From Algoriphagus sp. Y33 (GTDB taxonomy: Bacteria; Bacteroidota; Bacteroidia; Cytophagales; Cyclobacteriaceae), in NCBI RefSeq assembly GCF_014838715.1, contig NZ_CP061947.1, positions 1,674,001 to 1,738,000 of the forward strand: a DNA stretch of 64,000 bases. The letters run 5' to 3'. The number at the start of each line of letters is the position of its first letter. The stretch's first letter is position 1. Of the stretch, positions 1 to 64,000 are shown piece by piece. The notes under the pieces were generated by a model that worked only from the letters and a program-made list of their open reading frames with translations, was not told the DNA's origin and searched no databases. The position numbers and the translations under genes were made by a program.

Positions 1-1
1 T

Positions 2-106
2 TCTAAGGCTGAAGTGGCTGAAAAATTTCCGCTTACTGAAGTGAAGGCAGCAATTGAGGCATATAACAAACCGGGAAGAAACGGGAAAGTACTTTTGGTG
101 AGTTAA
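2..106 (+). CDS. C-terminal end of an MDR-family (zinc-type/quinone) oxidoreductase, cut by window edge
   Basis: Only the last 34 codons are in the window; the frame is open at the left edge and ends in TAA. The residues FPLTEVKAAIEAYNKPGR followed by GKVLLVS match the usual last helix and strand of medium-chain dehydrogenase/reductases, where a Phe-Pro-Leu helix ends in a Gly-Lys-Val/Ile-Val-Leu strand. What substrate it reduces cannot be told from this tail. Any other family with a similar tail remains possible. Confidence 0.5.
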   Translation, partial: SKAEVAEKFPLTEVKAAIEAYNKPGRNGKVLLVS

Positions 107-178
107 TTTCTTTGAAATAGTTCTTCATAAAAAAAGGGATTCCCCATCTTTGCATTTCAAATCAAAAAACTGAAAAGA

Positions 179-601
179 ATGAATTGGGATACGCTGGACA
201 AAGAGCTTACCGAAATTGTAGAAAAAAGAAATCAACTTGCCGCTATGGATTACAGCGACGAAAGATATGATGATCTGGAAGAAGAACTTCATGACTTGGA
301 GGATGATTTCAACGAGAACTATGAGGATAGGCTTGAAACTGAACTTGAGAAAATTCAAGATAAGTTGCAGTCCGATACGGATATTCTTTTGCCCACGGCA
401 TATATCGCCAATGCCTACAAGCCCCTTCTTCCCGATGCTAATGGTATTGTAAGCTATGAAGTCTCCGGACTTCAAGGCGTGCCTATAGAATCCGAGCAAT
501 TTGACAAGCAAGATGTCCGGATCGTATTGGTTCCCAATCCCGCACGATTTGTAATGCTGATCAATGGCAGGCAGCTGAAGGATCTGTGGAGAAGTAGATA
601 A
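179..601 (+). CDS. Conserved acidic hypothetical protein, 140 aa
   Basis: Family not recognised. The first 65 residues are very acidic and predicted helical (repeated EEL/DLE/ETELEKIQDKL patterns, probably a coiled coil), with no signal peptide or membrane segment, so it is likely cytoplasmic. The second half is a small alpha/beta region ending in PNPARFVMLINGRQLKDLW. It is monocistronic, about 70 bases after the preceding dehydrogenase gene, and followed by its own hairpin terminator near 707. Reading frame quality and codon use look like a real gene; the opposite-strand frame over the same bases does not. Confidence 0.75.
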   Translation: MNWDTLDKELTEIVEKRNQLAAMDYSDERYDDLEEELHDLEDDFNENYEDRLETELEKIQDKLQSDTDILLPTAYIANAYKPLLPDANGIVSYEVSGLQGVPIESEQFDKQDVRIVLVPNPARFVMLINGRQLKDLWRSR

Positions 602-660
602 GATTAAGTATCAAGATATTAGTATTGAGTATCTAGACTTTAGTATCAATATGATGATAG
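602..660. repeat. Low-complexity AGTAT-iterated intergenic sequence
   Basis: Right after the stop codon comes a stretch built from repeated AGTAT, TATCAAG and TATTGAG words (four AGTAT units within about 50 bases). A similar word series (AGTATTAAGTAGCAAGAT) occurs at 33834-33857. This looks like a degenerate member of the short tandem phrases common between Bacteroidota genes; function unknown. Confidence 0.4.
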
Positions 661-706
661 GTTATAAAATCATAAATCTAGTTTTATGATCTAACTAATT
701 TGAAAG

Positions 707-737
707 ACCTGGCGAGTAGCCGGGTTTTTCTGTTTTT
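707..737 (+). terminator. Rho-independent terminator after the 140-aa gene
   Basis: Stem ACCTGGC / GCCGGGT (7 pairs, one G-U), loop GAGTA, followed by TTTTTCTGTTTTT. Confidence 0.7.
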
Positions 738-893
738 CACTGCTGATCCAAGTTGAAGCTTAAAACCGATGATAAATACAGGGTTTTATTAACAAGGCTA
801 ATGAACTTGGGCTGAACATAGATTTAATTGAGAAGACCACCGTTTATCCTATTTGGTCTTTGGAATTATGCCCAATAAATTAAAATTTAACCA

Positions 894-2147
894 ATGAATT
901 CAAAAAGAGTAGTTATTACGGGCTTGGGGGCACTTTCTGCTCTTGGCAATGATGTGAAGACCAACTGGAGAAATGCTAAGGAAAGCGTAAGCGGTGCGGG
1001 TGCAATCACCTATTTTAATGCTGAAAAATTCAAAACCCGATTTGCCAGCGAAATCAAAAATTTTGATCCTACGCTGAAACTCGACAGAAATGAGATCAAA
1101 CGCGCTGATCTCTATACTCAATATGGCCTGTATGCAGCTTCCGAAGCAATGGAAGATTCCGGTTTGGATGTTTCCCAATTGGCTTCACCGTTTGATGCAG
1201 GTGTGATCTGGGGCACAAGCCAAGGCGGTATGAATACGTTTGAAAAAGAGATGAAAGAGTTTGTGGAAAATGATTTAAGCCCACGATTCAATCCTTTTTT
1301 CATTCCTAAGTATCTGGTGAATATGGCTTCAGGAGTGATTTCCATGAAGTACGGCTTTATGGGAATCAATTATACTCCTGTGACAGCCTGTGCATCTTCC
1401 AACAGTGCGATCATGGATGCTTTCAATTACATCAAGTGGGGCAAAGCCAAAGTGATTATCACGGGTGGTTCGGATGCTCCGATTACGGAAGCTTCTATGG
1501 GAGGATTTAATGCGCTGAAAGCACTTTCTACACGAAATGAAAATCCTACACTGGCCTCAAGACCATTTGATGCAGATAGAGATGGTTTTGTGATGGGAGA
1601 AGGTGCTGCTGCTTTGATCTTGGAGGAATATGAGCATGCAAAGAAACGCGGCGCAAAGATCTATGGAGAAGTAGTGGGGGCAGCCATGACAGCCGATGCT
1701 TATCATTTGACGGCCACTCACCCGGAAGGTGAGGGAGCCTATACCTGCATGAAGTTTGCCTTGGAAGAAGCTGGCTTGAGTATACAGGATGTGGACTACC
1801 TTAATGCCCATGCTACTTCTACTCCGACAGGCGACTTGAGTGAAATCAAGGCTGTGTCAAGACTGCTGAATGGCACCTACGATAAACTGCATATTTCCTC
1901 TACTAAATCCATGACAGGGCATTTGCTGGGAGCTGCGGGAGCAATAGAAGCTATCTTCTGCGTCAAGGCAATCAATGAAGGCGTAGTGCCGGCAACTATC
2001 AATACAGAAAATTTAGATCCGGCAATTCCTACGGGAATTCAGATAGTGACCAAGAATGTTGTCGAGAAAAAAATAAAAGTTGCCTTGAGCAATACCTTTG
2101 GTTTCGGAGGGCATAATGCGACAGTGATTTTCAAAGAGTTTGTCTAA
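894..2147 (+). CDS. fabF: Beta-ketoacyl-ACP synthase II (KAS II)
   Basis: Condenses malonyl-ACP with a growing acyl-ACP in fatty-acid elongation, in the cytoplasm. The 417-aa length is normal for FabF. The thiolase-fold catalytic triad is intact: Cys166 in TACASS, His306 in NAHATST and His343 in KSMTGHLLGAAGA; the C-terminal GFGGHNA loop is also present. It stands alone, without an acyl carrier protein gene next to it, unlike the common acpP-fabF pair, so it may be an additional fabF-like copy or part of a specialised pathway rather than the housekeeping one. A 290-base gap precedes it and a strong terminator starts right at its stop, so it is a single-gene transcript. Confidence 0.93.
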   Translation: MNSKRVVITGLGALSALGNDVKTNWRNAKESVSGAGAITYFNAEKFKTRFASEIKNFDPTLKLDRNEIKRADLYTQYGLYAASEAMEDSGLDVSQLASPFDAGVIWGTSQGGMNTFEKEMKEFVENDLSPRFNPFFIPKYLVNMASGVISMKYGFMGINYTPVTACASSNSAIMDAFNYIKWGKAKVIITGGSDAPITEASMGGFNALKALSTRNENPTLASRPFDADRDGFVMGEGAAALILEEYEHAKKRGAKIYGEVVGAAMTADAYHLTATHPEGEGAYTCMKFALEEAGLSIQDVDYLNAHATSTPTGDLSEIKAVSRLLNGTYDKLHISSTKSMTGHLLGAAGAIEAIFCVKAINEGVVPATINTENLDPAIPTGIQIVTKNVVEKKIKVALSNTFGFGGHNATVIFKEFV

Positions 2148-2182
2148 CCTTTGGGGTTTAGACCCCAAAGGTTTTGTTTTTC
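2148..2182 (+). terminator. Strong rho-independent terminator of fabF
   Basis: Perfect 10-bp stem CCTTTGGGGT / ACCCCAAAGG, loop TTAG, then TTTTGTTTTT. It begins one base after the fabF stop codon. Confidence 0.92.
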
Positions 2183-2245
2183 ACCACACCTCCTTAGAAA
2201 CTGCATAGAAACATACAAGGAGATTTTTGAAAAGTGTGTTTGCTT
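2174..2245. repeat. Copy A of a ~70-bp structured intergenic repeat
   Basis: From TTTTGTTTTTC through ACACCTCCTTAG, GAAACATACAAGGAG and TTTTTGAAAAGTGTGTTTG this stretch lines up with 21681-21752, at roughly two-thirds identity by eye. Both copies directly follow a terminator T-tract and both can fold, since an ACAC/CAAC side near the start pairs with a GTGT/GTTG side near the end. No coding potential. Confidence 0.45.
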
Positions 2246-2247
2246 AT

Positions 2248-3321
2248 CTAAAACGGAAATATCAGCAGGACATGCTGACCGACTGTATTAAAATCCCGCC
2301 AGACCCGATTCAGTTCGGTATGGGTTTTGGCAGCTTCCAAACCTGAGAAGGGGTAGAGCCGTCCAGTAATTTTACGGCATTTTTGGGTAAGTATTCTGCT
2401 TACTTCGCTAATTTTCTTCAATCTAGAATCTGATATTTTTCCTTTTTTTTCCAGTTCACCCCATGAAGCATTGACTTGATGATAAAACTCATCCCGAAGA
2501 TTTTGAAGTTTTTCCTCTTGCTTTCCCAGTAGTTTAAGGAAGTACTCAAGATGCTTTTTATCATAGCTTCTGTACTCATGCCTTCTCCAAAACGACTGCT
2601 CTATCAATTCCTTTAAGTGAAGAGAAATACCCAAAATATTCGCTGCAAGCGTAGCTTCGGCAAACTGAAGAAAGGGGTATTGGTAAACGGAAGCAGTCAA
2701 TTGAGCTTTTTCCGGAAGAATTTCAAAGCAACGGTTTAGTGGAACTTCAACGTCATCGCATCGAAAAGCATGGCTTCCTGTAGCTACCATTCCCATGTAA
2801 TTCCAACCGTCAAGAATAGTTACATCTTTTCTGTCGAGGACAAAAGCTTTGATCACCGGCTTTCCTTTTCCATCCAACAGTGCCTTCCCATCTTCCAATA
2901 TCCCGCAATTGGCAGTGAGATGTGTAGCATGCAAGGCTCCCGATGCATAGGTCCAACTTCCGGAAATGATGTACTTTTCATCCACCAAATTGGCTTTTCC
3001 TCCTACAAATCCACTTCCTGCCAAGCAGAGTTTTTCGTCGGGGAAAATATCATTACGAAGTGACTCATCCATAAAGCCGACAAACCAGGCTGCACCTGCA
3101 CAGAGCGTCACTGTCCATCCCAGACTCCCGTCCAGCTTTGCCAGTTTTTCCTCAATTTCCAAGGCTTCAGGCAGGGTACAACCCAGTCCTCCCAAGTCCT
3201 TTGGCACAAAAATCTTAAACCATTTTTCGGAATAAATCTCAGCCAGCCATTCCTCGGGAAGGTATCCAAGTTCTTCTGCTTTGGTAGCGAGTTCGTGGCT
3301 AAACAGTTTTGACTTTTCCAT
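2248..3321 (-). CDS. Acyl-CoA dehydrogenase-fold flavoprotein (possible flavin monooxygenase type), TPP-riboswitch operon
   Basis: 357 residues with the acyl-CoA dehydrogenase layout: N-terminal helices (PKDLGGLGCTLPEALEIEEKLAKLDGSLGW, read in pieces), a middle beta domain (LAGSGFVGG, ISGSWTYASGA) and a C-terminal helical bundle. The Tyr-Glu-Gly-Thr catalytic-base motif of true acyl-CoA dehydrogenases is absent. Instead the C-terminus has LNRVWRDFNTVGQHV (Arg342-Asp343, His350), which resembles the ending of the DszC/HsaA/HpaA-oxygenase branch of this fold, so an FMNH2- or FADH2-dependent monooxygenase is at least as likely. Its start overlaps the transporter gene upstream by 23 bases, so the two are translationally coupled and share the TPP riboswitch. 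This suggests a role in thiamine salvage or turnover, but the reaction is unknown. Confidence 0.72.
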   Translation of the reverse strand: MEKSKLFSHELATKAEELGYLPEEWLAEIYSEKWFKIFVPKDLGGLGCTLPEALEIEEKLAKLDGSLGWTVTLCAGAAWFVGFMDESLRNDIFPDEKLCLAGSGFVGGKANLVDEKYIISGSWTYASGALHATHLTANCGILEDGKALLDGKGKPVIKAFVLDRKDVTILDGWNYMGMVATGSHAFRCDDVEVPLNRCFEILPEKAQLTASVYQYPFLQFAEATLAANILGISLHLKELIEQSFWRRHEYRSYDKKHLEYFLKLLGKQEEKLQNLRDEFYHQVNASWGELEKKGKISDSRLKKISEVSRILTQKCRKITGRLYPFSGLEAAKTHTELNRVWRDFNTVGQHVLLIFPF

Positions 3322-3925
3322 GGGCGTGGTCTAGTTCTTTTTTCCAATCGAAATAACCCAAAATGGCTATGACGAAAAGGAAAATGGTGAGAAATGAGAT
3401 TAGAATCAGTTGCTTGTGAAAGAGCAAAGGAATGGCTACGATATTTGACACATTCAGCCATATCCAGTTTTCCAACTTTCTTTTTGCCAGAAGCCACATC
3501 CCTGCCCAGGCAGTAGAGGATACAAAAGCATCGATCACAGGCACATCGGAGTCGGTAAAATTGGTAAGCATAAAATAGAGAAATACCCAGCCGCCGAGGG
3601 CGATTGCCCAGGTGATTTTCTGCTCAGTAACTGTACTTCTTGAGATTTGCGAGGCCCCGGAATTCGATCTGTTTTTCCACATGGCCCAGCCATAAATACT
3701 CATTATTAGGTAATAAGCATTGAGCAGGGTTTCGGCGTAGAGCTTGGCATCCACAAGCAAGAAGCCCGAACACGAGATTCCGATGATGCCCGCGGGATAG
3801 AGCAACACATTGTTTTTGCGGGCGAGCAGCACTGAGGTGACTCCAAAACCCACAGCGAACCATTCCAGTACACTCGTGGATTTGATCTGCTCAGCGAGCA
3901 GACTCATGTCAATATACAATAGCAT
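3299..3925 (-). CDS. pnuT: PnuC-family transporter, probably thiamine transporter PnuT
   Basis: Inner-membrane facilitator of the PnuC family, which carries vitamins that are then trapped inside by phosphorylation. 208 residues with about seven hydrophobic segments, the family motif ENWIWLNV around Trp154/Trp156, and the C-terminal Gly-Tyr-x-x-Trp-Lys-Lys (residues 190-196). PnuC proteins normally carry nicotinamide riboside, but the TPP riboswitch directly upstream argues for thiamine, as known for the PnuT subgroup in Bacteroidota. The start at 3925 is preferred over Met7 because a hairpin in the leader pairs with that ATG. It is the first gene of a two-gene unit with the overlapping flavoprotein. 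No thiamine pyrophosphokinase or TonB receptor gene adjoins it, although both are frequent PnuT partners. Confidence 0.85.
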   Translation of the reverse strand: MLLYIDMSLLAEQIKSTSVLEWFAVGFGVTSVLLARKNNVLLYPAGIIGISCSGFLLVDAKLYAETLLNAYYLIMSIYGWAMWKNRSNSGASQISRSTVTEQKITWAIALGGWVFLYFMLTNFTDSDVPVIDAFVSSTAWAGMWLLAKRKLENWIWLNVSNIVAIPLLFHKQLILISFLTIFLFVIAILGYFDWKKELDHAHGKVKTV

Positions 3926-3952
3926 TTGAATAACGTTTTTGGATTATTCAAA
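3925..3952 (-). promoter_or_regulatory. Start-codon hairpin, candidate expression platform of the TPP riboswitch
   Basis: On the minus strand TTTGAATAA pairs with TTATTCAAA (9 perfect pairs, 10-base loop), and the last paired base is the A of the pnuT ATG. It sits about 18 bases downstream of the riboswitch aptamer. This geometry fits ligand-dependent blocking of translation start rather than transcription termination; no U-tract follows. Confidence 0.6.
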
Positions 3953-3969
3953 AAAGGGAGAACAGTAAT

Positions 3970-4060
3970 CTAGTCCCTACGCCGGCATTACCCGGATCAG
4001 GTGCTCAGTGATCGCTCACCGATGGGTATGATCTCAGCCCGAAATATTAGGGCACCCCTT
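3970..4060 (-). promoter_or_regulatory. TPP (THI-box) riboswitch
   Basis: Read on the minus strand, the conserved parts appear in order: GGGGTGCC, GGGCTGAGA, ATACCC, CACCTGATCCGGGTAATG, then CCGGCGTAGGGA. These are the hallmark aptamer blocks that bind thiamine pyrophosphate. The helix closing with AGGGA near the end is present. It lies upstream of the PnuC-family gene and thus identifies the likely cargo as thiamine. Confidence 0.95.
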
Positions 4061-4349
4061 AATTGATGATACTAAGATAGGGATTTATACATGATTTCGC
4101 TCTACGAGCCGGACTATCTAAGTTCGCTTCGCATAAAGAGGAATTTCCAAAACCTAAGGAATTATGGAAAATAACCAAGCAGGGAGCTAAAGTTGTAGCA
4201 AAGCACCGGGAAGCTTTATTGATGGATTGGGGCAAAAGATGCGAGTGGCTGAAATAGGATGATAAATCCTAGACCGATACCGTTATATCAGCTTTAGATA
4301 AATCAAATTCTGATTTCATTCCAATTAAGGTATGCATTATTTTAAATAG

Positions 4350-4383
4350 AAAGGCCTATTCCCATAGCAGGGAATAGGCCTTT
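4350..4383 (-). terminator. Terminator of the susCD operon
   Basis: A 14-bp perfect stem (AAAGGCCTATTCCC / GGGAATAGGCCTTT) with a six-base loop ATAGCA. T/A tracts at both ends let it work in both directions. It follows the stop of the minus-strand susD-like gene. Confidence 0.9.
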
Positions 4384-4410
4384 ATCATTTTATAAGTACT
4401 ACGTACTTAA

Positions 4411-5934
4411 TTACTTACTGCCACCATATTCTTGGTTTTGTTCTATCAGCGTATTATCCAATTCCAAAAGTGGAATTGGGAGAATTTCATGCTTTCCTGC
4501 CACAAAGCCTTTGCTTGCAAGTGCTTCTGCTGCTTTTCCATTTCGGACTAGGTCAAACCATCTATGACCTTCTCCTGCGAGTTCCAGACGTCTTTCTTCC
4601 AAAATTGTATGTATGGAAACGGGGATAGTTCCCAAGCCGACTCTAGCCCGAACGGCATCTAGCAGAGCCTGTGCACGGCCTGTATTTCCACCGCCTCTTA
4701 CGAGTGCTTCAGCTTCCAAAAGATAGGAATCTGCAAGACGGATTTCATAGATATTTTGACGGAAGTTCAGTTCCATCACTCCGCCTCCCGTGGATCTGTC
4801 TTTCTGACGTCCTGCAAATTTCTCTAAGAAATAGCCGGTATTGTTGTAGCCTTTTTCATAAGTTACAGCTCCCGCTTTTTCCAAGCTATCCAAATCCGCA
4901 ATGGTCGCTGATTTACGCGGATCGTTTTTCATCACTTGATACAAATCCGGAGTAACAGTCAAAAAGCTCCAGCCGGAAACATAATCAGGTGCAGTATCTG
5001 CGATTGGATTGTAACCCCGTGGACCTACCATGATGTTCAAAAGATTCCCTTCTGTACATCCCACGCATCCCCAATCACCATTTGATGTATTCGTAAAGGA
5101 TACTTCGAAAATTGACTCCGAATTGAATTTATTATCAACTTCAAATAGATCGGAGAACTTGTCCAGTAATTTGTATCCATACTGGCTGGTACCACCGGGA
5201 GTTCCGTTTACCATTTCAAATTGCTCCGCTGCCAGCGCAAATTTTTCCTGCTGCAAATAGACCTTTCCCAAGACTGCACGTGCCATTCCTTCAGTAGCTC
5301 TTCCCGCTTCGGTTTCCGGATTGAGCTGGACAGGAAGGTTGGGAAGTGCTTCCAAAATATCCGCTTCTATCTGTGCATATACTTCAGAAGGATCTGCCTG
5401 TACCACATCGAACATTTCGGACGTAGAGATAGGCTCTGTGAAAAGCGGTACGTTTTCAAACAAGCGCACCAAATCGAAGTAGAAGTATGCCCTAAGGAAT
5501 GTGGCTTCTGCATGATAGCGGGCTTTTAACGACTCATCCATAGGCACTTCAGGAAGCTTTTGTATAAGTACATTTGCACGAAAAACACCTGAAAAGCCCT
5601 TACTCCAAAGATCTCCTTGGGGACCGTTTGCAGGATCCAGTGTGTAATTGGACCATACTTGGATAGAAGTAACATCATTTGGGCCTCCACCGCCTGCAAA
5701 ATGATCATCTGATGCAGCATTAAGAGCAGTCAGTTTGGTTACGTATCCTCCCCCTTGCATTCCGACTACGTCATATACGGCAACCAACCCATTGAATGCT
5801 TCTTCTTGGTTCTGATAATAGTTGGATTCCAAATCTGTGCCTCTAGGCTTGATTTCAAGAAAATCATCAGAGCAGGAACTCAATGTCAATGCCGTCAAAG
5901 CGATGGCAACGAGATTTTTTTTATGTTTTAACAT
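4411..5934 (-). CDS. SusD/RagB-family outer-membrane nutrient-binding lipoprotein
   Basis: Surface lipoprotein that caps a SusC-type channel and binds its oligosaccharide or other ligand. The start MLKHKKNLVAIALTALTLSSC, four codons inside the longest frame, gives a clean lipoprotein signal peptide with the lipobox LSSC. The N-terminal SusD pattern (DDFLEIKPRGTD, YYQNQEEAFNGLVAVYD) and the TPR helices (AEATFLRAYFYFDLVRLFENVPLF) are typical, as is the C-terminal EERRLELAGEGHRWFDLVRNGKA. Length (about 507 aa) is normal. It follows the susC-like gene after 18 bases, so both are one operon. The ligand cannot be read from sequence because no glycoside hydrolase, lyase or peptidase sits in the operon. 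Confidence 0.93.
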   Translation of the reverse strand: MLKHKKNLVAIALTALTLSSCSDDFLEIKPRGTDLESNYYQNQEEAFNGLVAVYDVVGMQGGGYVTKLTALNAASDDHFAGGGGPNDVTSIQVWSNYTLDPANGPQGDLWSKGFSGVFRANVLIQKLPEVPMDESLKARYHAEATFLRAYFYFDLVRLFENVPLFTEPISTSEMFDVVQADPSEVYAQIEADILEALPNLPVQLNPETEAGRATEGMARAVLGKVYLQQEKFALAAEQFEMVNGTPGGTSQYGYKLLDKFSDLFEVDNKFNSESIFEVSFTNTSNGDWGCVGCTEGNLLNIMVGPRGYNPIADTAPDYVSGWSFLTVTPDLYQVMKNDPRKSATIADLDSLEKAGAVTYEKGYNNTGYFLEKFAGRQKDRSTGGGVMELNFRQNIYEIRLADSYLLEAEALVRGGGNTGRAQALLDAVRARVGLGTIPVSIHTILEERRLELAGEGHRWFDLVRNGKAAEALASKGFVAGKHEILPIPLLELDNTLIEQNQEYGGSK

Positions 5935-5952
5935 GATTAGAGTCAATTTTGA

Positions 5953-8900
5953 TTAAAAACCTACATTTACACCGACCATAAACGAGCGGGCTTGTGGATA
6001 AATACCACGGTCAATGCTCATGACCCCACCGCCGATTTCGGGATCATACCCTGTGTATTTGGTGAGCGTGAGCAAGTTTTCGCTCATCACATATACTCTG
6101 GCCTTTTTCATGCCGACTTTGCCTGCAATGGCAGTAGGAAGTGTATAGCCGAATTGGAGTGTTTTGATGCGGAAGTAAGATCCATCCTCCAAATAGAAAT
6201 CCGATGGATTGCCGAAGTTTTTGTTAGGATCACCATCTACCAGCCTTGGATAGGAATTGTTGTCTCCGGCTTCTGTCCATCTGCCAAGAGCTTCTGTCTG
6301 CCAGTTTGCAGTTCCGATATCTAATCTTCTAAGGCCTTGGAATACTTTGTTTCCCGCTACTCCCTGTCCAAAGAGAACCAAATCAAAGGCTTTATAAGCC
6401 AAATTCACGGTGAATCCGTAGGACCAAGTAGGAGTAGGGTTTCCAATATAGGTCCGGTCTTTCTCGGTGATCTGTCCGTCTCCATCCAAGTCTGCCCAGA
6501 TAAAATCGCCGGGTTTGGCATTTGGCAAAATCTGATTGCCATTGGAATCCACATAGTTTGCCACTTGCTCTTCAGTCTGGAAAATTCCCAATTTCTGAAA
6601 TCCAAAGAAAGAATTGGCCGCTTGTCCCAACCCGGTTCGGGTGATAGGGTAGGTGCTTGCCTGGAAGCTTTGTCCACCTGAAATAAAATCTATATTGGCA
6701 CCCAGATCAGTCACTTCATTGTGCAGATAAGATACGTTTCCGCTCATACCGAGATTGAGATTACCAAGTTGCTTTCTATAGCCGACTTCAAGTTCTACTC
6801 CCTTGTTTACCATATCCGCAACGTTTGCAGCAGGATTGGAAATCGCTCCAACATAGGAAGGGATTCTTGGGTTTTGAAGTATACCGGTGGTGACCTTTTT
6901 GTACATGTCGAACGTCACATTGAAGTCTTCGAAAACTGTAGCCTCAACGCCGATGTTGGCTTGACTTGTTTGTTCCCACTTCAGATCAGGATTGGATGGC
7001 GCATTTGGGCTATATCCGATCAGATAACTTCCATTTGTACCAATTGTATAATTTCTGCCACCCCCGATAGTGGACAAGTAAGCAAAGTCACCGATGTTGT
7101 CATTTCCCACCACACCGTATCCACCACGTACTTTTAGGAAGTCAACGACATTGTTGCTTGGCCAGAAGTTCTCCTGGGAGACAACCCACCCTGCGGAGAA
7201 TGAAGGGAAAACGCCGTAACGGTTATTCTCTCCGAATCTTGAAGAACCGTCACGACGGACAAGCGCTTCCAGTAGGTATTTTTCTTTGAAGTTGTAGTTG
7301 GCTCTTGCAAAGAGGGAAGTTACTGCGTGTCCCGAACCTTCGGAACCTGTAGCAACACGCTGATCGCTGGGCACATTGTAATTCAATGAAGCGTCGTCAA
7401 AATTATCAGCAGGAACATTGAAATAAGTGACACCAAGTGATCTTGTAGTATTGTCCAAATAAGCTCCCTGCCCCAGCAATACCGTGAAGGTATGATCTTC
7501 TATGCTTTTGGTGTAAGACACCGTATTCTCCAGATTCCAGTCGAAACCTCTACTTTGATTTCTGGTAAAGGACGTTTGGTTAGATACGTTGGATCCGTTG
7601 AGATAAAAAAGCGGTGTAAAGGATTCATTTCCCCAGTAAGAAAGTTTCGCTCCCAATGTGGAACGGAACTTCAATCCTTTAATAGGTTCTGCTACAGCAT
7701 AGGCATTTCCCACGATATTATCAGACCACCCATAATTCCCCAGTCTTGTTTGGATGTAAGCCAGCGGATTAACCATCTCTTGACCCACGATGGTAGATAT
7801 GCCGTAAGGATTTCCGTTAGGATCCCTGATCACATTTGGGGAAGTATATGGCGGCTGCGAAGCAAGAGCAGGGTCGGTGATTACAGCCGGCGTGATAGGA
7901 TCCAGATTGATCGCAGAGCTCAAGGGCCCGCCAAATTCTGAATTTGTATTTCCCAGCCCGATGGATTTGTCATGGGCATAACCCAGGTTTTGGCCTATGG
8001 TCAGCCATTTGGCCAGTTTGTGCTCCGAATTCAGGCGTATGTTAGTTCTCTTGTAGCTGGAAATATCTGTAGCTACAATACCGTCTTGTTGCAAGTGCCC
8101 AAAGGATGCATAGAAGGTAGAAACTTCATTTCCTCCGCTTACACTTACTTCATGATTTTGTCGACGGGCATCGTTGTTGAAAATCAAATCCTGCCAGTCG
8201 GTTCCTTCACCATAGCTGGCCGGGTTGCTAAAGATAGGGTTATTACCTGCGTTGACGGCTGACTCATTTCTCAAGGTTGCGTAATCTGTCGCGTTGAGAA
8301 GATCCAACTTCTTTGCAGGAGCGGAGGTACCGTAATAGCCATGGTAGTTTACACGGATTTCCCCTGCTTTTCCTTTTTTGGTAGTTACCAAAATCACCCC
8401 TGCGGCAGCTCTTGCTCCGTAGATGGCCTGAGACGAAGCATCTTTGAGCACTTCAATGGATTCAATATCGGATTGGTTGAGGTAGCCGATTCCGCCATTA
8501 TCCACGACCACGCCGTCCACCACCCATAGGGGATTGTTATTCCCCAGGGTGGTTATGCCCCGGATCCTAATGGAAGAGGCAGCACCTGGCTGTCCAGAAC
8601 TAGCCGCCACCGTAAGTCCGGAAGTACGTCCTTGAAGAGCTTGTTCTACGCGGTTGATTGGCATATTTTCCAAATCCGAAGCTTTTACGCTAGAGATAGC
8701 TCCCGTCACTACGCTCTTTTTCTGAACACCGTAGCCTACTACAATCACTTCTTCCAGATCACTGCTGGATTCAGCTAATTGTACATTGATTACTGATTGA
8801 TTAGACACCGGTACTTCTTGGGAATCAAATCCAAGAAAACTGAATACTAAGGTGCTTCCTGTGGAGGCATTGATACTGTAATCACCATTGATATCGGTGA

Positions 8901-9066
8901 CGGCACCATTTGTGGTCCCTTTTTCGATTACTGTCACTCCAGGGAGTATATCTCCATCTGACTGAAGCGTGACTTTTCCTGTAATTTTCACTTGTTGGGC
9001 ATACACTACGCTTGCCAAAAGCAACAAACAGGAAAAGAAGAAAATAGTAAAGATTCTTCTTTCCAT
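5953..9066 (-). CDS. SusC/RagA-family TonB-linked outer-membrane transporter
   Basis: 1037 residues: signal peptide ending at VVYAQQ, a carboxypeptidase-D-like regulatory domain (about residues 27-105, GKVTLQSDGDILPGVTV), then a TonB-box region EEVIVVGYGVQKK typical of SusC proteins, a plug domain (about 120-230, RIRGITTLGNNNPLWVVDG), and a 22-strand barrel ending in the aromatic VGVNVGF. It imports a bound nutrient using TonB energy together with the SusD partner downstream. No STN domain is present, so control is likely through the adjacent LuxR-type regulator rather than FecI/FecR. The 275-base gap to that regulator holds repeated CACTACA elements. Confidence 0.95.
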   Translation of the reverse strand: MERRIFTIFFFSCLLLLASVVYAQQVKITGKVTLQSDGDILPGVTVIEKGTTNGAVTDINGDYSINASTGSTLVFSFLGFDSQEVPVSNQSVINVQLAESSSDLEEVIVVGYGVQKKSVVTGAISSVKASDLENMPINRVEQALQGRTSGLTVAASSGQPGAASSIRIRGITTLGNNNPLWVVDGVVVDNGGIGYLNQSDIESIEVLKDASSQAIYGARAAAGVILVTTKKGKAGEIRVNYHGYYGTSAPAKKLDLLNATDYATLRNESAVNAGNNPIFSNPASYGEGTDWQDLIFNNDARRQNHEVSVSGGNEVSTFYASFGHLQQDGIVATDISSYKRTNIRLNSEHKLAKWLTIGQNLGYAHDKSIGLGNTNSEFGGPLSSAINLDPITPAVITDPALASQPPYTSPNVIRDPNGNPYGISTIVGQEMVNPLAYIQTRLGNYGWSDNIVGNAYAVAEPIKGLKFRSTLGAKLSYWGNESFTPLFYLNGSNVSNQTSFTRNQSRGFDWNLENTVSYTKSIEDHTFTVLLGQGAYLDNTTRSLGVTYFNVPADNFDDASLNYNVPSDQRVATGSEGSGHAVTSLFARANYNFKEKYLLEALVRRDGSSRFGENNRYGVFPSFSAGWVVSQENFWPSNNVVDFLKVRGGYGVVGNDNIGDFAYLSTIGGGRNYTIGTNGSYLIGYSPNAPSNPDLKWEQTSQANIGVEATVFEDFNVTFDMYKKVTTGILQNPRIPSYVGAISNPAANVADMVNKGVELEVGYRKQLGNLNLGMSGNVSYLHNEVTDLGANIDFISGGQSFQASTYPITRTGLGQAANSFFGFQKLGIFQTEEQVANYVDSNGNQILPNAKPGDFIWADLDGDGQITEKDRTYIGNPTPTWSYGFTVNLAYKAFDLVLFGQGVAGNKVFQGLRRLDIGTANWQTEALGRWTEAGDNNSYPRLVDGDPNKNFGNPSDFYLEDGSYFRIKTLQFGYTLPTAIAGKVGMKKARVYVMSENLLTLTKYTGYDPEIGGGVMSIDRGIYPQARSFMVGVNVGF

Positions 9067-9168
9067 TAGAAATGGGTTTAGGTTAAGTTGACTAAATGAA
9101 CTAAATGCTAGTCTACTTTCAACAGTAGATTCACAACCGTCAAAACTGCTAACCCCAACTCAAATTAG

Positions 9169-9253
9169 CACTACAGCGTAGCACTACATCACCTCTACAA
9201 AAACTCTAAAAACTTCGTTAATGACTCTTTTGATACACTACTTGACCACTACA
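9169..9253 (-). promoter_or_regulatory. Paired CACTACA direct repeats in the susC leader, candidate regulator sites
   Basis: Four copies of a heptamer (TGTAGTG on the susC strand) lie upstream of susC: 9169-9175, 9182-9188, 9236-9242 (last base differs) and 9247-9253. They form two pairs spaced 13 and 11 bases, close to one helical turn, as expected for a LuxR-type dimer site. A small hairpin TCTACT / AGTAGA at 9112-9129 follows in the leader. The link to the neighbouring regulator is an inference. Confidence 0.4.
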
Positions 9254-9320
9254 TTTAATTTCTTGGGGAATAAGTGATGCAATGTTTGAACAAAGGGTGA
9301 AATAAATACCCGGAAAAAAG

Positions 9321-9338
9321 TTCTCGAATTGTCGAGAG
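9321..9338 (-). terminator. Terminator of the propeller/LuxR regulator gene
   Basis: On the minus strand CTCTCGA / TCGAGAA with loop CAAT, followed by CTTTTTTCC, starting five bases after the regulator stop. It separates the regulator transcript from the susCD promoter region. Confidence 0.65.
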
Positions 9339-9342
9339 TGGT

Positions 9343-12213
9343 TTAGGAAATTGTAATCTCAATCAGGAAATCATGGAGATTCACTTCAGTGCTGATCTGT
9401 AATTTTTTCCTAAGCCTATATCTACCCACTTCCACCGCCTTCAAGGATATACTCATAAGGTCTGCAATTTCTTTGGAAGAGAGATTCATCTTCACAAATG
9501 CACATAGCTTTAGTTCATTAGCTGTGAGCGTAGGGAATTTTCCTCTGAGGATTGTAAGGAAATTGGAATGGACATGATCAAAATGTATGGCGAATCTATC
9601 CCAATCGTCATCACCTCGCTCTACTTCATTGATCAGTCTGATTACTTTTTTGGCATTAAGTTCAGATTCACTTTCAGCCATAAGCTCTTCTTTGATTTTG
9701 GTAAGAACTTTCCCCCGCTGGAGCAAGTGCATAGTCGTGGAGCCAAGTTCTTGATTTTTATAGTTGATTTCTGCTTGTAACTTTTCGTTCCTTAGCTGTA
9801 CGATTTCCTTCTCTGTTCGTTCCAGAGCCAAATTATGCTTGTCCTTCAAGTGTTTCTGTGCCAGGATATGCTTTTTATTCTGTCTGGTAAAGAACCAATA
9901 AACTGTACCTATCAATAAGACAAAATAAAGAACATAGGCCCATACCGTCTCGTACCATGCAGGCAAAACTTTAAATGTATAGCGAGCGATATCCGATTCA
10001 TTTCCTAAATTGTTCCTTGATTTTACCTCGAACGTATAGGTTCCTGCACCCAGATTGGTATAATCCTTTTCGAATCTATCTGTCCACTCACTCCAACCTT
10101 GGTCAAATCCCCGAAGCAAATAACTGTATTCTAAGTTTTCAAGCTGCCGAAATGTAGTGGAGGTGTATTCCAGGTGAATGGAATTCATTGTATGAGAGAA
10201 TTCCTGTATATCATTTTCGGCTTCCTTGCCAACCTGTATGGTATAGACTACAGTATCTTGTTGGCCAAAAAGGCTTACTTTCCCTATCCAGCTGTTGGGT
10301 CGACTGATTCTCTTTCTGTACTGCTCATAATTAATGTGGAAAAATCCTTTATTAGAACCCACCAATATATTTTTTTTGTCAATTGGATAGATGAATTCAT
10401 GGCCACCTATGACTTTTCCTGAAAGTTCCGGCAAATAAACTAGTGTAAAAGGCAGCTCATTATTAGGCATGCTGAAATCGATGACTCCGATTCTTTTATT
10501 GGACACAAACCATACGTTGCCTTCTTGGTCTTCTTGCAGGTATTGAATACTCATTCCTCTGAGCACTCCTTTGAAAATATCTGATTGCCTGAACCCCGCT
10601 GTCTTTTGGTCGAATTCGTAGATTCCTGATTCTGTAGCTATAAGGATTCTGTTCTTCACCTGAAAGGCATAATTGTAAAGATCTGAGGGCAAACCGTCTA
10701 CCGCTGTGTAGGTCGAGGTTTTGATAACGTTCAAGAAATTATCTGAAAGCTCCTGGCGGTAGATGCCTCTATAGGGATGGGAACCCCAGAGTTCACCTGT
10801 ATTGAATTGCATCTTCAAAAACCGGAGAGATTCAGAGAGTTCACCTATAGCCCCCAGGTTTTCTAACGTAGTGTTATTTTCCGAAAGAAGCTGCATACCT
10901 GTATAAGTTCCAACGTAGATTTTCGAACTTGGATAGATAGCAGTAGCCGGCTGAAAAACCCACGCTCCGGTATGATTGAAAATAGCTTTGGTACGATCCT
11001 CCACAATTTCAAAAGCACCATTTTCATGGCCCATAAGTAAACGGTCATTGATTTCTTGTATTTTCCAGACTTGTCCTTCTGATCCTTGAATTAAAGTAAA
11101 TTCTCCTTTAGCGAAACTCAAATCCTTGATTTTTGAGGAAAGAGTAAATTTGTAAAGTCCATCCGAAGTGCCTAGATATAGCTGGTCTTTATAGCTTATG
11201 GCCGTATAGCCTGATACGCGCTTGTCTGCATCGGGCTGAATTTCTTTGATCGGATTTTGGAAATCTATGTAATCTATCCCATCATCCAGTCCAATCCATA
11301 AGCCAAAGTCTTTGTCTACATAAATACTTCGTACATTGTTAGTTTGTAATCCTTGGGCAATAGTGAATTGTTGTATCGTTTTGCCTTCAATGTCCATTAT
11401 CAGAACTCCAGAGGACTTGGTTCCTATGGCATAAGTTTCAGAATCGATTTGGGTGACGGTGTTTACCCAACTTTTCCTAAGCAATTCGTCTATTTCAGTG
11501 GTGAAAGGTTTTAGTCCATTTGCATCTAAAAGATATATTCCATGGGATAGGGTAGTAATAAGTAAATTATCAGAGTCAAATGGAAGTATGCTGACAATAT
11601 GGGGAAATGTGGTAGCCTGAGATTTTAGTGCTTTTTTCCAAATTCCATTTGAGAACTCCATTAGCCCCATTTCTTTGTCCTGGGCATATACTTTGTCATT
11701 TACTACACCTAAATACAGCCATTCTGTCTCAGAAGTGAATACATGCATTACTTCATCTTTGAAATGATAAATTCTGTTGTGCTCAAGAAAAAAGAACTCA
11801 TCACCACGATTTACGATCTGCCAGATATCGGAAAAGCTTCTGGCACGTTCAGGGAGAAGATGTTTCAGTGAATGGAAATTCAATTGGCCGTTTGAAGCTG
11901 CCTGAAAATATCCTATTTCATCCTGTCCTCCGACAAAGAGACGGTTATTGGAATCGAATTTTGCGGAACGAATGATGGTTTTGTTGGGAAGCTGGTAAAG
12001 CTCCCAGAAGTTTCCGTTGAAAGTAAGCAAACCTTCATTGTTGCCAAAGTAAATAACTCCTTTTTCATCCTGGGTTGCACCCCAATTCTGAAGCCCTGCC
12101 TGATATGTCTTATTGGTGAAATTCTTGATCTTGGGAGACGCCAGTTCAGCTTGTGGATAGACAGAACGTGAAAAGAAAATAAGTAAAATAAATGTCAATA
12201 GGACATTTTTCAT
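9343..12213 (-). CDS. Membrane-spanning one-component regulator: beta-propeller sensor, Y_Y_Y domain, LuxR-type HTH
   Basis: 956 residues. Order: signal peptide (1-20, ends SVYPQAE); two seven-bladed propellers built of Reg_prop repeats (about 30-640, for example IYFGNNEGLLTFNG, SIYVDKDFGLWIGLDDGI); a triple-tyrosine Y_Y_Y domain (about 690-755, LEYSYLLRGFDQGWSEW, GTYTFEVKSRNN); one transmembrane helix (about 758-778, VWAYVLYFVLLIGTVYWFF); a cytoplasmic coiled coil; and a C-terminal GerE/LuxR helix-turn-helix (about 885-945, LTANELKLCAFVKMNLSSKEIADLM). There is no histidine kinase or receiver domain, so the periplasmic signal must reach the DNA-binding domain directly. Such proteins usually control the neighbouring susCD genes, which lie directly downstream on the same strand. 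Confidence 0.9.
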   Translation of the reverse strand: MKNVLLTFILLIFFSRSVYPQAELASPKIKNFTNKTYQAGLQNWGATQDEKGVIYFGNNEGLLTFNGNFWELYQLPNKTIIRSAKFDSNNRLFVGGQDEIGYFQAASNGQLNFHSLKHLLPERARSFSDIWQIVNRGDEFFFLEHNRIYHFKDEVMHVFTSETEWLYLGVVNDKVYAQDKEMGLMEFSNGIWKKALKSQATTFPHIVSILPFDSDNLLITTLSHGIYLLDANGLKPFTTEIDELLRKSWVNTVTQIDSETYAIGTKSSGVLIMDIEGKTIQQFTIAQGLQTNNVRSIYVDKDFGLWIGLDDGIDYIDFQNPIKEIQPDADKRVSGYTAISYKDQLYLGTSDGLYKFTLSSKIKDLSFAKGEFTLIQGSEGQVWKIQEINDRLLMGHENGAFEIVEDRTKAIFNHTGAWVFQPATAIYPSSKIYVGTYTGMQLLSENNTTLENLGAIGELSESLRFLKMQFNTGELWGSHPYRGIYRQELSDNFLNVIKTSTYTAVDGLPSDLYNYAFQVKNRILIATESGIYEFDQKTAGFRQSDIFKGVLRGMSIQYLQEDQEGNVWFVSNKRIGVIDFSMPNNELPFTLVYLPELSGKVIGGHEFIYPIDKKNILVGSNKGFFHINYEQYRKRISRPNSWIGKVSLFGQQDTVVYTIQVGKEAENDIQEFSHTMNSIHLEYTSTTFRQLENLEYSYLLRGFDQGWSEWTDRFEKDYTNLGAGTYTFEVKSRNNLGNESDIARYTFKVLPAWYETVWAYVLYFVLLIGTVYWFFTRQNKKHILAQKHLKDKHNLALERTEKEIVQLRNEKLQAEINYKNQELGSTTMHLLQRGKVLTKIKEELMAESESELNAKKVIRLINEVERGDDDWDRFAIHFDHVHSNFLTILRGKFPTLTANELKLCAFVKMNLSSKEIADLMSISLKAVEVGRYRLRKKLQISTEVNLHDFLIEITIS

Positions 12214-12427
12214 TTAATATAATTAAATAGTTGGGTTTAGTTGTTGTTAGATTTACTCTGATTCCCAACTGATGCTAGTATCGCTGTAAATCTGTTTTCC
12301 TGATCTTGTGCGCAAGTTTATTAAATATTTTCAGACTGCGGGGAGTTTAAATTCAATCCCATCCATTGCTTGACTTTTATCAATTTCCAAACACTAGGTA
12401 GACTAGTAATTACGGGTAAATAGCTAA

Positions 12428-13042
12428 TCAACGGGCCAAGTTCTCCATTTGATCGGGATTTTCTATGACAGTTTCATTGTATACCAAGTTCCATCCCAAC
12501 GATTTTGTCAAGACATAAATAGTTAGAAGTTCACTTATCAGGCGTTCCTGCGCATCATCTTTGAGACCCGAAGCTTCAATTTTATCTCGAAACTGTTTGG
12601 TTATACTGGTTTTGATTTTGTTGTAATCGTTGGCTTCAAATTGGTTTAAAAAGTCCTGTGTCACATCATAATAGTCGAATTCAGGATAGATATTCACCAC
12701 AGGATCGGGAATTCTCACGATAGTGAGAGTTTTAGAATTCTGATCTATTCTTGTTTCCAGTTTCCTCAGATCGTACTCCACGGTGGCTTTTGCCTTTGCC
12801 ACTATTAAGGCTTTTTTATTGGCACTCACAAGATCGAGAAACAGTTTTTGGGAATTGCGATAAGTAAAAACCTGAGAATAATAACCTTCTGTCACAATCA
12901 GTTTACCTACATTTTGGATTTGTTCCTGTATCATGGCCGAGTTGGCATTGAGCTTTTCTTGGCCGTCTTTTTTATCTACAAATAACCATAGACCAGCCAT
13001 AACCAGAAGAGCTGCAATAAATCCCAGGAAAAATCTATTCAT
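12428..13042 (-). CDS. DUF4230 membrane-anchored protein
   Basis: The preferred start (MNRFFLGFIAALLVMAGLWLFV) gives an N-terminal membrane anchor; the longer frame only adds eight polar residues. The remaining ~180 residues are the DUF4230 domain: VGKLIVTEGYYSQVFTYR, a beta region with AKATVEYDLRKLETRID and VRIPDPVVNIYPEFDYYD, then two helices. The family is common in Bacteroidota and Firmicutes, is extracytoplasmic and has no assigned biochemical role. Single gene, about 210 bases upstream of the regulator gene and on the same strand, with no sign of coupling. Confidence 0.85.
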   Translation of the reverse strand: MNRFFLGFIAALLVMAGLWLFVDKKDGQEKLNANSAMIQEQIQNVGKLIVTEGYYSQVFTYRNSQKLFLDLVSANKKALIVAKAKATVEYDLRKLETRIDQNSKTLTIVRIPDPVVNIYPEFDYYDVTQDFLNQFEANDYNKIKTSITKQFRDKIEASGLKDDAQERLISELLTIYVLTKSLGWNLVYNETVIENPDQMENLAR

Positions 13043-13387
13043 AATTGAAATCGAAGTGTGAGTCAAAGATAAGGTAAGCTACGAAATTTGTTTTCCTAAG
13101 GATATCTTGATTTGACGAATGGAAATTGTTTCTGACTCATGTACCATTTGATCCCACCATACGGTAATTGTCGATTTACATTCTCGATTTCTCTGCGTAG
13201 ACTTTATTTATTTGGTTTTTGTCCGTACAAAATGTTGGAATTAGCTTGATTCTCTGTCAATCTACATTGTTCGTCCATTTTTATTTCCGGGGGAAACAAC
13301 AGGTTAATACTACTTGAATCATCTAAGGGAATTGTAAATTACCGATGTAGTTAAACAATTTCTGCTCTAAATGATTTTATCCTTATT
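13043..13387. other. Intergenic region between divergent genes, 345 bases
   Basis: Contains the promoters of the divergent DUF4230 and LOV-like genes. AT-rich, without a hairpin, repeat or clear TAnnTTTG element that I could place with confidence; nothing else recognised. Confidence 0.5.
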
Positions 13388-13873
13388 ATGAAGAATAATA
13401 AAATTGAGAAATTTGCTCCGTTGATGAGTTGGGATATCAGTAGTCCTGTGAGTGGAATTAGAGCCAAAAAGGCAAAAGACCTTGAGGCCCTTGAGGGGTT
13501 TTCCGAGCTACATCATTGGCAAGTGGATTTGAATAAGGAGCTGATGGCAGGTTATCAGACACTTGTATTGACAGATTCTAATCAGCAAATCCTCTGGGTA
13601 AATCAAGACTTTCATACAATGACAGGATATACGCCGGAATTTGCCATAGGGAAAAAACCTACTTTTCTTCAAGGAGTGAAAACGTCGGAGAATGTAAAAC
13701 GAAGAATTCGGGAAGGTCTGGCAGCTGGAAGGAGTATTACGGAATCGGTAATCAATTATCGGAAAAGCGGGGAAGAATATGCATGCCATATTTCTATAAT
13801 TCCATTAATCCATTCAACCCGTGGAATCACCCATTTTTTAGCATTGGAAAGGGAAATAGTATTGGCTTCTTAG
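13388..13873 (+). CDS. Short LOV-like PAS protein lacking the photoactive cysteine
   Basis: 161 residues; a single PAS domain (about 50-157) with LOV-specific landmarks: WVNQDFHTMTGYTPEFAIGKK, FLQG at 93-96, INYRKSGEEY at 122-131 and THFLALEREI at 148-157. In photoactive LOV domains the loop reads GRNCRFLQG; here it is GKKPTFLQG, with Pro91 where the flavin-adduct cysteine should be. The usual FMN-contacting Asn after FxW is Cys133, and the Gln that flips on illumination is Glu154. So the fold is kept but the photochemistry cannot be. About 49 residues at the N-terminus look like an unstructured or helical extension. There is no output domain, so it probably acts by binding another protein. 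It could sense redox or a small ligand; that is open. Confidence 0.8.
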   Translation: MKNNKIEKFAPLMSWDISSPVSGIRAKKAKDLEALEGFSELHHWQVDLNKELMAGYQTLVLTDSNQQILWVNQDFHTMTGYTPEFAIGKKPTFLQGVKTSENVKRRIREGLAAGRSITESVINYRKSGEEYACHISIIPLIHSTRGITHFLALEREIVLAS

Positions 13874-14099
13874 AGATGGAGCTAACTTGGAATCAAGTTA
13901 GATTTTAACGGAATACCTTATTTATAAGATGTGTGTATGTCACGATGCTAAGTCGAAGTCTATACCTAATCCAAGAATCAGACTACTATAGTGAGGATAT
14001 ACCTGCGATTCATCAAGCAGAAAATTAGCAACCCATGCATAGTCGAGAGTGCATTTGGATAATTAAATTGAAACAGTATGCCAAGGGATAATTTCTCAA

Positions 14100-14116
14100 A
14101 TGCAACATTGTTTCAT
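14100..14116. promoter_or_regulatory. TGCAA-N5-TTGCA-type operator, site 1
   Basis: Reads ATGCAACATTGTTTCAT: a 17-bp palindrome centred on 14108 with a single mismatched pair. Shares half-sites with three other sites at 14133, 17318 and 17347. Lies 47 bases upstream of the TonB receptor start. Confidence 0.65.
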
Positions 14117-14132
14117 GGATTGATGAGATTAT

Positions 14133-14153
14133 ATTTGCAATATAATTGCAAAT
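14133..14153. promoter_or_regulatory. TGCAA-N5-TTGCA-type operator, site 2, overlapping promoter/leader
   Basis: A 21-bp element: ATTTGCAAT and ATTGCAAAT are perfect inverted copies around ATA. The core is TGCAA-TATAA-TTGCA. It ends only nine bases before the receptor ATG, so a bound dimer would block transcription or its start. Together with site 1 it makes a tandem pair 35 bases apart centre to centre. Confidence 0.75.
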
Positions 14154-14162
14154 TAATACGCC

Positions 14163-16418
14163 ATGCTATTGTGTATTCCCGCTTTCACGGGTTTATTCCT
14201 ATTTTCTATAATTGAATTTAACACTGAAAGATTCTACCAGGATGATCAATTTGAATACCGCCCGTTGGTTGGTTTTTCGGATAAGCCATCCTTGGATACT
14301 ATCCCAAAGGATTCAGCGGCTTCCAGAGTCATGGAGCTGGAGGAATTTTTATTGAGTGAGCAGAGAGCAAGACAATTGAGAAATGAGGAATCGACCAATG
14401 TTGATTTCGTAAAGCAGAAATTCATCCGGGAAAATAGGGGAGGAAGCCTGATGAAATCACTGGAGAGACTTCCGGGAGTGAGCACAATAGGCATAGGGTC
14501 GGGGGCATCCAAGCCGCTGATCCGTGGTCTTGGTTTTAATCAGGTGATGGTGGTAGAAAATGGCATCAAGCATGAAGGTCAACAATGGGGAGCAGATCAT
14601 GGGCTGGAAATAGACCAATATGCTGCTGATCAGGTGATGATTATAAAAGGACCGGTTTCATTCAAATATGGCTCTGATGCAATTGCCGGAGTAGTGGATA
14701 TCAGTGAGAAACCGGCTCCAAGCGAAGATGGAATAGGTGGTTCTGTAGATTTGGGAGCCAAAAGCAATAATGCATGGCTAGGAGGTTCAGTTAATCTGCT
14801 TGCAAGAAAGAATAAATGGTTCGTAGATGGCAGACTCACCTATGCAACCTATGCAGACTTTAAAATTCCTACGGATTCGGTATTTGTGTATGATTTTGGA
14901 GTAGCCCTACATGGAAATAAAGTACGGAACACAGCGGGGAATGAATTCAATTTTTCAGGTAGAGTGGGGTACATCGGTGAGCATCTCCGAAATACGCTTT
15001 CTATGTCCAGAGTGAGGAGCAAGTCAGGTTTTTTTGCCAATGCACATGGTCTGGAGCCCCGACAAGTGGATACGGATCTTCATGACCGTTCCGATAGAGA
15101 TGTCCTCTTGCCGTACCAGGAAGTAGAGCATCTCAAGCTTATCAATAAATTGAGTTATTCCTTGGGCAACAACTTGCTTGAGCTGGATCTGGGCTATCAG
15201 CGAAATGACCGCAAAGAGTGGAGTCAATACGTCAACCATGGATACATGCCTCCTATCTATCCTTCGGAAATGGCTTATTCTTCCACGCTGGAAAGAGCTT
15301 TTGACAAAGAAGTTTTTTCCCTCAATCTGAGAGATGAGCTATTTTTGAGTAATCACACGCTGTCCTTTGGCGCAAGTGCAGAATATCAAAATAATGCCAT
15401 TGGCGGCTGGGGTTTTTTGATTCCTGCTTTTGAGCAATTCAGCTATGGATTCTATGCAGTTGATAAATATAAGATAACCCCCCTATGGCAGCTTACCGGT
15501 GCCTTACGCTATGACCATAGTCGTATTCATGTGTTCGAATACCGTGATTGGTTCCCAAGCGTAAAGGATCCCAATCAGAGCGGGAATCCCGACTACCTGA
15601 ATAGGGCGGAGGATTTCAAGAGAAATTTCAATAGCTTGGTTTGGTCCGTGGGTTTTAATTATGTGCCCGGAGATTTTAGCTTTAAAGGCAATGCCGGAAC
15701 GAGTTTCCGTACGCCTATAGCGAAAGAACTTGCTGCAAACGGCGTAAATTACCATTATTTCAGATACGAAAGAGGGAATGCTGAGCTATCACCTGAGCGC
15801 TCTTTTCAGCTGGACTTGGGAACTGAGCTCACCAAGGAGAATTGGAGTGTGAGTTTTAGCCCATTCCTAAACTATTTTCCCAATTATATTTACCTAAACC
15901 CTTCTTTTGAGCATGATTATTTATACGGTGCCGGAAATCAGGTGTTCAATTACACCCAAAGTGAGGTGTTCAGATATGGAGCTGAGATCAATGCTACTTA
16001 TCAGTTAACTCCGGTGCTGAGTACAGAATTGCTTGGAGAATACGTTTACGGCAAGCAACTCGCGGGAGACAAGAAAGGGTACACTTTGCCATTTTCTCCG
16101 CCACCCTCAGCTGTATTGAACTTGACCTATAAGCCTAATCTGCAGAGTGCATTCAAGTCTCCTTATTTGGCGTTGGATTACAGACTTACAGCCAAGCAGA
16201 CCAACATAGTTCCTCCTGAGAAAATAACTCCGGGCTATCAGTTGATCAATGTGCGGATGGGATCTAATGTAGCCATAGCCAATCGGAACATACAGGTCGA
16301 TATCCAAATACAAAATCTCTTCAATAACCACTACCTAAACCATACGAGTTTTTACAGGCTGATAGATCTGCCTGAACAAGGAAGGAACATTACTCTTTCT
16401 TTCAACTATCAGTTTTGA
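14163..16418 (+). CDS. TonB-dependent outer-membrane receptor, ZnuD-like
   Basis: 751 residues. The first ATG is forced by an in-frame stop seven bases upstream (TAA at 14154-14156). The N-terminal hydrophobic run (LLCIPAFTGLFLFSII) serves as signal peptide but lacks the usual positive start. There is no carboxypeptidase-D-like domain, unlike SusC proteins. The plug (about 95-185) has SLMKSLERLPGVSTIGIG, KPLIRGLGFNQVMVVENGI, the WGADHGLEID stretch and the IIKGPVSFKYGSDAIAGVVDI turn, resembling ZnuD-type metal receptors. The barrel ends in ITLSFNYQF. Two palindromic operators upstream and His-rich lipoproteins downstream point to regulated uptake of a divalent metal, zinc being the best guess. 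Substrate assignment is inference. Confidence 0.85.
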   Translation: MLLCIPAFTGLFLFSIIEFNTERFYQDDQFEYRPLVGFSDKPSLDTIPKDSAASRVMELEEFLLSEQRARQLRNEESTNVDFVKQKFIRENRGGSLMKSLERLPGVSTIGIGSGASKPLIRGLGFNQVMVVENGIKHEGQQWGADHGLEIDQYAADQVMIIKGPVSFKYGSDAIAGVVDISEKPAPSEDGIGGSVDLGAKSNNAWLGGSVNLLARKNKWFVDGRLTYATYADFKIPTDSVFVYDFGVALHGNKVRNTAGNEFNFSGRVGYIGEHLRNTLSMSRVRSKSGFFANAHGLEPRQVDTDLHDRSDRDVLLPYQEVEHLKLINKLSYSLGNNLLELDLGYQRNDRKEWSQYVNHGYMPPIYPSEMAYSSTLERAFDKEVFSLNLRDELFLSNHTLSFGASAEYQNNAIGGWGFLIPAFEQFSYGFYAVDKYKITPLWQLTGALRYDHSRIHVFEYRDWFPSVKDPNQSGNPDYLNRAEDFKRNFNSLVWSVGFNYVPGDFSFKGNAGTSFRTPIAKELAANGVNYHYFRYERGNAELSPERSFQLDLGTELTKENWSVSFSPFLNYFPNYIYLNPSFEHDYLYGAGNQVFNYTQSEVFRYGAEINATYQLTPVLSTELLGEYVYGKQLAGDKKGYTLPFSPPPSAVLNLTYKPNLQSAFKSPYLALDYRLTAKQTNIVPPEKITPGYQLINVRMGSNVAIANRNIQVDIQIQNLFNNHYLNHTSFYRLIDLPEQGRNITLSFNYQF

Positions 16419-16453
16419 GAATTCAATCAGTTTATAAACCAACTTAATACATT

Positions 16454-16924
16454 ATGAAAATTACATCCCTAATAGGAGCTGCTCTTCTTTCGCTGATGTT
16501 CATGTCCTGCGCTGGAAATGAAGATGAAATAGACACCCGGCCACCATCAATTTCTATGGATTTTGCTGAAGCATCGCCGGCACAATGCGCAGTTTTTCAA
16601 CGTGGCGAAACCCTGTCTTTTGAGGCTCAGTTTAGGGATAATTTTGAACTGGGAAGTTACAGTTTGGACATCCATCACAATTTTGACCACCATACCCATA
16701 GTACGGAGGTAAATGACTGCCAAATGGAGCCGGTCAAAACACCTGTTAACCCGTGGTTGGTGATAGAAGGCTTTTCTATACCATCTGGCCAAAGCGCTTT
16801 TAGAGCCAGCGAAGAATTGGAAATTCCAGAGGATATAGATCCCGGCGACTACCACTTTATGATCAAGTTGACAGATAAGGAAGGCTGGCAGACTATCAGG
16901 GGCATAAGTATCAAAATAGATTAA
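16454..16924 (+). CDS. DUF4625 lipoprotein with histidine cluster
   Basis: 156 residues, signal peptide with lipobox FMSC (Cys19), then a DUF4625-type beta-sandwich. A histidine-rich loop, DIHHNFDHHTHSTEV (about 73-87), could bind a metal ion. It begins 35 bases after the TonB receptor stop, so both share a transcript under the two TGCAA operators. The probable role is periplasmic or surface metal binding for the receptor. The family's biochemical role is not established. The opposite strand over the gene also stays open (147 codons), but it lacks family features. Confidence 0.85.
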   Translation: MKITSLIGAALLSLMFMSCAGNEDEIDTRPPSISMDFAEASPAQCAVFQRGETLSFEAQFRDNFELGSYSLDIHHNFDHHTHSTEVNDCQMEPVKTPVNPWLVIEGFSIPSGQSAFRASEELEIPEDIDPGDYHFMIKLTDKEGWQTIRGISIKID

Positions 16925-17045
16925 TGATGATAAAAAAACATCAAATCTTTTGACGATTTGGCTTACTCCGCAATAGAAAATCGGATACACAGTGAATTTG
17001 AAAGCCCGTATAACCGGTCTAAACTTTCATGTGTCCTACTAGTTA

Positions 17046-17304
17046 GAGCATGCTGAAAAACGTCAGTAATAGATCAAAAGCTATCATTTTGAATTACTAA
17101 CTCATTTTTGATGCGAACGGTTTTTCAGCGCGTGCAGGGGTATTGGCCACAATAGGTCTTTATGCATCAGAAAATGCCAGTACCGGGATTTTCAAGCTAG
17201 TCTCAGTCCTACCATCTTCTGCGTTGGCCTCATCCGAGGTATACCCACACATCTTCACTCGGCCGCCTTGAAGCTGGCATACCTGAGACTTTTTCAGCAA
17301 GCCC
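17046..17304. mobile_element. MITE-like element, 259 bp, with 15-bp terminal inverted repeats and 6-bp target duplication
   Basis: The left end GAGCATGCTGAAAAA (17046-17060) and the right end TTTTTCAGCAAGCCC (17290-17304) are inverted copies with two mismatches. Both are flanked by the direct repeat TAGTTA (17040-17045 and 17305-17310), a likely target-site duplication. A third inverted copy of the end (GGTTTTTCAGCGCGTGC) lies inside near 17119-17135. There is no open frame for a transposase, so it would depend on one elsewhere in the genome. Base composition is more GC-rich than the surrounding spacer. Confidence 0.75.
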
Positions 17305-17317
17305 TAGTTAAATTTAA

Positions 17318-17332
17318 CGCAACATTATTGCA
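17318..17332. promoter_or_regulatory. TGCAA-N5-TTGCA-type operator, site 3 (weaker)
   Basis: CGCAA-CATTA-TTGCA, one change from the consensus half-site. It lies 14 bases beyond the right end of the MITE's target duplication bracket and 32 bases centre to centre from site 4, mirroring the spacing at the TonB receptor promoter. Confidence 0.5.
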
Positions 17333-17346
17333 TGATTGATCTACTA

Positions 17347-17367
17347 ATATGCAACAATGTTGTATAT
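17347..17367. promoter_or_regulatory. TGCAA-N5-TTGCA-type operator, site 4
   Basis: A 21-bp near-palindrome centred on 17357: ATATGCAACA and TGTTGTATAT flank one base, with a single mismatched pair. It lies 57 bases upstream of the His-rich lipoprotein start. Confidence 0.7.
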
Positions 17368-17423
17368 TTATGATTCAGATCTGATTAAACAAACACAAAC
17401 ATTTAATTACCGCTAGATTATTT

Positions 17424-18134
17424 ATGATACAGTCTAATAGAAGAATCTTATTGCCTGTGCTTGCAGCAGTTTCCTTTTTGGCATTTTCCTGTTCCGATGA
17501 CGATGATCCGGATCCCGTGGTATTGGAAGGCATACAAAAATCCAGTTTGGTTTTCACTGAAATATCGGGTGGGGATGATTTGGGAGCACATGGTGACCAC
17601 TTCCATGGGATCGGTTCAGCTACTGAAGGTGAATCTTTTACGGTAGAATTTGATGCGGAGGGCAATGCCGTTTCGGGCGGACATTTGCATCTAGATCCCG
17701 ATGGTATTTATAAGCTTGAATTACAGGCATGGGATTATCAGGGCAACCGTGTAGAAGGTGATTTCTTAAAGGATAAAGCCACTGCTGATCTTTACAAAGC
17801 ATTCTTAGTAGGTGGAGATTTGATCCTCAATCCTGATACAGATGATGAAACAGGGGCAATTTTCCAGCCTAGAGAGCAGACTTACGGGGATGAAACTGCT
17901 GTATCCGGGAAATACGAAACCACAGGCATCTTAAGCTATTTTACCATCGGTGAGGCTAATGAGGGAGGAACAATTATGATTTCATACATTTTGAGAGAGT
18001 TTGATAGTCCTGAGACAAAGGGGTTGGTGGAAAGAACTGACTGGAATTCCAGCGACTACACTAGTAAGTTCGCAGGGAAAGATGTTTTGACATTAGACTT
18101 TGAAATCCACGCTGAACATGAGCACGATCATTGA
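17424..18134 (+). CDS. Histidine-rich lipoprotein, probable metal-binding partner of the ZnuD-like receptor
   Basis: 236 residues with signal peptide and lipobox AFSC (Cys23), followed by an acidic linker (DDDDPDP). Three His clusters stand out: GAHGDHFHGIG (about 53-63), GGHLHLDP (about 87-94) and the C-terminal HAEHEHDH. Such clusters are typical of periplasmic zinc- or nickel-binding lipoproteins. No named domain recognised. It has its own TGCAA operators (sites 3 and 4) and terminator, making it a second transcription unit of the same presumed regulon. The MITE between the units does not touch either operator pair. Metal identity is inferred, not shown. Confidence 0.8.
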   Translation: MIQSNRRILLPVLAAVSFLAFSCSDDDDPDPVVLEGIQKSSLVFTEISGGDDLGAHGDHFHGIGSATEGESFTVEFDAEGNAVSGGHLHLDPDGIYKLELQAWDYQGNRVEGDFLKDKATADLYKAFLVGGDLILNPDTDDETGAIFQPREQTYGDETAVSGKYETTGILSYFTIGEANEGGTIMISYILREFDSPETKGLVERTDWNSSDYTSKFAGKDVLTLDFEIHAEHEHDH

Positions 18135-18166
18135 GCAATACATATTAGAGAATTGGTTAGAATTTG

Positions 18167-18200
18167 AAAAAGCTGTCTGGGGATCCCGGGCAGCTTTTTA
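18167..18200 (+). terminator. Terminator of the His-rich lipoprotein gene
   Basis: 15-bp stem (AAAAAGCTGTCTGGG / CCCGGGCAGCTTTTT, two G-U pairs) with a three-base loop GAT, followed by a T-rich tract. Confidence 0.9.
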
Positions 18201-18324
18201 TATTTGAGGATTATTCAAGAGCATACTGGGGATTCTAATTGATTTATCGATATACATAATTTGGTCGATAAGGATTACCGGTCGTTTATAAGGATAATGC
18301 AATTTTTGAAAAATGAGAATTTAA

Positions 18325-18376
18325 TTTGTTTCAATTGGTGGACTCATTATTTTTGTATTGTTCAATACAAAAATAA
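18325..18376 (+). promoter_or_regulatory. tetR promoter fully overlapped by a 30-bp palindromic operator
   Basis: TTTG at 18325-18328, 19 bases, then TATTTTTG at 18348-18355 match the Bacteroidota promoter pattern TTTG-N19-TAnnTTTG. A perfect palindrome spans 18347-18376: TTATTTTTGTATTG and CAATACAAAAATAA around TT. The operator therefore covers the -7 element and the start site and ends one base before the tetR ATG, a textbook arrangement for autorepression. Confidence 0.85.
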
Positions 18377-18377
18377 G

Positions 18378-18959
18378 ATGAGAGGTAGGCCTACACTTCG
18401 CACCCATGAGGAGTTGATCTTAAAGACACAGGAAATCTTTTGGAAAAAAGGTTATACAGCTACATCCCTGGGAGATCTACTGAAGGGAACAGGGATTGGC
18501 AGTGGAAGTTTTTACAATACGTTTAAAGGGGGTAAAAAAGAGATATTTCGTAAGGCATTGCTCCAGAGGAAGGAGGCATTTGAGAGCTTCAAGCGGGAAC
18601 TTGAGCAAAGCGAATCACCGCTCGATTTGATCAAAAACTTTTTTAGAAGTATTGCAGAAGCAACCGAAGAAACTCATCTGAACGGCTGTATAATTGCCAA
18701 TTCAGTGGTGGAGATGACCCACGTCGACGATGATTTGGAGCTGGAGGCGGTAAATATCCTGAAAGAGGTAGAGCACATGTTTGCAGATACTATCCGGAAG
18801 GCTCAGAAGCTGAAAAGCATCAGCAATCAAACTGATCCTGTGATTCTGGGGAAATACCTTATCACATTTTGGTGTGGATTAAATACACTACGGCGGATGT
18901 ATCCGGATAAGAATATCCTTCAGCAACAAATAGAAATGCAATTAGCTGTGATCAGCTAA
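18378..18959 (+). CDS. TetR-family transcriptional repressor
   Basis: The start MRGRPTLRTHEELILKTQ is chosen because the longer frame would run through the promoter and operator. 193 residues: N-terminal TetR helix-turn-helix (about 8-55, IFWKKGYTATSLGDLLKGTGIGSGSFYNTF) and a helical ligand-binding domain with NGCIIANSVVEM, like the AcuR/YxaF-type TetR_C group. It would bind the 30-bp palindrome at its own promoter; a half-copy of that operator precedes the next gene, an SDR 54 bases downstream. It likely controls both genes in response to a small, perhaps aldehyde- or quinone-like, compound. The ligand is unknown. Confidence 0.92.
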   Translation: MRGRPTLRTHEELILKTQEIFWKKGYTATSLGDLLKGTGIGSGSFYNTFKGGKKEIFRKALLQRKEAFESFKRELEQSESPLDLIKNFFRSIAEATEETHLNGCIIANSVVEMTHVDDDLELEAVNILKEVEHMFADTIRKAQKLKSISNQTDPVILGKYLITFWCGLNTLRRMYPDKNILQQQIEMQLAVIS

Positions 18960-18984
18960 TTTTTTTCACTATTAATGGAATGAT

Positions 18985-18998
18985 CAATACAAAAATAA
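18985..18998 (+). promoter_or_regulatory. Half-site of the TetR operator before the SDR gene
   Basis: CAATACAAAAATAA repeats one full 14-base arm of the palindrome at 18347-18376 exactly, 16 bases upstream of the SDR start. The other arm is missing. It may be a second, weaker binding site or a remnant. Confidence 0.6.
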
Positions 18999-19013
18999 CA
19001 ATAGAGCAAACTT

Positions 19014-19805
19014 ATGGACTTACAATTGAAATCAAAAAGAGCATTTATCAGCGGTTCCACACAGGGCATTGGTTTTGCGATTGCGAGGCAACTGTTAAAT
19101 GAAGGGGCTGATGTGGTGATCAATGGAAGAGATGAAGAAAAGCTGAATAATGCGGTAGAAAAGTTGATGCATGAATTTCCCCATGGATCCGTTTCAGGAA
19201 TGCCGGCTGATTTTTCAGATTCTGAAGCTGTGGATTTATTGCTGAAGGGGTTGAAAGACATTGATATACTGGTCAACAACGTAGGAATCTTTGAACTTAA
19301 GCCATTTGGGGAAATCCCGGATGCGGATTGGATAACCATTTTCAATGTAAACGTACTGAGCGGTGTGAGATTGTCCAGACATCTTTTACCGGGGATGTTG
19401 GAGCGGAATTTCGGACGCGTTGTTTTTATCAGCAGCGAATCCGGCGTGAATGTGCCTGCTGATATGATCCATTATGGAATGACCAAGGCAGCGATAATGG
19501 CAGTAGGTAACGGACTTTCCAAACTTACCAAAGGTACAGGAGTGACGGTCAATACCATTTTGGGAGGGCCGACCTATTCTGATGGAGTTGCGGCAACAGT
19601 GCAACAGATTGCCCGTGCTCAAAATGTAACCGTGAGTCAAATGAAGTCCGGTATTATGCAGCATAGCAATCCGGATTCCCTGATGCAGCGTTTTATAGAG
19701 CCGTCTGAAATTGCTGTGTTGGCTGCATATTTGGCTAGTCCCTTATCCATTGCCACCAACGGGGCTTGTGTAAGAGCAGATGGTGGGGTATTGAAGCAAC
19801 TGTAA
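19014..19805 (+). CDS. Short-chain dehydrogenase/reductase, TetR-regulated
   Basis: 263 residues, classical SDR: NAD(P)-binding SGSTQGIGFAIA (13-24), NGRDE after the second strand (Arg favours NADPH), NNVG (88-91), catalytic Ser140/141 in FISSESG, Tyr154 and Lys158 in HYGMTKAA, and the C-terminal YLASPLSIATNGACVRADGG. It is an oxidoreductase for an unknown carbonyl or alcohol. The Pro-Gly usually found after the active-site strand is Leu-Gly-Gly here (TILGGPTY), a common variation. It forms a unit with the TetR gene, so the substrate may also be the regulator's inducer. Confidence 0.93.
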   Translation: MDLQLKSKRAFISGSTQGIGFAIARQLLNEGADVVINGRDEEKLNNAVEKLMHEFPHGSVSGMPADFSDSEAVDLLLKGLKDIDILVNNVGIFELKPFGEIPDADWITIFNVNVLSGVRLSRHLLPGMLERNFGRVVFISSESGVNVPADMIHYGMTKAAIMAVGNGLSKLTKGTGVTVNTILGGPTYSDGVAATVQQIARAQNVTVSQMKSGIMQHSNPDSLMQRFIEPSEIAVLAAYLASPLSIATNGACVRADGGVLKQL

Positions 19806-19963
19806 AGGGAATTTGTCTGTTTGGCAGATATGATTTGCTTTGAGCTGATGCTGTTATTTGCTTAGGAATTACAGAGAAAGGAAGTGTTTTCGGGTTTTCA
19901 ATGGTCCTTATTGTGTTGTTTAATGAAAATTTGCTCAATCGATACAAATACAAAAAAATCATG

Positions 19964-19998
19964 TTTGTAAGAACATTCCGCTATTTAGGCTAAATTTG
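19964..19998 (+). promoter_or_regulatory. Probable promoter of the PKD-domain surface protein gene
   Basis: TAAATTTG at 19991-19998 matches the -7 element TAnnTTTG; TTTG at 19964-19967 is a possible -33 element, though the 23-base spacing is longer than usual. Its position rules out the more upstream candidate start for the next gene. Confidence 0.5.
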
Positions 19999-20022
19999 GA
20001 TTCCATAGTGCAAAATGGTCTA

Positions 20023-21597
20023 ATGAAATTTACATTTAACTTTAAGCATACTTTATCAATTGCTTTGTTCTTGCTGACAGTGGGTAATCCGTTTTTGCTT
20101 TTTGGACAATGCACCCAAAATAATTTCACAGTATCAGGTTTTGAGTTGCGCGATGAAAATGGAAATCAGTTTTCAGTCACAGACGATTACGAGCTGGGCG
20201 AAGTGGTAAATGGGGAATTGTGGATTATGTTGGGAGGAGCTTCTACCAACGGCTATAATTTGAGTTTTTACTTCGATATATATGCTGATGGGGTTTTGAC
20301 TCAAGCTAATCAACAAGAATGCCTTTTTTCGGGGATTCAGGCAGTTCAGGGAGTTTGGATTAGGGTAAGGGATTTGATCTGGAACTGGGGAGATGTCATA
20401 GACATCAGAAATGTATTTATCCACTGGGATACAGGTTCGGCTAAGCCTGAGAGTACCTGTACGATTAAAGATCCGACTAAAACTAATTCCCAATGCTATA
20501 GTAATCCCCAAGGATTCACCGCAGCTGTTCCTCTATTCCCCAAGTTTGATTTTGAGAGCAATGGGGTATGCAATACCACCATTCAGTTCTCCAGTCAAAC
20601 CATTGGTGGAACCCCTCCATTCAATTATAGCTATTCATGGGATTTTGATGAGGATGGAATTACTGATTCCATGCTGGAAAATCCTTTGTTCAATTTCCCA
20701 AGTTCAGGTACTTTTCCCATTACGCTGACAGTAGATGATGGAACTTCCATCACTACCATTGTGAAGGAAATCTACATCGACCCCAACTTCGGTATACGGG
20801 TGACTATTTTTCCCACTAAAATCGATGATAGTTCAGGGATTATTTATGTTGAAAGTGTCACAGGGGGAACGGAACCTTATATTTTTTATTGGACCGGCCC
20901 AAACGGGTTTACAAGTACTTCAAGAGATATTTTCGATTTAAGCAATGGTTTTTACACCCTTGTCGTTACTGATCAAAATGGATGCGCTCAAATGGTGACT
21001 TATGAGTTGGATATAGCACAGGTACTTAGCTCTTTTTGGATATCAATGCACCTTTCCGTAGACAGGTCAGCAGTCAATATCAGATGGGAGGTCACCACCA
21101 CTGAGGAGGACTATTATTTTGAAGTTGAACGAAGTTCGGGTGATATCTCAAATTTTGTCCGTATCGGAAGTGTTCCCAAAATAAATTCAGGCAGAGAAAC
21201 AGAAGTTTATTCATTCTCGGATAATTCTATACCTGTATTGGAGAATACGCTCTATTATCGGGTTGTGAGGAAATCTGATAGAGAAATTGATTATAGCATT
21301 GTAAAAATGTTTAAAAAAGAAGTTGTTGAGGTTGAAAATCCATGGATAGTTTATCCTAACCCTTCCTTGAATAGAGATATATTCCTTAAATATTTAGGGG
21401 TTGTAAAACCAAATCAAGGGCCTTTAACTATTGATGTTTTTAGCTTAGGAACCTATTTTCAATCCATGACCCTCCAAACTTCACTCTCCGAAGCCATTAA
21501 TCTTAAGGAAATTTTTCAAAATTTGCCAAAAGGTCACTTGACTTTAAGGATTCACTTGGGGAATAAAGTAGATAGTATTCATTTGATCCATTGGTAG
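20023..21597 (+). CDS. Secreted PKD-domain protein with type IX-style C-terminal domain
   Basis: The start MKFTFNFKHTLSIALFLLTVGN gives a signal peptide ending near LLFGQC and lies downstream of the promoter. About 524 residues. After an N-terminal beta domain (residues 30-150) come a PKD domain (about 180-260: YSWDFDEDGITDSMLENPLFNFPSSG in pieces, FPITLTVDDG) and a SprB-like repeat (about 265-335: VTGGTEPYIFYWTGPNGF, GFYTLVVTDQNGC). Then follows a fibronectin-like stretch and a C-terminal region starting WIVYPNPS, the usual entry to a T9SS sorting domain. Predicted to be exported and displayed on the surface; the function, perhaps adhesion, is unknown. The last strand differs from the usual GTYxLRV form. 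Confidence 0.8.
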   Translation: MKFTFNFKHTLSIALFLLTVGNPFLLFGQCTQNNFTVSGFELRDENGNQFSVTDDYELGEVVNGELWIMLGGASTNGYNLSFYFDIYADGVLTQANQQECLFSGIQAVQGVWIRVRDLIWNWGDVIDIRNVFIHWDTGSAKPESTCTIKDPTKTNSQCYSNPQGFTAAVPLFPKFDFESNGVCNTTIQFSSQTIGGTPPFNYSYSWDFDEDGITDSMLENPLFNFPSSGTFPITLTVDDGTSITTIVKEIYIDPNFGIRVTIFPTKIDDSSGIIYVESVTGGTEPYIFYWTGPNGFTSTSRDIFDLSNGFYTLVVTDQNGCAQMVTYELDIAQVLSSFWISMHLSVDRSAVNIRWEVTTTEEDYYFEVERSSGDISNFVRIGSVPKINSGRETEVYSFSDNSIPVLENTLYYRVVRKSDREIDYSIVKMFKKEVVEVENPWIVYPNPSLNRDIFLKYLGVVKPNQGPLTIDVFSLGTYFQSMTLQTSLSEAINLKEIFQNLPKGHLTLRIHLGNKVDSIHLIHW

Positions 21598-21647
21598 TTT
21601 TAGTGATAATAGATTAAATCAATAACAGGTATGGATGAGATTTTTCT

Positions 21648-21690
21648 AACTAGGCTGTCTCATAATTGTTAATAGCCTAGTTTTTGTTTT
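21648..21690 (+). terminator. Terminator after the PKD-domain gene
   Basis: AACTAGGCT pairs with AGCCTAGTT across a 17-base loop and is followed by TTTTTGTTTTTC. Confidence 0.8.
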
Positions 21691-21752
21691 TCGCTACAAC
21701 ACCTTAAAAACTAAAAAGAAATATTCAACGAGGTTTTTGAGTTGTATTTTGT
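21681..21752. repeat. Copy B of the ~70-bp structured intergenic repeat
   Basis: Lines up with 2174-2245 starting from the T-tract of a terminator. Its ends form an inverted pair, TACAAC...AAAAAC with GTTTTTGAGTTGTA. No coding potential. Confidence 0.45.
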
Positions 21753-21799
21753 CATATCACTGAATATTTCCAAACTGGCAATTGAAGGGTTGGAAATGG

Positions 21800-21826
21800 A
21801 AAAAGCTCCATATAGCGGAGCTTTTT
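21800..21826 (-). terminator. Bidirectional terminator downstream of trpS
   Basis: Stem AAAAAGCTCC / GGAGCTTTTT with loop ATATAGC; U-tracts on both strands. It lies between the convergent PKD-protein and trpS genes. Confidence 0.85.
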
Positions 21827-21900
21827 TATTCTGATTACAAATTCTGGGATAGAACTATGGGATTGTAAATCCCGAAGAGCGTGTAGTGTCGCCGTAATAA

Positions 21901-22875
21901 TTATTTAAAGCCCAACTTCACTCTTACTTTATCCAAAATCTCAGCTCCTACAGCTTTAGCTTTTTCTTCGCCTGAGGCCAGCTTTATCTCGATTTCTTCA
22001 GGATGATTCATGTAGAAGTCAAATAGTTCACGCTCCTCTCTATACTTATCGAGAATCAGCCCCAGAAGTTCCTTTTTGGCATGGCCATAACCATAGTTTC
22101 CGCCCTTGTAGTTTACTCTCATTTGTTGAGTTTGCTCTTCGGTAGCTATAAGACTGTAGAGTTTAAATACATTATCAGTCTCGGGATCTTTTGGCTCTTC
22201 CAATTCCTTGCTATCAGTCACGATGCTGTTGACATTTTTCTTAAGTGCTTTTTCTGGAAGGAAAATATCGATAAAGTTATTGTACGACTTGCTCATTTTC
22301 TGCCCATCCGTTCCCGGAATTGTCTTTACTGCCTCATCGATCCGGGCTTCAGGAATAGTCAGGATATCTTCTCCCACTATTCTGTTGAATGTGGAAGCGA
22401 TATCCCGGGTCATCTCCAAATGCTGCATCTGGTCTTTTCCCACAGGAACCAAGTCAGCTGAATACAGTAAAATATCCGCAGCCATCAATACCGGGTAGGT
22501 AAACAGGCCGGCATTTACATCCGACAGTTTTTCGGCTTTGTCCTTGAAGCTATGTGCATTTGCCAGCATGGGAAAAGGAGTAAAGCAGTTTAAATACCAG
22601 GCGAGTTCTGTTACTTCCGGTCTTCTGGATTGACGGTAGAAGGTAGTATGGGCTATGTCTAAGCCAAAAGCCAGCCAAGCAGCAGCCACTGCTAGCGTGT
22701 TTTGCTTGCGGAGCTCACCGTCTTTGGAAGTGGTGAGGGAGTGTAGATCCGCAATAAAAATGAAAGATTCTTCTTTGTTTTCTTTGATCAATTCGATTGC
22801 AGGGACGATCGCACCGAGAATATTTCCCATGTGAGGTCTTCCGCTACTTTGAATGCCTGTTAATACTCTTGCCAT
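21901..22875 (-). CDS. trpS: Tryptophanyl-tRNA synthetase
   Basis: Charges tRNA-Trp with tryptophan using ATP, in the cytoplasm. 324 residues, normal for bacterial TrpRS. Class I signatures: PHMGN (HIGH-like, residues 14-18) and KMSKS (near residue 195). Further family motifs are GIQSSGRPHMGN, the FIADLHSLT stretch, FYRQSRRPEVTELAW and VPVGKDQMQHLEMTRDIA. Monocistronic; divergent from the DUF1573 gene with only 70 bases between the starts. Nothing unusual. Confidence 0.97.
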   Translation of the reverse strand: MARVLTGIQSSGRPHMGNILGAIVPAIELIKENKEESFIFIADLHSLTTSKDGELRKQNTLAVAAAWLAFGLDIAHTTFYRQSRRPEVTELAWYLNCFTPFPMLANAHSFKDKAEKLSDVNAGLFTYPVLMAADILLYSADLVPVGKDQMQHLEMTRDIASTFNRIVGEDILTIPEARIDEAVKTIPGTDGQKMSKSYNNFIDIFLPEKALKKNVNSIVTDSKELEEPKDPETDNVFKLYSLIATEEQTQQMRVNYKGGNYGYGHAKKELLGLILDKYREERELFDFYMNHPEEIEIKLASGEEKAKAVGAEILDKVRVKLGFK

Positions 22876-22945
22876 TGGTCTGATTTTGATGCAAATTAAG
22901 TAAATCAGCCTATAATACGTTTGAAATTATGCGTTAATTGCGGGT

Positions 22946-24040
22946 ATGATTAGAATTGAAAAGACCCTCTCTGCGCTCTTAATCCTTTGCTTCTTGTCCC
23001 AACTTGCAGTGGGTCAAGATGCTATCACCCCTAAGGTGATCTGGGCAGTAAACAAGGTAGATTTGGGAACGGTTCTCGAAGAGCAGGGTCCACAGATGGC
23101 GGAATTTCAGTTTACGCATACACAGGATTCTCTTTTTTTCATAGAAAAAGTCTGGACGGATTGCGGGTGTACAACAGTTGATTATACTAAGGACACCCTG
23201 GTAGTAGGAGAAAGCGGGTCATTGTTGGTTTCTTTTGACCCATCCTCAAGTGCCGGGTATTTCTCCAGAATGATTGTGGTTAAGGGAAACCTTATGGGTG
23301 TTCAGGATACGCTTTATATTGAAGGAAATGCCATACCGAGAGCAAGCGATCCTGAGGGAACGTATAGAACACGAAAGGGAGATTTGGGATTTAGACTTTC
23401 TAAAATCAATGTGGGAGAAGTCTTGACCAATCAGCCTAAATTGAAACAAGTGGAGGTATATAATTTTGGGGAGAAGATTTTCTATAAAGACAGTCTGATG
23501 TATGATGGCCCTGAATATATTTATGTAAGCCAACTTTCGGATGCCATATTGCCCAATGACCGCGGACTGCTTCAGGTGCTCTATGATGGAGCCATGAAAG
23601 GTGATTTAGGATATGTCGAAGATCGAATTTCACTCAATTGGCAAGACAGCTCTACTTACATAGACTTGGATGTGTTGGCGGATGTGTTTGAGTATTATGC
23701 GCCTTTTAGCAAAGACGATTTAAACCTAGTTCCACAGCTTGTTATTGATCCTAAAGTAATTGATCTGAAAACAATCACTTCAGGTAAAATTCAAGTCGAA
23801 TATGTTACGCTAAGTAATAGGGGAAAGCAGGTGCTGGAAATCAAGAAAATCCAGGGGAATTGTGAGTGTCTGAAACTTGAGCTGCCAAAAACCTCACTTG
23901 ATCCGGGAGAGTCCATCGAACTTAAAGTAGTCTTTGACCCCATAGGAAGACAGGGGATTGATCAGCGGAATATTTACATCTTCAGCAACGACCCCCTGAA
24001 TCCGGTTCAATTGTTTTTGTTGAAAAGTAGGGTAGAATAA
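22946..24040 (+). CDS. Exported DUF1573 protein with two such domains
   Basis: 364 residues with a signal peptide (MIRIEKTLSALLILCFLSQL, cleavage after AVGQ). Two ASH/MSP-like beta-sandwich domains of the DUF1573 type: the first with TDCGCTTVDYTKDTLVVGESG and SFDPSSSAGYFSRMIVVKGN (about 66-115, read in two parts), the second with IQGNCECLKLELPKTSLDPGES and VFDPIGRQG near the C-terminus. Each carries the Cys-x-Cys pair typical of the family. Common in Bacteroidota, function not established; probably periplasmic or surface. Single gene. Confidence 0.88.
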   Translation: MIRIEKTLSALLILCFLSQLAVGQDAITPKVIWAVNKVDLGTVLEEQGPQMAEFQFTHTQDSLFFIEKVWTDCGCTTVDYTKDTLVVGESGSLLVSFDPSSSAGYFSRMIVVKGNLMGVQDTLYIEGNAIPRASDPEGTYRTRKGDLGFRLSKINVGEVLTNQPKLKQVEVYNFGEKIFYKDSLMYDGPEYIYVSQLSDAILPNDRGLLQVLYDGAMKGDLGYVEDRISLNWQDSSTYIDLDVLADVFEYYAPFSKDDLNLVPQLVIDPKVIDLKTITSGKIQVEYVTLSNRGKQVLEIKKIQGNCECLKLELPKTSLDPGESIELKVVFDPIGRQGIDQRNIYIFSNDPLNPVQLFLLKSRVE

Positions 24041-24163
24041 GAGTTATTGGGGCAATTTGGTCATTTTTTTCAAATCCGGAATATTTTGATACTTTGTAGT
24101 ATAGGAGAGGTGTTTTTGTGTTTTCCCACAATGATACTATATAATTAATCTGAATTTTTATAG

Positions 24164-27100
24164 ATGAAAAGACGTGTACTGTTTAGTGTCGGATTGTTAA
24201 TTTGCATGGTTTTCACCTCGCTGAAGCCTACTGAGATAAACCCCTTCCGCATATATCCCTATTTGCAAGTATATGGCAACAACAAAATCCAACTTACATG
24301 GTTTAGTAATTCGTTGGCAGAGAGTTCTATTAAACTCGTAGGCGAAGAAGGGTCAGTTATTTTCAGAGGTAAAGTTGATGCTGAGGCAGTTCCGGATATT
24401 TATTATACTTCACAGGAAAAAAGCCAGAATATCAATGGTCTTGAACAAGGAAGTTGGCTAAAGACTGACCATATATTTCGGTATAGATTTTATGTTGATT
24501 TGCCGCAAGATCAGGATGTGAACTATACGGTCACACTGTCAGATTCTGATTATTCCGGGTCATTTACCACTCCAAAATCTAAGTCCAACTGGGATAAAAT
24601 TAGATTTATCGCCTTAGCAGATTCTGAAACAGATCCAAAAGGTCGGGTGACAAATAGAGCTTGGTATCCCGGACAGCCATTATTTCGTCCTTTTTCTAAC
24701 CCTACTTTGTGGAAAGAAAAGTTTGGAACCACTACAGAGCAGGGTATAGAGTTCCTTAATTATTTTCTCACGGAGGAAAAAGGATATAATGAAAATCTAA
24801 AAATAATAGATTCAAGAAGTCCTGATTTTATACTTATGCCCGGAGACTTGGTTCAGGGAGGTGGATATCAACCGGCTTGGGATGAATTTTTCAGGCATAA
24901 TGCAGGTCAGATTGGAAATGGATTGTCCAGATATGCGATTATTCCTGCATTGGGAAACTGGGAAGCCTATGGAGGAATTAATGGTGGGTATGGGACTAAT
25001 GAAAAAGGTGAATTTATCCCTCTCGTGGGAAGGAAGCGTTTCCATACCTATTTTGAAACACCCACTGAAGACCCATTACAAAAACATCGTCAAAGCTACT
25101 ATAGGGTAGATTATGGGCCAGTGACGATTTTGACTTTGGATTCCAGTAATGGTACACCAGACCAAACAGCCGCTGATTTCGAAGGACAACCAAAGCTCAC
25201 TGGGAAGCAATTTACTGTGCCAGGCACAGATACCCAGGAGAACTATAATCAAGCACAGTATAACGCTGCTGGAGGAAATGATTTAAGTGGTTTCGGACCA
25301 GGCAGCGATCAATATATTTGGCTGGAGGAAAACCTTAAAGAGGCCAGTGAAAATGGGCAATTGATCTTTGTGCAATACCACCACATCGCTTACTCCTCTG
25401 GAGAGCATGGTGTACCGATGAATCATGAACTTTCTGTGGGGCAAGTAGGTACACCGATGCAGGTTCTCAATCCAATGTTGGAAAAATATGGTGTAATCGC
25501 TGTTTTATCTGGGCATGATGAGTTGTTTGAAAGAAGTTTTGTAGATGAGGATGGGGATGGCAAAGGCATTATGTACTATGATGTAGGTGTAGCTGGAGAT
25601 GGGATGCGGGGAGAGAAGAGAGACTGGTTCGGTAATCCATTCAATACACTGAATTATAATCAATACAGGAAATGGACTGCAGACCAGAGCGAACCAGAGC
25701 AATGGGATATGAGCGGTACAAATCCAGTCTTGACTGATGGCGGGAAACATTATGGGCATCTGGAAGTGAATTTGGAGAAAAGCGTGGAGGGAAATCAGGA
25801 ATTTGCTTTGATCAAATTCACCCCGGTTTACGCTTTTCCGGTGATGGATCAAAATTACAACCTTCAGAAAATAGAGCGGAGAGTGTATAAGGATGAGGTG
25901 AGCATGAAGATTCCGCTACGCAAAACGGAGTTTGTGCCAGTAGTAAATGATTCTGTGACAATCTACCTTGATCACGAAGGAAAAGCGTATTTAACCTCGC
26001 TTGACTTCTTAAAAGATCAACCTGAAGAGGCAGCATCTTTCACATTTACATCGTCCCAAGGATTCGAATTTGACTGCAGGGATTTAGGAGAGAATGAAAT
26101 TACTATCACCTCTACAAACTCCGCTTCAGGAGATATATGGGAAGATGGAGTCAGACTGTTTGTACTGGATACTATCAAACCTTATTTCAGGTCAATATCA
26201 AAGACGTTTGAATTTGACCCTGTGATCGGAAAAGTTGAATTTAGTAAGGATGACTTTACCGATATTGATATTCAGGATAATTGTTCAGGAGATTATGATG
26301 TTACGTTTGGTAGATCCAAGACTATAACTTGTGCTGATTTGCAGGAATACTACGAGAAAGGAAGACTGGATGTGGATATCACTGTTTCGGATCAATCTAA
26401 TAATAAATCCACCATACGCTCTTTCATTACCCTTGATGTAATTGAATCGGTCAAGGTTTCGCTGACTGTAACTTCAGAATCCCAAAATGGAAATCCGGTG
26501 AAATTAATGTTAGGCTCCGAGTTTCCTTTTGAGGTACTCGGTTGGTATAGCGGAGAAGGGCTGATATCGTCTAGTTCTGATAAGGAGCTTATGGTTAGCA
26601 AAACTGGGGTTTATAAAGCCAAACTTCGCACTTTAAATGGATGTGAGGTGTTTTCTAAACCAGTCGAAGTGACTTTTGATGGTGCTCCTGAATGGCCAGT
26701 GGTGAAAGATAAAATTGAGTTAGAGCTTGTGAAAGAAGGGAAGGCAACGCTTAAGCCTGAACACGTATTTACGAAGTGGCCCATTAATTCAGAATTCACA
26801 GTGGAATTAAGCAAATCGGAATTTTCTTGCGATGTCCTTTGGTCAAATGCAGTTGTTGTCAAGATAACTGATTCAAAGGGAACAGTTGCTGAAGAGGAAA
26901 TTGAGGTGATAGTTAGGGATAAATCAAATCCGGTTCTAGTCACCAAAAATGTGGAGGTGGTGGTTGATTTGTCTACAGGTAAAGAAGCATTGAATTCAGA
27001 GGATTTTATAGCTTCTCTCACAGATAACTGTGGAATCAAAGAAGTGAAGCTTAGCCGACAGTCTGTGGGGTGTGATGATATAGGAAAAGAAATAACAGTA

Positions 27101-27901
27101 GAAGTGGGAGCTTTCGATATTGCCGGGAATGCCGTGCAGAAACTAGCCAAAGTGACTGTGAAATCCACCAATTCTGAGCCAGTAACAATAAGCGGTTCTG
27201 CGTTCCTATGTATCGGTAATAGTAAAACGCTCACACTGGAATCAGAAGCTGTTTTCGAAGTAGTGAGATGGCACAAGAATGGAACTGTTATCAGCGGAAC
27301 AACAGACAAAACCTTAGCAGTAGAAGAGGGTGGTAGCTATCATGCCATCGTGAGATATGCCGGCGGATGTCTATTTGAAACGGAGAAATTCGAAGTGGAA
27401 ACGATAGCTAAACCAAATGGAGAGATCGAGGAAGATGGAAATATCCTGAGCGCACCGGATGGGGATTTTACTTACAAATGGTTTAAAAATGATGTTGAAA
27501 TCGGCGGAGAGACTTCCAGGACTATGGAAGTACACGCTATGGGAGAATATGCGGTAGAATTGACCAATGAGGCAGGTTGTACTGCGAGGCTTACTTCTGT
27601 GACTATGACCATTTCTGGAATACTCCAGCCGGGGAGCATACTTTCAGAGAAACTGAAGATCTATCCAAATCCGGCTTCGGGTCAAGTGGAAATCCAAACC
27701 TTGGGTGATTTGGAATTTGCTGAGAATTCGATGAGAATTTATGACCAAAATGGGAAGGATGTCAGTTCAATTGTGGAGGTGATTAGTCATAGCCCAAATG
27801 CTGTTAAGCTTGCTATTTCCCGTTTAGCCGCAGGAACTTATGTGATTATGGTGGAGAGTCAGGAAAACCGGATGTTTGTTGGGAAGCTGATGAAAAAATA
27901 G
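24164..27901 (+). CDS. Large secreted metallophosphoesterase-fold protein with altered active site and T9SS sorting domain
   Basis: 1245 residues. Signal peptide about 1-22; N-terminal purple-acid-phosphatase-like FN3 domain (about 28-137); calcineurin-like phosphoesterase domain (about 145-460); a series of HYR-like and Ig-like beta domains (about 560-1150, with repeated DNCSGDYDV / DNCGIKEV patterns); and a C-terminal sorting domain (LKIYPNPASGQVEI, GTYVIMVES). The metal-site motifs are changed: D153-S-E155 instead of DxH, GD228 kept, GN265-W-E instead of GNHE, His406-His407 kept, and GH451-D-E instead of GHxH. Predicted to be exported by type IX secretion. It is either a divergent phosphatase/nuclease or a binding protein on this fold. 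Monocistronic. Confidence 0.85.
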   Translation: MKRRVLFSVGLLICMVFTSLKPTEINPFRIYPYLQVYGNNKIQLTWFSNSLAESSIKLVGEEGSVIFRGKVDAEAVPDIYYTSQEKSQNINGLEQGSWLKTDHIFRYRFYVDLPQDQDVNYTVTLSDSDYSGSFTTPKSKSNWDKIRFIALADSETDPKGRVTNRAWYPGQPLFRPFSNPTLWKEKFGTTTEQGIEFLNYFLTEEKGYNENLKIIDSRSPDFILMPGDLVQGGGYQPAWDEFFRHNAGQIGNGLSRYAIIPALGNWEAYGGINGGYGTNEKGEFIPLVGRKRFHTYFETPTEDPLQKHRQSYYRVDYGPVTILTLDSSNGTPDQTAADFEGQPKLTGKQFTVPGTDTQENYNQAQYNAAGGNDLSGFGPGSDQYIWLEENLKEASENGQLIFVQYHHIAYSSGEHGVPMNHELSVGQVGTPMQVLNPMLEKYGVIAVLSGHDELFERSFVDEDGDGKGIMYYDVGVAGDGMRGEKRDWFGNPFNTLNYNQYRKWTADQSEPEQWDMSGTNPVLTDGGKHYGHLEVNLEKSVEGNQEFALIKFTPVYAFPVMDQNYNLQKIERRVYKDEVSMKIPLRKTEFVPVVNDSVTIYLDHEGKAYLTSLDFLKDQPEEAASFTFTSSQGFEFDCRDLGENEITITSTNSASGDIWEDGVRLFVLDTIKPYFRSISKTFEFDPVIGKVEFSKDDFTDIDIQDNCSGDYDVTFGRSKTITCADLQEYYEKGRLDVDITVSDQSNNKSTIRSFITLDVIESVKVSLTVTSESQNGNPVKLMLGSEFPFEVLGWYSGEGLISSSSDKELMVSKTGVYKAKLRTLNGCEVFSKPVEVTFDGAPEWPVVKDKIELELVKEGKATLKPEHVFTKWPINSEFTVELSKSEFSCDVLWSNAVVVKITDSKGTVAEEEIEVIVRDKSNPVLVTKNVEVVVDLSTGKEALNSEDFIASLTDNCGIKEVKLSRQSVGCDDIGKEITVEVGAFDIAGNAVQKLAKVTVKSTNSEPVTISGSAFLCIGNSKTLTLESEAVFEVVRWHKNGTVISGTTDKTLAVEEGGSYHAIVRYAGGCLFETEKFEVETIAKPNGEIEEDGNILSAPDGDFTYKWFKNDVEIGGETSRTMEVHAMGEYAVELTNEAGCTARLTSVTMTISGILQPGSILSEKLKIYPNPASGQVEIQTLGDLEFAENSMRIYDQNGKDVSSIVEVISHSPNAVKLAISRLAAGTYVIMVESQENRMFVGKLMKK

Positions 27902-27940
27902 GAATACAAATCTGCAGTTAGCCTAAAATTCTGTTTTGAT

Positions 27941-27984
27941 TTCCCGCAGATAGACGCTGAAAAGGTCACAGATTCTAAGCAGAT
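27941..27984. repeat. CGCAGAT-type intergenic phrase
   Basis: The words CCCGCAGATAGACGCTGA, GGTCACAGATTCTAAGCAGAT follow the pattern of short GCAGAT-rich phrases found scattered between genes in many Bacteroidota. Only one clear copy here; GCCCTCTGCG phrases at 31486 and 31507 may be of the same kind. Confidence 0.35.
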
Positions 27985-28010
27985 GTTTCGAAAACAAAGC
28001 CATTACTTCC

Positions 28011-29051
28011 TTAATCCTCTCTATCCTGCCTCACAATTTTAACAACACGGTTGTAGATTATTTCCGCCAAGTTCCAGTCGTACCCATCAAAATTGCTGGT
28101 ATTATTAAACTGGATTACCACCGTATCTATGTCTTTGTGGTACTTGGCAATACTCTGATAGCCCGGAAGCAAACCTGTATGTTCGTAAGCGTAAATGGAG
28201 GAATAGATCTCCTGTTCCCCTTCATCGAAAATTGAACCATCATTTAGCGCCCGTAGGAATATCCCGACATCTTCAGCGGTGGCAAGCATTAGGCCGGTGT
28301 CTTCCGTCTTGAAGTCTTTGTCAATCCCAACATAATACCCGCTCATGACCTCATCCATATCGACTTCACTCAGAGAAGTGTAGGTATTTTTTAGCCCAAG
28401 TGGTGCTAAAATTTCTTCTCTGATATATTGCTGATGGGGATAGCCAACCGTTTTATCTATCAGATCAGAGATCAGCAGGTAGTTTGTATTGGAATAGCCA
28501 TAGTCTTCACCAGGTTCAAAGTCTGCCGGTAAATCCAATGCGTAATTTAAAGTCTCTTGTTTGCTCGTTGGTGGCTTGATCCAGTATTCTGGATGATCTG
28601 TAAAATTCGGAATTCCGGATCTATGCTGCACCATCATTCTTAGGGTGATTCTATCCGCATTCTCTATTCTTCCTTCAAGCTCTGGGAAGTACTCCACCAG
28701 TGTTTTATCCAAAGACAAACGTCCTTCCTTGACTAGTTTGGTAGTCGTCACAGCTACATAAAGCTTGGTAATACTGGCGATCTTAAATAAGGCCTGTGGA
28801 TAGGCAGGTATTTTCTTGTTTCGGTCATGCCAACCAGTGGCATAAAACTCTGGGGACTTTCCACCCTGATCCACGTAAACAATCATTCCATCAAACCCCT
28901 GTTCAATTCCTTCCTCCAGCTGCTCCTGAACTGAATCGGGTAGGGGTAAAATCCAAGCCTTCACCAAAACCCAAGGAACAAAATACAGCGAACCTATACT
29001 TGCAAGAATAAATAGAATTCGGAGGGGTTGTTGGATTTTGGGATTGGTCAT
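28011..29051 (-). CDS. Serine hydrolase of the beta-lactamase class C / penicillin-binding family
   Basis: The start MTNPKIQQPLRILFILASIGSLYF gives an N-terminal membrane anchor or uncleaved signal peptide; the longer frame adds 13 polar residues. About 346 residues. The Ser-x-x-Lys motif is ASITKLYVA, the Tyr-x-Asn motif is GYSNTNYLL, and a HTGLLPGYQS stretch takes the place of the usual Lys-Thr-Gly/His-x-Gly motif. Substrates of such enzymes range from peptidoglycan peptides to small esters and cannot be told here. It sits just downstream of an AT-rich island but has the base composition of the surrounding genome. Confidence 0.9.
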   Translation of the reverse strand: MTNPKIQQPLRILFILASIGSLYFVPWVLVKAWILPLPDSVQEQLEEGIEQGFDGMIVYVDQGGKSPEFYATGWHDRNKKIPAYPQALFKIASITKLYVAVTTTKLVKEGRLSLDKTLVEYFPELEGRIENADRITLRMMVQHRSGIPNFTDHPEYWIKPPTSKQETLNYALDLPADFEPGEDYGYSNTNYLLISDLIDKTVGYPHQQYIREEILAPLGLKNTYTSLSEVDMDEVMSGYYVGIDKDFKTEDTGLMLATAEDVGIFLRALNDGSIFDEGEQEIYSSIYAYEHTGLLPGYQSIAKYHKDIDTVVIQFNNTSNFDGYDWNLAEIIYNRVVKIVRQDRED

Positions 29052-29122
29052 GGTCCTTACGGAAGATATGGATCTTTGGTGAACACGCACTTCTGGTTTA
29101 TAACTTCCAGAAGTCTGCTAGA

Positions 29123-29953
29123 TTAGTTTTGGTTTTTAATCTGAGTAAGCCATTCGATAAATCTCTGTGTTTGATCTTTGTGTTTTTTCTTTCTAATTCT
29201 GTAGAGTTTATGTCCTGACTCCGAAATCAACTTATTTTTTAAATTATCCTTTTCAATTTGCTTGGGGGTATCATGATAGCCACTGTCAAGTTCAAAAAAA
29301 TGAGTTGGTTTGTGTGTGTAGGAGTCTACAATCACTATGTCTATTGATGATGATAGAAAAAACCACTTTTCATGATTACCTAAAGTGTCTAATAAATTAG
29401 AAGATAATACCATTGAGAGTGATACATTTGGGAGGATTATACAATCTGAAAAAACTTTGGATGCAGCTAAAAAAAATTCTTTCTCTTGAGGTGATTTGAA
29501 TATCGAATCTGTTTTATTTCGTTTAATTGCATCTATTTCTTCAATCAATAAATTTTCTAAAATAGCGATTTCCCGATTTTCACCAATCTGTTTTTCTTTA
29601 TGGTCAGCCAACGCTTGCTTAAATTTCGGGTGTTCACGTTTCTGCTTGGCGAATTCTATATTCCCTGTAATATCAAATAATCGAATAAGTAGATTTTCTA
29701 AGTCTTCATCTTTCAGTTGAAATGAATAACTATTGGATTTATGAAAATTAAAAACAGAATTCAAATAAATGAGTTCATCATCTTTATCGAGAATTTGTTC
29801 AGATAAGAGCTCCTTTATGAAATTATCATGAAATAAACTGGCAAATATTGGGTCACTAATCAGGTTTTCAAATATAACATTATCTCTTAAAGTTTCAATT
29901 AAGCGATTCCAATTTTTTTCTTGAATAATTTTTAATGCTTCTTCACGTTCCAT
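29123..29953 (-). CDS. DUF2726-like protein with PD-(D/E)XK nuclease features, AT-rich island
   Basis: 276 residues, cytoplasmic, strongly AT-rich compared with neighbours. The first 150 residues are helical without a recognised domain. The C-terminal third resembles DUF2726 and other restriction-endonuclease-like folds: LPNVSLSMVL, then SSIDIVIVDS (Asp205), FFELDSGYHD (Glu221, Asp223, His227), EKDNLKNKLISESG (Lys239) and LYRIRKKK. The Asp...Glu-x-Asp...Lys spacing is that of a PD-(D/E)XK core. A role as a nuclease is inferred. It follows the HEPN-like gene by 130 bases on the same strand; both look acquired together. An alternative is a DNA- or RNA-binding protein with a dead core. Confidence 0.7.
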   Translation of the reverse strand: MEREEALKIIQEKNWNRLIETLRDNVIFENLISDPIFASLFHDNFIKELLSEQILDKDDELIYLNSVFNFHKSNSYSFQLKDEDLENLLIRLFDITGNIEFAKQKREHPKFKQALADHKEKQIGENREIAILENLLIEEIDAIKRNKTDSIFKSPQEKEFFLAASKVFSDCIILPNVSLSMVLSSNLLDTLGNHEKWFFLSSSIDIVIVDSYTHKPTHFFELDSGYHDTPKQIEKDNLKNKLISESGHKLYRIRKKKHKDQTQRFIEWLTQIKNQN

Positions 29954-30083
29954 AATTTATTTCAATATTTTATCTATAATATTTATATTTAATATATCTA
30001 AATTTGATGTTATGTGCTTAGGTCTAGAGTTGTTGTTTGATCCACTGAGATTCGTTATCGATTGTTTGAGAAATGTGTTTCGA

Positions 30084-31064
30084 TTAACTTTTATATAATT
30101 CCTTTAGTTTATCTAATCCATCACTTCTTTCCTCAATAATTAAATTTTTATCTGCAATAGTCCATTTCCCGTTTGAGAAAAATGAAAGTAGTTTTGTTAA
30201 ATCCCATACCATTACCTCGAATTGTGTACGCGTTTTATTTAGTGTTTCTTGTAATTTCAATTCGTCATTGCTGAGGTTATTGGTGTCTAATAAATTAAGT
30301 CCATTAATTACGCTATTTAATAGGTTTTCAGATTTCTCTATTCCCCAAATTGTCATATCATAGGGGAGATTTGAGTTTTTAGCTACAACTTTCAGTTTTG
30401 AAATTTTTTCACAAATTACTAATAAATAATTTTCAACGATTTCAACAATCTCTAAAATGAATTTTCTGTTTTTTATATAAAAATTCCCTGTTTTTTCGTC
30501 AAACTCAATACTTTCTTCATTTTGAAGTAACTTAAAAAGTTCTTTATTATAATTAATCTTTGAATTACCCTTAAAAATGTTAGAATTATTATGCGTTATT
30601 AAATTTCTAATTTGTTGTACTTTTTGAATTCTAACCCAATCCTTTTCTAATTCGGTTAATGAAATAAAAGCTATCTTCTCTAAATATAATCTGCTTTTTT
30701 CAATATAATTTCTGCCGGATAAATCTGAAACTGAAATATTTGAAAATCCTTTTTGATTATCATATTCGCATATTTTTTTTAACCAATGTTCTAAAAAACC
30801 ATAAACTGATGAAAGCATTGGGTTATAGGTTAGTTTTGAGAACACTTTATCATATCTCCAATATTCATCAATTAACGTTTCAGAATACTCATTTTCATTC
30901 TCTGACCCTTTAATTTCTTCAAATTCCTTTTCAATTTGATTAATTTTTGATTTTAAATCACGAGAAGTTTCTTCAATAAAATCTCTATATTGGTGAAGCT
31001 CTGATCTTATTATTTGTTCAAGCATTCTAAATATTGATGTCGATTTAAATTGTCTTCTATCCAT
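30084..31064 (-). CDS. HEPN-like all-alpha protein with RN(x3)H motif, AT-rich island
   Basis: 326 residues, predicted almost wholly helical, with a coiled-coil-like N-terminus (about 15-65, LKSKINQIEKEFEEIKG). The motif QIRNLITHNN places Arg153-Asn154 and His158 as R-X4-H, the catalytic signature of HEPN ribonucleases found in toxin-antitoxin, abortive-infection and CRISPR-linked proteins; the preceding helix (EKDWVRIQKVQ) fits. No named family recognised, so the assignment rests on this motif plus fold expectation. Base composition is very AT-rich, unlike genes on either side. With the DUF2726-like nuclease downstream it forms a candidate two-gene defence or toxin module. It may also be an inactive HEPN-fold scaffold. 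Confidence 0.6.
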   Translation of the reverse strand: MDRRQFKSTSIFRMLEQIIRSELHQYRDFIEETSRDLKSKINQIEKEFEEIKGSENENEYSETLIDEYWRYDKVFSKLTYNPMLSSVYGFLEHWLKKICEYDNQKGFSNISVSDLSGRNYIEKSRLYLEKIAFISLTELEKDWVRIQKVQQIRNLITHNNSNIFKGNSKINYNKELFKLLQNEESIEFDEKTGNFYIKNRKFILEIVEIVENYLLVICEKISKLKVVAKNSNLPYDMTIWGIEKSENLLNSVINGLNLLDTNNLSNDELKLQETLNKTRTQFEVMVWDLTKLLSFFSNGKWTIADKNLIIEERSDGLDKLKELYKS

Positions 31065-31166
31065 TTTATTTTTTTTTCTTAACTACAAGAAGAAAATTTT
31101 CAGAACCAATTTACTACTTGTATCATGCTTGTTTATAATAATTGCTATTATCTAATAAACCTTAAT

Positions 31167-31318
31167 CCGTGCCCTCCGCGGTAAAACACCCTACACAAAA
31201 GCCGGAATCCCCGTTATCTCCTGACCTAAAATCAACAAGTGAATATGATGAGTTCCTTCGTAAGTGATCACTGATTCCAGATTCATTATATGACGCATAA
31301 TAGGAATTCTCCTGTGAT
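31167..31318 (-). pseudogene. Decayed second copy of the gcdH 3' end
   Basis: On the minus strand this stretch encodes [37 protein letters not shown] and a stop (TAG, 31191-31193), nearly identical to the last ~37 residues of the intact glutaryl-CoA dehydrogenase at 31527. DNA identity is about 85-88% by eye over ~150 bases, and it continues ~25 bases past the stop into GGTAAAAC / GCCCTC phrases. A one-base deletion near 31304 breaks the frame further upstream, and homology ends near 31318. It marks a past duplication or the edge of the AT-rich island. Confidence 0.85.
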
Positions 31319-31365
31319 GTGTCATAAGACAGGCATTTATCTGTTTTTATCCCCATTCGCCTTAC

Positions 31366-31386
31366 AAGATCGCATTTTGCGATCTT
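31366..31386. terminator. Hairpin between the gcdH fragment and intact gcdH
   Basis: AAGATCGCA / TGCGATCTT, 9 perfect pairs with a TTT loop, followed by TAAAATTTAAATT. It may be the terminator of gcdH, about 140 bases after its stop, or part of the island boundary. Confidence 0.5.
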
Positions 31387-31485
31387 AAAATTTAAATTGC
31401 TTACGTCTATTTATTTTTCAATATACGCTAAAAACTACTCTGCCTAGAAATGTACCTGAATATGTTTTATGACTTTTATTCTCGC

Positions 31486-31516
31486 GCCCTCTGCGTCTCC
31501 CTCCGTGCCCTCTGCG
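31486..31516. repeat. Direct repeat of the GCCCTCTGCG phrase
   Basis: GCCCTCTGCG occurs at 31486-31495 and 31507-31516, and again with one change at 31171-31180 in the duplicated fragment. A typical short intergenic phrase of Bacteroidota. Confidence 0.5.
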
Positions 31517-31526
31517 GTAAAACCCC

Positions 31527-32732
31527 TCACACAAATGCCGGAATCCCAGTAATCTCATGCCCCAAAATCAGCAAGTGTATATCATGTGTTCCTTCGTAGG
31601 TGATCACCGATTCCAGATTCATCATATGACGCATAATCGGATATTCCCCGGTGATGCCCATTCCTCCGTGGATTTGTCTGGCTTCTCTGGCGATGGTTAA
31701 AGCCATCTCCACATTGTTTCGTTTTGCCATGGAGATATGGACAGTCTTGGCTTTTCCCTCATTCATCATTTTGCCTACTTTCCAGGCAAGCAATTGGGCT
31801 TTGGTGATTTCGGTGAGCATTTCGGAAAGCTTCTTCTGCACCAGCTGAAAACTGGCAATAGGTTTGCCGAATTGGATACGCTCAGCAGCATATTTTCTTG
31901 CAGACTCATAGCAGTCCATGGCAGCTCCTATCGCCCCCCAGGCGATTCCAAAGCGTGCCGAATCCAAGCACATCAGCGGAGCTCCGAGACCTGATTTTCC
32001 CGGGAGCAGGTTTTCTTTTGGGACTTTTACATTATCAAAAACAAGTTCACCGGTGCATGAAGCCCGAAGCGACCATTTTCCGTGGGTTTCCGGAGTGCTG
32101 AAACCTTCCATGCCCCGCTCTACGATCAATCCGTGAATTCTTCCTTCCTCATTTTTTGCCCACACGACTGCGATATCAGCTTGGGGGGAATTGGAGATCC
32201 ATAGTTTGGCACCATTCAGTAAGAAGTGATCTCCCATATCTTTGAAGTTGGTCACCATGCCACTTGGATTGGAACCATGATCGGGTTCGGTAAGACCGAA
32301 GCAGCCCAGCATTTCTCCTGAAGCCAGTTTTGGAAGGTATTTGTTTCGCTGTTCCTCCGAACCGAATTTATAGATAGGGTACATCACCAATGATCCTTGG
32401 ACAGAAGCCGTAGATCTCATACCTGAGTCACCCCGCTCTATCTCCTGCATGATCAGGCCGTAGGAAATATAGTCCAATCCGCCACCGCCATATTGCTCGG
32501 GAATCTGTGGGCCAAAAGCTCCGACATCACCAAATTTCTTGACGATTTCGGTAGGGAAATAAGCCTTTTGAGCCCAATCTTCTATGTAAGGCGAAATCTC
32601 TTTTTTGACAAAATCCCGGATGGAAGTTCTAATCAATTTATGCTCCCCTGTGAGTAAGTCATCGAGGTCTAAAAAATCAACACCATCGAAGGTATCTTGC
32701 TTCAGTGACTTTCGTATTTCAACTGACTCCAT
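31527..32732 (-). CDS. gcdH: Glutaryl-CoA dehydrogenase (acyl-CoA dehydrogenase family)
   Basis: Oxidises and decarboxylates glutaryl-CoA to crotonyl-CoA with FAD, late in lysine and tryptophan breakdown. 401 residues. Glutaryl-CoA dehydrogenase hallmarks: SVQGSLVMYPIYKFGSEEQR, GCFGLTEPDHGSNPSGM, RARE-type substrate Arg region and the C-terminal ITYEGTHDIHLLILGHEITG, with Glu380 as catalytic base. Divergent from tryptophan 2,3-dioxygenase with 119 bases between the starts, which supports the catabolic role. A decayed copy of its 3' end lies 210 bases downstream. Other short acyl-CoA dehydrogenases are possible but fit less well. Confidence 0.9.
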   Translation of the reverse strand: MESVEIRKSLKQDTFDGVDFLDLDDLLTGEHKLIRTSIRDFVKKEISPYIEDWAQKAYFPTEIVKKFGDVGAFGPQIPEQYGGGGLDYISYGLIMQEIERGDSGMRSTASVQGSLVMYPIYKFGSEEQRNKYLPKLASGEMLGCFGLTEPDHGSNPSGMVTNFKDMGDHFLLNGAKLWISNSPQADIAVVWAKNEEGRIHGLIVERGMEGFSTPETHGKWSLRASCTGELVFDNVKVPKENLLPGKSGLGAPLMCLDSARFGIAWGAIGAAMDCYESARKYAAERIQFGKPIASFQLVQKKLSEMLTEITKAQLLAWKVGKMMNEGKAKTVHISMAKRNNVEMALTIAREARQIHGGMGITGEYPIMRHMMNLESVITYEGTHDIHLLILGHEITGIPAFV

Positions 32733-32851
32733 GTTATTTTTGGTTTATTAAGATGAATCTGTGACTTTTGTCGGGAATTTAAAAATCTCCAGCTGATCCC
32801 AAGTAAATAGATCGCTGACGAAAATACTACCTTTTTATCCTAAAAGCACTC

Positions 32852-33811
32852 ATGGAGGAATCACAATTTGATCCCAAGATATTAGATAAAATAGAACTTC
32901 TCCAGAAGAAATTCAAAGCTTCCGGTCAAGACATGCTGTCCTATCTGGAAGGGCTGCTTTATTCAGATTACCTTACCTACTGGGATTACATCAATTTGGA
33001 TGTATTGCTTTCTCTACAGCAGCCCAAAACCTCTTTCAAGGACGAAAAGATCTTTATCATCTATCATCAGATCACCGAGTTGTATTTTAAGCTGATTATA
33101 TCTGAAATGGAGCAAATTGCAGAGGAACAGCCTATTACAGAGAAGTATTTTCTGGCTAAGCTGGAGCGGATCAATATGTACTTTGACCATCTTATCAGTT
33201 CGTTTGCGATGATGTGGAAAGGCATGGAGCAGGAGCAGTTTCTTAAATTCAGAATGTCTCTGCTTCCTTCCAGTGGATTTCAAAGTGCCCAATATAGAGA
33301 GATAGAATTGATGGCTGCAGATGCCTTCAATCTGGTGGCATTGGACAAGCGTACCGATCCTGATTTCCATACGCCTACAGATGAGATTTTTGAAAACCTG
33401 TATTGGCAACAGGGTGCAATCGAATTGGCAACGGGGGAGAAGACGCTTACATTAAAAAACTTTGAAGCCAAATACAGCAAGAAATTGATGGATTTAATGG
33501 ATGGCTATCGGCGCAAAAATTTATGGCAGCGCTACATCGATGTGCCTAACCCCACAGAGGAGTTGACTGAATCTATGAAGCAGTTTGATCTAAAGGCAAA
33601 TGTCTTTTGGCCCCTTGCCCACTACAAGTCAGCTGTACGTTTTCTGCAAAGAGACCCTGTGGATATCGCAGCTACGGGTGGCACCAACTGGCAGAAATAT
33701 CTTCCTCCGCGTTTTCAAAAAGTGATTTTCTACCCGGAATTATGGTCAGAATCTGAGCGGGAAGAGTGGGGAAAAGGATGGGTGGTGAAGGAGATTTTTA
33801 GGGAAGAGTAG
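32852..33811 (+). CDS. kynA: Tryptophan 2,3-dioxygenase family protein
   Basis: Heme enzyme opening the indole ring of tryptophan to N-formylkynurenine, in the cytoplasm. 319 residues with the family blocks: YWDYINLDVLLSLQ, IIYHQITELYFKLIISEM (distal His, then the ELYFK helix), FRMSLLPSSGFQSAQYREIE, the FWPLAHYKSAVRFL stretch holding the likely proximal heme His, and ATGGTNWQKYLPP. It is a Bacteroidota-type divergent TDO, somewhat longer than the Xanthomonas type. Pairing with glutaryl-CoA dehydrogenase, the far end of the kynurenine-glutarate route, suggests use of tryptophan as a carbon source. The intermediate kynurenine pathway genes are not in this window. Confidence 0.9.
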   Translation: MEESQFDPKILDKIELLQKKFKASGQDMLSYLEGLLYSDYLTYWDYINLDVLLSLQQPKTSFKDEKIFIIYHQITELYFKLIISEMEQIAEEQPITEKYFLAKLERINMYFDHLISSFAMMWKGMEQEQFLKFRMSLLPSSGFQSAQYREIELMAADAFNLVALDKRTDPDFHTPTDEIFENLYWQQGAIELATGEKTLTLKNFEAKYSKKLMDLMDGYRRKNLWQRYIDVPNPTEELTESMKQFDLKANVFWPLAHYKSAVRFLQRDPVDIAATGGTNWQKYLPPRFQKVIFYPELWSESEREEWGKGWVVKEIFREE

Positions 33812-34269
33812 TTTTTGGGAGTAGCAGCACGCTAGTATTAAGTAGCAAGATGTTGGATAAAGGCATAATTTGAAGGGCGAATCTATGTTATTGAGGCAAT
33901 TTCGGTTTTGCCGTCAATCCTCTAAAGTAAAGAAACTATGGTTACTGGCATCATAGAGGAAAACCATGTGTTTTATTAAGTATATCCGGCTAAGCATAAG
34001 GAAAGAGCGCAGAACTAGGATTTGGCTTTTACTTGTGGAGTGACAAATTGAGAAGTTTGACAACGATCATTCGTTAATTGGAAGTATTGGCCGATGTATC
34101 CTCAAAACTCGAGTTACCCGCTTCTTACTTTTTCTTTCTTTGGAGGTGAAATAGCGGAAAAACCTAAAATTTTACCTCAAACTGATTCTTCTGCGAGGAT
34201 AAATTTCTGATTCCAGAATTTTACTGGCATCTTGGCCTGTATGGTTAATCCATCTCAAACGCATGATGA
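33812..34269. other. 458-base intergenic region with decayed repeat words, no gene
   Basis: No coding frame with family features. 33834-33857 resembles the AGTAT phrases at 602. TAAAGAAAC and ACTGGCATCAT at 33926-33954 recall words of the 247-bp MITE at 61172, so this may be a remnant; no terminal repeats or target duplication could be defined. Confidence 0.4.
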
Positions 34270-35658
34270 ATGAGTAAGAAAAATCCAGTAAAGGAAGTCA
34301 GTTTAGCCCGTAGTCTCTTTACGCTTGCCTGGCCGATTATTATGGCCAATATCCTCCAAACAGCTTATCAGTTAATCGATACGTTTTGGCTGGGAAGATT
34401 GGGCGCAAATGCTGTGGCTGCGGTAAGTATCAGCTTTCCTATTTTGTTTCTTGTGCTCTCTTTGGGTGCAGGACTTACACTTGCCGGAACAGTGATCGTG
34501 TCGCAGTTCAAGGGTGCAAATGATAAAAAAATGATTGATTTCGCAGCTTCACAAACTGTGGTTATTGTCTTTTTGATTTCAATTCTCTTAGCATTTTTGG
34601 GATACGCAGTAGCATCGCCCTTGATGAATTTGGTGGGAGCAGGGCCGGAGATATTGAATGACTCGGTTACTTACTTTCAGGTTTCCTCATTCGGTTTTGT
34701 CTTTCTCTTTATGTTTTTCGTCTTTCAATCCTTGATGAGGGGAATTGGAAATGTGCTACTCCCGATGTACATCGTATTTGGGACGGTTCTTTTGAATCTG
34801 GTTCTGGATCCCCTATTTATTTTTGGTTACGGAAGCATAGAAGGCTATGGGGTGGCAGGAGCAGCTATAGCCAGCATTATCACGCAAGGTTTGTCCGCAG
34901 CAGCAGGTTTGTTTATTCTGTTTCGAGGCAAACAGGGAATTAAGATCAGATTGAGCAGCATGAAGCTTGAATTTCGCTGGGTAAAACGAATGTTTGAATT
35001 GGGAATACCTGCGAGCTTGGAGCAATCCTCCAGAGCCGCAGCTATGACTGTGATGGTCATGCTCGTGACGAGTTTTGGAAGCGAGATAGTTGCTGCCTAT
35101 GGAATAGGGGCTAGAATTCTAAGTTTGGTCATAGTACCATCCATTGGGATGGGAATAGCTACTACCACGTTGGTGGGTCAAAACATCGGAGCAGGGCAAA
35201 TCAAACGTGCGGAAAAAATAGGAGATCTAAGTGTTAAAATAGCCTTCTTTGGATTGACAGGAATTGGCTTACTGCTTTTTGTTTTCGCAGAAAAGTTAAC
35301 TGCTTTCTTTGTTCCAAATGATCCTCAAGTCATAAAGGACGGAGCGAGATTCATCCGGATTATGAGTTTGAGTTTTGGGCTTTTGGGAGTGCAACAGGTG
35401 CTGAATGGTGTGTTTAACGGCACCCGATTTACCCAAGCTTCCATGCTCATATCCATCTTTAGTCTTTGGATGGTTCGCTTTCCTGTAGCATTCGTGCTTT
35501 CTGCCAAAACAGATCTGAGCTTTGAGGGAATTTGGTGGGCATTTCCAATTTCTAATCTAATCGCAGCCATGGTTGCCTTTGCATATTACAAAACCGGATA
35601 CTGGAAAATCCGAACCTTCCGACATAGAAATGAATGGATGGAATCGGGCTTGGGGTAA
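34270..35658 (+). CDS. MATE-family efflux transporter (first copy)
   Basis: 462 residues with twelve predicted membrane helices in two homologous halves. MATE features: N-terminal SLARSLFTLAWPIIMANILQ, the first-half segment QSLMRGIGNVLLPMY with LNLVLDPLFIFGYG, and the second-half GIPASLEQSSRAAAM, TTTLVGQNIGAGQ and NGTRFTQASM. It exports drugs or metabolites in exchange for Na+ or H+ at the inner membrane. The substrate is unknown. It is followed by a dispersed repeat and a NagB-type gene; a second, clearly different MATE gene lies 1.1 kb downstream. Confidence 0.93.
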   Translation: MSKKNPVKEVSLARSLFTLAWPIIMANILQTAYQLIDTFWLGRLGANAVAAVSISFPILFLVLSLGAGLTLAGTVIVSQFKGANDKKMIDFAASQTVVIVFLISILLAFLGYAVASPLMNLVGAGPEILNDSVTYFQVSSFGFVFLFMFFVFQSLMRGIGNVLLPMYIVFGTVLLNLVLDPLFIFGYGSIEGYGVAGAAIASIITQGLSAAAGLFILFRGKQGIKIRLSSMKLEFRWVKRMFELGIPASLEQSSRAAAMTVMVMLVTSFGSEIVAAYGIGARILSLVIVPSIGMGIATTTLVGQNIGAGQIKRAEKIGDLSVKIAFFGLTGIGLLLFVFAEKLTAFFVPNDPQVIKDGARFIRIMSLSFGLLGVQQVLNGVFNGTRFTQASMLISIFSLWMVRFPVAFVLSAKTDLSFEGIWWAFPISNLIAAMVAFAYYKTGYWKIRTFRHRNEWMESGLG

Positions 35659-35688
35659 ATGTAGCTTTCTCCTGTAATTTAGCTTTAT

Positions 35689-35780
35689 TAAATCGAGCAT
35701 GTCGAAGACGACACACAGTGGGATGATTATAAACCGTGCGAGATTCCATGTGGCCAATAGAAAACAATTATAAACACATG
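35689..35780 (+). repeat. Start-codon-linked dispersed repeat, copy 1
   Basis: Begins AATCGAGCATGTCGAAGACG, passes through CACACAGTGGGATGATT and GCGAGATTCCATGTGGCCA, and ends CAATTATAAACACATG, where the ATG is the start codon of the NagB-type gene. Copies at 46966 and 49682 share the same order and also end on start codons. Confidence 0.75.
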
Positions 35781-36491
35781 AAATTACACAATTGTAAGAA
35801 TTACAAAGAGATGAGTCTACTGGGAGCTGAGCTTGTGCATGCCGAAGTGGAGATCAATCCCGATTTACTTTTTTGCGCCGCAAGTGGCAATTCTCCTGCT
35901 GGACTGTATGAATTGATGGCAGAGAAGCATGCTGATTCACCTAGCTTTTTTGATTGGATGAAAGTGATCAAACTCGATGAGTGGGTTGGGCTAACAAATG
36001 ATTCAACCTTTACTTCGGAGTATGACATTCAGGAGAAGCTGTTGAAAAAGTTGGGAATCCGAGGCGATCGATACATTTCTTTCGAAGTGGAAACCCAGGA
36101 TTCAGAGTCTGAATGCGATAGAATTCAGGATGAAATAGATGATCATCATGGAATAGATATCTGTATTCTGGGAATAGGGATCAATGGGCATATTGCTCTA
36201 AATGAACCTGCCGAATTCCTCCAACCTGATTGCCATGTAGCCAAACTTCATCCCGTGACTTTGGTAAGTGGGATGATTGAAAAAGTTGGGATTCCTCTCA
36301 CTGAAGGTATGACCTTAGGTGTGGGAAATATTATGAACTCCAAAATGGTTATTCTCTTTGTCACGGGAAAAGGCAAAAAAACAGCTTTGGATTTACTTAT
36401 GGAAGGAAAAATAAGAACAGATTTGCCGGCATCTCTACTTTGGTTGCATCCGAATGTTCATGTGATCGTGGATAGGAAGTCGGTGCATTGA
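35778..36491 (+). CDS. nagB: NagB-type glucosamine-6-phosphate deaminase / galactosamine-6-phosphate isomerase
   Basis: The start MKLHNCKNYKEMSLLGAELV is preferred because 14 extra codons of the longer frame lie inside a dispersed repeat. 237 residues: CAASGNSPAGLYELM (phosphate loop), KLDEWVGL with the active-site Asp, and LGIGINGHIALNEPAEFL, the NagB/AgaI catalytic signature (usually GxGxDGHIGFNEP, here Asn replaces Asp). The protein is shorter than typical NagB and lacks the allosteric C-terminus. It converts an amino-sugar phosphate to fructose-6- or tagatose-6-phosphate plus ammonia, in the cytoplasm. Its neighbours are MATE exporters, not amino-sugar genes. Confidence 0.85.
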   Translation: MKLHNCKNYKEMSLLGAELVHAEVEINPDLLFCAASGNSPAGLYELMAEKHADSPSFFDWMKVIKLDEWVGLTNDSTFTSEYDIQEKLLKKLGIRGDRYISFEVETQDSESECDRIQDEIDDHHGIDICILGIGINGHIALNEPAEFLQPDCHVAKLHPVTLVSGMIEKVGIPLTEGMTLGVGNIMNSKMVILFVTGKGKKTALDLLMEGKIRTDLPASLLWLHPNVHVIVDRKSVH

Positions 36492-36797
36492 GAAATCCCT
36501 ATACCCGCAAAGATGGCACTAGTCAAAATTCCTTTGTTCACCCTGTCAGGTGACCGAAGCGGCCTTAGCGATAGTGGTTAACCAATACCTATAATGAATG
36601 CTTTGGTCTCTTTGCTTGCAGAAAAGCAGATACACGTATTTATGAGAATAAAGAAGGTGATTGTAAGACGGGAAGCCGAGGTGAAAAGCGACAAAATGTG
36701 TCTGATATGCGTTTGGTAACCCTTTATTAACTCAGGTGGTTTTCCTGTGATCGAAAATTTTCCTTTCTTTCGCCCTTCATAATTTTTCCAACCAACA
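36492..36797. other. 306-base intergenic region, nothing recognised
   Basis: Between the nagB-type gene and the second MATE gene, both on plus. No terminator, repeat, RNA gene or coding frame that I could support; a GTCAGGTGACCG-type short palindrome near 36546 is too small to interpret. Confidence 0.5.
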
Positions 36798-38177
36798 ATG
36801 ACCTGGCAATTAATCAAAGACGCCCTGCGAGGCAAAGAGCAGGACTTTACCAGCCTTTCACTTAAAACCGCCATTTTCGTACTGGCGATTCCCATGATCC
36901 TGGAGATGATGATGGAGTCGGCTTTTGCGGTAGTGGATATATTCTTTGTGGCAAAACTCGGAGAGCACGCCATCGCAACAGTAGGTCTGACAGAATCTGT
37001 AGTAGTACTGGTCTATGCTATGGGGTTTGGGATAAGCATGGCTGCCACGGCCTTAATATCCAGAAGATTTGGTGAAAAGGAATACAAGGAGGCAGGGGCA
37101 GCAGCTTTCCAACTTCTAATTGTTGGGGGAGTGATATCCATCGTATTGGGAGTTCTGGGATGGATTTTTGCGCCGGATATTCTGGGTTTGATGGGAGCGG
37201 AGACTAAAGTCATTGAGACCGGCGTGAGTTACACAAGGATTATTTTTGCGGGTAACACTGCAATTATGCTGTTATTTTTGCTGAATGGGGCATTTCGGGG
37301 AGCAGGACAGGCGCACCACGCAATGCGCTCGCTCTGGATAGCCAATGGCTTGAATATGATCTTGGATCCCATTTTGATTTTCGGAGTAGGGAGTTTCTCA
37401 GGCTTTGGCCTGGAAGGAGCTGCGATAGCCACTACCTTTGGTAGAGGAGTAGGGGTGGTGTACCAATTGTATCACTTGTTTAATGGTAAGCATAAGCTAA
37501 AAATCTTAAAGGAGAACATCGCTATTTCTTGGGAAATCATCAAGAAAATCATGGAGATCGCAGTAGGTGGTATGGGGCAGTTTCTTATCGATTCGGTTTC
37601 GTGGATCGCGCTTACCCGTATGAATGCAGAGTTTGGGTCAGCTTCCTTGGCCGGTTTTACTATTGCCTTTAGAATATTGATTTTCACACTTTTACCTGCT
37701 TGGGGTTTATCAGGTGCTGCATCCACATTGGTAGGACAGAATCTGGGAGCAAAACAACCTGATCGCGCAGAAAAAGCTGTTTGGATGACTACAAGATACA
37801 CAGTGATTTTCATGGCTTCGGTAACCGGGATTTACCTGCTGTTTAACCAACAGCTAGCGGGTTTCTTCACGGATATTCCGGAAGTACGGCAGGTAGCGGC
37901 CCAAGGGCTTTGGGTAGTGGTGCTGGGTTATGTGTTTTTTGCAGTGGGAATGGTGTTGACCCAGGCGTTTAATGGAGCGGGTGACACCAAAACGCCGGCT
38001 TGGATTAATATCGGGGTGTTATGGTTTATTGAGATTCCCTTGGCATATGTGCTCGCTTTTACCTTCGGCCTGGCTCATTTGGGAATATTTATTTCTATTT
38101 CATTTAGCCATAGTTTCCATTCTTTGGTTGCCCTTTACTTCTTCAGAAAAGGCAAGTGGAAGCTGAAGGAAGTGTAA
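36798..38177 (+). CDS. MATE-family efflux transporter (second copy)
   Basis: 459 residues, twelve predicted membrane helices. MATE motifs: IFVLAIPMILEMMMESAFAVVDIFFVAKLG (read in pieces), LNGAFRGAGQAHHAMR followed by NGLNMILDPILIFGVG, and second-half SGAASTLVGQNLGAKQPDRAEKA and TQAFNGAGDTKTPAW. It belongs to a different MATE branch from the copy at 34270, judging by the low similarity outside these motifs. Substrate unknown. Monocistronic as far as can be seen. Confidence 0.93.
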   Translation: MTWQLIKDALRGKEQDFTSLSLKTAIFVLAIPMILEMMMESAFAVVDIFFVAKLGEHAIATVGLTESVVVLVYAMGFGISMAATALISRRFGEKEYKEAGAAAFQLLIVGGVISIVLGVLGWIFAPDILGLMGAETKVIETGVSYTRIIFAGNTAIMLLFLLNGAFRGAGQAHHAMRSLWIANGLNMILDPILIFGVGSFSGFGLEGAAIATTFGRGVGVVYQLYHLFNGKHKLKILKENIAISWEIIKKIMEIAVGGMGQFLIDSVSWIALTRMNAEFGSASLAGFTIAFRILIFTLLPAWGLSGAASTLVGQNLGAKQPDRAEKAVWMTTRYTVIFMASVTGIYLLFNQQLAGFFTDIPEVRQVAAQGLWVVVLGYVFFAVGMVLTQAFNGAGDTKTPAWINIGVLWFIEIPLAYVLAFTFGLAHLGIFISISFSHSFHSLVALYFFRKGKWKLKEV

Positions 38178-38294
38178 TTGCTTGTCCTCAAGCTACCGTT
38201 TCCATAAATTGGACTGCATAAACAAGTAATTGGTCGTGTCTCGCAATACAAATGAACAACACTAAAAGCAGATTTATAACTAACCCTAAATACT

Positions 38295-38732
38295 ATGACT
38301 ACAATTAACACTTACCTGACTTTTGAAGGGAATTGTGAGAATGCCTTCAATTTCTATCGCACTGTTTTTGGAGGAGAGTTTGCCCATGTAGGGAGGTTTT
38401 CTGATATGCCGGCAGATCCAAATTATCCAATCTCTGACGAAGCCAGAAATCAAATCATGCACATCAGTTTGCCGATCAGCAAGGAATGCGTACTGATGGG
38501 AAGTGACACCGGCGGACATGGTGGGCCGTTGACTGTGGGGAATAATTTCTCACTTTCAATAACTACCGACTCCAAGGAAAAAGCAGATACTTTTTTCACT
38601 CAACTTTCAGCAGAAGGGAAAGTGACGATGCCCATGGACAATACCTTTTGGGGAGATTATTTTGGGATGCTTACAGATAAATTTGGAATAAACTGGATGA
38701 TCAGTTTTAATGAGGCTTCCCAGCAAGGGTAA
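38295..38732 (+). CDS. PhnB-like VOC (glyoxalase/bleomycin-resistance fold) protein
   Basis: 145 residues, cytoplasmic. Paired beta-alpha-beta modules with the PhnB-type opening TYLTFEGNCENAFNFYRTVFGGE and the closing FWGDYFGMLTDKFGINWMISF. The mid part (MHISLPISKECVLMGSD) contributes the usual metal-side strand. PhnB-like proteins are named after a phn operon member but have no agreed reaction; many are small-molecule-binding or isomerase-like proteins. Followed by a terminator; monocistronic. Confidence 0.9.
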   Translation: MTTINTYLTFEGNCENAFNFYRTVFGGEFAHVGRFSDMPADPNYPISDEARNQIMHISLPISKECVLMGSDTGGHGGPLTVGNNFSLSITTDSKEKADTFFTQLSAEGKVTMPMDNTFWGDYFGMLTDKFGINWMISFNEASQQG

Positions 38733-38753
38733 ACTAATACTGAGTTTTGTTCT

Positions 38754-38792
38754 GCCGGGAAATTTTATTCCCGGCTGCTTAGTTTTTGACTG
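38754..38792 (+). terminator. Terminator of the PhnB-like gene
   Basis: GCCGGGAA / TTCCCGGC, 8 pairs with loop ATTTTA, then TGCTTAGTTTTTGAC. Confidence 0.8.
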
Positions 38793-39031
38793 AGTACTAA
38801 GCCTGATTTAAAAAGCTTGACATTCGGCCAATTAATAGGAACCGGATTGGGGCTAAATGAAAATTCCATATCAAAAAGTCATTTTTGTTTTAGTATTTGT
38901 AAGGAAACAGGGAGTTTATTCAATAAATCTCCTGTATCAATTGGGTTGACCATGTTATTCTAAAATTAATTTTACTTAGTTTTAGACACATGAAGTTCTA
39001 TGTCAGCATTTAAAATATTAAACAAAACGCT

Positions 39032-39616
39032 ATGAATTACTCTTTACTACGAGATGAAGAGTTAGTTGATCGTTTAGTAAATGAAGAAGATAAGAATGCC
39101 TTTCAGGAAATATACAACCGCTATTGGAAACTAATTTTTTTACAGGCATACAGAAAGATTGGAAGCAAGGAAAAAGCGGAGGGGCTTACCCAAGATCTAT
39201 TCATGAGCTTATGGGATCGAAGAAATATGGTCGGCATTCAGCACCTTTCAGGCTGGCTGAACAAGTCCATCCGTTATGCTATCATTAATTTTTACAAATC
39301 TCAGGCAGTAAAGGAAAAGTACAGGCAATTTGCCGAAAATCACTTTAATTCTTCAGAGAGTAGCAGCGATCATTTGGCCAGACTGAATGAATTGTCGGAA
39401 AGTATAAGCCTTGCTATGGATTCGCTTCCCGAAAAGACAAGGATGGTCTTTAAAATGAGTAGGGAGGAAAACAAACCGGTAAAGGAAATAGCTGACCTGT
39501 TGGACCTTTCCGAAAAGGCTGTAGAATACCATATTAGTCAAAGCCTTAAGAAGATGAGGATTTATCTAAAAGAATACCTGATGGTAATTCTCTTTTGGAT
39601 CTTCAAAACTTGGTAG
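39032..39616 (+). CDS. ECF sigma factor, FecI-like (RNA polymerase sigma-70 family)
   Basis: 194 residues. Region 2 around AFQEIYNRYWKLIFLQAYRKIG and GLTQDLFMSLWDRR; region 4 at DSLPEKTRMVFKMSREENKPVKEIADLLDLSEKAVEYHISQSLKKMR (read in parts). A hydrophobic C-terminal tail (LMVILFWIF) is typical of Bacteroidota ECF sigmas linked to SusC genes. The FecR-type anti-sigma gene follows 137 bases later and an STN-containing SusC 1.4 kb later, so it should activate that operon when the SusC plug signals ligand binding. Confidence 0.93.
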   Translation: MNYSLLRDEELVDRLVNEEDKNAFQEIYNRYWKLIFLQAYRKIGSKEKAEGLTQDLFMSLWDRRNMVGIQHLSGWLNKSIRYAIINFYKSQAVKEKYRQFAENHFNSSESSSDHLARLNELSESISLAMDSLPEKTRMVFKMSREENKPVKEIADLLDLSEKAVEYHISQSLKKMRIYLKEYLMVILFWIFKTW

Positions 39617-39753
39617 TCGATCACCGATTTTCCATCCGATCAAATTCCTGTATTAGCCCAATAGGAACAAATTCACAAAAATTCACAAAAATATCATCCC
39701 GTGTTTAGGGATAGGCTAAGTCTGATTGACTATACACATGAATTGAGCAAATT

Positions 39754-40803
39754 ATGAGCAGAGATTACCTTCAGAATTTACTGGAACGCTTTCAATCGGG
39801 CAACTGTACCGATGAAGAACGGGAAATCGTGAAAGCGTGGTACGATTCCCTGGACAAGAAGTATAATTTACCTGAAATAAGTGCAGAGGAATTGGAGTCA
39901 ATCGGGGAAATAATGTGGGCTCGTGTCATTGATAAAGCTGCATCTTCATCAAAAAAGCAAATTGAGCCAATCAACCAAGTTCGTGCTGTTAGCCTGTGGC
40001 CGAAGTTTATGGCTGCTGCGGCAGTGGTCGGTATTGTTATTTGTGCAGCTTTGTTGTTCAATGTTCTCTATAAACAATCCGGTTTCACACAGCAAGAACG
40101 GATAGCAGCGATTGCCGAGCCTATTACGAAGGAAAACACAACTGACTCACTTATGCCGGTGATGATGGAAGATGGAAGTAGGATAACCCTTCATGCAGGA
40201 GCCAAAATAATTTATCCGACAGCGTTTGAAAAGGATAAAAGAGAGGTCGTTTTGTCGGGAGAGGCATTTTTTGAAGTTAGTAAAAATGCTGAGAGTCCAT
40301 TTTATGTGTTTTCTAATAGTTTGATTACCAAAGTTATTGGGACCAGTTTCTACGTGAGGTCGGGAGAATCTCCAGAAAGTGAAGTGGAAGTGGTCACAGG
40401 AAAAGTGCTGGTCATTGCCAATAACCAAGGCATGTTTGCAAGTGATACGAATAAGGAGGTTTACATCACGCCGAATCAAAAAGTAGTCTTCAATGAAGAT
40501 TCAAAAAAGTTAATCCCTGCAATAGTTGATAATCCAAAACCACTCAAGAGTGCGCAAGCTATTGTCGAGTTTGGGTTTAACTATAAAAATGTACAGCTGC
40601 AACAGGTTTTGAATGATATTGAATCAACCTATGGGATAAATATCATACCCGATGATTCGAGAATATACAATTGCACTTTTACCGGTGATTTAAATGATGA
40701 AAACATGTACTCCAAACTTGATTTGATATGTCAATCCACCGGAATGTCATATGAAGTGAACAACCTCAGCATCATTATCAAAGGAAATGCATGCAGCCTC
40801 TAA
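39754..40803 (+). CDS. FecR-family anti-sigma factor (FecR + DUF4974)
   Basis: 349 residues: cytoplasmic N-terminus (ERFQSGNCTDEEREIVKAWYDS, sigma-binding), one transmembrane helix (about 89-110), periplasmic FecR domain (DGSRITLHAGAKIIYPTAF, VVLSGEAFFEVSKNAESPF, VIGTSFYVRS) and a C-terminal DUF4974 (YKNVQLQQVLNDIESTYGINI) that contacts the STN domain of the outer-membrane receptor. It holds the sigma factor inactive and transmits the substrate signal. It directly precedes the STN-SusC gene; the 208-base gap contains two hairpins. Confidence 0.93.
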   Translation: MSRDYLQNLLERFQSGNCTDEEREIVKAWYDSLDKKYNLPEISAEELESIGEIMWARVIDKAASSSKKQIEPINQVRAVSLWPKFMAAAAVVGIVICAALLFNVLYKQSGFTQQERIAAIAEPITKENTTDSLMPVMMEDGSRITLHAGAKIIYPTAFEKDKREVVLSGEAFFEVSKNAESPFYVFSNSLITKVIGTSFYVRSGESPESEVEVVTGKVLVIANNQGMFASDTNKEVYITPNQKVVFNEDSKKLIPAIVDNPKPLKSAQAIVEFGFNYKNVQLQQVLNDIESTYGINIIPDDSRIYNCTFTGDLNDENMYSKLDLICQSTGMSYEVNNLSIIIKGNACSL

Positions 40804-40921
40804 CCAAACCTATTATCCTCATAAAAATGCAGACTATGTAAACACCGCTACTACCCCCCTAAAACTTAACAGAGATACCTGATTCTGTCCCTAATAGGAT
40901 CAGCTGAGCGTAGATAAAAAA

Positions 40922-40966
40922 CTGGCAATGCCCTAACATTGCCAGTCAACTACTACCTGATGGTAG
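40922..40966 (+). promoter_or_regulatory. Two hairpins in the susC leader
   Basis: CTGGCAATG / CATTGCCAG (9 pairs, loop CCCTAA, 40922-40945), then CTACC / GGTAG (loop TGAT, 40952-40965). No long U-tract follows, so they are not a simple terminator; they may set the expression ratio between the regulators and the susC gene. The 60 bases before them carry no gene. Confidence 0.5.
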
Positions 40967-41011
40967 GATATTGCCCAAGTTAATTTTAGAACAACGACAT
41001 TACAAATATAT

Positions 41012-44000
41012 ATGAAAAAAAAGCAGCTCTTTGCTTTAAAGGATATTTATTATAAGATATCCATGCTCTTGATTATTACCATTACACTCTCTGTAGGAGT
41101 GTCAGATGGACAAGTATTAGATAAAAGAATTTCTATTTCATTAGATAAAGTTGAGATCGTAGACTTTTTGGAAAGTCTTCAGTCCATGGCAGATGTTAGG
41201 TTTGTCTATAGTCCATCAGTCATTCCGGTCAATGAAAAGATCTCACCAAAATTCAATAAGCAAAAGCTGAGTGAGGTGCTTAGCCTCACTTTGTCTGATT
41301 TTGGAGTCGATTACAAAGAAATGAGTGGACAGCTTGTTCTTTTTAAACATAAGTCTGAAGAAAAGAAAGAGGGAGAAAAACCCCACCTCATCCCGGTCAA
41401 CTCACCCCAATCGAAAATTCTTTCCGGAAAAATAACGGATGTTAGAGGGGAAGGCATTGTAGGAGCCACTATAATGCTGAAAGGTACCAGCATTGGAACA
41501 ACTACGGATATTGATGGATATTTCAAGTTTTACATCCCTGATGATCATGAAAAGGATTTTCTTGTAATCTCCTTTATAGGATATAAACCTATGGAAGTGA
41601 AAATAGGAGATCAAAGTACCTTTCAAATAACGCTGGAAGAGGAGATAGGCCAGTTGAGTGAAGTGGTGGTCAATGGTTACTCTGAGATCAGAAAGGAATC
41701 GTTTACTGGGACTACAGTTACTATTTCAGGAGAGGATTTGAAGCAGGCCAATCCTACCAATATCCTTGCTGCCATTCAATTGTTTGATCCTTCTTTTAGG
41801 GTGTCGGAAAACACCTCTCTAGGATCCAATCCCAACGCCATACCGGAGATCACCGTCAGAGGTTCAACAGGTTTACCAAGCAATACTTCTGAATCTACCG
41901 ATGATTTCAATTTGAGCAAAGCCTCATTGCTCAACAATCCTAATCTCCCAACTTTCATTTTGGATGGTTTTCAGGTAAGTATTCAAACTGTTTTTGACAT
42001 AAATTATAACAGGATCGCTTCCATTACTTTGCTGAAAGATGCTGCTGCAGCTGCTATTTATGGATCCCGTGCGGCCAATGGAGTGGTAGTTATCACGACC
42101 TACCCTCCGGAAGAAGGGAAAATACATGTGACCTATACCGCCGACGTAAATATCAGTGGACCGGATCTTTCCGTGTACCAGTTGCTAAATGCCGAGGAAA
42201 AGCTGGAATATGAACGATTGGCCGGACTGTACAGCACCAGTACCAATACCAATGGGAATAGCCAAAATGAATTGGATTTACTCTACTATCAAAAGAAGAA
42301 GAATGTGGTTAGCGGTGTGGACTCCTACTGGTTGTCCGAACCTGTGGAGACTTCCATAGGAAGTTCCCACTCAATTTATGCAGAGGGAGGATCCAACACG
42401 ATGCTTTATGGAGTGACGGGAAGGTATCAAAAAATGAAGGGTGTCATGAAAGGGTCTGAACGAAACCGGTATGGAGGTGATTTGAGGCTTACCTATAACG
42501 TGAAAGATAAAATCACTTTCAATAATCAACTGACGATCACTGTTACAAAAAGCGAGGAATCCCCTTATGGAAGTTTCGCAGATTACGCAAGAATGAATCC
42601 CTATTATCCTAAAAAGGACGATAACGGCAATATTCTTCAAGCAGTGGACAGCTGGCAGCGTCGGGAGGCCAGTGGAACACAAGTGCAGGATGTAGTGCTG
42701 AACCCGGCCTACAATGCTACCCTTAGCAATTCAGACGTTGAGAATTACACACAGATTATCAATTCATTTTCCACTGTTTACAGGGTTACACCGAGTTTAC
42801 GTATGCAGGCACAACTTAGTCTGAACAGAGTGCTTTCAGATAGGGATAAATACCAATCACCGTTTAGCAATGAATTCTTTAACTACACCGGTGATGCCTT
42901 GAAAAACAGGGGGAGGTATGATTATGCCGGTGCAAATGAGACTTCTATAGATGGGAATTTTGTGGCCTCATATAATAAGGTTATCGGAGACCATTTTTTC
43001 AATGCGTCTCTAGGGGGGAACTGGAGAACCTACAGTTCTGAATTCAAGAGCTTTACAGCTACAGGATTTATCAGCGACAGATTCACAAATATTTCTTTTG
43101 CCAATCGCTATGAAGAAAATGCTTCTCCTAATGGAGATAGGTCTGTAGAACGTTTACTGGGAGTATTTGCCAATGTCAATTACTCTATAAAAGATAAATA
43201 CCTCTTTGACTTGGCCACCCGGATTGACGGTTCATCAAAATTCGGAACTGAAAATAAATATGCTCCCTTTTGGGCTGCCGGTATTGGATGGAACATGCAT
43301 AATGAGGGTTTTTTGTCTGATAGGTCATTTATCAATAGACTAACCATCAGAGCCACAACCGGGGTAACCGGTGAGGTTTCTTTCCCATCCTACATGTCCA
43401 AAACCACTTATGAATACAGAAATGATTGGTATTCGACCGGTGTGGGTGCCGTGAGTCTGGGGTATGGCAATGAGTCGTTGAAATGGCAAAGAACGCGAAA
43501 CTATGATTTGGGTGTGGAGCTTTCGCTTTTCAATAACAGAATCTACCTTCTGCCGAGGTACTATTATAGAAGTACTGAAGATGTTCTTGCAGATATCATC
43601 GTTCCGACATCTGTGGGGTTTGGTTCATATAAGGCCAATCTTGGTGTAATGGAGAATAAAGGTTTTGAGTTAATGCTGAGAACTAACGTGATCCACGGAG
43701 CAGGTGGCTGGTTTGTAGGGCTCTTTGCCAATATTGCCCATAACAAGAACACCATCAAAAAAATCTCTGAATCGCTGAAGAAGTATAACGATGAAGTTGA
43801 TGAAGATCAGGGAGGAGCGCCATTGTTGAGATTTCGCGAAGGGGAGTCTTTGAATACCATATACGCAGTTCCTTCTTTGGGGATCGATCCGGAAAACGGA
43901 AGAGAACTTTATGTGAAGCGGGATGGAACAATCACCTATGAGTACGATGCCAAAGACAATGTGCCTGTAGGCGATAGTTCACCTAAAATCGACGGATCTT

Positions 44001-44431
44001 TCGGTACCAACATCTCTTATAAGAATTTCTACCTATCAGTTAATTTTTACACCAAACTAGGAGGGGATCTCTATAATCAGACACTGGTGGATCGGGTGGA
44101 AAACGCCGATCCAAGATACAACGCAGATAAGCGCGTGCTTTCAGAAAGGTGGCAAGAGTCAGGAGATGTGGTATTCTTTAAGGATGTAGCGATCAGGGAA
44201 AACACGAATGCCTCCTCACGATTTTTGCAGGTTGACAATGCCGTAGAGCTACGTTCGGCAAATCTGAGCTACGAAAGTTATGGTAAGCTGGCTAAAGATC
44301 TGAAAATGCAGAGCTTGAAATTCACGGTAACCATGAATGATATCTGGAGATGGGCACCTGTGAAGTTGGAACGTGGTATCCAATACCCGTTTGCCAGAAC
44401 AGTTACATTCTCAGTTCAGGCCAGGTTCTGA
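41012..44431 (+). CDS. STN-domain SusC/RagA-family TonB-linked transporter
   Basis: 1139 residues. Signal peptide (1-34); STN domain (about 40-110, ISLDKVEIVDFLESLQSMADVRFVYSP in parts, GVDYKEMSGQLVLFK), which passes the ligand signal to FecR; carboxypeptidase-D-like domain (about 135-215, GKITDVRGEGIVGATIMLKGTS); TonB-box EVVVNGYSEIRKE; plug (about 225-360, with FILDGFQVSIQTVFDINYNRIASI, AAIYGSRAANGVVVITTY); barrel ending FSVQARF. It imports an unknown ligand. The SusD, DUF4843 and PKD-like lipoprotein genes follow in the same direction. Confidence 0.95.
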   Translation: MKKKQLFALKDIYYKISMLLIITITLSVGVSDGQVLDKRISISLDKVEIVDFLESLQSMADVRFVYSPSVIPVNEKISPKFNKQKLSEVLSLTLSDFGVDYKEMSGQLVLFKHKSEEKKEGEKPHLIPVNSPQSKILSGKITDVRGEGIVGATIMLKGTSIGTTTDIDGYFKFYIPDDHEKDFLVISFIGYKPMEVKIGDQSTFQITLEEEIGQLSEVVVNGYSEIRKESFTGTTVTISGEDLKQANPTNILAAIQLFDPSFRVSENTSLGSNPNAIPEITVRGSTGLPSNTSESTDDFNLSKASLLNNPNLPTFILDGFQVSIQTVFDINYNRIASITLLKDAAAAAIYGSRAANGVVVITTYPPEEGKIHVTYTADVNISGPDLSVYQLLNAEEKLEYERLAGLYSTSTNTNGNSQNELDLLYYQKKKNVVSGVDSYWLSEPVETSIGSSHSIYAEGGSNTMLYGVTGRYQKMKGVMKGSERNRYGGDLRLTYNVKDKITFNNQLTITVTKSEESPYGSFADYARMNPYYPKKDDNGNILQAVDSWQRREASGTQVQDVVLNPAYNATLSNSDVENYTQIINSFSTVYRVTPSLRMQAQLSLNRVLSDRDKYQSPFSNEFFNYTGDALKNRGRYDYAGANETSIDGNFVASYNKVIGDHFFNASLGGNWRTYSSEFKSFTATGFISDRFTNISFANRYEENASPNGDRSVERLLGVFANVNYSIKDKYLFDLATRIDGSSKFGTENKYAPFWAAGIGWNMHNEGFLSDRSFINRLTIRATTGVTGEVSFPSYMSKTTYEYRNDWYSTGVGAVSLGYGNESLKWQRTRNYDLGVELSLFNNRIYLLPRYYYRSTEDVLADIIVPTSVGFGSYKANLGVMENKGFELMLRTNVIHGAGGWFVGLFANIAHNKNTIKKISESLKKYNDEVDEDQGGAPLLRFREGESLNTIYAVPSLGIDPENGRELYVKRDGTITYEYDAKDNVPVGDSSPKIDGSFGTNISYKNFYLSVNFYTKLGGDLYNQTLVDRVENADPRYNADKRVLSERWQESGDVVFFKDVAIRENTNASSRFLQVDNAVELRSANLSYESYGKLAKDLKMQSLKFTVTMNDIWRWAPVKLERGIQYPFARTVTFSVQARF

Positions 44432-44489
44432 TCAGTTCAGGAATCGATCATAATTGACACAAGAAATTTATACTACTAAAAGAATAGAA

Positions 44490-45992
44490 ATGAAAAAATA
44501 CCTGATATTATTCTCGGGCCTACTCATTTTCTCTTCATGTGCGGATTATCTGGATGTGAGACCGGAGTCCCAAATTGAAAAGGAGGTTTTGTTCAGCACC
44601 GAATATGGTTTTTTTGAAGCACTTAATGGTGTGTATGTAAGAGGTACTGAAGGCGATATATATGGCAATGAACTTACTTTCGGTTCTCTTGACGTTTTGG
44701 CCCAGAATTATTCCATGACCAATGGTTCCAATACCTTGGCAGAAACCTATGCAGAGACGGCCGATTTCAACTACCTGGACAATTCTTTTGTGACCAGAAA
44801 GAATAGCATCTGGAATGGATTGTACAATGCTATTGGGAATTGTAACCTCATTCTTGAAAATATTGATGAAAAAGAAGATGTGTTTACAAATGCACTTTAT
44901 GCCCCATTGATAAAAGGTGAGGCCAAAGCCCTGAGAGCTTACCTTCATTTTGATTTGCTACGGTTGTTTGCACCATCTTTTCTAAATAATCCTGCCGCAC
45001 CTGCTATCCCTTATGTGGTCAATTATTCTACCGAGGTTACACCACAATCCACCGTATCTGAAGTGTTGGATCTGATCATTGCTGAATTGCTTGAAGCAAG
45101 AACATTGTTAGAATCTGATCCAATTTTAACAGATAGCTATATGGTAGGCTACACTTACAATAATGATTTTGATGGCCTGCCGGATGATGGCTCCAATGAA
45201 GAGCAGGGCAACGATCTGTTTATTCAAAACCGAAGGCACAGAATGAACTACTACGCCGTCTGTGCGGAGTTGGCAAGGGTGTACTTGTATAAAGACGATA
45301 AGGTAAATGCGCTCAAATATGCATTGGAGGTTATTGAGTCGGGTAAGTTTCCGTGGACAGATAAAAACGATTTTACAGCAGATGACGATGAACTCAAGGA
45401 TCGGATCCTTTATAAAGAATTGATTTTCGGATGGTATATACCGGCCAGGGAGAATGATTTGAGAAACAGATTTGAAAATATCGCTACCAGTACTGCTATT
45501 GTATCGGCAGAAGGTAATATCCTTTATGAAACAGGTGGTGTAGGTGCGGATGACTTTAGATTCAAAGAATGGATGAAGCAAGAAAGTGACGGGATAACCA
45601 CAAAACTACTGCTTATGAAATTCAAACGTGACGGAAATGCAAATCTACACAGTTTGATGGCTCCTGCATTGCGTTTGAGCGAGATGTATTATATCGCTGC
45701 GGAATGCAGTTTTGATTCTGATCCGGAAATGGCGTGGGGATACTTCAACACAGTTAGATTTAATCGCGGTATAGGGACGGAGATTCATAATGAAACTGAC
45801 TATGAGTTTTTTATATCCGAGCTAATTAAGGAGGCACGCAAGGAGTTTTATGGAGAAGGCCAGATATTTTATATGTACAAGAGATTGAACCGGGATATCC
45901 TGACCCAGTCGGGAGGGACTATTGCTGCGGGCGATCAGGTGTTTGTTTGGCCTTTGCCTGATGATGAAATTGTTTTTGGAGACAGAGATTGA
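44490..45992 (+). CDS. SusD/RagB-family lipoprotein
   Basis: The start MKKYLILFSGLLIFSSC gives the lipobox FSSC; the longer frame adds 12 residues that spoil the signal peptide. About 500 residues, with the SusD N-terminus (ADYLDVRPESQIEKEVLFSTEYGFFEALNGVY in parts), TPR helices (KGEAKALRAYLHFDLLRLFAPSF) and C-terminal SEMYYIAAECSFDSDPEMAWGYFNTVRFNRG, EARKEFYGEGQIFYMYKRLNR. Partner of the STN-SusC 58 bases upstream. The RagB-like RAYLHFDLLRLFAP version is frequent in loci with DUF4843 and PKD-like lipoproteins. Confidence 0.93.
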   Translation: MKKYLILFSGLLIFSSCADYLDVRPESQIEKEVLFSTEYGFFEALNGVYVRGTEGDIYGNELTFGSLDVLAQNYSMTNGSNTLAETYAETADFNYLDNSFVTRKNSIWNGLYNAIGNCNLILENIDEKEDVFTNALYAPLIKGEAKALRAYLHFDLLRLFAPSFLNNPAAPAIPYVVNYSTEVTPQSTVSEVLDLIIAELLEARTLLESDPILTDSYMVGYTYNNDFDGLPDDGSNEEQGNDLFIQNRRHRMNYYAVCAELARVYLYKDDKVNALKYALEVIESGKFPWTDKNDFTADDDELKDRILYKELIFGWYIPARENDLRNRFENIATSTAIVSAEGNILYETGGVGADDFRFKEWMKQESDGITTKLLLMKFKRDGNANLHSLMAPALRLSEMYYIAAECSFDSDPEMAWGYFNTVRFNRGIGTEIHNETDYEFFISELIKEARKEFYGEGQIFYMYKRLNRDILTQSGGTIAAGDQVFVWPLPDDEIVFGDRD

Positions 45993-46010
45993 TATTTAAA
46001 CTAGCTTAAT

Positions 46011-46844
46011 ATGACAAGATATTTAACCCTATTTATTCTAGCATCTATCTCCTTGTTTTCATGCCGGGATGAAGATGAACTTTTGTACCGGGCTCCGGAC
46101 AACGTTTTCTTCAATTTTGATGACGAAAACACGAATAACCGAGATAGTATTTTCTACACATTTGCGTATAATCCGGAATTGGGATCTGATACTGTTTTCC
46201 TACCGGTGACTATCTCTGGAAGAAGGCTCTCCCATGAGAGGAAATTCTACGTGTCTGTAGTTGATTCAGCGACTACAGCCGTTCCAGGCACCCATTATGA
46301 GCCGCTGGAATCCTACTATCTCATGCCTGCGGATTCGGGACAAACATACATTCCATTTATTATGTATAGTTCTGATCCCATTCTTGCGGATACTTCAGTG
46401 TCAGTCAGTCTGGTGCTTCAAAGTGGTGAAGATTTTGGGGTTGGTTTTCCCGATTTGATAGCCGCCAAAGTGATGTTTTCCAATAGGCTGGAAAAACCGG
46501 AATGGTGGGATTTGTGGGCTGGTCAGCTGGGTGATTATTCCCGTACAAAACACCAGCTTTACTTGATCTCAGTTGGAAACCAAGATTTGATATCTTCCTA
46601 TGCAGACTATCTGTTTATTCCAAGAAGCCTTTTTCTAATTGATCAGCTAAGAAAGTTTATCAATGATCCATTCAGTTGGGCTGAGGCCCACTCGGATGAA
46701 TATACAATGGAAAAGGTAAATGATCAACTGTACTATTTCTATAGTATATCAAATCCTGAGACAAAATATGAGCTTACTTATTATCAGGACGATGCGAAGT
46801 TCTATTTCTACAATGAACACAATCAACGGGTGACGGTAAATTAA
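46011..46844 (+). CDS. DUF4843 lipoprotein
   Basis: 277 residues with lipobox LFSC (Cys18). Body matches DUF4843: NVFFNFDDENTNNRDSIFYTFAY in parts, DTVFLPVTISGRRLSHERKFYVSVVDSATTAVPGTHYEPL in parts, and YIPFIMYSSDPILADTSVSVSLVL. A surface lipoprotein almost always encoded after a SusCD pair; thought to be an accessory ligand-binding subunit, unproven. It starts 18 bases after the susD stop. A dispersed repeat block separates it from the next lipoprotein. Confidence 0.9.
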   Translation: MTRYLTLFILASISLFSCRDEDELLYRAPDNVFFNFDDENTNNRDSIFYTFAYNPELGSDTVFLPVTISGRRLSHERKFYVSVVDSATTAVPGTHYEPLESYYLMPADSGQTYIPFIMYSSDPILADTSVSVSLVLQSGEDFGVGFPDLIAAKVMFSNRLEKPEWWDLWAGQLGDYSRTKHQLYLISVGNQDLISSYADYLFIPRSLFLIDQLRKFINDPFSWAEAHSDEYTMEKVNDQLYYFYSISNPETKYELTYYQDDAKFYFYNEHNQRVTVN

Positions 46845-46861
46845 ATGCGTGCAGGCAAGAT

Positions 46862-46966
46862 GAACCATGCAAGATTCTCCCGATCCGCCGCGGCGGATCG
46901 GGACAGGCTATCCCGAATCAAGTTTGGGACAAGAAATGGCCATAAAAAAACAATTGTAAACATATG
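46862..46966 (+). repeat. Partial copy of the start-codon-linked repeat with 26-bp nested palindrome
   Basis: Contains the 3' half of the repeat (CATGCAAGATTCTCCCGATC, then a variant middle, ending CAATTGTAAACATATG). Inside it, 46878-46903 is a perfect 26-bp palindrome (arms TCCCGATCCGCCG and its complement). It runs straight into the full copy that starts at 46966, so the two are in tandem. Confidence 0.7.
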
Positions 46967-47057
46967 AAATCGAGCATGTCGAAAACGACACACAGGGGGA
47001 TGAATATTCACTTTGCGAGATTCCATGTGACCACTAAAATCAAAATATAAACACATG
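46966..47057 (+). repeat. Start-codon-linked dispersed repeat, copy 2
   Basis: GAAATCGAGCATGTCGAAAA, CACACAGGGGGATGA, GCGAGATTCCATGTGACCA and the end AATATAAACACATG, where ATG is the start of the PKD-like lipoprotein. It lacks the nested palindrome of copy 3. Confidence 0.75.
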
Positions 47058-48470
47058 AAACCATATTTAATTATATCCATAATATGCTGCCTGTTTTTGG
47101 CGACTTCATGCTATGAGGACTTGGGCAACTACAACTATGATCTCCCTGAGGAGCCTGTGGTACTTGGTGTTGCCGATTCGGTGTTTCAAGTGTCAGTAGG
47201 AGACAGCCTGCGGATACATCCTATACTGGATCACAGCATGGCGGACACGGATAATTTCTCGTTTGAGTGGCAAATTACAATAGCTGAGGAAATGAGACAC
47301 GAGTCTTATATAGGAAAAAATCTGGATATACAGTTCGGATTTAAAGCAGGTAGTTATTCCGGTATTTACAGTGTGTTGGATAATTCTAATGGCATGAAAT
47401 ATTTTTATCCTTTTACTATTGAATGTCAGACACAGTTTTCTAAAGGAATCGTAACGCTTTGTGATGACAATGGACAGGGCAGACTGGCCTTTGTGAAACC
47501 TGACTCTACAGTTATCAATAACTTATATGAAAGCCTGAATAGTGGAACGCTACCCTACAATCCGTTGCAATTGGTCCCTATTATCAATCAGACAAATACG
47601 AATACAGGTCTTACCAAGTATTGGCTCTTAGGAAAGGATGAGATCAACCCGGGAATAGGTATTAATGCGAATACGTTGTTTTTCGAAGCAACTCTTGAGG
47701 ATAATTTTTTCTCACCACCAAGTTCCATAGAGCCAAACTTTGTCTATCCCACCATGCTGGGGGCTTCTACAGGGGTCTTCAATAATAAACTTTATTTGGG
47801 AACTACCAGCACGCAGGATATTAGTCCGGATTATGGTAGATATGGTAATGCTATCGCCGGAGATTATTTACTGGCTCCAAGTTACATCTATGTGGATTTT
47901 CAGTATTATCTAGGCTTTGATATTAAGCATTATCAATTCGTGCGTTTTGCGAGCAGTGGAGCATATTATGGTGTAGATTATAAAGTAGATACGGCAGGGA
48001 CTGGATTTAATCCAAAAAAGCCTGGCTTGGTCTCGTATTCCCACATGCTTTATTTGAATGGAGCAACATCATATGCTTATGGAATTGATTCTGCAAATAG
48101 TTTTGTGGAGTTTAAATTTATGTTGAATGGAGATACTTTCGTGACGGATTATGTACGTGATTTTGTGCGTCCGGATTTGATTAACGAATCCAATATTTGG
48201 ATTGGTAATCAATTGGGTATTATTTATTTCACATCAAATGATAAAATCTATCGCTATAATCCAATCAATGAAGAAATCAGAGCTCTTTCGGCTGATTTCG
48301 GAGGAAAAAAGGTAACCATGATAGAGTTTGTACCAAACAGTGATTACATCATAGCCGGAACGGAAGGAAGTCTTTATTATTTGGATATTGGAACCGGAAA
48401 GGGAGGAAATATAGCTCATCAAATAGATGGTTTCGTGGGTGCTCCTGTTGATGTATTTATAAGAGAGTAA
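47055..48470 (+). CDS. PKD-like family lipoprotein
   Basis: 471 residues with lipobox ATSC (Cys18), then YEDLGNYNYDLPEEPVV, the usual opening of the Bacteroidota PKD-like lipoproteins found after SusCD and DUF4843. A PKD-like domain covers about 35-115 (FSFEWQITIAEE, GSYSGIYSVLDNSNG); the rest looks like a beta-propeller or sandwich (VTLCDDNGQGRLAFV, IYRYNPINEEIRALSADFGG). Probable surface accessory protein of the transporter. The start codon is part of a dispersed repeat, so its leader has been supplied by that element. Confidence 0.88.
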   Translation: MKPYLIISIICCLFLATSCYEDLGNYNYDLPEEPVVLGVADSVFQVSVGDSLRIHPILDHSMADTDNFSFEWQITIAEEMRHESYIGKNLDIQFGFKAGSYSGIYSVLDNSNGMKYFYPFTIECQTQFSKGIVTLCDDNGQGRLAFVKPDSTVINNLYESLNSGTLPYNPLQLVPIINQTNTNTGLTKYWLLGKDEINPGIGINANTLFFEATLEDNFFSPPSSIEPNFVYPTMLGASTGVFNNKLYLGTTSTQDISPDYGRYGNAIAGDYLLAPSYIYVDFQYYLGFDIKHYQFVRFASSGAYYGVDYKVDTAGTGFNPKKPGLVSYSHMLYLNGATSYAYGIDSANSFVEFKFMLNGDTFVTDYVRDFVRPDLINESNIWIGNQLGIIYFTSNDKIYRYNPINEEIRALSADFGGKKVTMIEFVPNSDYIIAGTEGSLYYLDIGTGKGGNIAHQIDGFVGAPVDVFIRE

Positions 48471-48522
48471 GCCTTTACAAATACTACCCAATCAATTTTA
48501 TTTATACAATAGCAAAAGGAGA

Positions 48523-48604
48523 GGGGCTGGATTTTTGAATCGTATAGTCTGGTTTAAGTCACTGAATTTTAAACCATACGGACACTCATTCAGCCCTTTT
48601 TTCT
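48523..48604 (+). terminator. Large nested hairpin terminator after the lipoprotein genes
   Basis: Outer stem GGGCTG (48524-48529) / CAGCCC (48591-48596) followed by TTTTTTCTC. Inside, CGTAT / ATACG and GGTTTAA / TTAAACC form a second stem (48541-48580). Probably ends the susC-to-PKD-like transcript. Confidence 0.65.
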
Positions 48605-48737
48605 CTTGCCCCTAAAAATGTCTCTTTTATATTTTAGGGTTTTTGGACTTGTTCTTTACTTAAGGATAGGTGACTTTACATTGTCAGTATAATATTTCAA
48701 TTAGTCAGTTGTGCCTTTTATTTTAATTTAATAAAAA

Positions 48738-49610
48738 ATGAAATTTAAATTTATAAAATTCAAACTCTTATTATTAGCTATTCTTATGCTTCTTGGACTT
48801 GTAGGTTATTCTCAGCAAGTAAAGAAGATCTATGAATCAGAATCCGGCGTTACCATAGACGATGCCGTTTTCCAACATATCGACCGGGAAGCCAAGAAGC
48901 TTATGGAGCATAGGCACCCCGAAAGGTTTGCTACGTTGGCTACGCAGCTGGTGAACGATCATGTTGATCTTAAACTATTAGAATCCTTTAAAAAAGAGCT
49001 CGGGGCATCTGAAATATATCAGATAAATGCTCCAGGGGTTCTGGTAGTAGCTACCATTTATAAATGCGATGATTGCCCTAATACGCATCTTCGGGCTGCT
49101 TCCGGTTTTGTGATTGCCGAAGAAGGAATTGCTGTGACTAGCTACCATATCTTCAAAGGAGACGCTACGGATGAGAATTCTGACTTGGCGGTAGTTGTGA
49201 TGGATTATGAGGGGCATGTTTATCCTGTAAAGGAGGTGCTGGCGGCAAGCTTCAATGACGATGTGGCTATTTTTAGATTTGATACCATGGGTAGAACAAC
49301 GGGTAGTTTGCCATTGGGTCAGGATGCTATTCCCGGGCAGGACGTGAGTATTATTTCGCATCCACATTCCATGTTTTATTCTTTTACTTCAGGTGTTGCG
49401 ATCAGAAGTTATCTTCGGAATGAAGCAAAAAAGACGAGTGTTACCGCTGATTTTTCACAAGGCTCAAGTGGGGCTCCTGTATTTGATGACAAAGGCAATG
49501 TGGTAGGAGTTGTGTCTGCTACAAGGGCTCTTTACAATGCTGATCAAAATGTCCAAATGGTTTCAAGAGAGGTCATTCCAGTGAGCCGCTTAAAAACCTT
49601 AATCAACTAA
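48738..49610 (+). CDS. Exported trypsin-like serine protease
   Basis: 290 residues. A signal peptide (hydrophobic 10-23, cleaved near GYSQQ), a helical ~70-residue pro-region, then a chymotrypsin-fold domain with the catalytic triad His137 (TSYHIF), Asp174/175 (NDDVAIF) and Ser244 (QGSSGAPVF). There is no PDZ domain, so it is not a typical DegP. A Cys110-x-x-Cys113 pair precedes the His loop. It lies between the SusCD lipoproteins and a TlpA-type oxidoreductase, which suggests processing of a protein or peptide ligand, but it has its own promoter region. Confidence 0.88.
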   Translation: MKFKFIKFKLLLLAILMLLGLVGYSQQVKKIYESESGVTIDDAVFQHIDREAKKLMEHRHPERFATLATQLVNDHVDLKLLESFKKELGASEIYQINAPGVLVVATIYKCDDCPNTHLRAASGFVIAEEGIAVTSYHIFKGDATDENSDLAVVVMDYEGHVYPVKEVLAASFNDDVAIFRFDTMGRTTGSLPLGQDAIPGQDVSIISHPHSMFYSFTSGVAIRSYLRNEAKKTSVTADFSQGSSGAPVFDDKGNVVGVVSATRALYNADQNVQMVSREVIPVSRLKTLIN

Positions 49611-49681
49611 ATTTAACAGAATAGCAGCTTAACTCAACACAATCATAAAATTTATTCAAAATATCAGATAAGATTAATCAT

Positions 49682-49803
49682 GAAATCGAGCATGTTGAAA
49701 ACGACGCACACTGGGATGATTTTCCCATATGCGAGATTCTCCCGATCCGCCGCGGCAGACGGGACAGGCTATGTGACCATTAAAAATCAATTATAAATAC
49801 ATG
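49682..49803 (+). repeat. Start-codon-linked dispersed repeat, copy 3 (with nested palindrome)
   Basis: GAAATCGAGCATGTTGAAAA, CACACTGGGATGATT, GCGAGATTCTCCCGATCC, an inserted imperfect palindrome (49740-49770), ATGTGACCATTAAAAATC and the end AATTATAAATACATG, where the ATG starts the TlpA-like gene. It is the long form of the repeat. Confidence 0.75.
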
Positions 49804-50913
49804 AAAAATATTTTAGTTATTATCATTCTGGCCATGGGGATTTACGCCTGCCAGCCGTCCAGTGAAAAAATGGAAGAGGAATCGGATTACTTTACCATTG
49901 AAGGTGAGATCAAAGGGCTCAATGTTTCGGAAATCTATTTCATGCACAAGGATTCTGCAGGTGACCATAAAGATACCTTGATCGTTGATGAGGGCAAATT
50001 CAGCGTTTCAGGTGCTGTGGATGAACCTCAGTTCGTGATGCTTTATTCCGATAAAGTGAGGTTTCAAAAGGTGTTCTATGTGGAAAACAAAACAATGAAA
50101 CTCACCGGTACATTTGATTCATTGGTGCAAGTGGATGTGAGCGGATCGCCAGTACAGGATGATTTTGAAGTTTTGGAGGAAAGAATTCAGACGCATAGGG
50201 ATTCGGTGATGAAATACTGGAATTTGGCGCAGCAGACAGGAGAGGCAGGAGATACGCTAAAAGCAAATGAATATCAGTTCATTGCTGATTCCATGTATAG
50301 ATCTGAAGCAACAATTAGAAAACAATTTGTATTGGATTTTCCCAACAGCTTCGCTAGTCTGAATGAACTGATGAATTACAGTAATGAGGAGAATCTGGAC
50401 GAATCACGCATGCTTTATGCCGGTTTATCGGAAGCTGTCACTACCACTAAAAAAGGAAAGGAAGTAGCCACCCATCTTGATAATCTGGACATGGTCAAAG
50501 AAGGCAAAATGGCATTGCCGTTTTCTCAAAAGGATGTGGACGGCACAGTAGTCAGTTTGGAGGATTATGAAGGAAAATATGTCTTGTTAGAGTTTTGGGC
50601 CAGTTGGTGCGGGCCATGCAGGGCAGAAAATCCCAACCTCAGGGCGGAGTATCTGAAATATCATGACAAGGGATTTAATATTCTGGGTATTTCACTTGAT
50701 GATTCAAAAGAAAAATGGATGAAAGCAGTGGCAAAGGATGACTTACCCTGGACTCAGGTATCAGACTTGAAGGGCTGGCAAAACGAGGTGGCGGTGCTGT
50801 ATGGTGTCCGCGGTGTTCCTGCCAATTTTCTCATTGGTCCAGATGGAAAAATCTTAGTTAAAGACCTGAGAGGTGAAGTGTTGAATGCGAAGCTGAAGGA
50901 GATTTTTGATTAA
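49801..50913 (+). CDS. TlpA/ResA-like thiol-disulfide oxidoreductase lipoprotein with DUF4369
   Basis: 370 residues with lipobox IYAC (Cys17). N-terminal DUF4369 domain (about 28-125, FTIEGEIKGLNVSEIYF), a helical linker (about 130-230), then a thioredoxin domain (about 235-370) with the active site WASWCGPCRAEN. The conserved cis-Pro lies in RGVPANFLIG. Anchored in a membrane and facing the periplasm; it reduces or isomerises disulfides. Proteins of this kind commonly follow SusCD/PKD-like loci in Bacteroidota, which suggests that the imported ligand or the lipoproteins contain Cys. A terminator follows. Confidence 0.93.
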   Translation: MKNILVIIILAMGIYACQPSSEKMEEESDYFTIEGEIKGLNVSEIYFMHKDSAGDHKDTLIVDEGKFSVSGAVDEPQFVMLYSDKVRFQKVFYVENKTMKLTGTFDSLVQVDVSGSPVQDDFEVLEERIQTHRDSVMKYWNLAQQTGEAGDTLKANEYQFIADSMYRSEATIRKQFVLDFPNSFASLNELMNYSNEENLDESRMLYAGLSEAVTTTKKGKEVATHLDNLDMVKEGKMALPFSQKDVDGTVVSLEDYEGKYVLLEFWASWCGPCRAENPNLRAEYLKYHDKGFNILGISLDDSKEKWMKAVAKDDLPWTQVSDLKGWQNEVAVLYGVRGVPANFLIGPDGKILVKDLRGEVLNAKLKEIFD

Positions 50914-50959
50914 AGGTTAACTAATGTTTTTCAGCTAGATAACATAGTATTCAGCATAG

Positions 50960-51000
50960 GACAGCCGGGTAATTACATGCTCGGCTGTCTTGTTTTTTTA
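50960..51000 (+). terminator. Terminator of the TlpA-like gene and end of the sigma/SusCD locus
   Basis: GACAGCCG / CGGCTGTC with a 14-base loop, followed by TTGTTTTTTTA. Confidence 0.85.
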
Positions 51001-51133
51001 TGTCGTATTATTCCAGTACATTTTATATAGCATTGCTTGCATCATTTGCAAAAATGATCCATCCGCTGTAGGATTCAAAGACTTCCAAAAAAAGCCTTAA
51101 TTTTGGCTTTTCAACCTAGATTTACCCCTTCGC

Positions 51134-51604
51134 ATGACCAACAATGACATAGCCCGCAGCCTTCGCTATACCTTTGATTTCAATGATTTCACCATGATAG
51201 AAATTATCAAATCCGGAGGGGAGACTGTTAGCCGAGAGTTGGTGGCCAACTGGCTGAAACGTGACGATGATCCTGAGTTTGAAGAAATGTACGACAAAGA
51301 ACTGGCGACTTTCTTAAATGGGTTTATCATCCTAAAGCGTGGCAAAAAAGACGGAGAAGTTCCAGTTGCGGAGAAACGGCTCAATAACAACATTATCCTC
51401 CGAAAGCTCAAAATTGCCCTCAATCTAAAAGATGAGGATATTTTGCAGATACTGGAATCGGTGGATCGGAAGATCAGCAAGCATGAGTTGAGTGCATTTT
51501 TCAGAAAGCCAGGCCAAGCCCAGTTCCGGCCATGCAAAGACCAGATTTTAAGAAATTTTCTAAAAGGTCTTCAGGAGAAATACAGGCCTTCTACAGCCGG
51601 CTAA
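51134..51604 (+). CDS. DUF1456 (YehS-like) protein
   Basis: 156 residues, two copies of the short helical DUF1456 repeat: NNDIARSLRYTFDFNDFTMIEII at the N-terminus and NNIILRKLKIALNLKDEDILQILE in the middle, followed by the typical ISKHELSAFFRKPGQAQFRPCKDQILRNFLKGL stretch (read in parts). A widespread cytoplasmic family of unknown function. It overlaps the convergent YwbE gene by four bases at the stop codons. Confidence 0.9.
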   Translation: MTNNDIARSLRYTFDFNDFTMIEIIKSGGETVSRELVANWLKRDDDPEFEEMYDKELATFLNGFIILKRGKKDGEVPVAEKRLNNNIILRKLKIALNLKDEDILQILESVDRKISKHELSAFFRKPGQAQFRPCKDQILRNFLKGLQEKYRPSTAG

Positions 51605-51816
51605 TCCTCAATAAACACATCCACAACTCTTCCCACTTCGCCGGTATCCAGCATTACTTTGATGCCGTGAGGATGAGTAGGTGAGGAAGTGAGGATTCTT
51701 TTTACAAAACCCGCTGTAAGTTCCCCCGTCCGCTGATGGTGCTTTTGGACAATTGTGACCTCGCTGTCCATTTGTACATTTTTTCGGATGGTTCCGGGAA
51801 GTGTTTTCTTGTCCAT
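51601..51816 (-). CDS. ywbE: YwbE family protein
   Basis: 71 residues, cytoplasmic. Matches the small YwbE (DUF2196) family: PGTIRKNVQMDSEVTIVQK near the start, RTGELTAGFVKRILTSSPTHPHGIKVML in the middle (read in parts) and GEVGRVVDVF at the end. A KOW-like beta-barrel is expected from this pattern. Function unknown. Confidence 0.9.
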   Translation of the reverse strand: MDKKTLPGTIRKNVQMDSEVTIVQKHHQRTGELTAGFVKRILTSSPTHPHGIKVMLDTGEVGRVVDVFIED

Positions 51817-51971
51817 TCGCTTTAATTGGTATTAGGCCGCAATTTAGGATAGATACGCTTTAAAAAAATTGCTTTTGGAGTGTAGTAGTTTGAATCCAAT
51901 ACTCGTATCTTGTAAGGCTTTGATTCTCTTATGTTTGTATAATTATTACTTTCTCTTAAGTCTTGAAGGCC

Positions 51972-52442
51972 ATGAAAACAAAATTACTTTCTTTGATCGC
52001 TTGTGCTTTTCTATTTTTTTGCTGCGCAAATGATGATGAAATCAACCCTGAAGTGCTGGTTCAGAATCAATGGCAAAATGTGGTGGAAAACACAAGCGCA
52101 GATCGACCTTACGATGTGGTGTATTCAATTGATTTTAAGCCAGATGGTAAAGTTTATTCCGAGGTTTTCGTTAGAGATATGGAGACTAAGGATATTTTAG
52201 GGTTTCTGGAATATTACAATGGCAACTATCAACTAGTTGATAATAAAGTAGCTGTTTCAATTACAGAACATTACTTGAATCTAGGTGGAACGATGTATTC
52301 GGACAAGGAGGAGCTGAGCCTACTTGAAGGTGTCGAGCAGTCAAGAGAATTCCAACTCAGGAATAAGAATTCAGAGCTTCATACGATCATGCCCATTTAT
52401 GCAAGTTCTCTGGGAATTATTTACCAGAGAGTAAGTAAATAA
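51972..52442 (+). CDS. Hypothetical lipoprotein
   Basis: The ATG at 51972 is chosen over an upstream TTG. 156 residues: signal peptide MKTKLLSLIACAFLFFCC with a lipobox around Cys18, then a lipocalin-like or DUF-type beta region (NQWQNVVENTSA, VVYSIDFKPDGKVYSEVF, LGFLEYYNGNYQLVDNKVAVSI). The pattern of a short lipoprotein starting with a fixed load term and beta strands recalls lipocalin-like Bacteroidota lipoproteins. No family assigned with confidence. Monocistronic. Confidence 0.7.
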   Translation: MKTKLLSLIACAFLFFCCANDDEINPEVLVQNQWQNVVENTSADRPYDVVYSIDFKPDGKVYSEVFVRDMETKDILGFLEYYNGNYQLVDNKVAVSITEHYLNLGGTMYSDKEELSLLEGVEQSREFQLRNKNSELHTIMPIYASSLGIIYQRVSK

Positions 52443-52768
52443 GTATGGCTGTCTGCAATGAGACCACTAGCGAGTCTCCCGACTGCGGTACAGAACCCGT
52501 ACTGGCCGTGCGTGACGACACAAACGGCGGCGGGGTCTGAGTCCTATAACTCCGATGATGAAGGTAATCTGATTTTTTTATGATAAAAATTGGCTTACCA
52601 ACAGAGGTGGATTAAGGGTCTGTACTGAAAGCAAGTATATATCTCCGTCAAAAACTATGGATCCTATATTCTATATGGTAAAAAACTATACTGAAACCTG
52701 AATAGCAAAAGGGCTGTTTTCCGGTAGAAAGCAGCCCTTTATAGTTGGTTTAATTTTCAAAATTTCGA
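52443..52768. other. 326-base intergenic region with a GC-rich patch
   Basis: 52455-52560 is clearly more GC-rich than the rest and holds words like GCGAGTCTCCCGACTGCGG, GTACAGAACCCGTAC and CGGCGGCGGGGTCTGAG. The GCGAG-TCTCCCGA part recalls the dispersed repeat at 49732-49744. No frame or defined ends; probably a repeat remnant. The rest is AT-rich spacer up to a terminator at 52708. Confidence 0.4.
52708..52740. terminator. Bidirectional terminator between convergent genes
   Basis: 14-bp stem (AAAGGGCTGTTTTC / GAAAGCAGCCCTTT, one G-U) with loop CGGTA; A/T tracts on both sides. Serves the lipoprotein gene on plus and the acyl-carrier-like gene on minus. Confidence 0.9.
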
Positions 52769-53017
52769 TCAATTCTCCTGGGGAATGTTGATTAGTAGCG
52801 CTATTAAATCCTTTGGTGTGTGTACAGTCCCGAGTTTTTCTTCTTGAAAAATCACGTGGAGATGATACTCTAACTCGAAAATCAACCCGTTGATGAAGAC
52901 AGGATCCATATGCAATTGGTGAATAAAATCAGCATTCTTCTGCTGACCAATCAGCTTAATACCATAGGAGTGGAATACTTCAACGGCTTTTTTTAATTGA
53001 GTGAAGTGTTGGTTCAT
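52769..53017 (-). CDS. Acyl-carrier-protein-like small protein without the carrier serine
   Basis: 82 residues, cytoplasmic, helical. The middle and end follow the ACP helix II-III pattern: MDPVFINGLIFELEYHLHVIF and TVHTPKDLIALLINI, which parallel the DSLDxVELVMxLEEEFGI and TVGDVVDYI stretches of acyl carrier proteins. The phosphopantetheine serine of the DSL motif is replaced by Pro39 (Asp38-Pro39-Val40), so it cannot carry an acyl group in the normal way. Distant from fabF in this window. It may be a binding or regulatory ACP-like protein; the similarity is by eye only. Confidence 0.6.
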   Translation of the reverse strand: MNQHFTQLKKAVEVFHSYGIKLIGQQKNADFIHQLHMDPVFINGLIFELEYHLHVIFQEEKLGTVHTPKDLIALLINIPQEN

Positions 53018-53284
53018 AGTAGTAGTGTTACAATTTGTGAAAATGCGGAATGGCTATAAGTGATATTTACCGTCAAGCAAAACAGAAATTGGATTACTTA
53101 GTTCCCGTTGATCTAAATTACGTGCGGGAATAAGTATTCGCTACTGAGAATGAATAATTTAACAATAAATAAAGTTGTTAATTTTTCTTTTCAACCAATT
53201 GACTGACAGATGAATGAAAGTAGGGGTGGAGAATTTGTCGAGTCATTTTGCGCAATAAAGTGATAAAAACGTGTTGGTAGATTA

Positions 53285-55177
53285 TCATGATTTTAATTTC
53301 GGATTTTCCACTTCTTTGATGGAATCGCTATCCCAGGCGTGGTCATTTACTGAAAACTTCCGCATCAACTCCCCAGATAAGAGACTTTCCTGCATTTCGA
53401 TCTGTTGGCGGTTTTTGGAAATATACTCGTCTTTATTGTCTTTGAAATTCACCAATACTTTCAGTGCATTTTCATCATAATCCCGGAATTGCTTTGCCAA
53501 TCGATGGACTGTGTGGGCTCTGAAGCCTAGCTTTTTCAATACGTCTTCCCCCATTCTAATGGATGTATCCAGATGCTCTCTGTAGATATTTTTCACACCC
53601 ATTTCCATCAGTTCGAAAGCATCGTACCTGTTTTTGGCACGGATCATCACCTCCAAATGTGGAAATTCCTCTTTGCACACCTCGACAAGTTTCATGCTGT
53701 ATTCTGTAGCGTCTACGGCAGAAATTAATATGGAAGCTTCACCTGCTCCTGCTGAATGAAGCAATTCACTTCGGGTTCCATCTCCAAAATACACTTTGAA
53801 CCCCATTTTTCTCAGGTATTCTACCCTGTCAGGATCAGAATCCAGAATGGTGGCTTCTACACCGTTTGCTCTCAGAAACCGCCCCAGCGTAGATCCGAAA
53901 TGTCCGAACCCGACAAGGATCACTTTATTGTGCTCGTCGATGCTATCCATTTCTTTTTCCAGCTCCTTATGGGTTCTGTTAATGGCGGGGTTGATGATTT
54001 TATCAAGTAGTACTGCAAGGATGGGGGTTATGGTCATGCTAAGAGCAGTCACGGCCATCAAGGTATCGGAAATAGACTGGTCAAAAATTCCTAACTGTAA
54101 AGCAAATGCATAAGTGACAAAAGAAAATTCACCCACTTGGGATAGACCTATTGCAAAGCTGAGATTGCTTGTTAGACTTAATTTCTTGGTTTTGCCTATA
54201 ATCAATAAAATGACCGATTTCAATGCGATGATTCCAAGTGTAATGGAAATTATGGTAGAAGCGTTAGTAAAGATCAAATTGAAATTGATGGTGGATCCCA
54301 CAGCCATAAAAAACAATCCAAGAAGCAATCCTTTAAAAGGTTCTAAATCAGACTCAAGCGCATGTTTGTAGGGTGAGTTGGCAAGAATTACTCCGGCAAG
54401 GAATGCACCCAAGGCAGGGCTCAGTCCCACTAGCTCCATAAGGAAGGATATGCCTACCACTATAAGCAAGGCAGAGGCTGTAAACAGTTCCCGCAATCTG
54501 CTTTTTGCCACCCAGTTGAGAAGTGGTCCAAAACCGAATTGTCCAAGGAGCACGACCATTCCGATCGCTCCAAAAATTGATAAAGTCTGTGCCCATCCCG
54601 GTAGACTATCGATCCAGCTATGAATCCCTGATGCATGCGCTGAAGGAGCCTGATCTCCTGTAATTAGTAATGGCAATAGTGCTAAAATAGGAATTACTGC
54701 GATGTCCTGCATCAGTAAAACGCCAAATGAGAGCCTCCCATTCGGGCTGTTCATCTGATTTTTCTCTTTAAGGGATTGAAGTACGATAGCAGTAGAGGAG
54801 AGTGCCATGGAAAGACCCACTGCAAGTGATATTTGCCATTGAACATCGAGCAGTAATCCGATCCCGAAAATCAATGCGGCAGTAACCATCACTTGGGTTA
54901 GTCCAATCTGCAGAATCAATTGGCGCATTTTCCAAAGGTTTCCGGGTTCTAGTTCCAAACCGATGATAAACAGCATCATCACCACCCCGAATTCTGTAGC
55001 ATGCATGATGTCTTGTCCCTGTCCTTCGTTGGTAATAAAACCCAGCAAATAGGGGCCTATCAGTATTCCTGCGATTAAATAACCAAGAACAGAACCCATT
55101 CCAAGTTTTTTTGCAAGAGGTACGCATACTATTGCTGCTATTATATATAGGATCGCATTTACCAAAAATCCACTCAT
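53285..55177 (-). CDS. KefC/KefB-type glutathione- or electrophile-gated K+/H+ antiporter
   Basis: 630 residues. CPA2 antiporter domain with about twelve membrane helices (1-390; VLGYLIAGILIGPYLLGFI, LSMALSSTAIVLQSL, SPALGAFLAGVILANSPYKH), followed by a TrkA-N/RCK Rossmann domain (about 405-520; VILVGFGHFGSTLGRFLR, DGTRSELLHSAGAGEA) and a C-terminal tail. It exports potassium in exchange for protons during electrophile stress. Last gene of an operon with a KefG-like quinone reductase 10 bases upstream, the known ancillary subunit. Confidence 0.93.
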   Translation of the reverse strand: MSGFLVNAILYIIAAIVCVPLAKKLGMGSVLGYLIAGILIGPYLLGFITNEGQGQDIMHATEFGVVMMLFIIGLELEPGNLWKMRQLILQIGLTQVMVTAALIFGIGLLLDVQWQISLAVGLSMALSSTAIVLQSLKEKNQMNSPNGRLSFGVLLMQDIAVIPILALLPLLITGDQAPSAHASGIHSWIDSLPGWAQTLSIFGAIGMVVLLGQFGFGPLLNWVAKSRLRELFTASALLIVVGISFLMELVGLSPALGAFLAGVILANSPYKHALESDLEPFKGLLLGLFFMAVGSTINFNLIFTNASTIISITLGIIALKSVILLIIGKTKKLSLTSNLSFAIGLSQVGEFSFVTYAFALQLGIFDQSISDTLMAVTALSMTITPILAVLLDKIINPAINRTHKELEKEMDSIDEHNKVILVGFGHFGSTLGRFLRANGVEATILDSDPDRVEYLRKMGFKVYFGDGTRSELLHSAGAGEASILISAVDATEYSMKLVEVCKEEFPHLEVMIRAKNRYDAFELMEMGVKNIYREHLDTSIRMGEDVLKKLGFRAHTVHRLAKQFRDYDENALKVLVNFKDNKDEYISKNRQQIEMQESLLSGELMRKFSVNDHAWDSDSIKEVENPKLKS

Positions 55178-55187
55178 AAGCTTAATT

Positions 55188-55748
55188 TTATTGGTTTTGG
55201 AAAGCTGTAAGATCGTCGGAATCTCGCAGGCTTAGCAGTAGTTTTCTATAGGAATCTGCTTTTAGGGCAAGTTCAGCCTCTGTGATTTTGTGCGTACCCG
55301 GTACATGGAATGGAGTCAAATAGGTCATATTACAGAGTCTGGCTGTTTGTTCGAAGGGCCTAAGAAAGTCCTCGATTCTAAAGTTGTTTCTGCCATTGTA
55401 CCGGTAAGCTTCTTGGGATCCACCGGTGGTAATTGTATTTATCACATATTTTCCTTTGAGATAAATGCCCCCCGGTCCATAGGCCCAAGCAAATTCCAAC
55501 ACCAAGTCTATCCACTGTTTCATAAGGGGTGGACAGGAATACCAGTAGATGGGATGATGCCAGATAATTACTTCTGCTTCAAATAGAGCTTCCTGCTCTT
55601 TCTGTATAGAGATATTGAAATCGGGATAAAGCTCGTATAAATCTCTGACTTCTACATTTTCCAATCCATTGATAGATTGGATAAGTGCTTGATTTACTTT
55701 TGAATGTTCAAATTTGGGGTGAGCAAAAAGAACGAGTACCTTACGCAT
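55188..55748 (-). CDS. KefG/KefF-like flavodoxin-fold NAD(P)H oxidoreductase
   Basis: 186 residues. Flavodoxin_2 family: VLVLFAHPKFEHSKVNQALI at the start, FNISIQKEQEALFEAEVIIWHHPIYWYSCPPLMKQWID in the middle (read in parts) and ITTGGSQEAYRYNGRN for FMN contact. Quinone reductase of this type binds KefC/KefB and is needed for full antiporter activity. 10 bases before the antiporter gene and 11 bases after the Fe-S protein gene, so the three are co-transcribed. Confidence 0.93.
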   Translation of the reverse strand: MRKVLVLFAHPKFEHSKVNQALIQSINGLENVEVRDLYELYPDFNISIQKEQEALFEAEVIIWHHPIYWYSCPPLMKQWIDLVLEFAWAYGPGGIYLKGKYVINTITTGGSQEAYRYNGRNNFRIEDFLRPFEQTARLCNMTYLTPFHVPGTHKITEAELALKADSYRKLLLSLRDSDDLTAFQNQ

Positions 55749-55759
55749 GAATATAGGCT

Positions 55760-56194
55760 TTAGCCTTGGAAATTTATTTTCTTGTGAGAGCCGTCACAAA
55801 AGGGTTTGTTATGGCTGGCTCCGCATCTGCAGAATGCGGATACCTTACTCTGATTGATGGTGTGATTGTCGGAGAGCTTGACCTGGAGGTTTCCATAGAC
55901 CATCAGTGGCCCATTGGGGATTACCTCTACCAGCTGTTCCGAGGTCACATTCCCTGTGTTTTTTTCTTCCTGTTCTGCAAAGTAATACCCCAATGCACCA
56001 CTCGGGCAAGTATCTATTTGTTTTACAATGGATTCTGTGCTATCCCCTTCGGCATTGATCCATGGCCTCTTGTCAAAATCAAAGACTGACCTCAAGCCGG
56101 TGATACACTTCTTGGAATGAATGCATTTATGGGGTTCCCAGGTGATGGTTACTTCTCCGTTGGAATATTCTTTATGGATAGGGGTGTCAGACAT
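55760..56194 (-). CDS. Two-cluster Fe-S protein: Fer4_19-type domain plus CDGSH domain
   Basis: 144 residues, cytoplasmic. N-terminal domain with C-x5-C (KCIHSKKCITGLRSVFD), RPWI and a later TCPSGAL Cys, the mono-cluster Fer4_19 pattern. C-terminal CDGSH zinc-finger-like motif CRCGASHNKPFCDGSH, which holds a 2Fe-2S cluster with three Cys and one His ligand. Both halves are common as a fused protein in Bacteroidota. First gene of the kef operon, 11 bases from the KefG-like gene, which suggests a redox-sensing or electron-transfer role in the electrophile response. That link is inferred from the operon. Confidence 0.9.
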   Translation of the reverse strand: MSDTPIHKEYSNGEVTITWEPHKCIHSKKCITGLRSVFDFDKRPWINAEGDSTESIVKQIDTCPSGALGYYFAEQEEKNTGNVTSEQLVEVIPNGPLMVYGNLQVKLSDNHTINQSKVSAFCRCGASHNKPFCDGSHKKINFQG

Positions 56195-56271
56195 AGGGCT
56201 TGTATGTTTTAATCTTAATATACATTACAAAATAATCAACTTTAGCTTGTGTAGTATCATATCCTGGATCA

Positions 56272-56303
56272 AAAAAAAGACCCAGTCTGCTAACTGAGTC
56301 TTT
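56272..56303 (-). terminator. Terminator upstream of the kef operon
   Basis: On the minus strand AAAGACTCAGT / CCCAGTCTTT pairs with one mismatch (loop TAGCAG), followed by TTTTTTTGATCC. It ends the 164-aa gene before the kef operon. Confidence 0.65.
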
Positions 56304-56366
56304 AACTGCCAATCAAATTATTACAGGTTTACATCCCGTTATGTACAGAGTAAGGCAGATGCCGTG

Positions 56367-56861
56367 CTAATCTCTGAGCTGAGTTTCTAGAATTTTCTGC
56401 CATTTTTCTGCTATTCCACGCTCTCCTGCCATATCGCTGAAGAGTTCCCCATCATAGATTTCAATTGTCTTTGGGGAATGTGATGCATCTTTGAAATGGA
56501 ACTGTAAAGCCAGAAAGTCCAGAATATAGCGCTTCTCTTTTCCGACCAGTACCCTGCGGTTTTTCTCTTGAATGCTGACTTTGGTTACTTCAGTTAAGTC
56601 TATCAAGCTTTGTTCAGGATAGCTGCCGAATCGGTGGTAAATCAGTTTTTTGGTTTGGATGTCCAAGCCTAAATGATAGTGATTTCTCCATCGTTCGTGC
56701 TGTGTGGGCACCACATTTTTGGTTGCTGAAAACTCCTCAAAGGAGGCAAGGTTGGCAGAAGTTAATTTTTTAAGTTTATAACTATAATATACAAATGGCG
56801 AGGCAGTAGCCACTATTGCAAACGATGACACAACTAGTGTGACAGGATCCATTGAGATCAT
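56367..56861 (-). CDS. Hypothetical single-pass membrane protein
   Basis: 164 residues. N-terminal membrane helix (residues 5-27, VTLVVSSFAIVATASPFVYYSY), then a cytoplasmic alpha/beta region with repeated short strands (KKLIYHRFGSYPEQSLIDLTEVTKVSIQEK in parts, KRYILDFLALQFHFKD). This region resembles PH-like or bPH domains but cannot be assigned. Single gene with its own terminator. Confidence 0.7.
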   Translation of the reverse strand: MISMDPVTLVVSSFAIVATASPFVYYSYKLKKLTSANLASFEEFSATKNVVPTQHERWRNHYHLGLDIQTKKLIYHRFGSYPEQSLIDLTEVTKVSIQEKNRRVLVGKEKRYILDFLALQFHFKDASHSPKTIEIYDGELFSDMAGERGIAEKWQKILETQLRD

Positions 56862-56926
56862 AAGAAAAGGATTAAATGAATAGAAATTTGGAGGGTGCTA
56901 GACTGTAGCAGTTATTCTATTCGATC

Positions 56927-57271
56927 TTACCAGGGATAGAAAAAACGTATGAACGTGTCCTTAACGTCAAAAAGTGGAAGTGACTTTTTGAAAAATGAAG
57001 AAGCTAAATACGCTTTGCAGGGATTGAGTAGATCAACATACCAAGCCGGGTTTAGCTTAGCATTTAAACTCCAGTCAACTTTGAATTCAGGGATTTCAAG
57101 AATCTCTGTCCCTGAATTAAATTGTATTTTCGAAAACTGAACTAAATTGGAGACAGAATCATGGGAATGATTATTTTCGGAAGATTCATTCGGGCTGGAA
57201 AAAGCAAAAACAGCCATAAATCCTATGACCCAACTGAGGGAAATCATTACGATTGATAGCTGTTTTTTCAT
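56927..57271 (-). CDS. Small exported hypothetical protein
   Basis: 114 residues with signal peptide (MKKQLSIVMISLSWVIGFMA, cleavage near FAFSS), a short His-Asp-rich piece (NNHSHDS) and a C-terminal region ending FDVKDTFIRFFYPW. Not recognised. A perfect 14-bp palindrome lies 19 bases upstream of the start and may be an operator. On the opposite strand a shorter frame exists but has no family features. Confidence 0.55.
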   Translation of the reverse strand: MKKQLSIVMISLSWVIGFMAVFAFSSPNESSENNHSHDSVSNLVQFSKIQFNSGTEILEIPEFKVDWSLNAKLNPAWYVDLLNPCKAYLASSFFKKSLPLFDVKDTFIRFFYPW

Positions 57272-57289
57272 TATGTATACCTACCTATT

Positions 57290-57303
57290 TTAATTCGAAT
57301 TAA
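57290..57303. promoter_or_regulatory. 14-bp palindrome TTAATTCGAATTAA
   Basis: Perfect inverted repeat in the 68-base gap between the 114-aa gene start (minus) and the GH32 stop. Candidate operator, or a chance AT palindrome. Confidence 0.35.
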
Positions 57304-57339
57304 CGGCGATTAAAGCAACAAGTTAAGAGTGATTTTGTT

Positions 57340-58827
57340 TTATTTTTTCAAATTAAAAATTTTTAACGAGCTGATGTTTTTAGAGACTGCAATATTTTTC
57401 CACGGACTAGACGGAAACAGGATGGATGTCATCACTAATTCTCCATCATTGACAAATAATTCAATGGATGATGCATCCACATATATCCTGATATCTTTTG
57501 CTTCCCAGCTCATAGGAGCTGAATGAATTGCCGCAAAATCCCGATGAAAATCACTTTTGCCTGCATTTCTTCGATCTATGCTTACAAGGCCATTTTCTTT
57601 CGAGAGTACGAGATTTTCCCCAAGTTCATTTGATAAGGTAATTGAAAAAGAATCTGAATTGACATTCGCCGTGATTTCCACTGCTTCAGAAGGTAGGCCG
57701 GAAATTTCTTTATTCACCTTATATTCTTCAGAACGCAGTTTTTCGAGTTCAGCCGCAGGAGCTGACTTCAACAGCAAAGTGCCGTTTACGTCGAACAGGC
57801 TTAATTCTCTAGGAACGGTCATTGCTGATCTCCATGCTTGTGTAGGAACCGCATTTGCATAGAGCCAGTTGCTCATCCAGCCAATGAAAAGTGTTCTGTT
57901 TTGCTCAGTAGGAAGATTACTCCACGTAACTCCAGCATAATTGTCAGGGCCATAGTCCAGCCAACGGATCATGGTATCATCCGGTGTAAATTGTCCATTC
58001 GCAAACTCACCTATAAAATATTGGGTAGCAGATCCATTCTGAGGCCCACCGGGATTTATACTGACCAACAAAACCCATTTGGTTTCCCCTGACGGAGTTT
58101 TGAAAGGAAGCAAATCAGGGCATTCCCAGACTCCTCCATGTGCTCCAATGTTCTTTCCAAATTCTCCCATCAACCTCCAGTTTTTCAAATCCGGGGAGCC
58201 ATAGAAATTAATCTGATCAAGAACAGCCAACGTCATTATCCATGAGTTGGAACCGTCAGGGTTTGCAATTTGGGAGACTTTGGGATCACGGAAGTCCCGA
58301 ATTCCCGGGTTGGATAGGACAGGATTTCCATCGTATTTCTCCCATGTTCTTCCTTTATCCAACGAAAATGCAATAGCTTGATGCTGAAATGTATTGGATG
58401 AAGTCTCAGCTTCTTCAGCATTGTGATAGGTAAAAACAGCAACCATCGGAGGATTCTCTGTAGTCCCTAATCCGGAACTGTTCTCTGCATCAAAAACGGC
58501 ACTTCCCGAGAAAATATATCCCAGACTATCCGGATAGAGTGCTATTGGAAGCGGTTCCCAATTTAGTAAATCGGTGGAAACAGCATGTCCCCAGTGCATT
58601 GGTCCCCACACCGTGCTGTCTGGATAATATTGGTAAAAAAGATGATACTCATTATCTAGATAGATCAAACCATTTGGATCATTCATCCAGCCTGATTCTG
58701 GAGTAAAATGATAGGATGGTCTGAATTCTTCCGATACCTTGGATTCGAAGGGGATCTCAGGACTTGACCCACAGCTAGCTATTATAAAGATAGTCAGGGC
58801 GGTAAGAAGGATATTGGGTCTTTTCAT
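57340..58827 (-). CDS. GH32 glycoside hydrolase lipoprotein (levanase/inulinase/invertase type)
   Basis: 495 residues, lipobox IASC (Cys19), so surface- or periplasm-anchored. Five-bladed propeller with the three GH32 carboxylates: WMNDPNG (Asp50, nucleophile), FRDPKV (Arg180-Asp181-Pro182, transition-state stabiliser) and WECPDL (Glu235, acid/base), followed by a C-terminal beta-sandwich (about 365-490). Cleaves beta-fructosides such as levan, inulin or sucrose. The 9-base gap shows it is co-transcribed with the glycosyltransferase gene upstream, an unusual partner, and no SusCD pair is near. Confidence 0.95.
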   Translation of the reverse strand: MKRPNILLTALTIFIIASCGSSPEIPFESKVSEEFRPSYHFTPESGWMNDPNGLIYLDNEYHLFYQYYPDSTVWGPMHWGHAVSTDLLNWEPLPIALYPDSLGYIFSGSAVFDAENSSGLGTTENPPMVAVFTYHNAEEAETSSNTFQHQAIAFSLDKGRTWEKYDGNPVLSNPGIRDFRDPKVSQIANPDGSNSWIMTLAVLDQINFYGSPDLKNWRLMGEFGKNIGAHGGVWECPDLLPFKTPSGETKWVLLVSINPGGPQNGSATQYFIGEFANGQFTPDDTMIRWLDYGPDNYAGVTWSNLPTEQNRTLFIGWMSNWLYANAVPTQAWRSAMTVPRELSLFDVNGTLLLKSAPAAELEKLRSEEYKVNKEISGLPSEAVEITANVNSDSFSITLSNELGENLVLSKENGLVSIDRRNAGKSDFHRDFAAIHSAPMSWEAKDIRIYVDASSIELFVNDGELVMTSILFPSSPWKNIAVSKNISSLKIFNLKK

Positions 58828-58836
58828 AGTGTTTTC

Positions 58837-60114
58837 TTAAGCAGATTGAGTCATTACAAGATCAAGTACAGTATCTTTTTTTGCTTCATGTTTGATTTTT
58901 TCAGCGAATTGTGCTGCGTTGGCAGCATATTCCCTGTTCTTCCAAAAGTCTATCAAAGCTATTTCAAATTTGTTTGCATCAAAATTATGTATGCTCGTTC
59001 CCAGTGGCCCGAGCTTTCTCATTTCTATTATTCTGTTCCAAAAATATTGATCAATGATATGCGGGACGATCATTTGTACACAGCCATGCGCGGCTCCCTG
59101 ATGTGTTGTTCCCGATCCGCCATGATGGATTATTCCATACAGCTTTGGCAGTATCCAGTCGTAAGGGATTTGATTCACGTAGAAAATAGATTCATCACTA
59201 GCTTCTAGCTGCTCAAGTCCACCCCGGGAAGTATTTACTATGGTAGGGATATGATGTTTTTGAAGCAGGTTGATTATGGTTTTGGAGTTTGCTTTCGGGG
59301 CTGTGTTTCCCATGGATCCGAAAGTGAGCAGTACGGCTTTGGGGTATTTTTCTAACCAATTCTCCAGCTCTTTGGATGGGTGGTATGCTTTTACTTGGTC
59401 TCTAAAGTAGTACCCCACGATTTTAGCGGATTCCGGCCAACCGGTAGGTTTTGGGAAAAGTGAGGGAGAAATCGTGTAGATAGTTGTCAACCGGTTCAAT
59501 TCAAATTCCCTTAGAGCCTTTTGGGTTATTTTGATCGAAGGGAAATCAGAATAGTACTTGCCCACGAATTTTTTCATTCCCAAGTGTCTAATGCCATTGA
59601 CGAGATAGTAGGATTTAAGATTCCATTTTGGGCCAAAAGGCTTCCACTTGCCAAAACCTATGTGGGGAAATTCTTTGGAGGGATGTGAGAGGCAAGGTAT
59701 GGGCGTGAGTAATGTGAATCGATCAGGATTGGCCATTGCGGCGATATAGTAGAAAAGACATTTAGAATGAAAGACTATCCGTTCAGGTTTATGGGCTATA
59801 ATTGCCTCTCTTTGTTGGGTGATAAGCATGTGTTGGAGTGCGATAGAGCTTTTTGCCAACCTAATATAGTTTCTTAGTTGATCCCAGCCATTTCCTCCTC
59901 CGCCCATAATGGTTCTGCCGCTCGGGGATTCCAGCATCTCCAGAAATCCCTTGTCAAAACCGATGAACCCGTACCCAAGTTGGGTCACAGTTTCTCTAAA
60001 CTGCTCAGGAAAAAGACAGATAACCTCATGTCCTGCTTCCGCAAAAATTTCTGCCTGGGCTAAAAACGGCTCTACATCGCCACGTGTTCCCAAGGAAGCA
60101 ACTAGTGTTTTCAT
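58837..60114 (-). CDS. GT1-type glycosyltransferase (UGT/MGT-like)
   Basis: 425 residues, cytoplasmic. N-terminal LVASLGTRGDVEPFLAQAEIF, like sterol/macrolide glycosyltransferases; GT-B fold with the donor-binding signature HHGGSGTTHQGAAHGCVQMIVPHIIDQYFWN near 335-365 (read in parts). AVLLTFGSMGN supports the second Rossmann domain. Transfers a sugar from an NDP-sugar to a lipid, carotenoid or other small molecule. First gene of the unit with the GH32 gene. The divergent rfbA 190 bases away could supply dTDP-sugars. Confidence 0.9.
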   Translation of the reverse strand: MKTLVASLGTRGDVEPFLAQAEIFAEAGHEVICLFPEQFRETVTQLGYGFIGFDKGFLEMLESPSGRTIMGGGGNGWDQLRNYIRLAKSSIALQHMLITQQREAIIAHKPERIVFHSKCLFYYIAAMANPDRFTLLTPIPCLSHPSKEFPHIGFGKWKPFGPKWNLKSYYLVNGIRHLGMKKFVGKYYSDFPSIKITQKALREFELNRLTTIYTISPSLFPKPTGWPESAKIVGYYFRDQVKAYHPSKELENWLEKYPKAVLLTFGSMGNTAPKANSKTIINLLQKHHIPTIVNTSRGGLEQLEASDESIFYVNQIPYDWILPKLYGIIHHGGSGTTHQGAAHGCVQMIVPHIIDQYFWNRIIEMRKLGPLGTSIHNFDANKFEIALIDFWKNREYAANAAQFAEKIKHEAKKDTVLDLVMTQSA

Positions 60115-60307
60115 CGCTTATTTTTTTAATAGTAGCCCTTTCAGTAGCTTTAAGGCTCAATCTGTTTTTAAATCCCACTCATCTTGATCTGGGATTATCT
60201 CAACCGGTGTATGGAAGTTAAGAAAGAATCAATAGAAGACAGTTGAGTATGGAGTCATTATTGATTTAAGAGAAGATGAATTTTAAACTTATACAACTTA
60301 AAAATAT

Positions 60308-61168
60308 ATGAAGGGAATTATTCTGGCCGGAGGATCCGGCACTCGCCTATATCCTTTGACTATATCCGTGAGTAAGCAGTTGATGCCTGTTTATGACAAG
60401 CCGATGATCTATTATCCGTTGTCTGTGTTGATGATGGCAGGAATCACGGAAGTATTGATCATAACTACTCCCGAAGACAGTGAGGCTTTTCAGCGACTTT
60501 TGGGCGATGGCTCTCAAGTTGGCTGTTCGTTTGAATATGCGGTGCAGCCAAGCCCGGATGGCCTTGCTCAGGCATTTATCATCGGTGAGAAATTTATCGG
60601 GAACGACAAAGTAGCGTTGATCCTCGGAGATAATATTTTCTATGGGTCAGGGCTTCATAGAACGTTGCAGGCTCATACTGATACAGACGGCGGCGTAGTG
60701 TTTGCTTACCATGTAAATGACCCGGAGAGATATGGTGTGGTGGAATTTGACGGCAATCAGAAAGCGATCAGCATCGAAGAAAAACCTGCGAATCCAAAAT
60801 CTAATTTTGCTGTGCCGGGCCTTTATTTTTACGATAACAGAGTGGTGGAAATTGCAAAGAAAATCAAACCAAGTCCAAGGGGCGAACTGGAAATCACGGA
60901 CATCAACAACGAATATTTGAAGCTGGGTGAGCTTCAAGTGGCAATACTGAATAGGGGAACCGCTTGGCTGGATACCGGTACGCATCAATCACTCTTGCAA
61001 GCGGCACAATTTGTAGAAGTGATCGAAGAGCGACAGGGCTTGAAAATCGGTTGTATTGAGGAAATAGCGTATAGGGCCGGTTTTATCGGCGAAGAAAAAT
61101 TACTCCAGGCTGCTGATAAATTGGGAAAAAGCGGTTACGGAGGTTATTTGAGAAGATTGGTAAAGTAA
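60308..61168 (+). CDS. rfbA: Glucose-1-phosphate thymidylyltransferase
   Basis: Makes dTDP-glucose from dTTP and glucose-1-phosphate, first step of dTDP-rhamnose and other dTDP-sugars. 286 residues, standard. Signature [19 protein letters not shown] (nucleotide-binding loop), [43 protein letters not shown] (read in parts), [15 protein letters not shown]. The other rfb genes (B, C, D) are not in this window. The stop codon TAA is the left part of the TAATAT target duplication of a MITE inserted here, so the protein is intact but the native downstream sequence has been displaced. Confidence 0.97.
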
Positions 61169-61171
61169 TAT

Positions 61172-61418
61172 ATGATTATCCGCAATGATGCCTGGTTATA
61201 CTAGATGGAAGACGGGAGACGGAAGACCGAGGTGTCAGTACGCTAGGTCTTGACGCTAGAATCCTTTAATGCTTTTATCACTTTTCTGCCAGTAAAGAAA
61301 CAAAAGCAATATAGGATTTGGCAAACTTTCGCGATGAGCTACTTCGGTCGTCCGTCATTGGTCTTCCAGCCGATAAAGCAACGAAAATATAGTTATTGGC
61401 ATCATTGCGGATAATCAT
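61172..61418. mobile_element. MITE-like element, 247 bp, with 21-bp perfect terminal inverted repeats
   Basis: 61172-61192 (ATGATTATCCGCAATGATG then CC) and 61398-61418 are exact inverted copies. TAATAT flanks both sides (61166-61171 and 61419-61424), a likely 6-bp target duplication. Farther in, the arms stay related (TGGAAGAC...ACGGAAGACCGA on the left against GGTCGTCCGTCATTGGTCTTCCA on the right, read in two parts), so the element can fold into a long hairpin. No transposase frame. Insertion happened right at the rfbA stop codon. Other than this element the 330-base gap is AT-rich and empty. Confidence 0.85.
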
Positions 61419-61498
61419 TAATATTTAAAAAGCCCGTAAAGAAAGAAACTTGACTCAAGAACAACCCGGAGAACTTGTCGGAGTGAAAAAGGCTCAAA

Positions 61499-62521
61499 TT
61501 ATTTCTTAATAAGCTCTTCAAGGCTTGTTCTCAGGATTTGCCCCATGTTGTTGCATTCCAAAAACTTATTGTTTGAATAGTACTTTGCCAGTTCTGACTT
61601 TAAGGAGGCAATATTTTCTGGTAGGGAAATAGTGTCATTCTCCATTGATCTCAGAATATCAAGAATCCCCTGCCGGGAAGATTTGAGTCTTGTGGCGATC
61701 AACGCACGCTCTTCCTTCTGATATTGGGCCATAGACTCCGGGGTGATGTATTTCATCCCCAACTGAATCAAGCTATTGTTCTCTTTAAAATATTGGGGCA
61801 GGTAAATAGATTTTTTGCCTTCATAGGATTGCTGGTCAAAGTCAATCGCCCGAATTCTATAGTGGGTCTCTTCAAAATCCGGGGTGACATCAATCACAAA
61901 ATTTGAAGAATGCATATCTCCTAATAGTCTCACAAAGCAGCGCTCGTTGAATTTGACAAATTCCTTTGCCAGTCGGATCGGATTCAGATGAGGGTCTTCC
62001 ATATGTGCCCGCATGAATAGATCTCCCGGGATTCCCGCAATATGTTCCTCTATCAGGGTGTTCTGATGTACCAGGTAAGAGATTCTGTTGGGGGAAAGCA
62101 AATGTTCCAGTTCTAAGCCGTAAACCCGTGATGCATCGGCATTTTTAATATAGAAATAATCAAAATTATCATTGATTCTATTCACTATCCGTACCCGGAA
62201 CGGTTGTGTATTTCCATACACGCAAAGGTCAATTCTATCCACATACAGGTGCTGCATTACGGACATGTCACCGCCAGCTTTCAACAATGCATAGATTTTC
62301 TTAACGTTCAGGTGAATCTCTTCCCTATCGGATTGTTCATAGAATACGGTCTCCCACAGTGTGTCCTGTTCTTTGGAATCGTAGAGGGCAATAGAACTCG
62401 AATAGCGAAGCAGTTCGTGGTAGTGGATAGGGATGTCTACTTCTCTGGAATACTTAATCAGATAGCGCCTCAGCCCTTGACTAATGGGGAAAATCCGCTT
62501 CTTTTTACTGATTAGTGCCAT
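61499..62521 (-). CDS. Kinase-like fold protein, probably lipid or cell-envelope related
   Basis: 340 residues, cytoplasmic. It shows protein-kinase/APH-like landmarks: a hinge region with TLIEEHIAGIPGDLF (about 155-170), catalytic loop LLGDMHSSNFVI (Asp202, Asn207) and metal-binding AIDFDQ (Asp227). A candidate ATP-binding Lys is Lys126 in FYIKNAD, although no Gly-rich loop is evident. The family is not named; LPS- and lipid-kinase-like Bacteroidota proteins look similar. Last gene of a three-gene unit with the DUF3817 and possible HolD-like genes (gap of three bases). Confidence 0.65.
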   Translation of the reverse strand: MALISKKKRIFPISQGLRRYLIKYSREVDIPIHYHELLRYSSSIALYDSKEQDTLWETVFYEQSDREEIHLNVKKIYALLKAGGDMSVMQHLYVDRIDLCVYGNTQPFRVRIVNRINDNFDYFYIKNADASRVYGLELEHLLSPNRISYLVHQNTLIEEHIAGIPGDLFMRAHMEDPHLNPIRLAKEFVKFNERCFVRLLGDMHSSNFVIDVTPDFEETHYRIRAIDFDQQSYEGKKSIYLPQYFKENNSLIQLGMKYITPESMAQYQKEERALIATRLKSSRQGILDILRSMENDTISLPENIASLKSELAKYYSNNKFLECNNMGQILRTSLEELIKK

Positions 62522-62524
62522 CGT

Positions 62525-62842
62525 TTATAAATCCACATGCTGGCTTTTCTTCAGATTTCTATCAAAAATAAAGGGACCAAAAGGCAATACCGAAGCAATA
62601 AGCGCAAATAATGTTCTGCTAAACGTCCATTTTAGTTTATGGGCAGTCGGGAAGACGGCGTATATGTAGAGAATAAATAGCAACCCGTGGGCCCAGCCCA
62701 CATATTTCACAGCAAGTGGATAATCCAACATGTATTTGAGTGGCATGGCAATCAGAAGCAATACCAGAAAAGATATTCCTTCAATAAGTGAAATCCAGCG
62801 AAAACGCTTTGCCCAGGTGTGTTGTTGGGGGGTAAGGCTCAT
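62525..62842 (-). CDS. DUF3817 membrane protein
   Basis: 105 residues, three predicted membrane helices: FRWISLIEGISFLVLLLIAMPLKYML, VKYVGWAHGLLFILYIYAVF and TLFALIASVLPFGPFIF (read in parts). The order RxxxLIEGxSFLxLL, WAHGxLF and GPFxFD at the end is the DUF3817 pattern. Function unknown. Its start codon overlaps the stop of the gene before it by one base, and the kinase-like gene follows after three bases. Confidence 0.9.
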   Translation of the reverse strand: MSLTPQQHTWAKRFRWISLIEGISFLVLLLIAMPLKYMLDYPLAVKYVGWAHGLLFILYIYAVFPTAHKLKWTFSRTLFALIASVLPFGPFIFDRNLKKSQHVDL

Positions 62843-63417
62843 TATTTTTTTGATATGTTAAAGAGTACTTTTAGTGTGTTCCAAAGCTTGCCTTTTAGAA
62901 CTTTATCTTCGGCTATAGTGCTAAGTGCGTCTGCAAAAAGATATTCTGTTTCACCTTCTGTGTGTATCTGGTAGTCTGATGCAGGAAGGGCATTGATGGG
63001 GTGCTTTAATCGCCCAAACTTAAGTACAATGTGGGCATTCAGATCATATAAATCCGACAAACTTCTTCCTTCCAGGTCTTCCGATGAAAGTAATCCCACC
63101 TCATTCATCGAATGTCCTACGGCATTGACCATGTTTACCAACATTTCCATCACTTCCGGCCGTAGCAGTGGCTCTTCATGCAACACCAAAATTCCCTTTT
63201 CAAATTTTCCACGAACAATCAATGGCTCTGGTTTTAACTCCTGAGTAGGAGGATTGACTCCATCGATAGGTACCGTTTTCGGAAGAGTCTTTGGTTTTTC
63301 CTGTTCCAAAGGAGAATTTGTTTCCTGTTTGGCCAGATCGGGTTTAGGATCTTTTTCGAAGAAAAAAAGCTCTTCTGTGATGATATGCTGGAGCTCCTGA
63401 ATGCTCATATTTTCCAT
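62842..63417 (-). CDS. Unknown protein with DNA polymerase III psi (HolD)-like pattern
   Basis: The start MENMSIQELQHIITEELFFF at 63417 is preferred because the 69 bases of the longer frame contain the terminator of the preceding gene. 191 residues: a helical N-terminus with FFFEKD, a Pro/Glu-rich linker (about 28-75), then an alpha/beta domain. The pattern LVLHEEPLLRPEVMEMLVNMVNAVG, LLSSEDLEG and DALSTIAEDKVLKGKLWNTLKVLF recalls the psi subunit of DNA polymerase III (a Leu-pro-plus helix, later a Lys-x-x-Leu-Trp helix). This is a weak similarity, by eye, and function remains unknown. Followed with a one-base overlap by the DUF3817 gene. Confidence 0.6.
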   Translation of the reverse strand: MENMSIQELQHIITEELFFFEKDPKPDLAKQETNSPLEQEKPKTLPKTVPIDGVNPPTQELKPEPLIVRGKFEKGILVLHEEPLLRPEVMEMLVNMVNAVGHSMNEVGLLSSEDLEGRSLSDLYDLNAHIVLKFGRLKHPINALPASDYQIHTEGETEYLFADALSTIAEDKVLKGKLWNTLKVLFNISKK

Positions 63418-63448
63418 GTCGGGAAATTGCTCAAAAAACACCTTAACA

Positions 63449-63483
63449 CAAAAAAAGAGGAGTAATATATCTATCACTCCTCT
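63449..63483 (-). terminator. Terminator of the acyl-CoA thioesterase gene
   Basis: AGAGGAGT / ACTCCTCT, 8 pairs with a 12-base loop; on the minus strand a T-tract (TTTTTTTGTG) follows. It lies 24 bases after the thioesterase stop and separates it from the next genes. Confidence 0.8.
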
Positions 63484-63506
63484 CACTTTAGTGTTTTTCA
63501 GTTAAC

Positions 63507-64000
63507 TCAATCCAGATTGAAAATGGACTTCAGTTCCACGGCATCCTCGGGTTTCATTCTTTTGGCAAGCACCAACCTCAATTGTCTTCTTCTAAGGGCA
63601 CCTTCGAAATTTTCTATTTCCTCCGGCGTCTCGGGGACTAACTCAGGAATCCTTGAAGGTTTATTGTTTTCATCTACAGCTACAAAGGTGAAAAATGCCC
63701 TATGAGTTGTTATTTTTTTATTTGCGGGAATATCTTCAGCGGTCACTTCTATAAAGACCTCCATGGAAGAATTGAACGCACGGGTCACTTGAGCTTTCAG
63801 CGTTACCACATTGCCAAGAGCTATAGGTTCCTGAAAAGAAATATTATCCGCGGAGGCAGTTACCACTATGCTATTGGAGTGCTTCTGAGCTGCTATGGCG
63901 GCTACCACATCCATCCAGTGCATAAGCTTACCACCCATCAGGTTGTTTAGTGTATTGGTGTCATTGGGAAGAACCATTTCGGTCATGACCACTGCCGATT
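63507..64000 (-). CDS. Acyl-CoA thioesterase (hotdog fold), 5' end outside window
   Basis: At least 161 residues; the frame remains open to the right edge, and family proteins have extra N-terminal residues before the MTEMVLPND block, so the true start lies beyond the window. Hotdog motif VLPNDTNTLNNLMGGKLMHWMDVVAAIAAQKHS (read in parts) with the catalytic Asn/Asp of the acyl-CoA hydrolase (BACH/YciA) family, VVTASADNISFQEPIALGNVVTLKAQV and ITTHRAFFTFVAVDE. Hydrolyses acyl-CoA to free acid and CoA. A C-terminal helical tail (LRRRQLRLVLAKRM) is Bacteroidota-like. Confidence 0.93.
   Translation of the reverse strand, partial: SAVVMTEMVLPNDTNTLNNLMGGKLMHWMDVVAAIAAQKHSNSIVVTASADNISFQEPIALGNVVTLKAQVTRAFNSSMEVFIEVTAEDIPANKKITTHRAFFTFVAVDENNKPSRIPELVPETPEEIENFEGALRRRQLRLVLAKRMKPEDAVELKSIFNLD

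Follow-up and report, generated by a model that had tools for sequence, protein, structure and literature searches.

The window, i.e., the whole 64-kb stretch of DNA from Algoriphagus sp. Y33 that was analysed, contains the genes for a TonB-dependent receptor, a DUF4625 lipoprotein, and a second His-rich lipoprotein (Table 1). The first-pass annotation had reported four copies of the motif TGCAA-N5-TTGCA, arranged as two pairs just upstream of two transcription units. A pattern search recovered all four at the same positions with at most one mismatch, and the centre-to-centre distances of 35 bp for the receptor pair and 32 bp for the His-lipoprotein pair were borne out, with the ATG codons of the receptor (14163) and the His-rich lipoprotein (17424) directly following the respective pairs. 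The site at 14136 has perfect 8-bp arms, ATTTGCAA/TTGCAAAT, which extend it to 21 bp in total, and the site at 17350 has an 11-bp perfect core, CAACAATGTTG.

Table 1. Genes, operator sites, and predicted promoter elements in the window.
Feature	Position	Strand	Characteristics
Operator 1, receptor promoter	14101..14115	+	TGCAACATTGTTTCA; 1 mismatch to TGCAA-N5-TTGCA
Predicted -33 element	14108..14110	+	TTG within operator 1; TTG-N19-TATATTTG
Predicted -7 element	14130..14137	+	TATATTTG; perfect TAnnTTTG match; overlaps first two bases of operator 2
Operator 2, receptor promoter	14136..14150	+	TGCAATATAATTGCA; exact (0 mismatches); 21-bp palindrome with flanks
TonB-dependent receptor	14163..16418	+	751 aa; Pfam Plug and barrel; distant ZnuD relative
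DUF4625 lipoprotein	16454..16924	+	156 aa; HHNFDHHTH at residues 74-82; PF15418, 135.1 bits (cut-off 27)
Operator 1, His-rich lipoprotein promoter	17318..17332	+	CGCAACATTATTGCA; 1 mismatch
Operator 2, His-rich lipoprotein promoter	17350..17364	+	TGCAACAATGTTGTA; 1 mismatch
His-rich lipoprotein	17424..18134	+	236 aa; conserved HGDHFH (56-61), GHLH (86-89), H229

Among solved structures, the receptor is most similar to ZnuD (4rdr, E=4.8e-22). With the NCBIfam ZnuD model it reaches 129.6 bits, short of the 950 required, and it obtains marginally more with the model of a heme-receptor subfamily (131.5 bits, cut-off 316.85). The earlier designation as a ZnuD-like receptor can be kept in the sense of a distant relative of ZnuD, but not as membership in this family. 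The His cluster HHNFDHHxH of DUF4625 is near-invariant in a set of 81 sequences and also in one of 40, and in every one of 80 loci, the best of 351 confirmed ones, DUF4625 is encoded close to a ZnuD-like receptor. No Pfam family was matched by the second His-rich lipoprotein. DUF4625 was not mentioned in the literature searched, which consisted mainly of openly accessible main texts.

With up to one mismatch, the window contains 8 matches to the motif versus 3.8 expected, a number that was reached by 1 of 100 shuffles. In the whole genome of strain Y33, the loose motif is as frequent as expected by chance, both in its exact form (10 observed versus 8.7 expected) and with up to one mismatch (248 versus 306); therefore, a refined core and the pairing of sites were used instead. 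The refined palindrome TGCAAYAWTRTTGCA and the pairing at 32-40 bp are each far above chance. The refined core TGCAAYANTRTTGCA has four exact matches in the genome versus 0.12 expected, and at least five pairs spaced 30-42 bp apart are located in the first 2.18 Mb, a third of the genome, compared to 0.19 expected in the whole genome. All five pairs of these 2.18 Mb precede a receptor, DUF4625, His-lipoprotein, or MerC-GTPase/ABC unit. Reading the pattern backwards gave no match, which is a weak control because only 0.01 was expected. The genome-wide scan proposed earlier places refined and paired sites before metal-type genes; the loose motif alone is no more frequent than by chance, an outcome that the first-pass annotation had named among its refuting conditions.

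Paired sites are also found upstream of an operon for a TonB receptor and DUF4876 that adjoins a Fur-family gene, upstream of a second DUF4625 gene, and at a divergent MerC-GTPase/MacB-type ABC locus. The small metal-uptake regulon suggested at first is supported, but it comprises more units than the two originally seen. The receptor operon carries DUF4876 and DUF6850, and the second DUF4625 copy, at 197210, reaches 84.8 bits with PF15418. The candidate members also include a MerC-like protein plus two GTPases of the COG0523 group, of which the ZigA-like one narrowly misses the NCBIfam ZigA cut-off (561.2 bits versus 600). The ABC/FtsX system includes a DUF3299-like protein below the cut-off of its model (13 bits versus 22), and a relative of this protein had no match among solved structures. 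One site of the Y33 genome lies upstream of a siderophore-type receptor operon. Single-site candidates are located at 816713 (alkaline phosphatase), 2354071 (receptor/ABC-2), 3993236 (FAD oxidoreductase), and 5068674 (metallopeptidase-like). Four sites were left out of the regulon: those at 2651177 and 3344672, which lie inside ORFs, and those at 3062039 and 4412550.

As given in the accessible text of PMC7366714 and PMC9723704, Bacteroidota promoters have the consensus TAnnTTTG at -7 and TTG at about -33. The receptor promoter is predicted to follow this primary sigma pattern with a spacing of 19 bp, and it has ATTG where the accessible part of PMC7366714 gives TTTG as the -33 motif. The TTG-N19/20-TAnnTTTG geometry was found in three promoters of strain Y33 and in seven relatives. 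It was not found at the promoters of the His-lipoprotein, the ABC system, and MerC in Y33 (3 of 6) or in 4 of the 11 relatives having a pair (L059, L090, L109, L111); the check in relatives covered 12 of 79 upstream regions, picked for having sites, of which one (L056) formed no pair. As operator 1 holds the -33 TTG and operator 2 touches the -7 element, occupation of the two sites would keep sigma from making either contact. Such a coverage of the -33 and -7 boxes accounts for the pairing at least as well as the cooperativity that had been suggested from the spacing.

Sites are present in the receptor promoters of all 9 Algoriphagus/Echinicola loci and all 3 Dyadobacter loci sampled. The 15-mer of operator 1 is identical in 8 of these 9 (L054: C at position 1; the miss is L058) and in 3 of 3 Dyadobacter loci. 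Conservation in orthologous promoters was found in these genera, but core-type sites are absent from 26 Flavobacterium-group receptor loci, among which L079 alone has a loose match with one mismatch. A motif-free scan for shared inverted repeats revealed no convincing alternative box in promoters of Flavobacterium, Pedobacter, Mucilaginibacter, and the Chitinophaga group. The pair of the His-lipoprotein promoter recurs with an equal spacing of 32 bp in L053 and L056, and its 15-mer TGCAACAATGTTGTA is identical in L053 and L056/L230, the latter two having the same promoter sequence and possibly belonging to one species. In six of the nine Algoriphagus/Echinicola loci (L052, L054, L055, L057, L058, L103), the genes for the receptor, DUF4625, and a Fur protein, the last preceded by sites, are neighbours, and L055, L057, and L103 also have MerC, ABC, FtsX, and a DUF3299-like gene alongside. 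L053, L056, and L059 have sites and no Fur homolog in the flanks examined. At L229, the site locus encodes a ZIP transporter.

In a sample of the family, 109 exact core sites were found in 42 of 60 genomes (Y33 included) versus about 6 expected from the base model of the Y33 genome. The core is rare in genomes from outside the family, with 15 of 143 containing it; 3 genomes of this draw have the backward control, and the 4 other Cyclobacteriaceae genomes drawn have no core site. At the site loci of relatives, 42 of 44 sites are upstream-intergenic versus 24% of random positions. A homolog of a protein from the Y33 regulon is encoded at 25 of 44 such loci (13 non-generic) versus 0 of 18 loose-match loci of Y33, a control set from which six loci (L019-L024) had been dropped because they are located in the regulon region. 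A conserved palindromic box before zinc-uptake genes is found within the Cyclobacteriaceae, but not phylum-wide.

The four repeats are very probably operators of a Zur-type zinc-starvation regulon in Cyclobacteriaceae, in which the identity of the repressor, the zinc signal, binding, and repression are deduced from sequence. The original proposal of a metal-dependent repressor of the Fur/Zur type is strengthened by the paired and refined sites before metal-type genes, by Fur genes with the same site, and by the conserved promoters. Each promoter would bind two zinc-loaded Zur-type dimers, one on each palindrome. Upstream of the receptor gene, one of them would cover the -33 TTG and the other the last bases of the -7 TAnnTTTG, which would exclude RNA polymerase. 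A fall in zinc would release the repressor and turn on the scattered regulon. This regulon would comprise the ZnuD-like receptor with DUF4625, the second His-rich lipoprotein, the receptor operon with DUF4876 and DUF6850, the second DUF4625, the MerC-like protein with two COG0523 GTPases, and the MacB-type ABC/FtsX/DUF3299-like system.

A candidate regulator, Fur no. 3, is encoded at 5492378-5492788 of the genome (137 aa; PF01475, 42.8 bits versus a cut-off of 23.1). Its top matches among solved structures are Zur of E. coli (4mtd) and FurB/Zur of M. tuberculosis (2o03). In the alignment with Zur of E. coli, its YALC motif lies opposite YVLC and keeps the Cys, which we take to be the sensor ligand there. 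Fur no. 3 fails the cut-off of the NCBIfam Zur equivalog PRK11639 (43.5 bits versus 167), yet this is the best of 7 models matched. Core sites are present in 41 of 51 genomes with a Fur no. 3 match versus 1 of 9 without (p=1.3e-4 in a test that ignores shared ancestry). No site was found in the promoter of its own gene in Y33 or in those of the 29 other closest family matches. The comparison leans slightly towards Fur no. 3 as the regulator of these operators in Y33.

The same operators and the same zinc logic could be served by the short receptor-linked Fur paralog encoded at 204868-205242, although this is rather unlikely. All 9 members of its clade that were examined, i.e., those of Y33, 7 other Cyclobacteriaceae, and one Flavobacterium, have sites within 250 bp upstream, some of them shared with a divergent receptor, and six members are divergent to the receptor in Algoriphagus/Echinicola. 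With the upstream site at 204795 in Y33, a Fur gene bearing the same site, as looked for since the first-pass annotation, has thus been found in all of these organisms; another Fur clade has sites within 250 bp upstream in 6 of 7 members. In Y33, however, the open frame of the gene is out of register with the frame that begins at the ATG, and its product lacks the Cys aligned to the sensor Cys of Zur as well as the second member of the C-terminal Cys pair. This copy of the gene looks degraded. Furthermore, clade-level scores within the genus sample are reached only by Y33 itself (275 bits) and G068 (89), with the next best at 41, yet core sites occur in 13 of 30 genomes of this sample (Y33 included).

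Sensing of iron, manganese, or cobalt via a classical Fur or a DtxR-type protein would fit with the two classical Fur-like proteins encoded in Y33, with three site loci that have an apparent DtxR-family gene beside a TonB receptor (Pfam-tested in L227 only), and with the site before the siderophore-type receptor operon. It is improbable given the zinc-type gene content (ZigA-like GTPase, ZIP, ZnuD-like receptor, MacB/DUF3299-like system), and the Fur clades with upstream sites differ from the classical Fur proteins. A coincidental origin of the palindromes, or their emergence as a side effect of AT-rich promoter sequence, agrees with the expected genome-wide rate of the loose pattern. It is made almost inconceivable by the pairing, the refined core, the 15-mers identical between species, the intergenic position of the sites, and the gene content of the loci, and for the paired sites a chance origin is very unlikely.

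The probable role of DUF4625 and the second His-rich lipoprotein is to bind zinc, either on the cell surface or in the periplasm, and to pass it on to the receptor. It is conceivable, albeit still doubtful, that they are surface zinc-capture proteins loading the ZnuD-like receptor, forming a Bacteroidota-wide machine on the pattern of the pairs by which this phylum captures sugars and siderophores, with a distinct tandem Zur box specific to Cyclobacteriaceae and some relatives. Their placement in the proposed regulon provides a first functional lead for DUF4625 and for an unexplained family of His-rich lipoproteins.

Zinc uptake control in Bacteroidota is little described. In the accessible text of a Zur review (PMC6103462), 'Bacteroid' and 'Flavobacter' occur nowhere, and the Zur profiles of PMC2770081 were trained on Firmicutes and proteobacteria, with 'Bacteroid' absent and Cytophaga occurring once in its accessible part. 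Among the matches listed, the sole Bacteroidota zinc regulator is ZntR of Riemerella, which belongs to the MerR family according to the available portion of PMC11960050, and no Bacteroidota Zur box is described in the titles, abstract openings, and text portions consulted for these matches. The box sequence itself matched only three unrelated papers in the literature search. With a defined box and a candidate regulator, a zinc regulon becomes testable in Cyclobacteriaceae.

The receptor of Y33 shares with ZnuD of Neisseria, its best solved match, the TonB-dependent type, and differs in being paired with a DUF4625 lipoprotein and in missing the ZnuD cut-off. Like PA4063-PA4066/ZrgABCDE, of which PA4066 is presumably a DUF3299 protein, Y33 has an ABC ATPase, a MacB-type FtsX permease, and a DUF3299-like protein, in this case under paired sites and with a DUF3299 match below the cut-off. 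This analogous system is Zur-controlled in P. aeruginosa, Vibrionaceae, and others, as stated in the accessible part of PMC11481552. As far as the available texts on Zur regulons of other phyla go (PMC6103462; PMC4176598 for Caulobacter), these also have a Fur-superfamily regulator and a palindromic box over promoter elements, and their targets are likewise TonB receptors, COG0523 GTPases, and transporters. The box TGCAAYAWTRTTGCA of Y33 is unlike the proteobacterial Zur core GTTA-N5-TAAC given in the accessible part of PMC4176598. In the XusA/XusB system, a TonB receptor and a partner lipoprotein also serve for metals; according to the accessible text of PMC12574912, XusB binds iron-loaded enterobactin, whereas DUF4625 is His-rich.

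All four TGCAA-N5-TTGCA sites claimed in the first-pass annotation are present in the window, starting at 14101, 14136, 17318, and 17350 with 1, 0, 1, and 1 mismatches, respectively. As claimed, each pair precedes a transcription unit, one encoding the TonB receptor and a DUF4625 lipoprotein and the other a His-rich lipoprotein. The closest named receptor matches, among those listed, are from Algoriphagus and Echinicola, so the own genome and the family sample used below probably belong to Cyclobacteriaceae. The loose motif on its own has little meaning, because its counts in the own genome are close to what a third-order base model built from 224 kb of its sequence predicts (exact, 10 vs. 8.7; up to one mismatch, 248 vs. 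306). The operator claim is supported, however, by the refined core TGCAAYANTRTTGCA (4 found vs. 0.12 expected) and by loose sites paired at a distance of 30-42 bp (at least 5 in the first 2.18 Mb vs. 0.19 expected genome-wide), both above chance.

Features in the window (genome positions 1674001-1738000 on a single contig of 6.38 Mb) and elsewhere in the own genome; L-numbers are fetched loci
Feature	Coordinates	Remarks
TonB receptor	window, ATG 14163	751 aa; behind sites 14101 and 14136
DUF4625 lipoprotein	window, 16454-16924	downstream of receptor
Interspersed repeat	window, 17044-17306	about 265 bp; between DUF4625 gene and His-lipoprotein promoter
His-rich lipoprotein	window, 17424-18134	236 aa; behind sites 17318 and 17350
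Pair, second DUF4625 unit	genome, 196477/196516	
Pair, DUF4876/DUF6850 operon	genome, 204625/204665	
Single site, short Fur side	genome, 204795	
Short receptor-linked Fur	genome, 204868-205242; also given as 204868-205245 (L036 16869-17246)	site 204795 nearby
MbnP-family lipoprotein	L036 18119-18991	PF20243
Single core-type site, alkaline phosphatase	genome, 816713	gene L037 4714-6239
Pair, MerC/ABC region	genome, 821197/821236	
Single exact core site, ABC/receptor operon	genome, 2354071	operon L047 2393-7086
Single core-type site, FAD oxidoreductase	genome, 3993236	gene L038 3237-4200
TGCAATANCCTTGCA sites	L040 4533 (genome 5724532); L042 3771 (genome 3338770)	
Fur no. 3	genome, 5492378-5492788	keeps Cys aligned with Zur sensor and last C-terminal-pair Cys
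Fifth Fur homologue	genome, 5730756	

At the receptor promoter, a TTG (14108-14110) lies within operator 1, and TATATTTG (14130-14137), 19 bases past the TTG, overlaps operator 2; both are predicted promoter elements by the consensus in excerpts of PMC7366714 and PMC9723704. Two further own promoters show this arrangement with a spacing of 19-20, which makes 3 of the 6 own pair orientations scanned; so do 7 of the 11 relatives in which a pair formed, while a twelfth, L056, formed no pair in the geometry scan. Two operator-bound dimers would be predicted to block both sigma contacts at the receptor promoter, for which cooperative binding is possible but not required.

Of 351 receptor loci, the 80 best were used, and 79 of these have upstream DNA. 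In the 350 bp upstream, at least one site with no more than one mismatch was found at 18 of the 79 (50 draws of random stretches: mean 3.8, maximum 9), at least two at 12 (mean 1.06, maximum 4), and an exact site at 12 (mean 1.38, maximum 5). The conservation anticipated at orthologous promoters held for 9/9 Algoriphagus/Echinicola and 3/3 Dyadobacter loci, but core-type sites occurred in 0/26 of the Flavobacterium group. All but one of the 12 Algoriphagus/Echinicola/Dyadobacter loci share the 15-mer TGCAACATTGTTTCA, in one case with a C as its first base. A scan of operon heads gave sites at 18 loci, including three from Pedobacter, two from Chitinophaga, and one from Sphingobacterium. Thirteen His-lipoprotein loci include a 32-bp-spaced pair in the window, L053, L056, and L230, whose promoter sequence repeats that of L056, and one site in L059; the eight more distant loci have no site. 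The box is mainly a feature of Cyclobacteriaceae, absent from some members, since 109 exact core sites are spread over 42 of 60 family genomes (own included), whereas the core occurs in 15 of 143 genomes outside the family and in none of the four other family genomes drawn in the 148-genome phylum sample (16 in total with the own genome; backward-read control, 3 of 148). Within the genus, 13 of 30 genomes carry it.

The two DUF4625 genes of the own genome are its only ones, and site pairs lie upstream of both; between the second and its pair lie two short open frames that match no Pfam family. Another pair precedes an operon encoding a TonB receptor, DUF4876, and DUF6850, with a single site on its opposite side upstream of a Fur-family gene. 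The MbnP-family lipoprotein is encoded near this region. A further pair separates MerC and two COG0523 GTPases, one scoring 561 bits against the ZigA model (below the cut-off of 600), from an ABC ATPase, an FtsX/MacB permease, and a DUF3299-like protein. Single core-type sites precede an alkaline phosphatase, which in L228, a locus from another genome of the genus, follows an exact site, and an operon for an ABC ATPase, a siderophore-type TonB receptor (above cut-off), and an ABC-2/DUF3526 permease, possibly a metallophore system. An unexpected candidate regulon member is a thioredoxin-reductase-like FAD oxidoreductase directly behind its site; look-alikes, judged by their first residues, stand behind exact sites in L173, L222, L226, and L231. 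TGCAATANCCTTGCA sites were seen upstream of two look-alike ORFs of about 130 aa, one directly preceding a 1458-aa RND-type gene (CzcA-like by eye) near the fifth Fur homologue, and may reflect a second metal regulator on the efflux side.

In relatives, 42 of 44 fetched site loci have the site upstream in an intergenic region, compared with 24% of random positions. Homologues of the own regulon lie within 1.5 kb in 25 of the 44 (non-generic in 13), vs. none at 18 own loose-match loci, six further ones inside the regulon region having been excluded; non-generic homologues were likewise absent from 29 relatives' Fur no. 3 loci. New site-linked members include a ZIP transporter (L229, PF02535) and Fur genes. 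In L227, L232, and L233, an exact core site lies at the start of a TonB receptor-like gene with a divergent DtxR-family regulator (assigned by Pfam in L227, by likeness in the others).

DUF4625 proteins are encoded in the fetched flanks of all best 80 of 351 receptors. Ten residues are invariant in 81 aligned sequences (D72, H74, N76, F77, D78, H80, H82, E85, C89, H134), with H75 and H79 conserved in 97% and 91%; in 12 His-lipoproteins, H56, D58, H59, H87, H89, and H229 are invariant. These patterns would fit metal binding. The repeat between the two genes has imperfect 17-nt terminal inverted repeats and 30 full or partial genome matches, itself included; the gap there is about 500 bp, vs. 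118-163 bp in L053 and L056.

Five Fur-family proteins, two of them classical Fur-like, are encoded in the own genome. The short receptor-linked Fur is a candidate regulator by position: L052, L054, L055, L057, L058, and L103 each have an orthologue transcribed divergently from the receptor, though none was found in the fetched flanks of the three remaining Algoriphagus/Echinicola loci. A Fur gene bearing the same site, sought by the first-pass annotation, was recovered in all nine fetched members of this clade, including one from Flavobacterium seoulense (sites within 250 bp upstream, partly shared with the divergent receptor). In the own copy, the ATG-led frame and the open frame are out of register, and the protein has neither a Cys where the Zur sensor Cys aligns nor the final one of the C-terminal Cys pair, suggesting either a degraded copy or a base-calling error; the sensor Cys is also missing in L054, L058, and L103.

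Fur no. 3, a 137-aa homologue, has E. coli Zur (4mtd, E=7.7e-6) and M. tuberculosis FurB/Zur (2o03) as top solved-structure matches. Core sites occur in 41 of 51 genomes with any Fur no. 3 match vs. 1 of 9 without (p=1.3e-4, a statistic that ignores relatedness). At the 30 closest Fur no. 3 loci, among them that of the own genome, the promoter of the Fur gene itself is siteless. The box precedes six of the seven members of another Fur clade, four of them (G004, G005, G022, G054) being the sole Fur no. 3 match of their genome. Because of its residues, structure matches, and co-occurrence, weighed against the siteless promoter, Fur no. 3 is favoured as the putative regulator, with the short Fur a less likely candidate.

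By analogy, the operator and its target set would work like a Zur regulon. The MacB-type cluster parallels PA4063-PA4066, a cluster type under Zur control in several bacteria according to an excerpt of PMC11481552. The candidate Zur, ZnuD, and ZigA proteins fall short of the respective NCBIfam cut-offs, leaving formal membership of the parts incomplete, which may be due to inter-phylum distance. The kind of system is already known; what is new is its box, the geometry of its promoters, and the tie to DUF4625.
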